NCBI RefSeq assembly: GCF_003473485.1
Contig: NC_053042.1
Coordinates: 32,206,762 to 32,270,761, forward strand
Source of the DNA: Medicago truncatula
Taxonomy: Eukaryota; Streptophyta; Magnoliopsida; Fabales; Fabaceae
DNA: 64,000 nucleotides
Direction: 5' to 3'
The number at the start of each line of letters is the position of its first letter. The first letter of the stretch is position 1. Below, one piece after another: positions 1-64,000 of the stretch. The translations under genes and the position numbers were made by a program. The notes under the pieces are model-generated. The model ran no database searches. It was not told the origin of the DNA and was given only the letters and a program-made list of their open reading frames with translations.

Positions 1-1875
1 ATAATCATAATGAAATAAAAGAAATGATCATAATAAAGTTTTTTATTTTATTTTACTTTTTGGAATCGGAACTATCGATATTGTATTGATGTCTTAACTA
101 TGATTAAGCTCAAGCTTGTTTACTGCTTAAGTAAAATAAATAAGGGAGAAAAGGATAAGAGTATGTATTATCAATATTCTCTTTTTTGGCCAAGTTGATT
201 AGATTTTCTCCTCTGTACCATGGCTTTTTTGTTTGTAATTTTGGCTAGGATATTTGATCTGGTGGTGTGTTCCATTGATGGAGTAGCTTTGGTTTGTAAA
301 CATTGTTTGTTGTATTTTTATTGTCCAATTTTCTAACAAATGATAGGCTCGGTCATTTACATTCCTTTACAGAAGGTGAGTAAAGTTTTCTTGTGAGAGT
401 GTAAGTCTTAACTTTAATAACGATACTAATGTGTGTGAAAGCCTAGATGACATTATGACAATTTAGGAATTTTAACATTTGTTTCGTTTCAATTATTTGT
501 GAGAGTGTAAGTCCCAACTTTAATAACGATATCAATGTGTCTGAAAGCATGGATGGGCGATGACCCTTTCTCGTATTGCACGTATGACTTTTAGGTGCAA
601 GGTTCAAAATGACATCATTAGAGATTCTATCCCACAAAGTTAACCACTATTATATAATCCTAAGTTCATCATCGGTAGATATATTTGCATTAGTTTAGCA
701 AAGAGGTTGAGGAGATTCAAAGAATACTAATCACCTATAAAACTCTAAATAAAACCATTTTATTTATTTCTGCAATCAAATCAACTTGTTTTGTGCAATC
801 AAACAAAACTTATAAACTACCTTCGATGTACAATTTAATTCATAAGTTTAGTAAATTGCCTAATTTAAAATGACAATCTTTGTGAAGACGAAAAACTACT
901 TACTACTTAAAACAGTTTGGCGTGCTTGCCAAATTTGTCACCAATTTTTTTGCATCGTCGCCAATTATTGTTGATCTTTTCAACAAGGCAAATTCTTTTT
1001 ATTTTGCATCGTATGCTGCTTGATGCATTAAGACTGTTGGGGAAGTAAGAGAGCTGACTGACAACATGTCTCTCAATTAATAATACAATTACAAACCACA
1101 AAGCAACTAGGTGAATATCCAAAATAAGAAAGGTGTGATTGATATTGATACTCATGATGCTTTTGCTTACAGGTAATAAAATTCTCAGCAACCAATTGAA
1201 AACCACATCCAAGAAGTTAGAAGCTAATGAAATGGCGCAACTCTTATCGAATGGTCTGATGTATGGTGGTATCCACAAACAAGCTCTTGTCACCAACGCA
1301 TGCTTACCGATTATTTCCGTGTTATTAGAAAAACATGTGAAAATACATGCGACCACATGTTAACCAACAAAGCAACAAGCTTTTGGCAGAAGTAGTAGAA
1401 AGGAACATATGAAGTAATCAATGCAGGGAATTCAGAGTCGAGGCTAGTGGATGATCCTCATGAAGAAGATTAGATTGAAGACGATGAATGAAAATTGGTG
1501 TAAACTGGGTATCTCAACACGGAGACTAATTCATCGGGTATTGTGGGATTTAAATGGGCGGCAGACTCTCCCTAAAAATTTTAACACATTTCTGCATGTC
1601 AAGGCTGGATTCGAACCCCATTAATTTTTTTATTTGCTTTCAAGTCAATTTTTAATTTCAACCAAGATCTCACTTAATATTCTTGATTCATTTTTATGAA
1701 TTACATAACCTTTTCCTTTCAAAAATTTTAAAAAGAATTGTTTTAGCCAATAAAAAAACCACTCTTTCTTTAGTTTTGCTTTTTTTTTTTTGTTGAGAAA
1801 AACCCTAATTCTTTCTTCTCTACCTCGTCCAATTGTTTCCCACTTCTAGTTTTCTTCTCAAAACCAAACCCAACA
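1..1875. other. Intergenic region upstream of NOP14; imperfect direct repeat
   Basis: No convincing gene. A segment of about 57 bp at 391-447 recurs at 497-553 with a few substitutions (period about 106 bp). The stretch around 907-1500 has short open frames on both strands with interrupting stops; it could be decayed mobile-element DNA, but I recognise no domain. Confidence 0.6.
1800..1808 (+). promoter_or_regulatory. Telo-box (AAACCCTAA) in the NOP14 leader
   Basis: The 9-mer AAACCCTAA lies 67 bp before the NOP14 start codon, just after a T-rich run. Telo-boxes near the transcription start are a known feature of plant ribosomal-protein and ribosome-biogenesis genes, so this position in a NOP14 gene is functionally coherent. 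That it is used here is inference. Confidence 0.55.
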
Positions 1876-4800
1876 ATGGCGAAATCATCGAAACGCAGCA
1901 TCGCCAACGGAACCAACAACAACACCACCACCAGCAAGAAGAAGAAGAACAACAAGATGGGTCCCGAAGCGGTAGCCATGAAAGCAAAAGCTCAAAAAAC
2001 AAACAGCAACCCATTCGAGTCAATCTGGTCACGTAGGAAATTCGATGTAATGGGTCAGAAGCGGAAAGGAGATACCAAACGAATGGGGTTGGCACGTTCT
2101 CTTGCTATTGAGAAGAGGAAGAAGACGTTGCTTAAAGAGTATGAACAGAGTACGAAATCTTCCGAGTTTATTGATAGAAGAATTGGTGAGAATGATGAAG
2201 GGCTTGATGATTTTGGTAAAGCTATTTTGAGATCGCAGCGGGAACGTCAGGTAGTAGCTATATTCATATATTTTTTTTACAGCTTATAGCTTAAAAGCTT
2301 ATCATGCTTAATGTATGTTTGCTTTTGCATCCACCAAAATTGACTTTGAGTGAATTGATTCTAGCTAAAAGTGAGTTGAATGGAAACTAGTTTATGTTTA
2401 GATATATTTATGTAGTAAAAGTTAGTTGAACAATAAATTTGAGTGTTAAAATCAATTCTAAAATCAAAAGCTACAAATCCTTGCTTCAAGTAGAACCAAT
2501 TCTACTCAAAAGCAACCAACCTTGTCAGAATCAAGTCTAGAAGTGGAACCAAACATACACTTATTTGAGCTTATCTACCGGTATAAATGTTTGTGGGATA
2601 ACTTATGAAAACAATTTATAACATGTTCATAAGAATGTTTTCAGCTTATTTCCGTAAGTTTCCCAAGATAACAGTTTATAGCTTATACGGAAACTAATTG
2701 ACTTCATTTTATCTTGTATAATAGAAAAAGCTTATAAGAAAACAAATTGACTTTATTTTATCTTGTATAATAGAAATATCTTATTTGATAAGCGCTTATA
2801 TGATAAGTGCTTATGCTATGCATGAGCTTCAAAACAAGCTATTTATCCAATCAGGGCAATAATATAGTTAAATTATTTTGTATAAGCTATAAGTTGTTTT
2901 CATAACATATCTCGGGGTAATTGATGTAAATAATCTGAAAACAGGTTATGAACAATGTCATAAGATGTTTCCAAATAGTCTCACAAAGCTTATGCCAATA
3001 TATAAACTCTAATAAGCCAATCCAAACAGGTCCTAAACTTTATTCAAAAAAAAAAAAAAAAACAGGTCCTAAAGTGATTGTTTGATTCTATTTTTGTTAC
3101 TAGTTTTTAAAATCACAAGCATTATCTGTTATCGTTTTGAGTTTAATGGGAATGCCCTTTCAATCAACATCCAACAAGAATTTATCTTGCAACATAAACC
3201 TGCATATCTGCTTTGTAACCAAATTTAAAAAATACATGCAAATACTTGATTCTCATTGCGCATTAGTATAAAACTATAAAGTAAGAAATTTTCAGTTTTA
3301 ATTTTTTGTTAACTAAGAACTGTTTCTGAAAAGAGAATTGAAACAGTCTTTAATTTTGAATTTTTGTCCTCGAAAATTTTGTGAATTAATGATTGTTTTA
3401 TGGTTGTTGAAATTGTAGTTGAATGTGAAATCGAGTAAGAAAAGCAAGTATCACTTGTCAGAAGAAGATGATGATGAATTTGAAGGAATTGATGGTCTTG
3501 GAAGGGATGACTTTGAAGATGAGATGCTTGGGGAAGATGATGATGAAACTGATGGTACGTAGAATTCATATTAGTTTCTGTTTACCTAATATAACATGTT
3601 AATGGTTTATTTGCTGATTGGAACTTGGATGTTTTGAACTCTAATTAGCTATTGGATGCCTGATAATTTGATAATTAACTTGGATGATTAATTAGCTATT
3701 GAGCTCTACATACATACCATGTTTATACTGTTTGTTTTAGCTGTCTTCTATTTTGCTCTATCTTGAAGTTTTATTTGTGTGCCTGTTGTGTTATTTTTGT
3801 AATGTAAGTTATGTTGAATATTGATTTTGCAGATATTTCAGATTTGGGCCGGCGTCATAATGCTCATGGTATGCATAGTCCAGGGGAAGCTGGCCTAGCT
3901 GATGGTGGGGAAAATGTAAGGCCTGTTATGCTGTCAATGATGGCTCCCTTACTATTTTCTTATATATATTTTTCTTCTATTACTGTGACTTTAGGGAAGC
4001 ATTATGAATCATGAGTGCTTTCTGTAATCTACCAGTTATTTCTGTTTCAGTGACTATAGGTAATCTTGTCTCGATATCAATTCCTTTTTAAATTTTTCAC
4101 AAATGTCACTTTATTTAAAATGCTTTGAAGCTGTTTCTGACTGGTGACTTATCCTACAGAGACATAAAACCAAGAAGGAAGTGATGAACGAAGTTATTGC
4201 AAAAAGCAAGTTTTACAAGGTGTGCGATATTTCTTAAATCAGGGCTCTGTTAGTTTATTTGTCTTCTACAACTTGTTCACTTTCTTTTCTTTCACTCTAA
4301 TATTTTCCAGGCTGAAAAAGCAAAAGAAAAGGAAAAAGATGAAGACCTGCTGGAAGGATTAGATAAGGACTTCACTTCTCTGGCTCATTCCGAGGCCTTG
4401 TTGGCTCTGACTGAACCAAACAAGATGAAAGCTTTGAAGGCTCTGGTGAACAGTAGTATTTCAAATGAAAAAAGTGATAAAGATAGCTTGTCTGCTAAAC
4501 GGACAATGAATAATTCTGTCCAGGTACCATTATTTATCCTCGAGGGATTCTTCTTGCCCTGATATCTTCTTTTTATAAGAACATCCTATATTCCAAATTT
4601 CTCTTTATGGCAGGAAAAGCCAGATGAATATGACCAACTTGTCAGACAAATGGGATTTGAAATGCGTGCTCGTCCTTCAGATAGGCTGAAGACAACGGAA
4701 GAGATTGCTCAGGAGGAAAGAGAACGTCTAGAGGAGTTGGAGGTATGATAACATGACTTTTAGATATAAGTTTGTTATTATACAATTAATAAATTACTTT

Positions 4801-7800
4801 TAGTATTTTATCACATTTTTTAAACATTAACTGATCTCCAATCTTGGTTGTATATCTGAGCTTCGTTTTAAGATGGTTTAGATGACTTGTTTTGGCCAAA
4901 GTGTATAAACTGGGATGAACCCAAAACTACCTAGCTTAATGTAGGATTGATGTTCATATTTTATTGTAATATGTATAGTGTACTAATGTTGACAACGAGT
5001 GAGCCTCGGCAATGCCGTCACTTGCAGGGTTGTTGGCTTGTAACCCTGTGGATCTTGGTGATAGTCATGAAAATGGGCCCGCTGCACATGGGAGTAAAAT
5101 TGTGGAAATACTTATTTTTTATGAGTCAGATACTTAATACTTTTATCCATAATTTCAGAAAAAACGGCAGAAGAGAATGGCCGCTGCTGAAGATTCGAGT
5201 GAAGAAGACGATGAAGAATCAGAAAAGCCATCAAAAGAGAAACCAAGATCTCTCTCTGGTGATGACCTTGGAGATTCCTTCTCTGTCGATGAAGAAACTA
5301 TGACTAAAAAGGGTTGGGTTGATGAGATTCTTGAGAGAAGAGATGAGGAGGAGGGTTCTTCTAGTGAAGATGATGATGGTGAAGATTCTGATGATTCGGA
5401 AAGGTCTGAAGATTCTGGTGAAGGATCTGAGGGTGATCTTGATGAAAACGATAAGAATACTACTTTGAAAGATTGGGAACAGAGTGATGATGATGATATC
5501 AGTGCAGGTTCAGAAGGTGAAGATGATGATATCAGTGCTGGTTCAGAAGATGAAGATGATGACGAGGACGAAGAAAGTGCTGCAGAAGAAGTTGATAAGG
5601 TAAAAGGATTGAATGTTGGGATTCATAAAAAAGCAAAGAGAAATGATTCTGTTGAAAGTGTAAAGGGAGATAATGGTTCTTCAGATACCAAGAAGATAGT
5701 CATTGGAGGGAAAATGTCGAAAGAGTTAGAGATTCCTTATATAATTGAAGCTCCGAAGACCTTTGAAGAATTATGTTCACTGGTGGATAAACGTTCAAAT
5801 TCTGACACTATCTTAATCATCAATCGGATACGGAAAAGCAATCCGATCACACTTGCTGCAGAAAATCGAAAGAAAGTACAAGTAAGAAACTTATATTTAT
5901 ATTAACTAATTGTTTTGATCCATATCTCCTTGGTGCTTGTATTCATGTTTACTAAATCCACCGACTGTTTTACACGAGAAGTGTGATCTCTTGGACTTTT
6001 CAACCCGAGTTTTAACTGTTATATTGAACTTTTTTGTGGCATTTTTGACAATCATTGAAAAATCTTTATTTCAATTTCTAAAATTGCTGTCAAACTATAT
6101 TCCATTTACAATTTTGCTGGTGCTACAATTATTCCCTATAGGAGACTGTTTACTGTTGCTTCATACCTACTGCTCCCCTGTTTTTTTTCTTTTTCTAGGA
6201 GACTGCTCCCCTGTTATTTTTCTTTTTGGAGGAGACTGCTCCCCTGCTTAACAACCAATAAAATACAAGAAAACATTTTGTAATAAAGAACATCTGAATA
6301 ATCCCATTATATAGCACCTAAAACTAATTAAAACAAGTTCTAACTCATTAGATTGATATAATTTAGTTAATAGAGGCTGGTTATGTTGTCATTGATGTAT
6401 TGCATGGTTTAATTTGAAAAAGTTCATGGAGTGTAAAGAAGTATGTAGAAAGCACGTGCCTGTGGTTGTTTGCATTCTTTTGTAGCCCAATCCAGTTTGC
6501 AATACTCAGATTTAATAGACTAATTTGCTTAGTTGGTTAATGAACGACTCTCTTACATTCTGTTCCTAAATATTTTATGAGGCACTTGTGCTCATGATTT
6601 TTGTACTTCTAATTATATGTATTTATAACCTTATTTCTCTTTTCAGGTATTTTATGGAGTATTATTGCAGTATTTTGCTGTTTTGGCAAATAAGAAAATG
6701 TTGAACGTTGAATTGATTAACATGCTAGTGAAACCATTGATTGAGATGAGTACAGAAATCCCATACTTTGCTGCAATATGTGCTCGTCGCAGAATAGAAA
6801 TCACTAGAAAGCAATTTGTTGAGAGTATAAAAAACGCAGGTCAGAATGAATTTAACTTGAATACTTTCCGTCTCTGCCTTAACTTTTATCAAGAACTATG
6901 AATTGGTAGATGTTTAAGCAGCAAATGATGTAAAATTCTTCTGCTATCACAGAAAGTAGCAGTTGGCCTTCTTCAAAGACGCTGTGTCTCTTGCGATTGT
7001 GGTCCATGGTATTTCCATGTTCCGATTTTAGACATCCAGTTATGACTCCTGTGATACTATTGATGTGCGAATATCTGATGCGTTGCCCAATAACATCTGG
7101 CCGTGATATTGCCATTGGTTCTTTCTTATGTTCTATGCTTCTCTCTGTAAGTACCTCGTGTGGCAAGTTACTTTCTCGTTTTATACTTTTAAATTTTTTA
7201 TAGGCCAAATATCTTCTGCGGTCCTTTAAGTTAGACGTTTATAACAAATAAGTCCTTTAAGTTTTTTGTTCAAATTGGTCCTCTAAGTTTTGTTCTGTTA
7301 CAAATTAGTTCTTTAAGTCGTATGATATTTACACTGTTACCCATTTTTTCAACCAACTTTGTTAAACAGTGCTTATGGATCATTTAACATTAAGGTGGTA
7401 GGTCTAAACGTGCTTTCCTTATTAAACATGATTACTTACGCACATTTTATTCTTCTAATTTTTGAATTGAAGCCTAATTTTACATATAAATATTTCATTA
7501 ATAGTATTATAAATCAAGTGTTCGATCAATTTCATTTCAAATCAAAACTGTATATTACACCTATGAACCCTAGTTGGACATGCCAACTTAAGATTAAATG
7601 TCCACATGCACACTTTTTAACTGGGTTTGATGAAAATATGATAATGGTGCAGATATTTTATGACTTAAAAGGACCAATTTGTAACAAAAAAGCTTAAAGG
7701 ACTAACTTGTTATAAACATCTAACTTAAAGGACTGCAGATGGTATTTGGCCCTTTTTTTTTTTTATGTTATCACCATTCACCAATAAGGATCTGATGAAA

Positions 7801-10543
7801 GCATGTCTGATTTCTACCATTAAAAAGTGGCATCCTACCAATTCTTTATGTAAATCTATAAGCTTGATTTGTTTCTACTAATGAATTTAGCCTCTGGTCT
7901 CTGCTTTCTAAGATCTTTTTTATTGGTGATTAAATCTGCTTTCTATGCTGTTCACTAATAGCCTTTGACCTATGTTTTTCATTGATGGCATTTACATACC
8001 TTGTTCACACAATGAATATAAAACGCAGGTATTTAAACAGTCACGAAAGTTCTGTCCAGAACCAATAGTATTTATTCAAACTTTGCTGCTAGCAACCACT
8101 GAAAGTAAACATATATCATGCGAAAATTCTCAGGTATGATTTTGTCATTGATCATTTGCAGTTGAAATCCTATGTGTGTACGTTCTTGTTTGTTTCCATG
8201 CTCATATGTTTGTATTTATTTATGTATGGTGAATACTAACCTCCTCATCTTGTGTGTTAGCGTCTTCCAAACTTAGTTGGATGAGATGACACATGTTTCA
8301 TAGAAAACCAAATTCCTTAACACTAGTGCTAATCATTGTTGTCGAACAAACTGGTGCTGCTTGGTGAGAAATGTCAATCATTTTCTTGTATATTCTACTG
8401 GCACCCCTTTTATCTTTTTCGTTAGTGTTGTCATGTGTACTAACCTATACTATGTATACTATAAAAATTAAAAATAGCCAGTAGAAAAAGAAAATGCTGT
8501 TTACGGAAGCAAATAATGAGGAAAGGTGCATTGTCTTATTGTGGGAAAAATATCCTCTTTGATTTGCTTGCTGAATTCTCTCATTTGTACCTTACTACCT
8601 AATCTCTGCTTAACCTACGTCTCTAATGGAAATTTTGCTAAGGAGAAACTAATTACTGAAAAAGGGGAGCAGAGCCAGGCTGTGCAAGGTTTAAATGGGA
8701 TAAGATTTTAGAATATTAAATCGGGTTAGTTTTTTTTTTTTTTTTTTTTTTGAAGAAATAATCGGGTTAGTTTTTTTTTTTTTTTTAAGAAACAATCGGG
8801 TTAGTTTTTGGGAATTTGGTTTTGAAGAAATGATGAATATCAAACTAATTTGGTTTTATAAACATAATATTAATGATATGGACTTCTGGTCATATGATGA
8901 ATTTTATAATAAGTTCATTCTACAAAATTTATTGACTATTGAATGATGTATCTTTGATAAGTTGATTCAACTTTTCTTGTGACAGTGTATTCTATATTGA
9001 TTTTTTACGCTTCGCTGTAGCCAAGACCTCGCACTTAATATTAAAAAAACTGTTCCAAATATACAACCTAATTAACTTTTACCCCAACAAATTGTGTTTC
9101 ATTACATGAAGTGATGTCCGAAAAAAAAAAAAGAGGATGAAGGGATGAATGTTTCATAAAACCTTTCATTGGATGAAAAACAGTGTATCCTACCTTTAAT
9201 GTTGTTTTGAAACGTGCAAGTCTGTCTATGTGTTTCCCTTAAAATACAGATAAGATATTTCTTTGCTTGTAGTCTGTACCTTTAAGTTCACAAAAAACTC
9301 TTCGCTTTCTTGTATTTGAGGTTTGCTCGAGTAATTCTGTAACCTTAGCTGGTTCCTGCATGATATTATATATCATGCATATGTTGCTGTACTTCATGAT
9401 GGCACCAGAATGTTATGGTTGGATAATGAGTGACCATATTGTTTGTTTTCTGCCAGTTATATCATCTTATGGAACTGAAAGATCTCAAGCCACTATTGCG
9501 CATTAATGAGGAAGTAGACAAGATTAGCACTTTGAATTTCTTTAAGTTAATAAACATGCCTGAAGACTCTCCATTCTTCACTACTGACAGTTTCAGGTAA
9601 ACCAATTTATTACCACCTTTTTTGCAAGAAAAATGTTACTACCATGATATTTTGTAGTCAATCTTCGTATTTGAATTTGAACAAAGAAAATAGCAGCGGG
9701 GTATTGTTTTATCTTGATTTGTACTGTCAAGAGCCTGCCATTTATATTTGTTATCATAGCTATGATCTTATAACTGATATGGATGCAGCGAATGTTGAGG
9801 CTTATCTTTAGAGCATTGATCGATGAAATGTTTTTCAAATACTGTGGTTTCATATATCTATTCTAATTATGATTTTTCGATTACAGGGCTAGTGTATTAG
9901 TTACCTCTGTTGAAACCCTACAAGGATATATCAATGCCTATGATAACTTGAGTTCGTTCCCAGAAATATTTTTACCAATTTTGAGATTACTACTTGAGAT
10001 AGCTGAACAGAAAAATATGCCAAATGCATTACGGGATAAAATTAAAGATGTGGCTGAGCTGATTAAGTTGAAAGTGGATGAACATCATACTTTGAGGCGA
10101 CCACTTCAAATGCGGAAACAAAAGCTAGTTCCAATCAAATTACTGAATCCTAAGTTTGAGGAAAAGTAAGTCCTTCCGTTTTCCATGTTTCAATTCGGTA
10201 ATATGTTTTCTTAGCCAGTCAGATCAGAAAGGGAACTCGAGTTGAGCACTAATGACATTTTTTTTTCTCTTGATGCAGCTATGTTAAGGGTAGAGATTAT
10301 GATCCAGACCGTGTGCGAGCTGAAAGAAAAAAATTGAAGAGAGAGGTGAGGCGTGAAGCTAAAGGGGCTGCTCGTGAAATACGTAAAGACAACTACTTCT
10401 TGCTTGATGTGAAGGAAAAAGAAAGGTCTTTAATGGAGAAAACAAGAGCTGAGAAGTATGGAAGGACTAAAGCTTTCCTTCAAGAGCAAGAACATGCTTT
10501 CAAATCTGGACAACTAGGAAAAGGGAAGAAGAGAAGTAGATAA
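1876..10543 (+). CDS. NOP14: Nucleolar protein 14 (Nop14-like), 13 exons, 964 aa
   Basis: Component of the small-subunit processome, needed for nucleolar 18S rRNA maturation and 40S assembly. Exons: 1876-2250, 3419-3554, 3833-3915, 4160-4219, 4311-4523, 4614-4742, 5159-5881, 6647-6839, 6953-7146, 8029-8133, 9457-9596, 9887-10165, 10279-10543. All junctions are GT-AG, and phases add up to 2895 nt ending in TAA. The N-terminus is basic, followed by the family hallmark NPFESIWSRRKFDVMGQKRK (about residues 46-65) and SLAIEKRKKTLLKEYEQ. Residues about 337-480 (exon 7) are a long Asp/Glu/Ser-rich tract with a repeated DDDISAGSE unit. The C-terminal half carries conserved Nop14 blocks such as PVILLMCEYLMRCPITSGRD, and the protein ends in a Lys/Arg-rich tail typical of nucleolar proteins. 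Intron 1 (1.2 kb) and intron 9 carry MITE-like insertions. Family assignment is very secure; minor splice variants are possible. Confidence 0.95.
2276..3065. repeat. MITE-like and AT-rich repeat block in NOP14 intron 1
   Basis: The intron holds a segment of about 245 bp (2312-2557) whose ends are inverted (TGTATGTTTG at the left, CAAACATACA at the right). It is followed by sequence rich in the word AGCTTATAAG and its complement, ending near an AAGCCAATCCAAACAGGTCC motif and an A-run. The terminal motifs suggest nested MITEs; I could not fix target-site duplications. Confidence 0.45.
7203..7751. mobile_element. TIR element (MITE) in NOP14 intron 9
   Basis: The left end (GGCCAAATATCTTCTGCGGT) and the reverse complement of the right end agree over about 60 bp with few differences, giving long terminal inverted repeats around about 430 bp of AT-rich interior. 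The arms repeat the word GTCCTTTAAGTT. Both flanks are T-rich, so the target-site duplication is ambiguous. It lies wholly inside the intron and does not touch splice sites. Confidence 0.75.
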
Positions 10544-11655
10544 ATCGATATGAATTAATGTTAAAACTTGTGGGGCTTTTCTTGCAATTGTAATATTAAT
10601 CAATTTTGTGCAATCGTTTTTTGAATACTAATGTTGGTTAAAGAGACTAGAACATCAGTTTTTCGATCCCCACATATTATTTGAAGGAGAGAAACACAAT
10701 GGTCCATTACTTTGTAAGTGACTATCAATTTTGTTCTTGAGAATATGATTATTTCAACTTTAGTCACTGGCACTTTTAAATGTATCTCAAATTCATCCTT
10801 CTAAACACCAAGGATGTTTATGTGTCTGTTAAGTACTCCCTCTGACCCTAAATATAAGAGAACATTCTTTATAAACTTAGATGAAAGACTGTGTGGGAAA
10901 CCAAAGTTTGCATTCTGTCAAGTTGCTCTATGTTTATGTAAGAGAAATATATAAAAATTGTCACAAAATAGTCGTATAAATATTTTTTAAAGACAAAAGC
11001 CTGCTACATATGCATCCAGTAGTTTGACTTTGAGGTCAACACAAACATATCCCATGACTCTATGTTCCCTCTTTGCCATTGGAAAATGGTAAGCATTTAA
11101 ACTTGCCAATACTCTCATCATCATCATCATCCTTCCTTCAATCAATCCCGTCCTTCCACGTGGCATCAAATGATAATATCACTCGTACTCTACACTATTC
11201 TCATCAATTACTTCCATACCATATCATGATTGAGATGATATTCTTATTTTTTTTCATGGAAACGCAGAGAGGACCACTTTATTATTTGCATGGAGATCCA
11301 AAGTATAAATGGCTTCCTCCTTTTGTTTGTTAATACAAATGGCTTCCTTTGGTTTAACAACAATCGTAAATTTTTTTTAGAAAAATAAATTTTTTATATG
11401 TAATGTTTCACTTAGAACTCGGATTGCCGGTTCTACATTTTATCATGTTGTTTGTAGGTAGTGGATCTAAAGTTAGATTACTTTCACCTTATTGCTTTTG
11501 TTTAGAAAGATATAATTGGATAAATAATTTAACTAACCACTTTTTCATTAAGTGTTCATTACATAAGAGTTATATATAAAAGTACATTTATATCTATAAT
11601 AAGGAGGCATAGAAAACTTATACATAATATTTGGAACCCCACACTTTTTGTATCT
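10544..11655. other. Intergenic region 3' of NOP14; partial Stowaway-like end
   Basis: No gene seen. At about 10836-10862 the sequence resembles the CTCCCTCYG terminus and TAAATATAAG subterminal motif of plant Stowaway-type MITEs. I find no matching opposite end, so it would be a truncated copy. A short CATCAT run lies near 11116. Confidence 0.4.
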
Positions 11656-11664
11656 TTGAAATTC

Positions 11665-12522
11665 GAGTAAATAGTCAATTACCCCTTGAAATTGTAAGTT
11701 TCGTCAATTACCCCCTTGAAATTAACAAAACGTCAATTACCCCACTGAAATTGCACAACGTTAATCAATTTACCCCCTCCGTCAAATTCTTCTGTCAGTG
11801 AACATGAAGTTTTACAAATACCCCCCTGAAGTTTTGCACTTATGTGCAAAATGCCCTCCAAACTTAAAAATTTATGTTTTTTTTTCTTATCTTGATTCAA
11901 AAGATATTAAAGACAAACAATTAACAATTAACAATTAACTTTAATATTTAAGCTTAAAATAAGAATATATCCTCTAAAAATAACGCATAATTAACAACTT
12001 CATATTACTTTAACAAAATGCATGTTTAGTTCAATTTTTAAGATAAAATAATTTTATTCAAACTTATCTTAAGAAACTGTTAGAATTAATTATTCATGAG
12101 GAATGAGTGTCTCTAGCTTACTTTGTTGTGAATTGGCGTGTCTCTATCTAAATAAGTCATAATTTATGGAGAATTGAACAACCAAATGGCATAACATAAA
12201 CAAAATAAAATAACAGACCCCTTTAAGAATGAAAGAGCCATGTAAAGTATTAAAGTTAACCGTTAATTGCTTGTCTTTAATATCTTTGAGTTAAGGATAA
12301 GAAAAAAATATATAAATTTTCAAGTTCAGGGGGCATTTTGCACATAACTGTAAAACTTCAAGGGGGTATTTGCAAAACGTCATGTTTACTAACAGAAAAA
12401 TTTGACGGAGGGGTTAAATTGATTAATGTTGTGCAATTTCAGGGAGGTAATTGACATTTTGTTAATTTTAAGGGGGTAATTGACGAAACTTACAATTTCA
12501 GGGAGTAATTGACTATTTACTC
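11665..12522. mobile_element. MULE-like non-autonomous element, 858 bp, perfect 9-bp TSD
   Basis: The element is bounded by identical 9-bp duplications TTGAAATTC at 11656-11664 and 12523-12531. It begins GAGTAAATAGTCAATTAC, and its right end is the inverse. The inverted arms are long (about 250-290 bp each), built from repeats of CAATTACCCC / GGGGTAATTG. The AT-rich middle has no coding potential. A 9-bp TSD with long TIRs is the signature of Mutator-like elements. Confidence 0.88.
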
Positions 12523-12666
12523 TTGAAATTCACATGACAATCAAACATTTTTCTAATGAGCTTGTTCGTGACTTTGAAATGCTATAAATGAATAGGAGAG
12601 CTCTTCATTTGTTTTTGTTAAACTTGATGCCAATTGAGATGCTCCTGGGTTGGCAAGGCTAGCCTT

Positions 12667-13240
12667 TAGGCATGGCAATGAGGCGGGGTGGGGACGGGTT
12701 TTACCTTCCCCGTCCCCATACCCGATTCTCATATACTTACCCGTTACCCGACCCATACCCAACGGGAATGAGAAATTGAATCCCATCCCCGTCCCCGACG
12801 GGTTCGGGTATCCCCGCCCCATCCCTGTCCCCGCATTGAATAATTTTTTTAGTAAAAAATATAAGTTTTTTTTGCATCCCCAAGAGCAACGTTGTAATAC
12901 ATTGTCCAACAATAAGCTCACTTTCACATTTGTTAGACAAAATTATTTAGTTGATCCTTTAAATATCAATGGTAGTTTTTATTAACATGACAATTATCAA
13001 ACAAAATAACATAACATATCAACATAAAATAGTTTTTTTACATTTGGGACGGGTTTGGGTATGGGTTCGGGGTGGGTACCTATATACCCGTTACCCGTCC
13101 CATACCCGTGTTTCGAGATCGGGGAAAACTCATACCCATACCCATACCCATACCCAAATCCAATCAAAACAGGGAAAACCCGTCAAATTGGATTTGGTTC
13201 GGGTGGGTAACCACGGATATGAGTTTTGTTGACATGCCTA
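12667..13240. mobile_element. hAT-like non-autonomous element, 574 bp, perfect 8-bp TSD
   Basis: Flanked by CTAGCCTT at 12659-12666 and 13241-13248. Termini are TAGGCATGGCAA and the inverse TTGACATGCCTA (one mismatch in 12). An 8-bp TSD and short TIRs are the hAT hallmark. The subterminal regions are dense in CCCGT / ACGGG words and imperfect CCCATA repeats, including a short tandem array around 13133-13156, possible transposase-binding clusters. It has no transposase; the open frames across it are low-complexity. Confidence 0.88.
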
Positions 13241-13248
13241 CTAGCCTT

Positions 13249-14650
13249 AGCAAGCCAAAAATAGGGGACTACTTTTTACCCATGTTGCTCAAGCTCAGAA
13301 AAAAGAAAAAAAAACCTATTGGAATCTAGGAACCTGAGACATTTTAGTACAAAAAATACCGACCGGAACTTATGTTCTGATATGTTTGTTTCATCGGAAA
13401 CTATCCTCCGATAAATGCAGGGCTAAACAACAATTTTCCAGCAATTTGGGGGGCTAAACAACAATTATCAAATACGTTCTTTAAAAAAAAAAAAAAAAAC
13501 AATTATCAAATATATACGGTTCAATAAATTTCTAGTGATATGGTCGTAGGTCCGGTCTGTGATAGAATTCAAAATCTATCACTAATGAAACTATAAGAAA
13601 CTAAGATTCTAAGTTAAAGGAACAAGAAGATAGAGACTAACTATAGAAATAAAATAAGTTTTCCATGCATTTTTTTGGTTTTCTAATCATGAGACATCCA
13701 ATGCTTATATAAGTTGATGCATAAACATGGTAGATAACTACGCCAATCACACAATAACAAATTTTGTCAAAATAAAAAATAAAAAAATACCGCACAATAA
13801 CAATGCTACCAAACAAACTAATAGAATATGCCTAAAAAATCCACTTTTAGAACAAACTAAATGATCTCCTAGAATAAACTAAAGATTCATTCATTATTCT
13901 AGCCTCCATAAACCTATCGGTCTGGCTGATGATCAATTAATATGAATTTTCTTTTTCTTAAAAGTATATTTTCTAAACTATTTATATACATTGAAGATTG
14001 ATTTTCCTTTCCTTTTAATAGGATTTTCGTTTGTCCAAAGATAGCTGTGATAAAGGAATCAATTATGTAATCTAGATAAAACTGTTTGGCAGAGGGAAAC
14101 ATATAGCACCACAAACAAATTTGCAAAACCACAAAGAACCACAATTCATGGTGAGTATATTTAACTTGCCTGCACAGACAACATTTACATAAGTATTCTC
14201 CCAAAAGCAATGTATCTAATGATTTGAAACTTGGATATGAATTAATAAGTGTATCCAATATTATAAAATTTAAATCGACCAACTCAGACAGAATCTCTTT
14301 AACGAGAAAGGACCGTCAATAGGTACTGTTTGATCATGGGGATAATTGAACCCCATGAGCATGTAGAACCTTATCCAGAAGTCTTTGAGCCTTATTAAGT
14401 TATGAGCCAGCCAGCATTGACTACCTAAATGGAATTTGATACAGAAAGTGTTTCTGAAAAAAATCAACGTTCAGAGCTTTGGTTAAGACATAAGAATCAA
14501 ACTACATCTCAATACTACAGAGGATACAGATTCGGTGACTTTTAAATGTGACAAATAAATATTTTTCATCATAACAGATAAATACTTTTCGTCATTTAAA
14601 ACAAGCAAATAGTTCATCCCATTGCTCACAGGTCGATACTTAAAATGAAA
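13249..14650. other. Intergenic region between the convergent NOP14 and CBL genes
   Basis: AT-rich. Open frames on the minus strand at 13914-14467 have no recognisable domain and sit where the 3' UTR and downstream flank of the beta-lyase gene would be. Nothing else supported. Confidence 0.5.
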
Positions 14651-17600
14651 TTACAGAGGTCCAGTTCTAAGTGCATTGTCTAGATCAGCAATCAGATCAT
14701 TCACATCCTCAATACCAACAGATATACGAACAAGATCTTCTGTTAAACCTCTGGTCTCGCGGACTGCAGCAGGTATGCTAGCATGTGACATAAAGCTAGG
14801 CAGGCTGATTAGGGATTTTACACTCCCTGCCAATCAGAAAAATAACCAGGTCAGCAGAAAAACATATAGAGGCTTCATCATGTTTACCACTATTTAAGAA
14901 ATCTTAACTGCCAAATTAGAACTCCCAATCCCTACCATCAGGCCAAAGCAACAAAGATCAACAATAATGAAGAAAATGTTGAATACGTATTCAGTTACAG
15001 AAGTTAAAAACCTAGGGAGGATGGTAGGCTATAATGAGAAAGCCAAATGGCTTAGCAAGTACTCCTCTACCAAGATTTTTTGATATATATATTTTGAAAG
15101 TAATATTTTTGAAGAATCAAATTAAAAGAGAAATTATAATTGGATTGAAGCCTAAATAATTATACAAAGTTGGTCAACACAAGCTTTAGGAAATTCTATC
15201 GATTGATCAATAGTCTTAGCCAAAAAAAAAAAAGGATGGAGTATTGCTTAAAAATCAAGATGACCAAGCTTTCTTTAATAGAGGAGGATTCAACAGACAA
15301 AAGTCACTGTCCAAAATCTTGTAGAAGTGGAGCCTTAACAGGAAACCAGTATTGTGTGGCAATAAGGTTAGTACAAGAGACTCATAATGAGGAGGAGACC
15401 AACCCAACCAGGAGAACAAGAAGAGTCTTTCTACTAAAGAAGACCTCATCAAGATTGTGCAAAGAAATGGAATTGCATATAGCCACAGCCTTAACCCACA
15501 CCAGTGCATCCATGTCAGCACATGACACTAACAGAAACTGCCTCATTCAAACTAGCACTCGAGAGAATGACCAGTGCATCCATGACAGCACATGACACTA
15601 ACCAAAACAGCTCCATTCAAACTAGCACTCATTCGAACCACCACAATAGTACTCTTGGTTGTGCTACACTGCTTTGATCACCACTACAGTTCCTATCATT
15701 GTTTCTGTCCCACTGTGTGCATTCATTGTGCTTCATCCCGTGCTTGTTTTGCTGTCAATGTGTTCCTCTCCTCATTCAGTTGTAATTTAACTAGTTGTTC
15801 CTTCTCTAGTAAGACCCGTCCCCGACAACCACCACAGTCACCTCCATAAGCAAGCCCAATTTTCGTTGCAGTGCAGCCGTGCCTACAGTACATCCAGCCA
15901 CACCTAGGCCCCTCATAAAAGGGTATTTTTCTAACAAGCTCAAGTGATGGGGGAGTGTTGGAAAACACATTTAACATATGCTTATTGTGTAAATAGTACT
16001 TGGTAATAATTGAGGATATAATTAGTGATTTGACCGAGAGATACATTCCTGTAATTAGAGATACACTCCTTGCATAGTCATATGACAGACAACATTCAAA
16101 TACAACATTTTACACTCTTCATTCTATTGCAGTGCTCTATTGGCAGGCAACATTTCCCTCCCTCTCGGTTCTCTGCAGTCTGTATTGTTTAATATAGCCC
16201 CTCGTACTTATGAATCAGTTATCCAGCCCTTTATAAACCCTACAAAATGGCCTTGACGAGGAAGAAGCTCAGTGTTACATTGAAGAAATGGATGTGGGTG
16301 TCATGAATGTATGGCTGAGCAATGTGGTCTAGAAATGTTTCTGCGGAAACCACAATGAAATGACTTCACGAAATTCAAAGGTGATTAAAGATGGGGTTAA
16401 AGAAAAGATAGTAGAACAGTAAGAACTTTAAATTAAGTAAGATATGACTATATCAAAGAGAACAGGTGTGTCAACATACAAACAAATTGACACAAACTCA
16501 AAAGATTGACAAAGCAAACAAAATAGAGCCCTAAGAATGTAAATGTTTCACAAGTACTGAAACAGCCATGGCATATAAAGAAGCCTTGTAGAAGAAGGAA
16601 TGAATCAAGACTGTGGGTGGACCCATGAGATATTGGTACTAGAAGAAGTCAATACTTACAAAAAAATAGTTAATATGTTTGCAAAAAGAACTAAACAGTA
16701 CAAAATTTTCAAAATATTACAAACAGGCTGGGATGAGAATAAGAGTTGTTGCTTAGAGGGAGAATTGAAGAATCACAAAAGTGGTTGATGACTATACATA
16801 CTTCTAATAGTTACTGGAGGGAATTGGGGAAATGTGTTTGTTTGTAACCAGCATACGTAACCTATTGTAAGCAAGTTACCTTGCCTTTTCCTACCACCAT
16901 TGTAGATAAGAAAAAGTGACATAGTGAAATGAAAGATCAAGAGTGAGCATGACCCAAGAACATGTGCTCTTCAGAGTTAAGTATACAAGTGTTAACAATA
17001 GAAAATACATTTTTTTTTACACTACTAACTCCTTACTCAACAAATATGATCTATATTTAGTGTGTTTTGGTTATTTGTTTACCTACATTCATATAGGTTC
17101 AATCAAATTAACCAATACACATACATGTCAAACTTCACATTTTAATCGTAATTCTTAATCATACATAAGGTAGATCTAGTAATGTTGTTAAAAATAACGA
17201 ACATAGGGTAGAAGAATTATTACCAAAACTAACGGTTATGCTAAAGTATTTGGTGGTTTCAACAATATGCTTTGATAGGGCAAGTGAACCTGTCAAAAAG
17301 CTAAACACAGATCCTGCACCTTTCGCCTGGAAAGGGGCCATATAAATATATGAGAAAATGAATGTGACGCATATTAAAACATTATCTGAAATTTCAATTT
17401 ATCAAAAAACACCTGAGAATAATGTAAATCTCTTCCAGGGTGACCAGGCAAACCAGCATAGTTTACTTTCTTCACTCGCGGATGGGAAGCAAGAAACTGA
17501 GCAATCTTCTGTGCGTTCTCCTGCAAGAGGTTTTAGCTCCCAAATTAAAATAAAAAATTGAATTAAATAAATGGTTATTGATCAGATATATATGTAGCGT

Positions 17601-20600
17601 GCTTCTTCAGATATATAATGTGTATGTGCTCAAAAAAGATTGCGCATAATGATAACAGAAAAGGGAAATGGTGTGAAAGACTAAAATCTAATTTCAAAAC
17701 TCCAAAAGAAGAACCAAATATCACTACAAAAGCTACAATATTTTGACAGATTTAAGAGCACAGTAAAGGGACCTAAAACATCAGCTCGACAATTAAATTT
17801 ACAAATTCCTACGCAATGTCATTGGCAGACAACTTTCTTTCATCTGTGCTTTCGCTAAATCTTATTTGAACAAAAATATACATATAGAGGGAAACAAGAC
17901 ATGGCACCAGTGTCATTAGATAAATAGCAGCACTTGAAATATTGTTTGAAAGAGCACCTGTTGCTTCTCAACTCGAAGGGGCATTGTCTTGATTCCTCGA
18001 TAACATAGCCAACAGTCATTTGGAGCTAAGCCTGAACCCTCCGCATTTTGTAAGAAATATATTTCTTTTGCCAACCTTAAGAGAACCAAGAAAGGAGGTA
18101 AGCATTTCAAGGGCAAGATTACTGAAAATAGGAGGAAAATGAAAGACGTGTTTGATTTGTGAAACATAAATGATATTTTGACACAAATTAGACAACTACG
18201 ATCGGCAACAATTTGAATATTCAAGTAAGTCAATGCTTCGAATATGTGAGTCGGTGGTTACTTAATGTAACAAGGTGTCACAACTCACTAACTATCCACT
18301 GAGCGTAATTATCCACGATTTTGAACATCAGCAGCCATGATTTTCAGAATAACTATCCAAATTACATTCAAATATATATAATTTTCAAGTTTTCAAATAT
18401 ACATGATATCTATTAACCACAATTTGTGTTCAAATATACACATGATAATTGTGGTTAATAACATTCAAAATTGTGGTAATGTTCTGTGGACGGTTAATGA
18501 ATTGTGACACTGCAGTATATTCATTAACATCTACAAAACATAATTAACCATGTATTTAAACTGCATGGACCATCTAAATTGTTGTACAACAATGAATCAA
18601 CAAAGAATATATAAAAATGAAAAATATACTTTAAGTACAGTAACTCGCAGTTTATGACAGAAAGGAGGAAGGAGCAGCAAGAGTAATTTTGAATCAAGGA
18701 CATGGCTTTAACAGAGGAAATCTACAAGTTTCTGTTCTCTCTACTTGTAAGAAGCCAGTCATATTTTCTATCAAAAATACGCAGATGGCAGATCATAATC
18801 AAAGTCAAGGTTTACAGTCAGCTCACGAATTTTTTCACAACAAATCTTGTCAAGTAATTTACACAAAAGTAATTAAAACATGCATTAGTTTCACAAGCAA
18901 TTGAATCATGCATTATTTCATAGGCTACAGAAGAGCTTGTCAAATTTTTTGAACCTGTTCAATAAATGAACGGAAAACAGTACGCAATTGTACTCAGCAA
19001 CCAAAATTTCCATAGAATCAAAATTTAAATTGCACCTTTCCAATGGATGAATGAAATTCAGACTACATAGTAACAATGTCAAAATTATACTAATATATTT
19101 AAAATCTGAAGATCCTATAAATATAAAATAAGAGCTCCAACCTTTCACCTTTCACAGCAAGCACACCAGCCATAATATCACTATGTCCAGAAATAAACTT
19201 GGTAGCTGAGTGCATGACAATATCTGCAGGAAAAACTTACCAGCTTGAGTAAAGTCTGGGACATAATGATAAAGACAAATGTTTAACTTTCATTTTTTAT
19301 TTTTTTTTGAGGTGCGTGGGTGCCGGGTTGACATAGAAATCCGGGGTGAAATTTGATTTAAAGCTGAATCAGCTGGGAGGTGAATCTTAGGGTCCGTGTA
19401 ATGTATACTTTAGCATAGAAATTAAGGCTTAGCACCTTCGGAAGTTTTAAATTCTTTATACATAAAGGAACATACAATGAAGAGAGAAAATGAGAATTTG
19501 CATCCATCTTCCACGGACAAGTACTTCTACTCAAATGTAAAGCAAAAGTCGAAAATGTTACTCTTCACTATTTGTAACTTGACATCTTTTCCTTTGATTG
19601 TACACCTGAATTAAAAGGAGTTGATCCTTTTTTTCTTCTAATATACTATCATGTCCATTGAAAAATGGTCTGCACATTTCAAATTTCAAAACTATGACAT
19701 CAGAACATAGCCTTTCTGAAAATAAGGAAGTATTTATAGCAACTTCACCAATGCAGATCATTATTGTACAGTACTGATTCACTACTAAAGAGTTAAAACA
19801 CTGCCTCATTCATCTCAATTTTTGGCCAGCTTAGCATGCAATTAAATTAAGTGACGTGTAATCTGTTTATACTTCATTGCTATACTATGCATATACCTGC
19901 TCCAAGTTCCAATGGTTGGGATAATACAGGTGACATTATACTATTGTCCACCAACACAAGAGCACCATGTGCATGAGCCATCTCTGCTATTCTCTGGACA
20001 TTAATTAAAAATAATAAGAAAAAGAATATTTTATTAGTTAGTGAAGGACTATTTTAAAAGAAAGACATGATACAATACCATTGCCATAACGAAAACATCA
20101 ACAGAGAAACAAAATCAAAATAAATTAACTGAGATTCTTACTCGAATATCAGAAATTTGTATCCGGGGATTGGTTGGACTCTCCAGCCATACAAGCTTAG
20201 TCCTGGGTCCAAGAGCAGATGCGACCTCATTTAAATCACATGTATTTACCCGTCTGCAGATGCAAAAAATTACAATCCCATCAATGATGAACTTACACTA
20301 CACAGAATCAAGAAACTTGGCTGGTTTGTTTCTATACTTAATCATTGTACAGAAAATAAATATGCATGACTAACATAAATCACACTAACTTCACCAAAAC
20401 GCCACTCCTGGGAACTACTTGAGACAGCAACCTATCTGCTCCACCATAAAGATCATCACCGGCAAGAATTTCGTCACCTATAAGTATAATTTTAGGAATA
20501 CATATTAAACAACAAGAAAAATTATCAAGTCTCTGTCAAAAATAGAGCCCATGCAACATGTAAGCTTGGTCAGAAAACAATGTGCATAACTGCTGGTGCG

Positions 20601-23600
20601 ACCAAACTTCATGATAAAAGCATAAAATCATGTAAATTCACTAGTTCATGTAAATTCACTAGTCTAATACTTGTTTAACATGACTTGTTTTTCTAGTAAA
20701 GTTACATATTAACCATAACATTAAATGAAATAAATTTAGATGCGCTACTTACTATTTAATCAAACCAAATTCTATAACTAACATAAAGAGATAGAGATAT
20801 TTTTCATAAACATTCAGTGAATAAATAACAACTGATCATAGCATATGTACATCACTACTTATTAGCAAACAAAAACATATATTTAATACAACAAATTGAG
20901 ATTGGGTGTCATCACTCATAAGAAAGAAAAGCACCGACCGCTTTTAAGAAGGTGAACCACAGTGCTTAAAGCAGCCATTCCACTGGTGAAGCAAAAGGCT
21001 CTATCCGCTTTATCAAGTTCTGCAAGAAGGCTGAGAATGCAAAACATGACAAGTTAAAGACGATATGCTCAACAAAACAGATCCACAATTGCAGTACACA
21101 AAACATAAACTAACAAATCACATCAAACCTTTCTAAACTTTCTCTAGTAGGATTTCCACTCCTGGTATAATCATAGGGACCATTTTCTATTGCAGAAGGC
21201 TGCACCAAGAAACATAAATTATCATGAATACTGTAAAATACTACACAACAGAGATAGTAAATATACATGTGCTAGGCACCAAATGATCATTCAAATTCAC
21301 AAAAACAGACACGTCCAACAACGAAAAAATTCTTTCACACAAATTTTCACCTGCTTAAAAGTAGCAGTCTGGTAAAGCGGCATACTAACTGCACCATAAG
21401 GATCAAACTTATACTCGAAATTCATCACCATTGTTGAAATGCTAGGCTCCCATAGCTCCTCTTCTACAAACAGCGAAAATCAGCAGAATATAAACCCATC
21501 AAACAAAAACCACTACATCTTGGAAGATCACAACAAAACAAACCATTTAAGCAGTCAGCAACTTCATCATCCATCAAAGCAGAAGTTCTCACATCCATCT
21601 CTCTATCAACCGAGCAACGGAGCTTGAACCCGTCGTTCGCACACAACAGTTTATTTTTTCGGAAATTTGCTGACTTGATAATCACCAAGCTATCCCAAGT
21701 CTTTCCAGAAATTGTGCTCTATAATTGAACCATTATGCATATCAATATCAAAGTCAAACACACAAAATTAATATCCTGAATAAAATGTACCAATTCAAGA
21801 GAGAAGTGTGAATATCTATATCAATGAGTTACGGAAATAAACCATCAATTTAGTCTCTAAACTATCTCTTTTTCTTTAACTTAGTCTCTAAACTATATAA
21901 ATACAATAGGTGGTCCATAAGGTATATAAAATCTGTCAAATTAGTCTCTGATATTAAAATGTTAGGGACTAAATTAATGGATTTTCATATATGTTAGCAA
22001 ATAAATTGATGAATTTCATGTACTTTATGGACTACTTATAATATTTTTTTTTATAATTAGAATTTTATTGGAAAAAAGAATCCAGACCCAGCATCACAAT
22101 GAGAGAACTCTACCTACCTTCTATGAAGGGTTGCAGAGACCCCACCAAATCATCTGTTCGAAAGCTGGACTAAGAAAATTATACCATACAACATCTCAGT
22201 GCAATGATATGTGATGGCACTCTACTGCCAATGCACATCACTCAGATGGAAAACACACTACTACTACCATCAAATCTAACCATAATACACCACAACACAA
22301 CATCACAAACAGAGAGGTCTAAACTAAACAAAGTTTAGAACACCTAAGATAAACTACAGAAAGGAAACAAAATCAAGCTCCACAAAGATGATTCAGTCAC
22401 ATGGACCAAAGCCTTCAGGAAGACCCCTTAAGAGACCTCAAACATGCAGCATCACAGAATCCATATCATTCCAGGCAGCGGCAACACATTCCAACATTCT
22501 GCTACTGAAGACCCAATCAAATCAAATTATACTTCCCTTTAAGCCAGAAACATTTCCTCCAGCTGTGATGACAATAGAGACCAAACACAACCAAAGAACC
22601 GCATGCCAAACACACTTCCATATTGTCTTTTACCAACAATAGAACTCCACTCCAAGCAAGGTGCACTCCACCATCCGCCCCTTATTCCGAATGCCTCAAT
22701 CCGAGCCAACACCATTTCGCAAACAACAAACACAGATGACATCTCTACTTAACACAGTATTCAATTCTAAATCGAAAAGAAACAAGGCTTATTGGTAACT
22801 CTTTAACGCACACCTCTGTAAACAAAGCACATAATAAGTCGCAAAAATAAAGAGAATCACCCGCCGATTATGCGGCAAATCAACAAGCTCAACGACACCA
22901 AAGCCAGGCAAAATCAATCAAACATTCACAAAACAAAACTGCAGCACTGATACTATTATTGTCGATTTAAGGCACACCAGAAAAACTCCTAGCCGCAAGC
23001 AGTTTTTAGTATCAAATAAAGCACCAAAACCAACGCTACAATGGCTCATCCCAACTGATCCATCTACCCTCCATACTTGATCCGAATTCGGCTAAAGAGT
23101 CCGCTATCTCATTAGCTTCTCTGTTGATATGACAAAAAGATACATGGCCCAAAACTGGCAGCATATTCTGCAGTTAATTTATTTCTGAAAAATCAAAGCT
23201 CCAACGGGCAAGCAAGCATCAAGGTTGGAAACCCACGATATAGCATTTTTAACGAATTTGGCTAAAGAGTACGATTCAATGATTGAGGCAGCCCATTTCT
23301 ATGGTCTAAAGATATCGCAACCGCAAACACAATAACAAAACATTCTTCCTGATTTGAGTCTCTAATACCAACCGAAGCTTAGAACATAGCAATATCGATC
23401 CATTCTCATTACGCAACATAAAATAGCAAGAAATTCTGCCTCATCTCAGTCTCTTAACTCTTGTTCCAAATGGCAAAAGGGACTAAATTGATTATTTTTA
23501 ATGACAAATGTTAGTAATTAGTTGTTAAACTAATTTATCTTATTCATGCGGATTTGAAACCTCCATCTCTTTATCCCTTAGCTCAAATTAGTTGAGCTAC

Positions 23601-23970
23601 CCAACCCAACCCCAAAAAGGACTAAATCGATAATTTAATTGTTAGAAATTATGCTCTAAAACATACCAATCTGAATGTGAAATACTATGCAAACAAGAAA
23701 ACAAGCTTGGCATAACTTATTGGTGGAAGTGGTAATACTCCCTATTATTACAATAAAAAAAAAATCATTTTTTATATTCATCGAATAACATATGTATTTC
23801 GTCTATAATAGAGACCAGATACATCTGTTATTCCATGAACATAAAAAGTGATATAATTAATCAACATTTTGCGGGAAAGAGATAGTGGTGGTGTTTACCT
23901 GAGTGGGGCGAGAAATGGAAACGGAAATAGTGAAGATTCTGAGAGAGATCGAAAAATAAGAAGAAACCAT
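14651..23970 (-). CDS. CBL: Cystathionine beta-lyase, plastid-targeted, 13 exons, 468 aa
   Basis: PLP enzyme of the Cys/Met-metabolism family that splits cystathionine into homocysteine, pyruvate and ammonia, the step before methionine in plastids. Exons in transcript order: 23970-23899, 21718-21544, 21463-21351, 21199-21129, 21030-20939, 20477-20390, 20253-20142, 19993-19897, 19223-19142, 18075-17958, 17520-17413, 17326-17224, 14826-14651. All are GT-AG and total 1407 nt. The Ser/Arg-rich, acid-poor N-terminus suits a transit peptide. Core motifs are [46 protein letters not shown] and the PLP-lysine motif [16 protein letters not shown], with the catalytic Lys at about residue 282. The C-terminal [20 protein letters not shown] fits the family. 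It is closer to beta-lyase than to cystathionine gamma-synthase in length and in the lack of the long regulatory N-terminal region. Introns 1 (2.2 kb) and 12 (2.4 kb) hold repeat remnants. Confidence 0.95.
15497..15640. repeat. Two-copy tandem repeat (about 70 bp) in CBL intron 12
   Basis: The word CCAGTGCATCCATG, followed by CAGCACATGACACTAAC and then CATTCAAACTAGCACTC, occurs twice with small differences, starting near 15502 and 15571. It lies just upstream of an LTR-like end, so it may be part of an old retroelement. Confidence 0.6.
15946..16152 (+). mobile_element. Possible solo LTR / 3' remnant of a Copia-type retrotransposon in CBL intron 12
   Basis: A purine-rich GATGGGGGAG run directly precedes TGTTGGAAAACAC, the usual arrangement of polypurine tract and LTR start in plant Copia elements. 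The putative LTR would end at CAACA near 16152, the inverse of TGTTG. I could not find a target-site duplication or coding remnants I trust, so this is inference from the termini. Confidence 0.4.
22043..23480 (-). mobile_element. Truncated LINE (RNase H end and 3' tail) in CBL intron 1
   Basis: Reading the minus strand, 23165-23041 encodes [20 protein letters not shown], the C-terminal RNase H signature of plant L1-type LINEs (compare REGNxVADxLA). It continues into non-coding sequence with AATAAA and ends in an A-run at about 22043-22052. Upstream codons are broken by stops and shifts. Orientation matches the host gene. The 5' limit is approximate. Confidence 0.65.
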
Positions 23971-24871
23971 TGTTACTTTCGTGTTTAAAGAAGACAAACA
24001 GTGTTGTCACTTGTGTATTTATGGAGAGTGGCAACTTATTTCAACTTTCACACATGGATGCAAAATAGGTTTAAATGGCGGCTATGATGAAAAAAAAGTT
24101 TGAAATCAGTTTTTTTTTTCTTCTTCTTAATCACTCGAGCAAGTAAAACTTATCTATAGCCTATGGCGGATCTTTCTTGAGACCCCCCAGATGCCATGGC
24201 ATCCATATATGATATTAGGCAAAAATGTATCACAAATTTACCTTAGTTGCAATGGTAGGGGTGCTGAACTTTCTTAGAAAGTGTGCAGGTTCGAGTCCTG
24301 CCTCCATCTAGTTTTTAATATTTCAACTGTAATTTTTATATTTTATTCAAAAAAACGTTCCTGGGGGAATCAAACAAGCTCCCACATACTAAAATAAAAA
24401 ATGATCAACCACTACACTATTGATTACTCATTATTGTTTTATGAGACTGTTTAATTTATATTACATACAATTTTGGTACCCCAAGAGATTTTTTCAAGAT
24501 CCACCACTTACTATAAGATCACTTTCATGGCTATATTTGAACCCATTACACCAGGAAGAGATCATGATTAAACATGATTGGCTATGATACTGAAAGTTCT
24601 AAAATATATAACTGAAATAAATAAAGCAGTAAAGAACTCTGGATATATAGCTGAAATAAATAAAGCAGTAAAAGACCCCATAAAACTCTCGATATATAAC
24701 TGAAATAAATAAAGCGATAAAAGACCAGAGAGCTCTAGAAATATTAAGAATAAAAAATTAATAAATAAATAAATAGGACCAGAAATTTATGGATAGTTAT
24801 TAAGTAGTATGTTAGTTATTAATTTTAGTTAAGGGACCAGAACACTCTGGATAAATTAATATGGTTAATTA
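23971..24871. other. CBL promoter side and intergenic sequence
   Basis: Upstream of the CBL start codon, transcribed leftward. No gene seen. 24597-24720 contains three imperfect copies of a unit of about 55 bp with the core ATATATAACTGAAATAAATAAAGC, a short tandem array. The region ends at the TSD of the palindromic MITE. Confidence 0.5.
24240..24312 (+). repeat. tRNA-like unit with Pol III A and B boxes (SINE head or tRNA relic)
   Basis: TTAGTTGCAATGGTAGGGG at about 24243 resembles an A box / D arm, and GGTTCGAGTCC at 24288-24298 is a perfect B box. It sits in a perfect 5-bp T stem (GCAGG / CCTGC). An anticodon-arm-like hairpin (ACTTT...AAAGT) lies between them. The acceptor stem does not pair, so it is not a functional tRNA; a SINE head is the likelier explanation. 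Confidence 0.5.
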
Positions 24872-25066
24872 GGCTTAATACATGCTTTGGTCCCTTAACT
24901 TATTTTTTAATTTCATTTTGGTCCCTTAACTTTAAACCGTCTCAATTTGGTCTCATAACTTTGCCTTCGTTTACCTAAGTGGTCGACCACTTAGGTAAAC
25001 GAAGGCAAAGTTATGAGACCAAATTGAGACGGTTTAAAGTTAAGGGACCAAAACATGTATTAAGCC
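24872..25066. mobile_element. Near-palindromic MITE, 195 bp, perfect 9-bp TSD
   Basis: Identical GGTTAATTA copies at 24863-24871 and 25067-25075 flank an element starting GGCTTAATACATG and ending with its inverse. The arms meet at a 4-bp centre near 24984-24987 (TCGA), so the transcript would fold into one long hairpin. The left arm carries an extra unit of about 30 bp (a second TTTGGTCCCTTAACTT repeat) missing on the right. The 9-bp TSD points to the Mutator superfamily. Confidence 0.9.
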
Positions 25067-25419
25067 GGTTAATTATTAGTGATAGTGTGTGAAGTGTGTT
25101 AAACAAAAAATAAGAGATGGGAGAAGAGAAAGAACACAAGAGATTTATCCTGATTCACCTAACCGGCTACTTCCGGTTTCCACACTACGTGTGGTTATCC
25201 ACTATAGTATCCTGCTATCAAAAACTTCCGAATAACACTATAAGTTGTTGATCACACCAGATCAGTCCGTTACAGTCTGTATTATTACCCTTAACAGGCT
25301 TCTTGATCACTCAAAAAAGGTTGAACACAACCCTATCTCAAACTATTAAGCACTTGAGACCTAGTTACACCTTTGTATGGTGGTGGGTGTTTGTAGAATA
25401 TGGAATCACAAAGTGATTT

Positions 25420-25692
<273 letters not shown>

Positions 25693-25912
25693 GAATTCTT
25701 TGTGTGTAAACTCTTGCCAATTACCATTGAGGTATGCTTGTATTTATAGAGGCTTGTGTCTTTGAAGCTCACTTGAAATGTACATGAACATACAACTGTT
25801 GGCTTGTACGTAAAAAACAACCCATGTTCTTTGAGGCACATGCTTTTTCAGTTCCTTTATAAATGCAAAGGCATTTATGTAATCATATGTTATTCTTGCC
25901 ATTTATGTCATA

Positions 25913-28889
25913 TGTAACACCCCGTTTTCCCAACATAAAAATTTCATAAATTAATCAGAGTAAAACACCTTAAACGGAATGTTACACCTCTTTTCTTAAA
26001 AATCACAAATGGAATAATTAAATAATTATCCTTCAAATTTCAACAACGTAATAATTAAAACTTTGCAGCGGAATTAATTCAACGACAATAAAAGCTTCAA
26101 CAACATGTTCCAAAATTGATACATAAAAGAATAATAAACTTAGCAACAATTTCTCATCCCGTTATGTATCAGAGCCCTAAGACACTTGAGCCACCACTCC
26201 TACTAATCTTTATTACCTGCAAGTTACCCATACGAAGGGCAACGTTTTCAAGCAGAAGGGGTGAGATTTCACAAACAATAATAATAAGCATATAATTCAT
26301 CAAATGCATCTAACAACTTAAACTCCATCAATTAGTAATAATAATTCTTTTAACGAGTCCTAAACCATATCATGTACTCATCATATCAACAGTCATAACT
26401 CGATATCATAAACAACATCATTTAACATCATAATCAACATCTTAATCATAATCAACATCTTAATCATAATCATATAACATCATACTCATAGTTCGTATAC
26501 AACATAACAACTTCATAATCAATGACATAAACAACGTAACAACATCATATTCATAGTTCATATACAATATAACAACATCATTAATTCGTATTAACATTAT
26601 CCACCAAGCATCTCATTAACAACTCATGAATAGAAGACAACTTAGCAACTATACGTAACATCATCATTTCATAATAATAATTATTCATCAAACATTTCAT
26701 TAGCAATTCATGAATAAAAGACAACTTATCAACTTAGCATAATCATCATCAAGTACATTTAACAACTCATAGATAACATCATGTAATCATCATCACAACA
26801 TTCATAATCATCATCATGTAACATCATAACAACCTCATATTCAACACCATAAACAGTCATCATAACATCATAATCAATATCATAAACAACATCATAACAA
26901 CATAATTCATCATATCATAAACATCTTATCATAATAATATAAAGGACAACATAATCATCACATCATAATAATATAAACAACAACATATATTCAACAATAA
27001 TGTTCTTACTTCTTTAACTTTAGTAACACTTACTAATTCAACCAACAACGACGACAACAACAAGATTCAAAAACAACGACAACAACTCACTCAACAACGA
27101 CGACAACAACTTAATCAACAACAACTCAATCAACAACAACAACAACAACTTAATCAACAACAACAACAACACCTCTCTCAAGAAAAACGACAACTACAAT
27201 ATGCACGTGACACCATTTTCAACGTGTTGAATGACTAAGCATTCCGGGGCAAAAGCCCCCAACAATTTGAATGATAAACATTCCAAGGCATAAGCCCTCA
27301 ACAGTTGAATGACAAAGCATTTCAGGGCATGAGCCCTCCCGGATTTGAATGGTTAAAGCATTCACAGGGCATAAGCCCTCACCAATTGAACGACAAGGCG
27401 TTCCAAGGCATGAGCCCTCACCGCTTTGAACAACAAAGTGTTCCAGGACATGAGTCCTCTCGCTTTGAACGACAAGGCGTTCCAGGGCATGAGCCCTCAA
27501 CAATTTATGAGTATGCAATGGACTTAAACTGTGTATATCCACATACAACTCAACAACGACAACATCAACGACAACGTAGACAACGACAACTGTGCATAAA
27601 TAATTATGACTTACTCCACAACTTGGTCAACATCAACAACTTAAGACTCCAATACTTTGGAACGACATCTTACATCTTAGACCGACACATGCAGCTTAAT
27701 CAATTTACAACATCAACATAGACAGCACATAAACATCTCAAGATATAACAATATCAAATGATAATCAACATCAACTTAAACATCTTATAAAATCCACATA
27801 ATGTATATACAAATATATCTCATTACTAAAAACATCAAATCATATTATATCTGGCTCACTCAACATCAACAGTACTATAATCAACCTCCATTCCTACCCC
27901 AAGGGTCAACTCACAACATGGGTTAAATACTCTTAAACACCTTAATTGAACTCATATTACTTCTAGTTTTGAGCCTTGAAATTATCCCATAAGTTTTGGA
28001 TTAACTTAGAAATGGTTGTGCTGAATTTTCATAAGATTTCACTAAGACCTACTTGGAGTATTTCCATCATAACTCAAAAACTAAAAGTCATTTTCAAGTC
28101 AAACCAAAGCCATTGGAAAGCTAGCAAAATTATCTAAAACTTTCATGTTTACACCAAAGCCCAATTCAAAACAGAAACGTGTGAAAAAGACGCAAGAACG
28201 CGAAACAGGGTATGCTGTCACTAGGCAGCTCGCGAGGCGAGTAAGTTTACTCGCTGTGGCGAGTTGCAACAGACAACTCTACGGGAACAGACCAGTTTCT
28301 AGCCAAAAACGTAATTTTTCATCCACCCAAACCTCAAATTTGATAGGAAACTTAACCTATGATTATTCCACAACCTGAACATCAATTCTTAACACAATTT
28401 CGATGGTTTTTACACTTTTCAATTCAAAAATCAATAATCAAAACCTAATCCCAATTATCCAACCTAAGAACAACAACATGTTAAATCACAAATTCAGAAT
28501 TTATACGCTATGATTACTGAATGTTAGCTTCACCCTTACCTTAGTTTTGATGAACAAACTCTTACACAATCAGATTCTCCCCCTTTGGCTCTTCTCCTAA
28601 CTTTCTTTTGTTTTCTCCCAAAACCTTGTTTGTACGTGAAACTGGTTCTGACTCTCAGTTTCTATTTTTCCAACCTATTGTAACCTCCAAAACATTCTTA
28701 ACTCCTCTTAATTCTAATTTAAATCCTCAAACTCCAAAATAATTCTATTTCTCCACTTATTCTATTAAATAATGAAAATAGCCATTTAATAAAATACACC
28801 ACACCACAAAATCAACATAAATCATTTTAAAATCATATGAAAGACTTTAAATCAACTAAAAATAATTAAATAACAATTAGGGCGTTACA
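25913..28889. mobile_element. LTR-like element (probable solo LTR), 2977 bp, 5-bp TSD
   Basis: The element starts TGTAACACCCCG and ends GGGCGTTACA, with TCATA duplicated at 25908-25912 and 28890-28894. TG...CA termini plus a 5-bp TSD are the signature of an LTR retrotransposon integration. I found no gag or pol frames and no internal second LTR, so a large solo LTR (Ty3/gypsy type) or a non-coding LTR derivative is most likely. The interior is rich in CATCATAA and AACAAC words and contains a minisatellite at 27225-27506. Confidence 0.75.
27225..27506. repeat. Minisatellite, about 7 units of 38-42 bp, inside the LTR-like element
   Basis: Degenerate units each contain a GAAYGAYAAAGC-like start, then TTCCAGGGCATGAGCCCTC. 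The core AGGGCATGAGCCCT is itself a small hairpin. Unit spacing varies slightly and several units have substitutions. Open frames across the array are a product of the repeat. Confidence 0.75.
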
Positions 28890-28967
28890 TCATAAGTCCA
28901 AAGTATATTCTTTTGGTGAGATAGAGAGAATATTTTGCTTCTTGATTTTGTACCAAAAAGTCCATTT

Positions 28968-29792
28968 ATATATTCCTTAAGGAGAGGGATATTTTGACTC
29001 CAAGAGTAACTCAAAAGAGTTACTCCAAATCTTGACCCTTCATCCTAATATTAATTAATGGCTATAATTGATTCTTAATCATCCCTATAGCATGATCTTT
29101 CTATACTTTCTTCCTAATTCCGACGGCAAAACACTTGGAAAATGGCTTTTGATACATACTGATACATGTGTTGCCTTGAATTCAATCCAAAAGAATTATT
29201 AGAGGTACGGTTTCACAATTTTGTTATGTTGTTTTACTGCTACAAATCATTGTGCACAAGGAATCGGTTTCATCAAAATTCCATGTATAATCGGAAGCCA
29301 CTCATCAAACTAGGACCTTTTAATTTGCAATCAACGGGTTTTGAAACACAATATTTTCAATAATTTGGTGCAGTTTTGTTAAAAGGTTCGATTCATATAT
29401 TAAATTGATGGATGATGGTGCTTCATCAATACAGAAATGGATCAAAAGAAAACCTAGAATGAATGAATCAATTTTCTAATGAAGAATAAAACGATATTGA
29501 AAATTGAAATTCTAAAATTGAAAAACAGAAGTCTTAGAAATCCGAAATTGAAAATCAAAGGCATGGCATTTGTAGAGAAAGTCGTTTGCCATTGCCATTG
29601 AACACTGCTAGGTTGAAAGGGATGAATAAGCCACACATGTGCATTGCTCCTGATTTAGCCACACCTAGGGATTATTCAGAGTTAATCTTAGCTATTAACT
29701 ATTATTAAGATGAAGGGTTTAGATTTGGAGTAAATCTTTTGAGTTACTCTTGGAGTCAAAATATCCCTTCCCTTTCCTTAATATATATATAA
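28968..29792. mobile_element. Probable TIR element with arms of about 120 bp
   Basis: 28968-29090 and the reverse complement of 29670-29792 match closely (shared words include GGATATTTTGACTCCAAGAG and TAACTCAAAAGA). They enclose about 580 bp with no recognised gene. Both ends run into TATATA sequence, so the target-site duplication cannot be read. Likely a non-autonomous DNA transposon. Confidence 0.65.
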
Positions 29793-29933
29793 AGTGCTCC
29801 TTATAAATAAAAAAAACGTGGCATTTTTTTTAAGCGAAAAAATGGGGCGGTTATAAAGATGAACATGAATAGTTGTTTAATTAAAAAAATAATTAATTTA
29901 AATTAATAAGGTTAAAGTTGGAAGAAAATATAA

Positions 29934-30103
29934 AAAGCTACCAGCTATAAGTTAAAAAGCTACTTGAAATAGCTTTTCAAAAAACGCTATAAGCTCATGA
30001 AAAAAGCTTGTTACCAAACACATCACGTTTTTATCTAATGAGCTTATAAGTTAATCCAACAAATTATAAACTAGTTTTTTTGGGTTACCAAACACAGCCT
30101 TAT
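29934..30103 (-). repeat. Interspersed repeat of about 165 bp (copy A; inverse of copy at 58827)
   Basis: Shares with the reverse complement of 58827-58990 the words AAATAGCTTTT, GAGCTTATA, TAAACTAG and GGTTACCAAACACA. The end motif resembles GGCTGTGTTTGGTAAC. MITE family of unknown class. Confidence 0.55.
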
Positions 30104-30898
30104 TTGCTTTGATGAGGACGTTTTTAACTTGTCCTGTGAGCAAAGAACCTTCTTCTTATGTTAAGAACATTCTCATGAAACATTTCTCACAAAATTCATT
30201 AATAGATAACAAGTTAAAAAACAAATATTAAATGTTTGTAATCTTTAAAATTCAAATAAGAATTTTGTCTTCAACATTATGAACTTCTAGATTTACACTA
30301 TCATGTAGAGAACCCTTTGTTATTCTTGTCGACATCACTTTTTATTTATAGAACACAAACTAGAGTTAACTATTGATATTTCTATTTTAGCCCATCATAA
30401 AAATAGAATTAGTCATTAGTCTTCACACACTAAACGTTCACACCTTATTGAATACTCATTAGTTCATTTTAGTCATATCTTATTATATCACTTTAATTGA
30501 ACCTAGCCAACACGACACATAGTGATTCACATATAGGTCAACGTTAGATTAACGATCCAACACAAAATTCTGAAACATAAAATACTAGCTTAGGTTCTTT
30601 GCTCTTGGGTTGACCAACTTATATATGCTTCAGCATACAAGAGAAGGCTTCCTGCAAACGCAATTTGATCATTCCTTTGTAAATTGTGTTATACACCAAA
30701 CAAACTAAAAAAAACAATGCAAAAGAAGAAAAAGACAAATTCAATCATTTTTTGTTAGATAGACAAAATATATTTATTAATCATTTAAAAACTCAAATAC
30801 AAGTAAACCAATTCAACCATTAAGTTAACACAATTTATTACAACCCAAAAGCAACATTACAACAGAAAAATACACACCACCCAAGTTTAATACATATA
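30104..30898. other. Intergenic, no feature supported
   Basis: AT-rich sequence 3' of the GRF-zinc-finger gene (which is transcribed leftward). I see no gene or clear repeat boundary. Confidence 0.5.
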
Positions 30899-31572
30899 TT
30901 ACTTAGACAATCTTTTCCTACTCCCAAATACAAAAGGATATAACCAAACCACAATCACAACCCCTACTGCCCTTACACATCGTTTCCAATTTTTGTCTTG
31001 TTCCATCTTTACTTGCATTTCAATTATTTGAGTTTTAATAACTTCTATATCCCTCTCAAATTGATTAATTTTGACTTCCATATCTTTCTCCAATTGATTA
31101 ATTTTCACTTCTATATCATCTTCTATCTTACTTTTCATAATTTTCACATCTTTCTCCAATTGATTAATCTTGGCTTCAAGCAACTCAACCATTGTAGTTT
31201 TTGACTTGAGATCAACCATTGTAGTTTGTGACTCAATAAATTTATCCTTTTGCACAAAGTAGTTACAATGTGGTCTTTGTTGCTGTAAAAATTAACAAAA
31301 ATACTACATTTAAAAATTGCAACATTAACAAAAAATAATAATAACGTGGAGAGTGTTCAAAACAAGTGATGATTTACCTTAAAATAAGGACACCTATAGA
31401 AGTGTGTGTTAGGATTCTTAGATGTTTTTGAGATGTATAAGATACACTTTTTCCCACATTTGCATGTAGGAGCAGCACTTTCATAAGTATCAACATTTGA
31501 AACACTTCCATTCCAACTTGCTTCACGCTTGGAGAGTAATGGTGAAGTCTCAAACCTAACAACACCCTTCAT
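30899..31572 (-). CDS. GRF-type zinc finger / coiled-coil / C-terminal membrane anchor protein, 192 aa
   Basis: Two exons, 31572-31378 and 31282-30899, joined by a GT-AG intron of 95 bp in phase 0. Residues about 37-74 form a GRF-like zinc finger: CKCGKKC, then FYRCPYFK at the end of exon 1, then HCNYF at the start of exon 2. The intron therefore splits the finger, and only the spliced form has the full Cys set. Residues about 95-160 are a heptad-like coiled coil with repeated INQLEKD and INQFERD units. A hydrophobic stretch (AVGVVIVVWLYPFVFG) before a basic tail suggests a C-terminal membrane anchor. This layout is common for small plant GRF proteins of unknown role. The ATG at 31572 is the first in frame; an upstream exon cannot be excluded. 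Confidence 0.75.
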
Positions 31573-32280
31573 CTCATGTACAAAGAGGAAGTAAACTAGG
31601 ACATGAACCAATTAAGGTCAACCAATGAAGACTACTCTATGAACGAGGGGTGGTGAATCATTAATAGAACCAACATAAACATTTTTAACTACACGTATCA
31701 TAGTTTTTTATTAAATAAATATGATATTGAAAACAAAGAAATGACCAATGGAGTATCTTAGTAATCATTTATAGATACAAGTAAATGAAGGGACTAACGT
31801 GTTTCATTTTTTTAATTCTCGTGGACAGATAGTTACTTTTAGTTTTGTAGAAGATTAAATTGGTGTTTTGTTTTTGTTTGGAACTTTAAAAAACATATTT
31901 TATTTACTGTAATCCAAGTGATAAGAGATTTTGACCCTTTAAACAAGTAATTAGGGGTTTGACATCTGACTTTAACGTATGACAAAAATCGTTGGCATAG
32001 GAGATCTACTTTATCTGCCTCACAAGTTCTCTAATAAAGATTAGCCGCCGTACATGACAGTAAAAAATTCATACCGTTTTTTTTTGTTGACAATGTAGAA
32101 AATTCGTACCTATAACATGATAAAAAAAACATATTTAATTTTATTATATGGAAATAAAAGGATATATGAACTTTGATTAGAATGCTCGGTATACCTTCCT
32201 AATCATGTTAAGAGTCATTCTAAAAAGTTTTAAAAATAACAGCCAAAGAGACAACATTTTAAAATTCATAGGATAATTGA
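31573..32280. other. Upstream flank of the GRF-finger gene
   Basis: Presumed promoter side of the leftward-transcribed gene. No other feature seen. Confidence 0.4.
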
Positions 32281-32284
32281 GCTT

Positions 32285-32475
32285 AGCTTGAGCTTAACTC
32301 AGATGGTAAGGAGATTGTATAAAATATGTAAGATTCGGAGTTCAAACTCCGACTGCCACCAAAAAAAATGGTAGAGATATTGTATATAGGGGTTGGGGTT
32401 CGAACCCCGGACATCCCACTTCTCCACATTTAATTAAAATTAAAACGTGTGAGCTACTGTTTGACAAACAAAAAA
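32285..32475 (+). repeat. SINE-like element(s) with Pol III-type boxes
   Basis: Contains GCTTAACTCAGATGGTAAGG (A-box/D-arm-like) and, later, a perfect B box GGTTCGAACCCC at 32397-32408, followed by the family word CATCCCACTTCTCCACA. A second, degenerate tRNA-like unit (GGAGTTCAAACTCCGACTGCC) lies before it, so two units may be nested. Same family as the elements at 56322 and 60014. Confidence 0.65.
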
Positions 32476-34950
32476 TTATGTTTTCTCCATAATAAAGAAA
32501 AGGAATAAAACAAATTTATTCATCAGCATGTCACCATTAATATTTTTTTATTCCAAAGAAAAATTACTCTATCTTATAATAAATGTCAATTTTAGAATTT
32601 TGAGTTTTTTAAAATTACATATCACTATCGTGCATACAGTCACAAGCAACCAAGTGTAAAGAGTAATTTGTAAAGAAAAACATATATAAATTTAATCAAA
32701 CAATCAAGTGTAATGCAAAATCACAATTGAATCAACATGATAAAGAGAGTACATAATAGAGAACAAATAAAAAATTTATTTATCTGGTTCGACCCAACAT
32801 CTTAAGGAGAGAGATCTCACCACTTGCCTATCAACGAGTTCTTTATAAAAAGATATAAATAGTTACAAGAAATTAACTTCAACGAACTCTTAAAAAACAA
32901 TCTTACTTTCTACCCTTTTCATGAATCTCTTCTTGTGACCAAAAGATGATTTCACTACCCAAGGTGTTTCCCAATTGTTTTTCAAATCTAGATTGGGTCT
33001 TGCTAACTAATGACACTCTTTAATGATTCCTAATTAATAAAATGTTTATAGAAAATGTTAAATAATTCAATTTTCAATGCATCGATTTCTATAAAAAAAA
33101 AACTTATTATCTAAAGGTTGTTAAAGAGTGCCCTTAGGGCATTCGTTAGTATTTCATATCTAGAATCTAACCATAAAAGGAATCTTCTCTTTTGGTTTTG
33201 ATAGATTCACTCAAGTTGCTCACAAAAACTTAACCTCTCATATGTTTCTCATCCCATGAATCTCTCCCCAAAATGCACTAACCCTTTCCCAAGAACCCCT
33301 CTCTTTTGGTTATCCAAAATTCACATCTTGACCCCTTTGAAACTCATCCAAAGATCCTCAACTTTTAGCCTCCAAGTTCCCTAAAAGCTCCATTCTTTGG
33401 TTTCATGAGATTACCCAACAAAATGATGAAAACGTAGCTTATATAGAGTCCAGATCCCGAGCAAATCGTGCCATAATTTGTCCGAATCGCGCCACGATTT
33501 CGATTTGTACAATAATTTTGCTGCCAACAGGAAAAATCTTGTCACGATTTACCAAATCTTAACGCGATTTTTAACAAATCAAAACATACTTCCATCATCA
33601 CCAAATTGTGTCGCGATTGCTTTCAATAGTGCCGTGATTTTTCAAAATCTCCAACATATACTCCATTGATGAAAGGAACAAAGATTCCTTAAACTTAGTT
33701 TGGAATGACTTTTACTATGTCAACAAGCCAATTTTTTTTAATACAAATTGATGGTCTTGTTTCAATTTTCGTTGCTCAAAATCATTGGATTTTGATGCTA
33801 GGATAATTTTTTTGGAAGCTCAGTCTCCCCTCTTGTTTCAATATTGACGCTTAATGATTTCATTTAAAGTAGACACACCAAGTATCAAAAGGGGAGCATG
33901 AGTACCTTAACTTTAATCTTTGTTAATAAAAATATCATTGTCCACATATATTATAGATAAAAATGTCAAAATTATTATTATTAAGTTGTACGTCTTGACC
34001 GGCTTTCGAACCTTATCTTGTGTAAGTTTCCAATAACTATTACAAATTCGTCTATCTAAAAAAAAATATTATCGTTGAACTAAAAATTGACAAAAGAAGC
34101 AACAATATATGGAATTATGATCGTTGTAGCACTAATGCTTGACCAAACTTCATTCTTTCTGCTACCTTAGCAACAAGCACAAATTATCGAGCCTTTTGCA
34201 AGCTTTACATGTTTTGTGAGTACCAAGTACTTGAAGCACAATGAGTTGTGCAAAACAACAACTACGAAGAATAAAAACAATGGAACTCCTTTTCAAGTTA
34301 AAGAGTAGATACACAAAAGTAAACCCCTTAATTAAATATACAATTCCTAAAAGTTTGTGAACTTATTCAAGTTATTGAGAGCTTGAGATGCTATTATTTA
34401 AGAACAAGATGGTAAAATTAATTTAAAAAAAAAAAAGAAAAAGAACAAGAGGGTAAAATTTGTACAAGAAACTGAAAAATATGCCAAAAAAGTCATCCTA
34501 ACCAAAGTGTGAAACCTGTATATGCATATGCCATGCTTTCAACTTAGCAAGCTATGTTTCTCCATATATAGCTCTACTATTCCAAAGAAAAATTCACCCT
34601 TGAATCTAATGTACTATGTGAAAGTAGACTAAGAAATTTCTTTCTGCATATATTTTTTTATTTTTATTTCTTTAGTACTTAAGGTCTGTGGTCAGGTCAA
34701 CTATGATCTTAGCTAAGAACATCAAAGACACTCATTCAATCTCTGGGTGAGTACTACAAATTAGGTATTTATCGTCAATATGCTATTCACAATTAGTAAT
34801 TCAGAAATGTGATCACAAGTGGAGATTTTGTTCAACTTCATCTATACTTCAGTGAGCATTAACAAGTACGATGATTTGGTTTTCCATTCATATGGTGTGA
34901 ATTAAATTGGACCTATTAATTGATGTTCTAGCTACAACTAAATTACAACA
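32476..34950. other. Intergenic, retroelement-like in part
   Basis: No gene recognised. 33455-33650 has about six degenerate repeats of a word like AATCGCGCCACGATTT, in more GC-rich sequence than the flanks. Around 32787 TCTGGTTCGACCCAAC is LTR-like in flavour. I could not define element ends. Confidence 0.35.
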
Positions 34951-37259
34951 CTAGGATGATTTTCTTCTTAAGAAAATTCTTGGAAAAATGCTCCAACCTT
35001 TCTTAGTTTTAGTCAGCTTCTTAAGCTCATTTCTAATGCTTGAACATTCCTTCTCTAGCTCTGATACACGATCCCTCAAGTTTTCACCACCTTGTGTAGG
35101 GTCCACTTGACCATTTCCATTACTCCTTGAGAATCCAAAATTTGCACTTTGTGAAGTCTCAAGGTTGTCTGAAACAAACAACCAACTAGAAATTGATGTA
35201 CGAAGTCGAAGTTGTTCAAAAAACAAGACCTGCACTATTACTCTCAGTGGTATCCGTTCATTTTGTGCAGCATGTGTGCTTGCTTCTAATGACAACTTTT
35301 GGCAGTTCATGAGTCTACAAAATTGTTCCCTTTCAGAATCTATTAGCCATGGATGTGCCTACAATTGACATAAAATTTCTTACATTAATTAAAATCATCA
35401 TATAAAAAAAAGATGAGTACAAGTTAAACGAGGTTAGGATATGTAGTAGCGACACGTCAGATTGAAAACATGTCTCCTGTCAGACAATATCGGCATATGT
35501 GATAATTTTCTTCAAAATTGAAGTAAGCAAGCATCACCTTAAGGTATACATCAATAGCATGATATAAACCATCATCCAATGGCCTAGCATAATCAGGAAT
35601 TGAAGCAGCAAGAGATTGAAACTTAGGCAACTTCAAATTAACATCAAGAGCCACCTCAGTAAGATATGCATCCAACAAATTAGCCACAATTGTCATAGGT
35701 GTCAATGCATCAACTCCACCAATCAAGGATCCTTCACCAGTTATACATAATGGAGTAGTTGATGTTGTTCCAGGATTATACATTGACATAAAATGATCAA
35801 TAATTCTTTGAATACAATCTATATCATAAAGTGTCTCAACTGAATATCCCATATTTGGTATCAAAATATCCACAAGTTCAACTTCATCAAGCTGTGAACC
35901 AACCCTTTTCTCCAAATTTTCTATGCATGATGAACTTGCATGTAATATCATAGCTGTTCTTAGCAACCTAAGAAGATACTTAGAAGGGATTACACTTTTT
36001 TTATTAGGAATCAACCCTACAATTTCTTCCAATAATGCCCTTTGATTTCCTTCTGAACTTCTACTTGGTGTTGTCCCTTGACTAACACTAGTTTTGTCAT
36101 TGAAACTTGATTGTCTATTCATCAAAGGTATATATCTCCTAAGATAACATATTAATGATGCAGCAACATTCTCAGGTTTCATACCTTTTGATTCAATTGA
36201 TACAATAAGTCTTTTATATAATGGCAAACTTATTAAACATAAATCTTCATACCACCAATCATCACTTGAAGCTTGTGACTTAGTTTCGGCCGAAAAATCC
36301 TCGGAACATGCCTTGATGGTTAAGGAATCAATGCATCTTGAAATAATGTGAAGATCTTCTGCATAAGATTTAACTTCTTCACATGTTTGAAGTGCTTTTA
36401 TTGAGTCTGGCCAATTGCTGAAAACTTCATCAAGAATTTTTTTTGTCACTTCTATTAAATTCCTTTCACCATAATTCTCATTCATTTGTAAATATTCTGC
36501 TGCACATCTTAGACTAACCACATTTAATGGTGTGATTTCTAGTTTTACACCATAGCAAAACTTTGTTATGATCTCAAATGTTTTGTCTCCACCAGGTACA
36601 TCATGAAGTTGTAAAATAGAATTTGATCCATCTTCATTTGTGGAGTCAGCAAAAAGTTTCTTTAGTAATCCACTTCTAGAGAGCAATGGAAACTACAATA
36701 TCAAAATCAAAATTACATATTAAGATCATAGTATTGAATATTTAAAGTTTTTTTTTTCTCTAAGAAAAACATAACCTATTTTGTGTTTGCTTATCACAAT
36801 GAAAATCTTTCTTTTTTGAATCATCCATTGAAACTAATTTTTAAGAAAAGCTATTGATATTCTTTAAAAAAAATTGCAACAAACGGGCCACAGAAGGAAA
36901 GTGTGGAAAAAACCCTAAGAAGATAGTGTTGTGCATCAAATAATCATTTTCAATAAAAATTTAATGTTAACATGCACCTTGTGGAGAAAAAATGATGTCT
37001 CCCCTACTGCAATGGTAACATCACTTGTAAGTCCAGTTGTACAAACCCTGTAGCAAGATAAAATATGATCAAATAATCATTAATTGAACCATTAAGAAAA
37101 ACTATTTGTTGAACCTATTTGAACGTAACTTTTTTTCTCTATTGAAGCAATATGATATACAAAGTACCATATCATATACATACAAAAAAAAAATTCTTAC
37201 CATGTGTGGCCATCACGACGAAATATATCAGATTTAGATCCAAGCTTCAACAATGCCAT
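34951..37259 (-). CDS. BTB/POZ-NPH3 domain protein (NRL family), 4 exons, 563 aa
   Basis: NPH3/RPT2-like proteins are plasma-membrane-associated signalling scaffolds or CUL3 substrate adaptors; family members act in phototropism and auxin-carrier positioning. Exons: 37259-37201, 37047-36978, 36692-35538, 35358-34951; GT-AG junctions, 1692 nt. The N-terminal GSKSDIFRRDGHTWVC block and the BTB core (SDVTIAVGETSFFLHK, about residues 28-43, to about 115) are followed by the NPH3 domain. That starts at DDWWYEDLCLISLPLYKRLI (about residue 187) and runs through LYHAIDVYLKAHPWL to RLRTSI. A C-terminal coiled coil (RVSELEKECSSIRNELKKL) and a basic end RRKSS follow. Length is normal for the family. I cannot tell which subfamily from sequence alone. 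Confidence 0.93.
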
Positions 37260-37639
37260 TTATTGCAGCTTAGTTAACATAGATTGAAATGTGAGTGAAA
37301 TTGAGACATATAATTGTTGTATCAAGAACAGAAAGGTGAAATGAAAAAACATGCATGCAAGAGAATTAGGAAAATTGTTGAGATTGTGTTGTGGAGTGAG
37401 AGATGAGAGCATAGTGGAATTATTACATTGTGATTTGTGATTAATGATTATTGTCCACAACATTAAACACAAATCGCGAGTCTTATGTTAACATAACTGA
37501 AATAACAGAAACATATGGTTCCACACTTTTTGGTATACTTCTTATTAAAAAAATTGACAAAATTTGATTTCATCACATAATTTAAAAACTAAAAAGTAAC
37601 AAAATCTGATTTTATTTCCATTAGAAGAAACAAAGAGAA
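37260..37639. other. Upstream flank of the NPH3 gene
   Basis: Leftward promoter region between the NPH3 start codon and the Pack-MULE-like element. Only AT-rich sequence; no clear TATA assignment. Confidence 0.4.
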
Positions 37640-37707
37640 CAAAACAACGGGTGCGGTTATCATGCATAACGAATCCCTATGCACCCTACATAAATCCTAG
37701 CCCATTA

Positions 37708-37800
37708 TGCCAAAACCATTTTGCAGTGGAAATGGTTTCTGTGAGTTGGACTCCAAAACCATTTTGCTGTGGAAATGGTTTCTGTGAGTTGTACTCCAAA
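37708..37800. repeat. Two 43-bp tandem units near the left end of the Pack-MULE
   Basis: The unit CCAAAACCATTTTGC, then GTGGAAATGGTTTC, then TGTGAGTTG occurs twice with three differences, and a partial third CCAAAACCATT follows. Each unit holds a CCATT / AATGG inverted pair. Subterminal repeats of this kind occur in MULEs. Confidence 0.7.
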
Positions 37801-37827
37801 ACCATTAGATATACTTAATGGTTTTCT

Positions 37828-38307
37828 TTGATCCAGCAGGGTGCAATTGAAAACAGAACCGCCGAAAATCAGCCTCGGGTAGAGGAGGCGGCCACCATCG
37901 GCTATTGCCAAGGTCACCTAAACCAAACCCAAAGTTTGGATTCAAGCCTCGATCAAGCACTCAAACGCCGCCACAATCAAGTCGCCGGTCACAAACGCGA
38001 CCAAGAAGAACTTCTCCTTTCCACTAATAACAACAACCGCTCCTCCGATCCCAAACCCTCTGATTCCGACCGCCTGGATCGGGACCGTGACCGTGGTCAC
38101 GATCGAGACAGTTACAAAGAAAGAGAACGTGATAGAGACAGAGAAAGAGATAGGGAAAGGGAAAGGGAAAGGGAAAGAGACAGAGATAACCGAGATCGTG
38201 AACGAAGAAACCGCGATAGAGAACGTGAAGAAGAGAAGACGAAGAAACACAAACACAACAAAATCATGTCGCAATCCCTGGAGAAATCCGTGCAACCTCG
38301 CCGGTGA
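37828..38307 (+). pseudogene. Captured gene fragment, RS/RD-rich N-terminus like a PRP28/RH21-type DEAD-box helicase
   Basis: The frame reads ALKRRHNQVAGHKRDQEELL, then an Asn-Arg-Ser linker, then a long Arg/Asp/Glu dipeptide region. From memory of the family, a basic-Gln segment followed by an RD/RE region resembles the N-terminus of plant DEAD-box helicase 21 (PRP28 homologue); other RD-rich splicing factors remain possible. The block lacks any helicase motif. It is preceded by an intron-end-like CTTTGATCCAGCAG, so it appears to be a genomic fragment including an intron boundary. It starts without a convincing ATG (the frame opens at ATC). It sits inside the Pack-MULE-like element. Whether it is transcribed is unknown. 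Confidence 0.55.
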
Positions 38308-38550
38308 AATCACGTCGCTGTGAACCTGGCCGGATAAATCACGTCGAAGCGGCGAGCAAGGGTGAAAATCACGTCGGCGTCAGAGCTACGATGAGCTTCT
38401 GCATGTGTGTGATCAGATTGTGAGAGTGCGAGCTGATAAACCTAGGATTATTACACGTGTAAAACATTACACAAATCTGATGGTTGTGTAGTGTTTATGG
38501 AGGGTGCATAAAAAAATGACTTATGCATAATAACTTTTGCCCAAAACAAC

Positions 38551-39052
38551 ACATCACCTAGGGGACTAAACCCATGCACATCAATGGATTTACCCACGAG
38601 TGACTAAGATCAAAAGTAAAAGATAGATTCTTAGCTTTCAACCACTAAAATGATAACAATTTTGCTTTATCAAACAAATGAACAATTGTCTCCACCTTTT
38701 GATGAAAACAGCGGTAATTATTTTCCTTTCAAATGACTCAAACACATATAAACAAAATCCTTTGAATATAATTTTAGGACTAAATAGAGACTAAGTTCAT
38801 GTTTTTTGTTGTTGTAAAAATTAATTAAGAAAAGAACTAAAATTGAAAAAATCAATGCAGGGACAAGGCTTAAAGATTTGCACTTTTATATGGACAAAAA
38901 CATATTTAATCAAAAAAATAAAATTAATCAATATTTTTAGTTGTTTGATCTATGAAAAACAATTAAGATGTTAAATGATTTCTCATAATTTTTTTTCATC
39001 AAATTGTCAACATATATTATTCCTTTTTTCCTGTAAAATGAAATTAGAAATT
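38551..39052. other. Intergenic, no feature supported
   Basis: AT-rich sequence between the Pack-MULE-like element and LINE-derived sequence; no gene seen. Confidence 0.5.
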
Positions 39053-39724
39053 AATACATTTCATTCATCATAAGCGTAGAGATACATGATGTAATTTTAA
39101 TAAAGATGCGGAAACTAGCATGGTGTGGAGCTTCCCTAGCTAAGCTAAGGACCACTTTATTGCCTTGACTCCTAATGAACTTTACATTAGAGTTCGCTAA
39201 ATCAGATACTAGAAGACGTCTACAATCATTGATAATTGCACTATAATCAGAAACGCCTTGCATATTACCTTATATACTATCAACTATAGTTTTAAAGTCT
39301 GTCTTGAAATCCATGTTAACCAACTGGTGGTCATGAGCCCATTGAATGGTTGAGAGCATGCCTAACGCCTCACCCATGTGCACATCTAGCACCAGAGAGA
39401 TCCATTATGTTTTGACCAAGAAAAAACAAATCGTCATTTGTTATCTAGAATACACATACCGAGTCCTACACATACCGAGTATACCTTATTCAAAGACCGA
39501 GAAAACGAGGTGTCAACATTGCATTTGTATCTACCGGTGCTTGGTTTCCCCCGGCTCATCTCATCTCGGTCATCACTTTGTAGATGAGTTTGGCTTGTGA
39601 TGACCTTCACCTTTTTTTAGCTATTGAGTAGAGTGAAATTTAAAAACATACAAAATATTATTACTCATATTTGTCTCAAACATTAATTATTAATTTTTAG
39701 TGTGACAAATTAAAATATGTTTGA

Positions 39725-39845
39725 TTTTTTTTTTTTTTAGCTTTCGCACCGGTGAGTGACTAATCCGGCTCATGCGTAGAGGCATGCGCACTGACCAAGT
39801 GTTGTTTCCCCGGGGAATCGAACCCGATATTCCCTAGGTACGTCC
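39725..39845 (-). mobile_element. SINE-like insertion with B box and poly-A, absent from paralogous copy
   Basis: On the minus strand a B box GGGTTCGATTCC is followed by about 80 bp and an A-tail (the T-run at 39725-39738). Short TTTGA copies flank it (39720-39724 and 39846-39850). The matching place in copy B, around 51843-51855, runs straight through without the insert. Confidence 0.7.
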
Positions 39846-39947
39846 TTTGAATTTGTTGTCAATGGCATTGCCAAATATGAGGTTTCTGGCTTGCCTCACA
39901 TTACAACCAAAGGTCACAATCAAAGTCGCATATTGATATAATTTCAA

Positions 39948-40372
39948 GGCTTAATGATGTGTTTCCTCCTTGCAATTAGGCGTCGTTTAAAATTAGTTCA
40001 TGTAATCGCTAATCCTGACAATTTACCCTTGCATTATTTAATCATTTAAAATTTCGTCTTTTGACCAACTTAATCACTGCCACGTCATCAAATTAGCAAA
40101 ATGGCATGGAAATGGACAAAAATACCCTCGTCATCCATTCGTGAAATGACATTTTTACCCCTGTCTTCATCTTCTTCTCATAATAAAGACGAGGATATTT
40201 TTGTCCATTCCTATGTCATTTTGCTAATTTGATGACTTGATAGTGATTAAGTTGGTCAAAAGACGAAATTTTAAATGATTAAACAATGCAAGGGTAAATT
40301 GCCATAATTAACGATTACATGACTAATTTTTAAATGACGCCTAATTGCAAGGCCGAAACACATCATTAAGCC
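39948..40372. mobile_element. MITE, 425 bp, perfect 9-bp TSD, with empty site in the window
   Basis: TAATTTCAA is duplicated at 39939-39947 and 40373-40381. The element starts GGCTTAATGATGTGTTTC and ends with its inverse; TIR similarity continues about 150 bp inward. The paralogous copy B has a single TAATTTCAA at 51938-51946 with matching sequence on both sides, so the insertion and its 9-bp duplication are directly demonstrated. Mutator-like by TSD length. Confidence 0.93.
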
Positions 40373-40679
40373 TAATTTCAAATGAATGAATGGTAATGGC
40401 TTCAATATGGGACACCCTTTTTGATTATTTTCACTCTTGTTATTCAAACTCAAAACATCGAAAGAGGGTAATATTAATTTGTTTTGGAAAACCCTAAAGG
40501 TGCCCTAAACTAAACTCAAACTCAAGTGAACTGGGAAGTGTCATGTCCTGTCCTGTCGCTTGAACACAACTGAAACAAGGTTATGTTTGTAATTTTCTTT
40601 TACCCTAATATATCCCTGACTGAATATATATTTATTTAGGTTACATTTTTCTAACTGTTGTGCTGTGCAGTGCAATACA

Positions 40680-41870
40680 ATGTTGTTATCAATGTTAAGA
40701 AGAAGATACGGTGGTGCTGTTTCTATTATTCCCAGCAACAACAAGTTTCTCCCTCCTGGTCGTTCCGTTTCGACGTGCATGTTATCAAAGGTACTCTCTA
40801 ACACTAACAATAACAATAACACTAACACTATTCCCTATGATGATGATTCTGGGTCTAGGGTTATTCTTCCTGATTACTTATGCTTCAACAAGTACATTTC
40901 TGCTGTTACTTGGTTTGAAAACAATCTCTCTGATGGTTACGCTTCCATATCCGAATATAACGCCGTTTTATCTTCCCTTCTTAGAATGGGATATCACCCT
41001 ACTGTTCTTTCCTTTGCTCAACAATTGGAGGAATCCCACAACAACCATCTTCAACGTGTTCTCCCAGACATTCATACTTGGACAATCCTCATCAAAGCTC
41101 ACGCTTTCGATGGTAACATGTTTTCCGCCATGTCTTTCTTCCATAAAATCATAAACAACGGTCACCGTCCTACTGCTGAGGAAACTTTGAATATTCTTCT
41201 CCATGGTTTTTGTGTCCGCCACCAGATTCACAAAGCAATGCTCTTTTACAATTATATCGTACTAAAAAATGAAAATGGTGCTGGTTTTAAGTGGAACTAT
41301 CATAGTTATCTTATTCTAATCACTGGATTATGTCGGATAGGAGAAACTCAATCAGCCATCCAGTTGTTGAGAAAGGCTTTACAGATTGAGATTGACACGG
41401 AAAGTCTTCATGCTTTTACTGTCATGCGCTGTTATAACACAATCATATTCAGGCTAGCTTGCAAAGATAGACTTATAAACCAAGCTTATGATTTATATTC
41501 TGAAATGAAGCTTCATGGTAACAATGTCTCACCTAATTCTCACACATATCATCATCTAATCTTTGGCTATTGTATCATCGGTCAATTTAAACAAGCAATT
41601 CGTTTATTTAAAGAGTTCAAGGCATCAATAAACATCCGTCCATGTCTTCTTACTATAGCAGTTACCGAAAGAGAGGTGAAATCTGCTAAAAGTGTAGTAG
41701 CTGTCATGATAAAAGGTGGTCTCAGACCTAATGTTGCTAGTTATCACTCGGTTATTGATAGATTGTACAAAGGTCAATCACGAAGAAGAGTTATGAATAA
41801 GATTGCACAAAAGGTGGATACATTGGTACGCCCCAAAATTTTTCCCGATGGCTACTACGATTATATGTGA
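40680..41870 (+). CDS. P-class PPR protein, short and partly degenerate, 396 aa
   Basis: Pentatricopeptide-repeat proteins bind organelle RNA in a sequence-specific way. This intronless frame starts at ATG 40680 and begins MLLSMLRRRYGG, an Arg-rich, acid-free N-terminus suited to mitochondrial targeting, then an Asn-rich linker. About six to seven repeats follow, for example TWTILIKAHAFDGNMFSAMS and YHSYLILITGLCRIGETQSA. Near residues 322-335 the repeat register is broken (INIRPC followed directly by LLTIAVTEREVKSAKSV), as if one repeat lost its start. The protein ends soon after, far shorter than Rf-like relatives. The frame is intact, so it may be functional, but decay is plausible. It lies on the same strand as a second PPR gene 2.5 kb downstream. 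Confidence 0.85.
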   Translation: MLLSMLRRRYGGAVSIIPSNNKFLPPGRSVSTCMLSKVLSNTNNNNNTNTIPYDDDSGSRVILPDYLCFNKYISAVTWFENNLSDGYASISEYNAVLSSLLRMGYHPTVLSFAQQLEESHNNHLQRVLPDIHTWTILIKAHAFDGNMFSAMSFFHKIINNGHRPTAEETLNILLHGFCVRHQIHKAMLFYNYIVLKNENGAGFKWNYHSYLILITGLCRIGETQSAIQLLRKALQIEIDTESLHAFTVMRCYNTIIFRLACKDRLINQAYDLYSEMKLHGNNVSPNSHTYHHLIFGYCIIGQFKQAIRLFKEFKASINIRPCLLTIAVTEREVKSAKSVVAVMIKGGLRPNVASYHSVIDRLYKGQSRRRVMNKIAQKVDTLVRPKIFPDGYYDYM

Positions 41871-42480
41871 TTACAATGAACACCGTACTATTTAAAATGA
41901 ACTTATTTGGTGAAGCATTGACGTTACCGAAAGACAGTGGTTGCATTCCAGATGATGATTAGGCTCTCTGTAAGATATATGGAAATAAGGAGGGTGAATT
42001 TGTTTGCGAAATTTAGATTACATGCTTTTTTAGTTTGCTAATTAAAGGACTATGCTTTTGCTTTTAGTTGCACTTCTATTCTATAGGCTAGTGGCCAAGT
42101 GAGCGGACAATAATAATGTTTAGCGTATTCTAATTCGTTCATGTCTGGATTTGGGCAATATGTGTCCTTCAAACAGATAGGTACACATGTTTCTTGTTTT
42201 ATGCTCTTTGATTATTTATGCCAGTGATGACATTTTCTTGAAAGCCTGAATCAATTCTAGCATTGTTGTTTGCAATGGAGTTGATATGATACATTTCTCC
42301 TATATTTTAATGAGAAATATTAGTCTTTTAAATTACTACCTACTTAAAATTGAGACGAGATGTTCATAATTTTCTCAATTTCTATTTAACATGCGTTCTA
42401 CCTTTTAAAGAAGATTGATGCTTCACTTTTCAGATCTGATTGGAAAACTAAGTTAAAAGAAGATTTTGAGGCACGGTTTA
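41871..42480. other. 3' flank of the first PPR gene
   Basis: Presumed 3' UTR and spacer. At 42437-42556 a plus-strand frame reads DWKTKLKEDFEARFRLPHVT and then DIFPDASFMRSTFCLKM, following CTTTTCAG. It looks like a decayed exon of a gene I do not recognise, and it runs into the duplicated segment. Confidence 0.4.
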
Positions 42481-43845
42481 GACTCCCTCATGTTACTGAT
42501 ATTTTCCCTGATGCTTCTTTTATGCGTTCTACTTTTTGTCTCAAAATGAGGTTTACTCATAATAGCGTACTACCAAAACAAACCAAAAAGACCAGTTTAA
42601 TGTCGGCTTAATCAGTATGCATAATTAGTAGAAGTTGAATGTGAGCATGATAGGCTACAATTTCAATAGAGGAATTGAATGATTTGAAACCTGCAGACTT
42701 TGGTCGAAACCAAATTCAAGAAAGTAACTATCTGTTCCACAATGATTGGTACTACAATAGATTTTGCTTGTGAAGCAAATTAGAAATGAAGCAAGTTCAA
42801 TTGAAACATTTGAATTTTTAAGAATTCTAATTTCCTAGACAGAAAAGTGAAAGGTAGAGATGATTGACGAAGGACTAGCATTTGTTCCTCTGAAACTCAG
42901 AAAACGTTGTGTGTAATTATCGGCGTGATTACATTGATGAAGATGTTGGTAAGCTTTGGAGTTTGTGTGAATGGAATGTCAAAAAGCTTTTGAATTTTGA
43001 ATGAAACGAAATTTTGAGCTTGAAAAGCCAGGATGCAGGGATTAAGTTGTGGATTTTGTCTTTTACACCCCTAGATTTGCAAGTATCTGGCTTTGGAATG
43101 TCAAAATTTACAAATTATTAAATTGTTTCCCGAAATTATGTAACCTCGGTTAAAATACTGCATCCTAAGTCAAATATAATTTGTGTTTCTCACCAGATTT
43201 CAATGCATAACAACCCATTTAGGATCATAATAATGTGCTGAACTGTGTTTCTCACCAAATTTTCTCAATTGAGAAAATCTTCTTGGTGTTTACGTGTGAG
43301 TATCGAAGCTTAACATTTTAATGCAAAATATTCAATATGTATAGCAAACTCGCAATCACTGTAATGACCATTCATAATTATTTGACTCCTAAACCTTCTC
43401 GCTTGTCATTAATTTGTGCATCTGGGTAAACTTTAGAACATTCAAATTTTTCATCAAAAAAACATGATATTTATGGTCAAATTTGTATCATAGCGTATTA
43501 TGCGGAAATTTAAGTTATAGTATTTTCGTCAGTAACTTAAATTGGATTTTCAATCAATAGAGTAGTTGGCGTATTATACAAATTTGCAAAATAAATGTTT
43601 TATCCATTCAAGTTGCTAAGTTAGTTTTACACGTTCTTAGCAGTGACCTCAATTCTCCTTTTCCTACTTTAATACTAATGTTTATGTGTTCAAGAAACAG
43701 CTTACAGGGAGCTTTGAGCGTATTCTACTTAGTTCTTGTTCAACTCTGGAAACTAACCCTTATTAGACAGCATTTGTCTCCATGTTTGGAGGAGTTTTTT
43801 AGTTGATGTTTCGTTCACATTTTTGCTAATTTTGAAATTTTATTG
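42481..43845. repeat. Duplicated segment, copy 1 (1365 bp) downstream of first PPR gene
   Basis: Collinear with 46360-47909 (direct orientation, offset about 3.9 kb, roughly 90-95% identical by eye). Relative to copy 2 it lacks segments of about 80 bp (after 43070) and about 75 bp (around 43306), plus a smaller one near 42780. On the minus strand both copies preserve a piece reading like KDKIHN(V/L)IPASWLFKLK. Confidence 0.85.
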
Positions 43846-44253
43846 AGACACTGAGACTATGGCAAGTAAACATGGTTATAACCTAAATTCTGTAAGATAT
43901 TTCTTATACAAGGTTATGTTATTCCGATATGTATAGACTTTATTTTCTTTTTTTATTTAGAGAATGTAATGAGGCACTGAGAGCAGGCTAAATAATCATT
44001 GCTTCAGTTCAATACGTGCTATAAACAAAAATTAATTGAATATTAAAGCATAAGGAGAAAGCAGAAGAAGAGATATTAGAAACTAAACATAGCACATATA
44101 ACTTGGAATGCAAGTTATTAATTCACAACAAAGCCAGCTAAGCAAACAGTTAGAGGACAGCTCAACAGTTAGTTAGAAGCATATAATAGAAGTTTGTTAT
44201 GGTAGTTTGGTAAAAGTTAGTGAAATAAGAAGAGATACATTCTCTTTTTTCCC

Positions 44254-44385
44254 TTTTCTCTCATTCTTCAGAGGCATCTTGTTGAAACCACTTAGCTATT
44301 CCTTATCCAACAATCTCTTTTCTCTCATTCTTCAGAGGCATCTCACTGAAACCACTTAGCCTTTCCTTGTCCAATGATCATCATT
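44254..44385 (+). repeat. Two 64-bp tandem units directly upstream of the second PPR gene
   Basis: CTCTCATTCTTCAGAGGCAT, followed by a CTTAGC...CCTT...TCCAA tail, occurs twice, ending 8 bp before the ATG at 44393. It would lie in the 5' UTR. Confidence 0.75.
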
Positions 44386-44392
44386 TTCCGAG

Positions 44393-46024
44393 ATGACATT
44401 GTATCTCAGAAAATTCAACACATTCCGTCCAATCTCAACCTTGTTTCTTCGGTTTTCTCATGCTCGCCCTTCCGCTCCAACTCAATTTCAATCACCTCAG
44501 AATGAGGATCTTGATTCTTTCAAGAATCTACCGGTTAAGTCTTCTTCTCCACGCATAATCGAGTTCAACAATCGATTACACTCTCTGGTCATGCAAAAGA
44601 ACTTTGACAGTGTTGTAACCCATTATAGGTCGATGGAACTTAACAACATGAAGCCAAACTTTCATACAATCAACATTCTTCTAAATTGTTTCGCTCAAGC
44701 AAAGAAGGCTAATCTTGCATTTTCGATGTTCGCGAAGTTACTGAAACTGGGTTATGAACCCAATATTATCACTTTTAACAGTCTTCTTAAAGCTATGTGT
44801 TTTAATGGTGAGGTTCAAATGGCGTTAGATCTTCATGATAAATTGAAGAAAGCTGGAGTTCCCCTAACCATTGTCAGTTATGGGACACTGATTAGTGGTC
44901 TTTGCAAGATCAACCGTCATGATGCTGCTATGCTGGTTCTTAAGAAAATGAAGGTATGTGTTCCTCCTGATGCAATTATATATAAGACTATAATTGACTG
45001 TCTCTGTAAGGATTCAAAGGTAGAGACTGCTCTGGAGTTGTATACTGAGATGATTGAAAGTGGAATTTTTCCAGATGTTTTCACTTACACAACTTTGATT
45101 CATGGCCTTTGCATTTCGGACAATTTTAAGGCCGCATTTGAATTCTTTAAAGAAATGGTCTCGAACGAAATCAACCCCACTGTTTATACTTATAGTGCAC
45201 TAATGGCTTATCTATGCAAAAGGAAGAGGGTAAGAGAATCTAAAGCATTGCTTAACACAATGATCAAAGATGGACTTGAGCCTGATCTTGCTATTTTTAA
45301 CACGCTAATGGAAGGGCATTGCTCACTTCATCAAATGCAAAAGGCTAAAAGAATATTCTACTCATTGCCTCAAAGAGGAATTACTCCGGACATATACAGC
45401 TACAATATTCTTTTCAAAGGACTTTTAAGCCAGGGACTTAATATTCCAGAAGAAACTCTTCCATTGTTTGAAGATATGAAATCAAAAAAGGTAAGCCCTG
45501 ACCTCATTACATATAACACTATTATTCATGGCATGTGTAATTTTTCGAGGATGGACTGTGCTTGGGATTTTATTGGTGAGATGGTTGATAAGGGCATACA
45601 GCCCGATGCAGCAACCTACAATCCATTACTGAAGGCCCTCTGTAGAGAGAAAAAAATTGATGAAGCTATTGCTTTAACAAATAGAATCAGTGGCCAGGGC
45701 ATCCAGCTAGATGCATACACATTCACAATCCTTATCGATGCCTTTTGGAAATCAGGAAGATTTGAAGCTGCACAGGCCACTTTTTGGGATGCTTTCAAAA
45801 AAGGGTATGATCTCACTTTGGCTGTCTTTCATGTTATGCTTAAGGGGCTCTGCGAAAATCATATGTTTGATGAAGCAATAAAGATACTGTCAAAAATGAA
45901 AAAAAAAGGTTGTACCCCCAACAAGGCAATCTATGAAGTAATCGTGTATGCTCTTTTTGAAAACGATGAGATTGAAAAGGCTACAAAACTTGTGTATGAA
46001 ATGAGCCGTATGGGGTTCCTCTAG
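44393..46024 (+). CDS. P-class (Rf-like) PPR protein, 543 aa
   Basis: Intronless, starting at ATG 44393. The N-terminus (MTLYLRKFNTFRPISTLFLR) is basic and amphipathic, a likely mitochondrial presequence. From about residue 55 there are about 14 consecutive 35-residue PPR motifs reaching the C-terminus, for example ITFNSLLKAMCFNGEVQMAL, FTYTTLIHGLCISDNFKAAF and ITYNTIIHGMCNFSRMDCAW. One motif is two residues longer (SYNILFKGLLSQGLNIPEE). Position-5 and -35 residues are mostly N/T/S and D/N, the usual RNA-code positions. The expected role is RNA stabilisation, cleavage or translation control in mitochondria; whether it restores fertility cannot be said. It sits between two copies of a duplicated intergenic segment. 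Confidence 0.93.
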   Translation: MTLYLRKFNTFRPISTLFLRFSHARPSAPTQFQSPQNEDLDSFKNLPVKSSSPRIIEFNNRLHSLVMQKNFDSVVTHYRSMELNNMKPNFHTINILLNCFAQAKKANLAFSMFAKLLKLGYEPNIITFNSLLKAMCFNGEVQMALDLHDKLKKAGVPLTIVSYGTLISGLCKINRHDAAMLVLKKMKVCVPPDAIIYKTIIDCLCKDSKVETALELYTEMIESGIFPDVFTYTTLIHGLCISDNFKAAFEFFKEMVSNEINPTVYTYSALMAYLCKRKRVRESKALLNTMIKDGLEPDLAIFNTLMEGHCSLHQMQKAKRIFYSLPQRGITPDIYSYNILFKGLLSQGLNIPEETLPLFEDMKSKKVSPDLITYNTIIHGMCNFSRMDCAWDFIGEMVDKGIQPDAATYNPLLKALCREKKIDEAIALTNRISGQGIQLDAYTFTILIDAFWKSGRFEAAQATFWDAFKKGYDLTLAVFHVMLKGLCENHMFDEAIKILSKMKKKGCTPNKAIYEVIVYALFENDEIEKATKLVYEMSRMGFL

Positions 46025-46359
46025 TAATTGGTCTATGGAAGATGGCAAAAACATGTGATGGATGTTGCTGCAAGAGTAGTTTTTGGGGTCTTAGTATATG
46101 TTTAGGCTTGTGGAAGCTAAAGGGTTTGCCAACTCCCACTAACACCACACTGTTAATAGTTTAGTAGTTTTAGTATATCTCTGCTGGGTCTGATGTCCTA
46201 TTTGGTAACTTTGAATGTAATTTGTTTGTACTCCATGGTTTTTGCATTCCATATTGATATGTTGTGACTCAAACTCTATGGAAAACTTCAATTCTGATTT
46301 GAAATGTGATTTCTACAACGTTTTGATAAATTGGTTTTTCATTTGTTAACATATGTTGT

Positions 46360-47909
46360 GACTCCCTCATGTCACTGATATTTTCCCTGATGCTTCTTTT
46401 ATGTGTTCTACTTTTTGTCTCAAAATGAGGTTTACTTATAATAGCTTACTACCAAATTAAACCAAAAAGACCAGTTTAATGTCGGCTTAATCAGTATGCA
46501 TAATTAGTAGAAGTTGAATGCGAGCATGATAGGCTACAATTTCTGTAGAGGAATTGAATGATTTGAAACCTGCAGACTTTGGTCGCAACCAATTTCAAGA
46601 AAGTAACTATCTGTTCCACAATGATTGGTACTATAATAGATTTTGCTTGTGAATCAAATTCGAAATATTTGATCTAGTTAAACAAAACTAGAAATGAAGA
46701 AAATTCAGTTGAACCATTTGAATTTTTTAGAATTCTAATTTCCTAGACAGAGAAGTGAAAGGTAAAGATGATTGGCGAAGGAATAGCATGTGTTCCTCTG
46801 AAACTCAGAAAACGTTGTGTGTGTAACTATCGGCGTGATTACATTGATGAAGATGTTGGTAAGGTTTGGAGTTTGTGTGAATGGAATTGTCAAAAAAGCG
46901 TTTGAATTTTGAATGAAACGAAGTTTTGAGCTTGAAAAGCCAGGATGCAGGGATTACGTTGTGGATTTTGTCTTTTACACCCCTAAACAATTTCTTAAAT
47001 TATTTAATGATTAATTTTTTATATGATAAAAAAATAGAGTAAACCACTATTGGGTCCAAGATTTGCAAGTATCTGGCTTTGGAATGCCAAAATTTACGAA
47101 TTATTAAAATGTTTCACCAAATTGTGTAACCTCGGCTAAAATACTGCATCCTAAGTCAAATATAAATATGTGTTTCTCACCAGATTTCAATGCATAACGA
47201 CCCATTTAGGATCATAATAATGTGCCGAACTGTGTTTCTCACCAAATTTTCTCAATTGAGAAAATCTTCTTGGTGTTTACATGTGAGTATCGATGCTTCA
47301 TAGAGTTTGACTGCCAAGATTGCGTTTAAACTTGAAATAGAGACTTCTTAGTCAAGGTACTAGTTGGGAAGCAAGCTTAACATTTTAATGCAAAATATTC
47401 AGTATGCATAGGAAACTCGCTATCACTGTAATTACCATTCATAATTATTTGACTCCTAAACCTTCTCACTTGTCATTAATTTGTGCATCTGGGTAAACTT
47501 TAGAACATTCAAATTTTTCATCAAAACATGATATTTATGGTAAAATTTGTATCATGGCGTAATATGCGGAAATTTAAGTTATAGTATTTTCCTCAGTAAC
47601 TTAAATTGGATTTTCAATCAATAGAGTAGTTGGCGTTTTATACAAATTTGCAAAATATATGTTTTATCCATTCAAGTTGCTAAGTTAGTTTTACACGTTC
47701 CTAGCAGTGACCTCAATTCTCCTTTTCCTACTTTAATACTAATGTTTATGTGTTCAAGAAACAGCTTACAGGGAGCTTTGAGCGTATTTTTCTTCGTTCT
47801 TGTTCAACTCTGGAAACTAAACCTTATTAGACAGCATCTGTCTCCATGTTTGGAGGAGTTTTTTAGTTGATGTTTCATTCACATTTTTGCTTATTTTGAA
47901 ATTTTATTG
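46360..47909. repeat. Duplicated segment, copy 2 (1550 bp) downstream of second PPR gene
   Basis: Longer partner of 42481-43845. Both copies begin at GACTCCCTCATG and end at AAATTTTATTG. Position relative to the preceding PPR stop codon is similar (336 bp here, 610 bp for copy 1). Confidence 0.85.
46805..46990 (-). pseudogene. Possible OVATE-family N-terminal remnant (antisense, in duplicated segment)
   Basis: A 61-codon frame contains KIHNVIPASWLFKLKTSFHS. Plant OVATE family proteins start with a similar (M/V)(I/F)P.(A/S)W..K(L/F) block, so this could be the decayed 5' end of such a gene. The equivalent place in copy 1 keeps the motif but has an earlier stop. The match is short; it rests on family memory only. 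Confidence 0.25.
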
Positions 47910-49665
47910 TTTCTTAGTTTTATGCATTGCACATAATTTATTAGAGAATAAGGAAGAAGATATGAGTGCAGTTACTTGATATGCAAGTAACTGTGTTTAG
48001 TTCAGTTAATCAGATTACTTGATTTGCAAGTAACTATGAGATTACTTGATTAGCTTGTTGATTAGGAGAAGTGTAACACTATATATACTTCTTGTACATG
48101 TTGATTCAACTATGAGAAATGAGAATTATTCGTTTTGCACATTTCATAACATAATTGTCATAGACAGATCTGAAATTTCTTTGGGAGAGAAGAAGTCATA
48201 ACTAGTTCTTAACTTGTCGTGCTTCCTCGCATTGAAGGTATAATGATTTTTTTATTGAAGCTGAGAGTTATTGAGTAAACTTGAATCCAGTATTTTTGAA
48301 ACGTTTCCTATGTCTAATGACTAATACAAGACATTACTAGCCCCGATAGTTCAGTATGTATCTACCTACTTTTCAGCTAGGAATTTTTGCTTTGCGAGGG
48401 TCGTCATTAGGTCAGAAGCTTCATATAGATGGTAATGCAAGGTGGTTTGAAGACAGATAAAAAAACAGCTGAATCTGAATTGTAACTTATGAGATAGTGC
48501 TGATTCCCCTATGTACTATGATAAAAGATAGAAGTGTCACTATTCGACTAGTGGAATAAAAATCTATGAACAAGTGGAAATTTGGGGATGCTCGAATGAC
48601 GGTATGCTTTGTTCTTTTCCTTTCATCCTTTTGCAATGGTTATACTCGATGGTTTTATAAATGTTTATAGTCTTGTCCGTTTGGAATTGGTATGAAGTTC
48701 AGCTATAATGACGATGAAGCATTGGTCTCTTCGTCGTGGATCCACATCAATCGGAAATCCTGCTGTAGATTTGAGAGGCATGGCATATGAGTAAGTCTTT
48801 GTCATTTTTTATGTACTATATATGCCTGCTGCATATGAATATAAAATGTAACTCTTTGTGTGTAGTTTAAGTTTTGATATATGATGCAATCAAATGCTTT
48901 CATATTCCTTTAGTAGTTGATCAGTTGAGCAACCTATTTTCATTTTTACAGCTGCAGAACTTGCCCAAAACAATTACTTTCATTGACAAATTCTATATTT
49001 GGGGATTCTATACAAAGAATTTTAAACCCCTTCTAGGCTAGAAGTTCTAGCCTTAACATATAGAAGTTGTTTCATTTCAGCTCTTAAACATATGAAACAA
49101 TTTAGTCTGATACCAAGTCACTTGACTATGCTATCATTCTCATATAATGTTGTTTGGAACATTGATTAAATTGGATTAAAACTATGCTATCTATACATAA
49201 AAGGATTACCGCGACTTGTACTCCCCTCCGTCCCTATATGTAAACACCCATTTGATTTTACTTTTGTCCCTAAATGTAAACCCCTTTTCAAATTACTAGA
49301 TGCATTTATTTTTATTTTTCCTAAACATACCCCTAATTAATACCACTATCTTGCCTTAAAATATGAAAATTCAAATTTAATACACATATAAGCAAAGGAC
49401 AATTTCGTAACACACAAAACAGACACATTAATTACACTGACAACTTTTCTTAAGAAATGTGAAAAAGACAATGGGTGACTACACTAGAAAAAAGAAGTAT
49501 AATAACTATCGGGCCCAAAAATACTCGAAGCTCCTTAGTTCATCTGTATCCAAACATAAATAAATTTACGAACACCTAAATTTTAAACAAAATCAATTAT
49601 CACAACTACACTAAAGTTGAGACCGAAAAATGCACAACATGTATCATTTTCATTTATTTTTTTAA
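47910..49665. other. Intergenic; partial Stowaway-like end and LTR-like sequence
   Basis: 48040-48130 has a TATATATAC box and LTR-like AAGTAACT repeats (a GATTACTTGATTTGCAAGTAAC word occurs about three times in 47975-48055). 48705-48785 contains a frame reading WSLRRGSTSIGNPAVDLRGM followed by AYE and a donor-like GTAAGT, perhaps a stray exon of an unrecognised gene. 49222-49245 resembles a Stowaway MITE end (CTCCCCTCCGTCCC) without a partner end. Confidence 0.4.
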
Positions 49666-50156
49666 GGGTTAAATATGTTTCTAGTCCCTATAAATATACC
49701 AACTTTTCGTTTTAATCCCTCTAAAATTTTCCTTCAACTTTTAGTCCCTATAAAATTTTCAATCACTACTTTTAGTCCCTATTTTTAAATTAATTTTAGT
49801 ATTTTTTAATAAAATTGTACATAAATGTGTAGAATATTGTAAAAGTATTTCCCAAAAAAAATTAGAATTTTTTAACAAAACATAAATTTAATATGAATTT
49901 TTAACCATCAAAAATATAAAAATTCATATTAAATTCATATTTTGTTAAAAGATTCTAAATTTTTTTAGGAGAGATTCTTATAATTTTTCTGCAAACTTTT
50001 ATTCAAAAATGTAAATTCTACATATGAGTTTACTTTAAAAGAGGGGCCAAAAGTGAAGATGGAAAATTTTTGGAGGACGAAAAGTTGAAGGAAAATTTTA
50101 GAGGGACTAAAACGAAAAGTTGGTATATTTATAGGAACCAAAAACATATTTAACCC
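49666..50156. mobile_element. TIR element (MITE), 491 bp, likely 9-bp TSD
   Basis: Starts GGGTTAAATATGTTTCTAGT and ends with the inverse (ACATATTTAACCC). The TIRs extend about 150 bp and contain TAGTCCCTATAAA words. Flanking 9-mers TTTTTTTAA (49657-49665) and TTTTTTTGA (50157-50165) match at 8 of 9 positions. This sequence type is abundant in legumes. Confidence 0.8.
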
Positions 50157-51233
50157 TTTTTTTGAAAAGAAAATGATAAAAAAAAAAAAAAAAAAAAATC
50201 ATTTTTGTTTTGTTTACAAGTTTTCTCCGCTAGAGATAATCTTATTTCAAACATACCAAACATTATATATTATAACATCATCTCATATCTAAAGTTCAAA
50301 CATTGATTCATCACGTTTTACAAAAGCCACAAATCCCCATCATTGAGTTCAAATTACATTTAATCACAACTAAAGAGTAAATAAAATATTGTATACATAT
50401 CATGAGTAAAATTATTAATAATTACTGTGATTAATGGTAAGATGAAGATGAAAGACATCCCAAAAGTTATTCCCTAAACTATTGATGACCATTTATACAT
50501 AGACACACATTTAAAATATCTTCTCACAACAAGATTCTTGTTCAGTGGGATTTTATGGCATGAAATGTACTAGTATCACTATCCACAAACGTACAGAGAG
50601 AAAGGGTTTGATTGTAGTATTTTGGATCTGCCAGAGTGTCAGTGGTACCTACTGCACCCACCTTGTCTTTAGGTATTATAGGTTGGTCCATACTTCATCT
50701 TCATTTGCGGTGTCTGCAATTTGCATAACTAGTAGTAGTAGTAGTACCTGCCTATATTACAATACTGTCAATTACACACATCAACATCTAACCATATAAA
50801 TAAGCAAAATGAATAATTTATACCTGAAGTAAAAACTTTGGTAGTTGATATTGTATAATCATAATCAAATTTAGGTAAATGTTCTTTTTACACAAAAGGG
50901 GTTGTTAAGAGTGGTTTTAAATTTCTTGTTTTTGGTTTTAGAAGTTGAATTTGAAAACAAAGATGTTTAGGTAAAAAAATGAAGCTGAGTTGATTTTTTT
51001 ACTTAATTCAAAAATTATGTTCACTTAAATCTTGAAGCCACAAAAATAAATATTCTAATTTTTTTTTTTGTTTGAGAACGATGATAATTATGTTTATAGT
51101 GGTTTTAAACATATTGTTATTCTTTGGTTGTCATTATAGGACTGTTGATAATTTTTCTTCAATTTTGGAGTTATGTTGTTGTATTGTGATTATGAGGCCT
51201 TAATAATAACAAAAAAAAATTTACAAAAGGAAA
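50157..51233. other. Intergenic, no feature supported
   Basis: Begins with an A-rich run, then AT-rich sequence. A short open frame at 50545-50799 has no recognisable domain. A (TAG)n stretch of about six units is near 50731. Confidence 0.45.
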
Positions 51234-51984
51234 AATAATGCATTTCATTCATGATAAGGGTAAAGATACACGATGGAATTTTAATAAAGATGCAGAAACT
51301 AATATGGTATGGAGCTTCCTTAGACAAACTATGGGTCACTTTAATGTCTTGACTTCTAATGAACTTTACATCAGAGTTTATTAAATCAGAAACTATAAGA
51401 TCTATAATCATTGATAATTGCACTATAATCAGAAACGCCTTGCATATTACCATCTATATTTTCAACTATGGTTTTAGAGTCCGTCACAAAATCCATGTTA
51501 ACCAACTGGAGGTCGCGAGCCCATCGAAGGGTTGAGGCCTGATCGAGAGCATGCCTAACGCCTCACCATGTCCACATCTAGCACTAGAGAGATCCATTAC
51601 ACTTTGACCAAGACAAATCGCCCTTCGTCGTCCCAAATACATATACAGAACCCTACCTTATTCAAAGACTGAGAGAACGAAGCATCAACATTGCATTTGT
51701 ACCTACCAATGCTTGGTTTCCTCCCACTCATCTCATCTTGATCATCACTTGTCGATGATTTTGGCTTAGGAAGACTTACAAAATATTATTACTCATATTT
51801 GCCTCAAACATTAATTATTATTATTTTTTGTGTGACAAAATATGTTTCAATTTGTTGCCAATGACATTGCCAAATATGAGGTTTCTGGCTTGCCTCACAT
51901 TAAAACCAAAGGTCACAATCAAAGTCCCAGATTGATATAATTTCAAATGAATGAATGCTAATGGCTTCAATATGGGACACCCTT
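51234..51984 (-). mobile_element. LINE-derived copy B (RNase H C-terminus), without SINE or MITE
   Basis: The minus strand at 51453-51230 encodes SDLINSDVKFIRSQDIKVTH, then SLSKEAPYH, the same RNase H end as copy A. Both copies stop being similar at the same point (GGGACACCCTT), which argues for a shared truncated parent or a segmental copy. Confidence 0.7.
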
Positions 51985-54900
51985 ATTCTAACGCGTGGAA
52001 GATTGTTTTGTCACCTCCAACTGGTTTCACTCACTGTTCTCCAAACATATCCCATCCAACAATAAAAATACAAAGACAAAAACACAATAATTAAAAGATA
52101 TAAGAAAAAAATTGACATGAAATGAAACGTAGCATCTCTCAGTCCATGCACTGCTTCCCTTTGTTGTCTTGTAGTTGTCAAATTAATAATTCAACCGTGT
52201 CATGCTCGCAGACACTTATTTTGTCAACGTTATTTGTGACATGTGTAGTTTATATTTTTCCAATGTTATTACTTATTAGTTAAGTAAATAAAATATGTAG
52301 TAAACCATTTCCCAAAAATACATAGGTTGAAAAAAACATGGGTTAAAGTAAATAATCACTAGCTAGTAGAATTATGCGTGTGTTGAATTAAAATTTTAAA
52401 AGACAACTTTGTACGAAAAAGTCTTGATTTTTATTTTACAAACTCTTGTAGATTTTATAAGGTTATGTTAGATTTTAATGACCTTTTAAATTTTAAAAGA
52501 CTATCAAGATTTAAAATTTGAATTTGAAATGATTTATATCATAAGATTTTATAGAATTTAAAGAAAAATGATAGTGTTAAAAGTGTGATTAAGTATTGTA
52601 ATTTCTTTTATAAATTTTTGTCAAGTGATTTCTTAAGGTATAGTTGCCGCAGACATTTTGGTGACAAGAAATGGGACAAAAGATGAAAAAAAAAAAAAAA
52701 TATGAAGGCTCAGCTAGTGGTAGATATGTGATGTATGCTATGAGTTGCACGACGTGCAACTGAAGATAATTCAGAAGTGGTCAGCTATTGGTAAATGTGT
52801 GATGCGTGGATTGAGTTGCGTGTCACGCAGCTTGGTAGAATTCTAAAGAACACACTGCTTCATGCATGTGTGATGTACACAAGGATGTGCACGTCACACA
52901 TAGACTATTTCGAAAAGTTTGGAAATGCGTACCTATAAATAGAAAATCCCCGCCTCATTGGAAAATGACTCTTCGGGGATCAAAACACAGCGAAATCACG
53001 ATTTGAGAAGGTTAGGACTTAGGAGCAACCAAAAATGTCTCGATGGCGAGGACTCATCACACAGTGATCCTTTATTCATGCATTTCTTTACATGTTCCTT
53101 TGTTTATGTTTAGGGATCATGAGTAGTTAGTTTCCTAGGTTAGGTGATGTAGATGACCTTCTCTGCAGCTAATTAAACCATGTATTACGTTGAGTTACCT
53201 TTGAATACAATTGATCTTGCTTAGCTTTATTTGGTTAATATTTGTTATTAATGTTTTATTATGCGTTTACGAATATATGTTCATACATCGATCTTGGTCT
53301 CGAAATACTATTAACCTTAGCTTTTGGCACTTAACCAAACTTTAATCGTCAATCCAAAATAGCTTTAGACATATCCTATTACCGCTTGTGACAATAATTT
53401 TAACATACGGTCAAACATTTGATGGTTATAGACTCACCTGAAATATTAGGGGGTTGTGACCAAAGAAGTGGGTTAAGTACCAAGACATTGAGTTTATCTA
53501 TTTTTGTTAGAACGTCGTGAAACTAAGTAATTAATTGTAGACTCTGGACCCAATTACTAAGTAGTAAAAGAAAAAAAATCAAACATATTGATCTAATCAC
53601 TTTCTCATTTGTTTTTACTTCATCAGTATAAACCAATCATTGTAAAGTGCAACTCCCAAGCTACACATCATGATCGTAGTCGTATTAGTTAAGTAGGAAT
53701 TTCACAACACATGTGTATAAATTTTTTATAATTTTTACTATTTAACGATATTTTAGTACACTTGCTAAATTAATCATTAAAAAGTCTCGATTGAATACTA
53801 CTTGATTTTTACCGGTCCACATGTGTCTTAGAAAAAGGGAGTAGGAGAAAGAAATATGTGACCAAGTATGTGAAAATCTTAAACTTTTAACATCTTCACT
53901 GTTCAATACATCCGCTATTCGATTAAGTCCTCCAGACACACCCTCAATGAAGATGGAAAATGTTCCCTATAAATTAAAATGGAGTAAATTCATTCGCCTA
54001 GGTTGAAGGGTTATAAAAACTTGAGGATCTGTTAGCATCGATATGCAGACACAACATGAGCATTATATTTAGTGATGGTGGTTTGAACGATAGACAACTT
54101 CCTACATGCATGTGTTTTCAATGTTCTTCTTCAATGATGCTATGTATGGGTTGGAATCAACTTCGATCTATATTTAATGAGTCCAACAAAGAAAGTTATA
54201 TAGGTGGAAAAAAAAAATAAGGGTCATTAAGGAAAAATAAATAGTTTGCATTGAAAATAAAATAGTTTTTACACGTTTAAAATTTTGATTATACAAGTTT
54301 TAATATATTTGTTTGTTTTACTAGTATCTCAAAAGCACTTGTTAGTATTTTCATATAATAATATTTTTAAAATATTGTTAATATATTCAACGACAATATA
54401 ATCAAACAATTTGACTCAAGTGACTAATGAGTTTTACAAAGAAAGAATTGTTAAAGAGAACCTGAGTTTGATTCATGATGAACAATTTTTTGTCAGACTT
54501 TACGTACTTACCATCAAACTTCAGTGTTTCTTTCTCTTGAGAAACAGATGGTTAACAAAAAAATCTGATTAGATCTCTCTTCAAATAATAATGTTAATTA
54601 AATGAAGAGATCTTAACTCGCCACCTTATATATATGAAGTCTTAACTCGCCACCTTGTATGCTTCATGAAGAAAGAATTGTTCGAGAGAACCTTGATCAA
54701 AGTTTATTATTACCTTCACCAAAGATAAGTTAGCATGTGGTTCAATTGATCATCTCATAGACCATCTATATCTAAGTCGATTGGATCTTGCAATATCATT
54801 AACATTCAGTCATTTTGAAAGAATTAGTTTGGTTTTAAGGTTTTGAATTTGGTTATGATAACACCATATTGTCTCATAATATTTCTAGATGTGTTGTTGA

Positions 54901-56321
54901 CCTAGTATTTATCTCGAAATGGAAATGTGACATGTCCCAATTATTGATCTTTCTGATTGTATCATCTTAATTAATTTTAGTTTTTGAATGACTCGTTTTG
55001 ATTAGTTTAATGATATTGGTTTGGGACTTTAAAGTGTGCTCTTCTCAAAAACAAATTATAAAAAAAAAAAAAAAAATTAACGAATCATGTGATTATCTTA
55101 TCCTATTTATAATAAAATGAATATTTCTTTGACACACATTTTCTAACCCTCTTCTTTTTTTTGGTCAAACTTTGTATAAGTCTCATCAAATTTATATGAA
55201 ATCAACGCAATTTAATGGACTTCTATAATTTTAACCAATAATACAGTGTGTGGAAAAAAACTGTATTAGAAAATATGTTGCTAGCATTTTTCTTGTATCA
55301 AAGTCATTAATGAATTAAAACTTACAGATATATCCGTTAATATTATGAGAAAAATCACACATTGAATGATAGAATGAAAATATAATCTTAAATCTTAAGG
55401 ATGCGTTTGATTTGCTAAAAAATAAGGACAGGATAGAACAACTCTAGTTGTCCAGTGTTTGATTTGTAAAACTGTTTCAGGTACAAGACAAACTGGAGGC
55501 AAGGGACAAGACAAAAACTCATATTTTTGTCCCTCATCAAACCACAGCACAACTTTTTGTCTCACGTACAAGTTGTCTAAAATACCAAAATAGCATTTTG
55601 TCCCTCAAAAATCGTATAAAACAAAAAATTACTCAATGCCATAAAAAAATTGTCATGTACTGTTCTGCCTTGTGTTGTACTGTTCTATCTTGTACTGTTC
55701 TGTCCAATACTTACTGTTTTGTAAACCAAACACACCCGATGTTTAACAGTTCATTGAATACTAAAGAAAGACTCTTAAACTGCTAAAAAAGTAAATTATA
55801 CAAAATATATATTCTTTTGAAAACTTTGAGCATTTTTCTTTAAATTTATCAATCGCTACATAATATTTTGGTTTTTGAACCATACAACCCAATGAAGTAT
55901 CTCTAAATTCTTTTATTTTCCCATAGTGTCTGTCGACTGACCTAATGACTCCCTATTTTTTGGGACAGAGACTGCCTATCTTACAAACAAAAATCCTTCT
56001 TTTCTCTAAATTCTCATTCACTTTAAATATTTTTCCATGTTTGTTACAATCAGACTCAACAATAGTCGAAAATTAGTGCCGCTACATTTGGCAACTCTAC
56101 TAGGGTTGGACCAAGCTACGTTACTTAATATATGTACGGTCCACCCCCTAGAGTATAGATCAATTATTATTTGCATGGTTCTCTTTGTTTGAACTAGAAA
56201 TTAATGTTTACAAGAAAATAAGAAATCGCATGTTGGTTGTAATGAAAAAGATCACATGTTGGCATAAATACTATGAAGTTAGTTGTATAGTTGTATGCTA
56301 TTAATATTATCTTTATGCATG
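51985..56321. other. Gene-poor region, old repeats
   Basis: No gene recognised. 52690-53040 is distinct: repeated TGTGATG...GTTGC...ACG words (GTTGCACGACGTGCAACTG is palindromic), a TATAAATAG box at 52935 and CTTCGGGGATCAAAACACAG. It looks like a promoter-bearing LTR, but I could not find its ends. 54590-54660 repeats TCTTAACTCGCCACCTT twice. Confidence 0.4.
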
Positions 56322-56425
56322 TGAGTTTAACTCAATTGATAGGGACAATGCATAATACTATATGTAAGGTCGGGGTTCAAACCTCAGGTACCCCACTTCT
56401 CCACATTTAAAATGTGTAAGCTATA
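56322..56425 (+). repeat. SINE-like element
   Basis: GAGTTTAACTCAATTGATAGGG (A-box-like), then GGGGTTCAAACCTCAGG (decayed B box) and CCCCACTTCTCCACATTT. Same family as 60014 and 32285; no clear A-tail left. Confidence 0.65.
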
Positions 56426-56429
56426 GCTA

Positions 56430-56932
56430 CTATGATGATGTGGGAAATAGGGTGTTTAATTTTAACATTGAAACCTTTCAAGATGATAAAGTTAGTAATG
56501 GAAAAATTGGTATGAAGGTTATTATGGTTGATGTAAGGAGAAGTTTCTGCTATGATAAGGTTGATAGTAAAATTAGGTTTGATGGCTCTATTGTTGAATC
56601 TATTTTGGTTTTTGCAATACCAAATGACAGAGATGCAATTGGTGATGGTAGCAAAAATGAAATATTTGCATTGATGTGACCAATTTCTATTGCAAAGTTT
56701 CAAGACATCAAAGAGGTTTGTGAAGCTTCAATGTATATTAAGAATATAACTTAACTAGTGCCAAATAAATTTAGCATAGTTACAATCAAAGAAAAGGTGA
56801 AGAGAGGATTCTATATTGGAGCCACAAAAATTGCACATAGATGGGAAGTTGCATCCTCTTCTGGTAAAGTTTCATCAGTAGGTAGCTTGTCATGGAAGCT
56901 TTGCCAAAGAATGAAAGTTTTGGCAATGGGAT
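56430..56932 (+). pseudogene. Unrecognised decayed coding-like stretch
   Basis: An open frame reading VGNRVFNFNIETFQDDKVSN ... VRRSFCYDKVDSKIRFDGSI continues to a stop at 56677. The same frame then stays readable with one more stop to 56932 (GFYIGATKIAHRWEVASSSG). Composition looks protein-like, but I recognise no family. It could be a transposon-captured or decayed gene. Confidence 0.3.
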
Positions 56933-58826
56933 AACAATATTTCATTGGGCTGTTGGTAAAAATTGAACACTAAATGGAACAAAACTAAAGTAATAAATTT
57001 CAAAATAGACAATTAATTCAACATAATTTAATATTACACAAGTAATAAAACATAAAATTGTTCACTTGAGTCCAACTTTATCGCTGATTCAATAAATATT
57101 GAAACAATTTTTTTAAAAAAGAAATGATAATCCGTGCTCATGGAAAAGTGGTTAAGGAATGCAATATAAAAATATTGCATTCGAAGTGTCAAAAAGTAGT
57201 ACTATATTCAATTTTTTAAAAGTAAAAAATTTGTTACTTTTCAATAAAAAACTTCTATTTTAAACTTTCTTAACTAGTGTTCATGGGACACTAGTTAGCA
57301 TGATTCTTTTTTAAAACCGACTTGAAGGAGCAATCTGCCCCGTCACGATCACATTTCTTTAGAGAATTAAGTAGGACAGATCAACTTAAGATGTGAAGTC
57401 AAACTCCTCAATGGTTTTTATTTTTGTTTTTGAGAGAACTCCTCAATGGTTTTCCATTCTAAAGATGAAAAAGGATGTAATAAATATTAAATATGTATTT
57501 CGATTGGTTTAGCAGGTGAAGATGATGATTTTGTTTCTTTCCTAATAACCATAATTTGGATCTTTTACCTCTAATAGATATCTTAAAATATCACAATGGC
57601 TTAAACTCTTTGAGATTAGTCCTTAAGCCAACAACAAGAAATCTATTTATTTTGTGTACAAAAACATCAGTTTTTTTATATGTGGTTGAATTACCTTTTA
57701 AATAGGCGACTTTATGAATCAACTTTTTTTTTGTTGATGAGAGATGTGTTACAAACTCTCTCGACGCTATATTGTGAGAATAAACTTTAATGGAGGAAAA
57801 TTATGTGTATTTTTTTATCTTTGTTGATGAGATACATGTTACTAACTCACCCTTGACATCCATTCACTTTTGACTAGGTACAAAAATTTACCTAGCCCTC
57901 CGATAGAACTAGGTGCAAAAATTTACCTATTTGATTCATGAAAGACAATATATTTTTTCTTCTAAATTTGAAGATATTATATGGCTCATTATTTAATATT
58001 TGTTTTTGCATAAAAATAACACTCAATCAATTTTTAGATTTTATGAACAAATTTAAATAAAACATCAAATAACCCTTGAAGAATTTATCCTTCCAAAAAA
58101 CCCTAGAATAATTTAGAAAAAAGTTTGTTTAATCTTCTTCATCGACATTTAAGAAACTGTCTACTTTCCTAAAAGAAATGTCAATTTAAAATAATAAATT
58201 TTCAAATCAGACATCACAACTCATCTTTCTTTAACATATATCTTAAATGTTTTGCTGGCTTTTAAAATATGGGGTTCACCATTATTTTATTTTTTTTATC
58301 AAGCAGCTTAGTCGTTAAATTTCACATTTTTTAAGGTGAATAAGTGAGGTATCTGAAATTTAAATCCCAACTCTGCATATAATATTACACATCCCTATTT
58401 ACTGAGTTATGCTCACGAGGACATGCGGTTCACTGTTTTATATCTTTTCAAACGAAAACTAAAAAAGAAAAGAAAGTGAAAACCTAACAAGAAAAGCCAT
58501 TTATTATTAATTAATTAAATTAAAGCACAAAGAAGAAACCAAATAGTCCCACTTATGAAGTATGAGTACTTACAAAATAGAGGAAACCGGATACGTGTTT
58601 GATGTCGATATTCGAAAGAAGCTTGTTTGATATTTCATTTTTCCTCACTTTTTTTTATTGGGAGTGACTTTCTCTTAAATTAATACAATGATTATATAGT
58701 ATTTGCGTATTTCAGTTTCTTTCTGGTTGTAAACAACACTTTTTTTTTTTCAAAACAAAATTGAACTATTTTTATAAAGTTTTTGTTGTGAATTGAAAAA
58801 TTTAGCTCTCTCACATTATGTTACAT
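56933..58826. other. Intergenic, no feature supported
   Basis: Strongly AT-rich with short poly-A/T runs; a TGTTGATGAGA word repeats near 57733 and 57821. No gene seen. Confidence 0.5.
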
Positions 58827-58990
58827 GGCTGTGTTTGCTAACACAAAAAGCTAGTTTATAGTTTGTTGGAGTAACTTATAAGTTCGTTGGATGAAAACGT
58901 GATGTGTTTGGTAACAAGTTTTTTTCATGAGCTTATAGTTTTTTTTTAGAAGCTATTTCAAATAGCTTTTTAGATTATAGCTGATAGCTT
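58827..58990 (+). repeat. Interspersed repeat of about 165 bp (copy B)
   Basis: Inverse of 29934-30103. Starts GGCTGTGTTTGCTAAC, contains GTGTTTGGTAACAAG, and ends in AATAGCTTTTTAGATTATAG. A further fragment (ACCAAACACATTATTTTTAA, then GAGCTTTTCAGCTATCAG) is at about 59807-59850. Confidence 0.55.
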
Positions 58991-60013
58991 TTTACATTTT
59001 CTTCCAATAATAATCTTATTATTTTATTTTTATTACTTTTGCATCCTTCAATAAACAAAAGCAATTGTCCCACTCACTCACCACTCACTCACGTTTTGTT
59101 TTCCTCTTCTTCTCAGATATTTTTGTCACAAACACTTCAAAGGCCACAATTTTCCCACAAGTATATATATTAGAGTTTATCATTTTTGTCCTTCCATGTC
59201 TATAAAATATGGCTGTGGAAATCTCAGCCTGACATGATCATTACATTCGTTATAAATTAATTATCATAATTTACTATCTTATCACTTGTATGCTCAATAA
59301 TTTGAATGGATTCTGGTTTGTCTAGAATTGAAACTTTGGTAGTTTGAATGTATTGTTCATGTTTAATGGCAACCATTGCATAATGTAGGAAATAATCAAA
59401 TGACTTAAATTGGTGTTGATTTACATCCTCTTCGGCCAAATTTCTTAAAGGAAGTAAATTTGTCATTTTTTTTTTCTTTTAAATCAATGTCTTAAGATAC
59501 ACAAAGTCTATAGTATAGTTCTTTAGATTTGTGAAATGATAATTTAGTCACTTCTTTAGATTTGTGAAATGATAATTTAGTCACTTAAATTAACGTATAC
59601 GATCGAATTTATTCCTTTTTAAATTTAGCATTATAGAATGTTCATTTTGATGTATGAAGAAGGGACCAAAGACAATATATGACTTTTATAGATTTTGATG
59701 AATATTTTTCAAAGGTTATTTTTTTTTTTTGACATAATTTTGATTTTTTTTAAATTAAATTGTCATATACTTTTAAGTCATTTTATATTTATAACAGTTA
59801 ATTTTACCAAACACATTATTTTTAATAAAAGAGCTTTTCAGCTATCAGCTAGTTTATGACGAGCCATAAGAAAAGAATATATATATTTTTAACTTACTCG
59901 CACTTTGTTTTTGTTTTGTTAAACATTTGTTTCACCGTACTGGCACCTCTAGATTGTAGAGTCTCACATTTTATGAAGAATTGTTTGATTGAAACTAAAA
60001 AAATATATGTTAT

Positions 60014-60150
60014 CATGGTGAACTTAGATCAGTTGGTAGGGATATTGCATTTATATGTAGGGGTCGGGGATCGAACCCCGGACATCCCACTTCTCCACAA
60101 TTAAATTATGTGAGTTCTAGCCACTAGGCTACTTGATAAAAAAAAAATAA
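60014..60150 (+). mobile_element. SINE-like element with A/B boxes and A-tail
   Basis: Has GATCAGTTGGTAGGGATATT (A box), GGGGATCGAACCCCGG (B-box-like, T-stem perfect), CATCCCACTTCTCCACA, GCCACTAGGCTACTTGAT and then an A-run at 60139-60147. The most complete of the three related copies in the window. Assignment as tRNA-derived SINE is inference from the Pol III boxes and tail. Confidence 0.7.
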
Positions 60151-61486
60151 TCAAGAAATGTATTTTTAAAATTTGAACAACCCTTTGATAAAAAATGAAC
60201 AACCTTTATATTTATGTATGTAAAGAATTTACATTTTAATAATATCTTATCATGTAACAAGCTTTTAAATATTTTTACTCTATAACATTTAAATAAAATA
60301 TGATAGATAATAAACAATGCATGACCCATGCACATGAACATTTATATCACTAGGTTTTTTCTACACAAGTATAATATTTGTGTAGATAATTGTTGAATTA
60401 TCTAACCGGTGAAAACATATATGAAAAGAGATCAACCTCTAAACCAGATCTTTTTAACCATAGTAAAAAAACAGAGAAGAAAACAAATAGTCCCACACAC
60501 AAAAAATAAACAATAATAATGGATGTTACTAAAGTCCACTCCACCACTACTACTACACTTTGATATTTTTGTTGTTAAAAGTAAACAAAAGTCATTGGTT
60601 TTTATTATTTGTTTCTGTTAGTTTTCGTGTGTTGTGTGGTGTCATTGTGCGTGTATGCTTTTGGACTCTTGCCATTGCATTGCATCATCCATCCATAAAC
60701 TGTCTCTCTCTCTCTCTTTTCTTATCTCTGCACTGCATCCATGTCGGCCATCATCTCTTTCCTTTGAATTGAATCCACCTCAAGATTCTCTTTTCTAATT
60801 TCTACCTTTTTCTTTCTTTCTTATATTCTAAACTTTGAAGAAGAAGATCTTGTTACATATATGTAATACATATTATTTTGTTGTCACTACTTGTTTTTTC
60901 TTCTCTTCATTTTTTAGCTTGGATCTTGAACTGTTTTTTCATTTTTATATATGTAAAAAATTTCAAGTTTGAAATTCTCTGTTAAAAAACAGAACAGAAA
61001 AAATAATTTGGTGGGTATGAACAATTTTCATGAAATTTCAAATTTTGATAAACATGGAAGCAACCCTTTGAGATATTTAATTGTTCAAGACATTAGGATT
61101 TTCATTGTGTCAATGTTTTGGAGACAAAGTAGTTAATTGCCATCAAAATTGAAGAAAAAATAAATAAACTTTATGAAATCTGAATTATTATTAGTCTGTC
61201 AGCAAAATTGAAGACTCAAGAGAAGCAGTGAGCAACTGGGATTTTTGTTTCTGAATTTTGTTGACACGTGGCAAGCAATTTTCTTCTTGTTCCAGCGGTT
61301 ACTGTGATCATATATGACTTTTCAGGTAGAAAAAAGTTCATAAATTGCAACTTTACTAGTCTTTTAATTCATGGTGGAAGATAAAAATTTAATGTGTATT
61401 TTTTATTTTTTTGTGTCATCAATTCTATTACTTAATTTGGTAAACTAATACAGTTGCAGAAATTTTGCAGTGAAAGTTTTTTGAAG
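60151..61486. promoter_or_regulatory. ARF upstream region and leader
   Basis: Presumed promoter and 5' UTR of the auxin response factor. A CT-rich microsatellite run (CTCTCTCTCTCTCT) lies at 60703-60717. Several ATGs precede the chosen start, and acceptor-like TTTTCAG (61320-61326) and TTTTGCAG (61463-61470) suggest a leader intron, unproven. A TGACACGTGGCA word (G-box core) is at 61262. Confidence 0.4.
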
Positions 61487-64000
61487 ATGAATATATTTAT
61501 GGATTCAAGAGATAATAACAATAATAACAACTCATCAGAAGAAGTTGAAAGGTGTTTAGATCCTCAGCTATGGCATGCTTGTGCAGGTGGAATGGTTCAG
61601 ATGCCAACAGTGAACAGTAAAGTTTATTACTTTCCTCAAGGTCATGCTGAACATGCATGTGGACCTGTTAACTTCATGAATTGTCCAAAGGTTCCACCTT
61701 TGATTCCATGCAAAGTTTTGTCTATAAAGTATATGGCTGATCCTGAAACAGATGAGGTTTATGCTAAGCTTAAGCTTGTTCCTTTGAGTGGAAATGGAAA
61801 TGGAAATGGAAATGATGCTGCAGATTATGACACTGTTGGAGGAAATGAAAATCAAGATAAGCCTGTTTCATTTGCAAAGACATTGACTCAATCTGATGCT
61901 AACAATGGTGGAGGTTTTTCTGTTCCTAGGTATTGTGCCGAGACGATTTTCCCTCGTTTGGATTATGCGGCTGATCCCCCTCTTCAGAACATTTTGGCTA
62001 AAGATGTTCATGGGGAAACTTGGAAGTTTAGGCATATTTATAGAGGGACGCCGAGGCGGCATCTTTTGACTACTGGTTGGAGTACTTTTGTTAATCAGAA
62101 GAAGCTTCTTGCTGGGGATTCAATTGTGTTTTTGAGAGCGGAAAATGGTGATCTTTGTGTTGGGATTCGACGAGCGAAGAAGGGTATTGGTGGTGGACAT
62201 GAGGATCCATTACCATTAGGGTGGAATCCTGTTGGAGAAAATTTTCCTCTTCCTTGGTTTACACAGAATGAGAATCAAATGGGGAGAAACATTAACAACA
62301 ACAATGGTTTGAACTCAGGCGCGAATATGACTGGGAGGGAAAAAGTTAGGCCAGAAGCGGTCCTTCAAGCAGTAACTTTAGCTGCTAATAGGCAACCATT
62401 TGAGGTTATTTACTACCCTCGCGCAAGTACACCAGAGTTTTGTGTGAAGGCGCCTTTAGTAGAGGCGGCAATGCAGATTCGATGGTGTTCTGGAATAAGA
62501 TTCAAGATGGCCTTTGAAACCGAGGATTCGTCTCGAATAAGTTGGTTTATGGGAATTGTATCTGGAGTTCAGTTTGTTGATCCCCTTCTCTGGCCTAATT
62601 CACCTTGGAGGCTTCTTCAGGTAACACCATATTTTATTAAACTCGATGTCAATTAACAGAACAGAAAATTGCATAATTCTTAAATATGGTAATCTTCACT
62701 CTTGCTAATCTTTAATAAATGTTATCCTTCGCACTATGCATTATGCGTACACATTGAGTTACCACTTGATTACTAACTAATGACCTCTATGATTTTGTTT
62801 GTTAATCCATTTAAGAATGTGCTTCTGTTTTTTTGTTTTGTATGATTTCATTTGATAGGATCATAGGAATATTTGCATTGTGTCTACTCATAATAATTAG
62901 TATTATGATATTTGTAGGTTAAATGGGATGAACCAGATTTACTGCAAAATGTGAGAAGGGTGAGTCCATGGTTGGTTGAATTAGTAGCAAACATTCCATC
63001 CATAAACCTTTCACCTTTCTCACAACCAAGGAAGAAATTGAGATTGTCGCCGCACCACGATTTCCCCCTCGACGGCCAAATTTCAGTGCCATCGTTTCCT
63101 AGTAACCTTCTAGGTCAGAGCAACCTATTCCGTTGTCTACCCGAAAGTACTCCTGCTGGCATGCAGGGAGCCAGGCATGCTCATTATGGTCTTCCGATAT
63201 CGGATCTCCACCTCAGTAAAGTTCAGGCAGGTCTATTTCCGGCCGGTTTTGTGCCTTTTGATCATGCTGCTAAACTACCTAGTGTCTCTAATAACCTAAT
63301 GATGCAAAAATCTAGCATGAGTGAGAATGTCTCTTGCTTACTATCCATGGCAAGTTCTACTCAGTCTTCAAAGAAATTCGACGATGAGAAGAAACCTCAG
63401 CTTGTTCTTTTCGGCCAAAAAATTCTCACCGAGCAACAGATCTCTAATGACCGTTCATCAGATGGAAATACCAATAAAATGGGTAATTTTTCCGATGGTT
63501 CGGGAACTCCTCATCATCAACAAGTCTTACAAAAACGCTCCTCTTGTGAGAGTTTCCAATGGCATAGGGATAACCACGAAGAAACAGAAGCAAGTTTGGA
63601 GAGTACGGATCACTGTAAAGTTTTTCTCGAATCAGAAGACGTCGGTCGGACAATCGACCTTTCTTTACTTGGATCTTATGATGAACTGTACAGAAAGCTG
63701 GCAGACATGTTTGGCATAGAAAAATATGAGAAGGTAAGCCGCGTGCTCTACCGCGATATATCTGGAGCAGTCAAACACATTGGAGAGGAACCATTCAGGT
63801 AAAAATCACAAACACTACCCTCCTGAATTTTACAATACATTTCATCACATCTTTAGACCCTTTTTGGGTTGTTTTCGTAATATCTTTCAAACAATCTCAC
63901 AAGTGTTTATGCTAGTAGATAACCTCGAGTGAGTCAATACTTGACATGTTTGCTTATTATCTCTTTAATGTTGTTGCAGTAACTTTACAAGAACAGCGAG
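61487..64000 (+). CDS. Auxin response factor, ARF10/16/17-type repressor (5' part, cut by window end)
   Basis: Nuclear transcription factor binding auxin-response elements. Exons seen: 61487-62620, 62918-63798, 63980-64000 (continues past the window). Start is the first in-frame ATG (M-N-I-F-M-D); the ATG at 61499 is an alternative. Hallmarks: LDPQLWHACAGGMVQMP near residue 24; B3 DNA-binding domain about 129-232 (FAKTLTQSDANNGGGFSVPR ... LLAGDSIVFLRAENGDLCVG); ARF domain from about 300 (ANRQPFEVIYYPRASTPEFC) to VKWDEPD; a middle region without Gln-richness; an LFG repression-like motif (QLVLFGQKI, about 540); and a C-terminal PB1 domain from about 610 (HCKVFLESEDVGRTIDLSLL), interrupted here. 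The middle region holds a miR160 site, which defines the ARF10/16/17 clade. Long, PB1-containing form favours ARF10/16 over the PB1-less ARF17. Confidence 0.95.
63157..63177 (+). promoter_or_regulatory. miR160 target site in ARF mRNA
   Basis: The 21 nt at 63157-63177 pair with plant miR160 at all positions except one G:U wobble (63163). Core GGGAGCCAGGCA is intact, and it encodes the clade's MQGARHA peptide. Slicing would fall between 63167 and 63168. Pairing is judged against miR160 as I know it. Confidence 0.93.

Follow-up and report, generated by a model that had tools for sequence, protein, structure and literature searches.

The window analysed here is a 64,000-nucleotide stretch of Medicago truncatula DNA, corresponding to C1:32206762-32270761 of the genome searched (429,922,655 bp in 42 contigs, eight of them large, at about 43-65 Mb). 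Within it, a compact repeat-bounded element carrying a piece of a splicing-helicase-type gene lies upstream of an NPH3-domain gene, some 390 bp from its start codon (an ATG at 37259, read by eye), and the helicase-derived frame, referred to below as the RH21 frame, reads away from that gene. The features of this locus are:

35457-37259, minus strand: NPH3-domain gene (NPH3 domain match; first exon at ATG 37259 read by eye)
37640-37648, no strand: left target-site duplication copy, CAAAACAAC (from sequence and family flank comparison)
37649-38541, plus strand: complete non-autonomous element, 893 bp (limits from the 9-bp duplication and family-wide end comparison)
37649-37710, plus strand: left terminal module (inverted repeat); 35 of 40 sequences compared match it with at least 60% coverage
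37710-37752 and 37753-37795, plus strand: pair of 43-bp direct repeats in subterminal position, 95% identical to each other, their number differing among siblings
37819-38307, plus strand: stop-to-stop open frame of 162 codons in the RH21 frame (from translation)
37838-37953, plus strand: inner segment with 17 genome matches, all 17 at family loci (11 nearly whole, six covering the first 35 bp only)
37954-38237, plus strand: captured 284-bp fragment of a PRP28/RH21-type (DDX23-type) DEAD-box helicase gene, covering residues about 30-113 of the parent
38238-38445, plus strand: second inner segment, present in family members without RH21 and also at other sites, mostly at about 72-83%
38473-38541, minus strand: right terminal module (inverted repeat); 36 of 40 sequences compared match it with at least 60% coverage
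38542-38550, no strand: right target-site duplication copy, CAAAACAAC (from sequence and family flank comparison)

The 40 sequences compared for the end modules comprise 39 fetched loci, including the parent gene, and the window copy. The original prediction had placed a probable Pack-MULE at 37640-38550; that span holds the element together with both duplications, the element itself being 37649-38541. The GC-richer block that it described is present, with a GC content of 0.48 at 37750-38249 against 0.29-0.32 at 36000-37499 and 0.26-0.27 at 38500-39249, and values up to 0.41 also occur outside the element in the profile of 34-42 kb. Genome matches of the two inner segments gave no named gene as their source. 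To the right of the element, two short minus-strand frames (39051-39616) resemble, on visual reading, the decayed remains of an RNase H-type retroelement; they gave no Pfam match. Mutator-like elements (MULEs) are described as favouring insertion within genes or close to them (PMC6446971).

Ends, duplications and genome-wide family

The ends of the element mirror each other imperfectly. The word TATCATGCATAA (37658-37669) has a mirror image near the right end with one change, TATGCACCCT (37678-37687) has an exact mirror in AGGGTGCATA (38501-38510), and a repeat search returned inverted arms at 37678-37699 and 38489-38510 that are 86% complementary. Local alignment of the first with the last 120 bp scored 49, compared with a maximum of 38 among 500 letter shuffles; the terminal alignment of the window copy has 56 identities over 68 aligned positions and 21 gap positions, with the outermost 7 bases unaligned. 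Terminal inverted repeats are present in the window copy, short and imperfect, and are common to the family. The TIR-like ends proposed earlier are real by this score and by their recurrence across the genome, and the predicted 43-bp subterminal repeats do lie just inside the left end.

A DNA search of the genome with 37640-38550 gave at least 89 matches, with 40 of 580 candidates scored; these were grouped, and 39 loci were fetched besides the window copy. Allowing up to three mismatches, a 40-bp core pattern of the left end occurs at 61 genome sites and a core pattern of the right end at 89, and the reversed-pattern controls gave no site in either case, which shows that the ends are more than chance. 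A facing right end lies within 20 kb of 36 of the 61 left ends, at 488-1214 bp in 35 cases and at 3787 bp in one. Sibling elements sharing the ends were thus found at dozens of loci, as the original prediction required; the empty site that it also sought was not found in this genome, where the flanks joined with one duplication copy matched only their own flanks and, elsewhere, a weak 59-bp piece.

The 3787-bp end pair belongs to a 3.8-kb member, L072 (G000:C1:41495900-41499850, 61-3898), which is flanked by an exact 9-bp duplication, GACCGACAT. The 13 scanned of its 14 frames of at least 60 codons contained no transposase match, and the only matches, all below cut-off, were to Cornichon (0.034), PH_SPT16 (0.0014), and DUF366 (0.0039). 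Another longer locus, L071 (G000:C3:10172000-10181900, 109-3355), has a family left end, with subterminal repeats about 2.8-3.2 kb further in; the frames of its stretch 100-5600 reach at most 117 codons, one frame having been scanned. A 107-codon frame at 1020-1343 of this locus has a weak B3 match below cut-off. L079 has a right end only within the stretch fetched.

Several loci vary in other ways. L065 (G000:C8:44376900-44378700, 120-937) has near-consensus ends around a different interior, in which a 129-codon minus-strand frame (456-845) may derive from a different host gene; this remains a suspicion, as its Pfam SAND match (E 0.0031) falls below the curated cut-off. L066 has three left ends that all point the same way and lie about 325 bp apart (G000:C4:28648343, 28648667, and 28648992), forming a tandem array of one terminus. 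Right ends in the same orientation recur every 18.4-19 kb or so on C3 (G000:C3:27131254, 27149695, 27168144, and 27187155), a spacing that suggests a large tandem segmental repeat containing a family end.

The repeated 9-mer originally noticed at the borders, an exact duplication of CAAAACAAC flanking the element, is a property of the family and not just of the window copy. Duplications were counted in 31 loci taken as two-ended, namely 30 fetched loci and the window copy; nine loci, the parent gene among them, were left out because one or both ends were unrecognised, and L030, which was counted, is a pair of two left ends. At least eight of nine positions match in 21 of the 31 loci, compared with 11 of 930 mispaired flanks, and the match is perfect in 14 of 31, compared with 1 of 930. 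In 20 of the 21 loci with at least eight matching positions, the matched 9-mers sit flush with both ends without any shift. The other 10 of the 31 loci, L030 included, have no duplication of this quality.

These properties bear on the class of the element. MULEs generate duplications of 8-11 bp, a range that includes the exact 9 bp of the window copy, and many plant MULEs are described as having lost their transposase and carrying host-gene fragments, in which case they are called Pack-MULEs (PMC6446971). The search for a relative that has the same ends and encodes a transposase found none: among the 150 of 923 candidates scored for a MULE transposase domain (PF10551), none was closer than 20 kb to any of the 150 end-pattern sites, and the nearest was 23 kb away. 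Membership of the MULEs is therefore inferred from the duplications, the ends, and the behaviour of the family. That negative search, together with the short and imperfect inverted repeats, would also suit a non-autonomous element of another TIR superfamily, such as hAT, bearing the same gene fragment. However, hAT elements make 8-bp duplications (PMC8903248), whereas those of this family are 9 bp long and flush in nearly all of the good loci, within the MULE range, so that another superfamily appears very unlikely. The Pack-MULE reading is supported by the 9-bp duplications, the ends, the multiple copies, and a captured fragment with its parent gene, and the locus is a Pack-MULE-like element, real and well bounded, for which both parent gene and siblings have been identified.

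The helicase gene fragment and its parent

The original prediction attributed the open block to a PRP28/RH21-type gene, and the search for a parent found one of exactly that type. The parent, or its closest living form, lies at G000:C4:64337043-64339160, where 37954-38237 of the window aligns to 4931-5181 of the fetched locus (L024). This locus has an uninterrupted frame of 739 codons. In its 706-residue protein, DEAD, Helicase_C, and DDX23-like domains score above the Pfam cut-off, and the closest solved structure is human hPrp28/DDX23 (E 1.6e-205, residues 18-705); these results confirm the identity guessed. Because the parental coding region is a single frame, the comparison of intron boundaries proposed earlier is uninformative. 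A fragment of a host gene with its parent in the same genome is present in an element that contains no transposase.

The fragment corresponds to about codons 30-113 of the parent and does not include the parental start codon. Its alignment with the parent spans 287 columns, of which 237 are identical and 50 differ; as 39 of these 50 are gap columns, substitutions amount to 11 of 248. A second full-length PRP28-type gene, 95% identical to the C4 gene, lies at G000:C6:722746-724740, and its RD/RE-rich N-terminal repeat region is shorter. This C6 gene was considered as the source of the capture and rejected, since, of the 17 aligned columns that distinguish the two genes, 15 have an element majority base identical to that of C4, in a gappy region where single columns are uncertain.

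Besides the parent, nine of the 40 compared sequences carry the fragment: it is whole in the window copy, L009, and L010 and partial in L011-L016, and the nine copies are distributed over C1, C2, C3, C5, and C8. All nine have the same left junction and the same 3-bp deletion relative to the parent, and all eight that keep the region have a 12-bp insertion as aligned, another alignment placing these indels somewhat differently. A common left junction and common indels are most simply explained by one capture followed by amplification, and the RH21 piece was, on this comparison of sequences, most simply captured once and amplified afterwards.

The same junctions weigh on another explanation, that the block is a degenerate RH21 gene copy or a segmental duplication with repeats around it by chance. 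An open frame in the window copy and the existence of a second PRP28-type gene could be read that way, but only residues about 30-113 are present, they lie between ends common to dozens of loci, and the identical left junction at nine places makes it unlikely that the block is part of a normal gene here. In our view, the repeated junctions and 9-bp duplications refute this explanation, which can be given almost no credence.

Two relatives, L017 and L018, have the left neighbouring segment and no RH21 sequence, and they share 25 bp (with one difference) at the point where RH21 starts in the other copies. In L018, the two segments found on either side of RH21 in the window copy are only 33 bp apart. 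The simplest reading is that the 284-bp fragment replaced those 33 bp and that L018 is close to the pre-capture form; it is possible that L018 instead lost RH21 through deletion. The window copy differs by 0.064 substitutions per site from L009, by 0.070 from L010, and by 0.046 from the parent gene, divergences that, at commonly used plant rates, we take to mean a time scale of a few million years. With nine fragment copies and 36 facing end pairs at unrelated sites, the family has evidently been mobile.

The reading frame and its possible effects

The open frame seen in the original prediction exists as 162 codons from stop to stop, the longest other frame of the element having 145. It gave no Pfam match, and its only in-frame ATG, at 38266, lies downstream of the RH21 part, with none before or inside that part. 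No stop interrupts the RH21 part retained in six of the nine copies, the window copy included, while in-frame stops fall inside it in L009 and L010, the two other whole copies, and in the partial copy L015, where the frame is lost. The further suggestion that the frame is expressed thus finds an open frame in the window copy but neither a start codon nor a frame kept among siblings, three of eight being broken, and expression as a protein is weakly supported. The frame is probably passenger DNA.

Some features of the changes are signs of constraint and run against the passenger reading. Synonymous changes relative to the parent make up four of eight in the window copy and five of 10 in L009, and 35 of 72 for all nine copies together, which are not mutually independent, compared with 154 of 729 possible changes expected at random; every indel in the window copy and in L009 has a length divisible by three, those of other copies including other lengths, partly by alignment. 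A constrained parent gene that continued to change after the capture would give the same pattern without selection on the element.

A function could also act through RNA. The window copy shares 62 exact 21-mers and 48 exact 24-mers with the parent coding sequence, the longest run being 55 nt, so that small RNAs against the parent, as originally proposed, are possible in sequence terms. These matches, the existence of nine copies, the description of Pack-MULEs among maize siRNA sources (PMC13317346), and the excess of synonymous changes and triplet indels could all suit a functional RH21 block, yielding either a chimeric peptide or small RNAs directed at its PRP28/RH21 parent. The missing in-frame start codon and the stops in siblings that include both other whole copies argue against it, however, and the constraint-like pattern is equally well explained by change in the parent; such a function is judged unlikely. 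A more specific form, in which small RNAs from the nine dispersed copies would together match the 5′ coding region of the splicing-helicase gene PRP28/RH21 and modulate how strongly it is expressed, is put a little lower again; if true, it would give a transposon family some control over spliceosome activation. In M. truncatula, a strong contribution of TIR/Mutator sequence to the lncRNAs of nodule senescence has been reported (PMC9189404), which makes transcripts from such elements possible in general and says nothing of the window element.

The preferred account is that of a non-autonomous Mutator-like transposon, a Pack-MULE, that captured an RH21 piece and was amplified as a chimera in trans, and as a whole it is very probably correct. 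An ancestral member of this family of small elements would already have had the inner segments 37838-37953 and 38238-38445. It would have gained the 284-bp N-terminal coding piece of PRP28/RH21 by copying, probably displacing about 33 bp, and transposase supplied in trans would then have moved and multiplied the chimera. The outcome would be the copies seen today, at least nine on five chromosome-sized contigs, in six of which the fragment's right-hand part is now missing. One copy would have landed about 390 bp upstream of the NPH3-domain gene, duplicating CAAAACAAC on arrival, and its gene piece is most likely a passenger without protein function.

The case is a well-resolved plant gene capture. 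One genome contains a parent-type gene, the junctions, nine descendants of the capture, and a relative that probably represents the state before it, which allows the order of events to be read. The family is also a small set of cases in which to test whether amplified pieces of a splicing-helicase gene give rise to silencing RNAs, and it provides a caution for annotators, as the 162-codon frame should not be called a gene.

Comparison with known systems

As described in PMC13317346 and PMC8903248, the Pack-MULEs found in rice and in other plants are likewise non-autonomous elements with inverted ends, target-site duplications, and a host-gene fragment whose parent lies elsewhere. Compared with these, the window family has short terminal repeats, no linked transposase among the candidates scored, and one fragment in nine members. 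Terminal repeats of hundreds of bp are given as common in MULEs (PMC6446971), in contrast to the short, imperfect repeats of the window copy. MUMET1, a MULE from the same host (PMC6446971), resembles the element in host species, and no relation between the two is claimed. Pack-CACTA elements are also non-autonomous carriers of gene fragments, with duplications of 5 bp (PMC8903248) as opposed to the 9 bp found here.

A literature search, weak on subscription papers, found no published report of this family or of a helicase-bearing Medicago Pack-MULE. The closest published parallel seen is PM-ZIBP of tomato, a multi-copy dicot Pack-MULE family built around one gene fragment, with 14 copies (PMC3310237). 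PM-ZIBP carries a fragment of a zinc-ion-binding protein gene and has tandem terminal repeats on both ends in 13 of its 14 copies (PMC3310237), whereas the window element has single ends, 43-bp subterminal repeats, and a PRP28/RH21 fragment. Placed among these systems, the element is new as an individual and ordinary as a kind.
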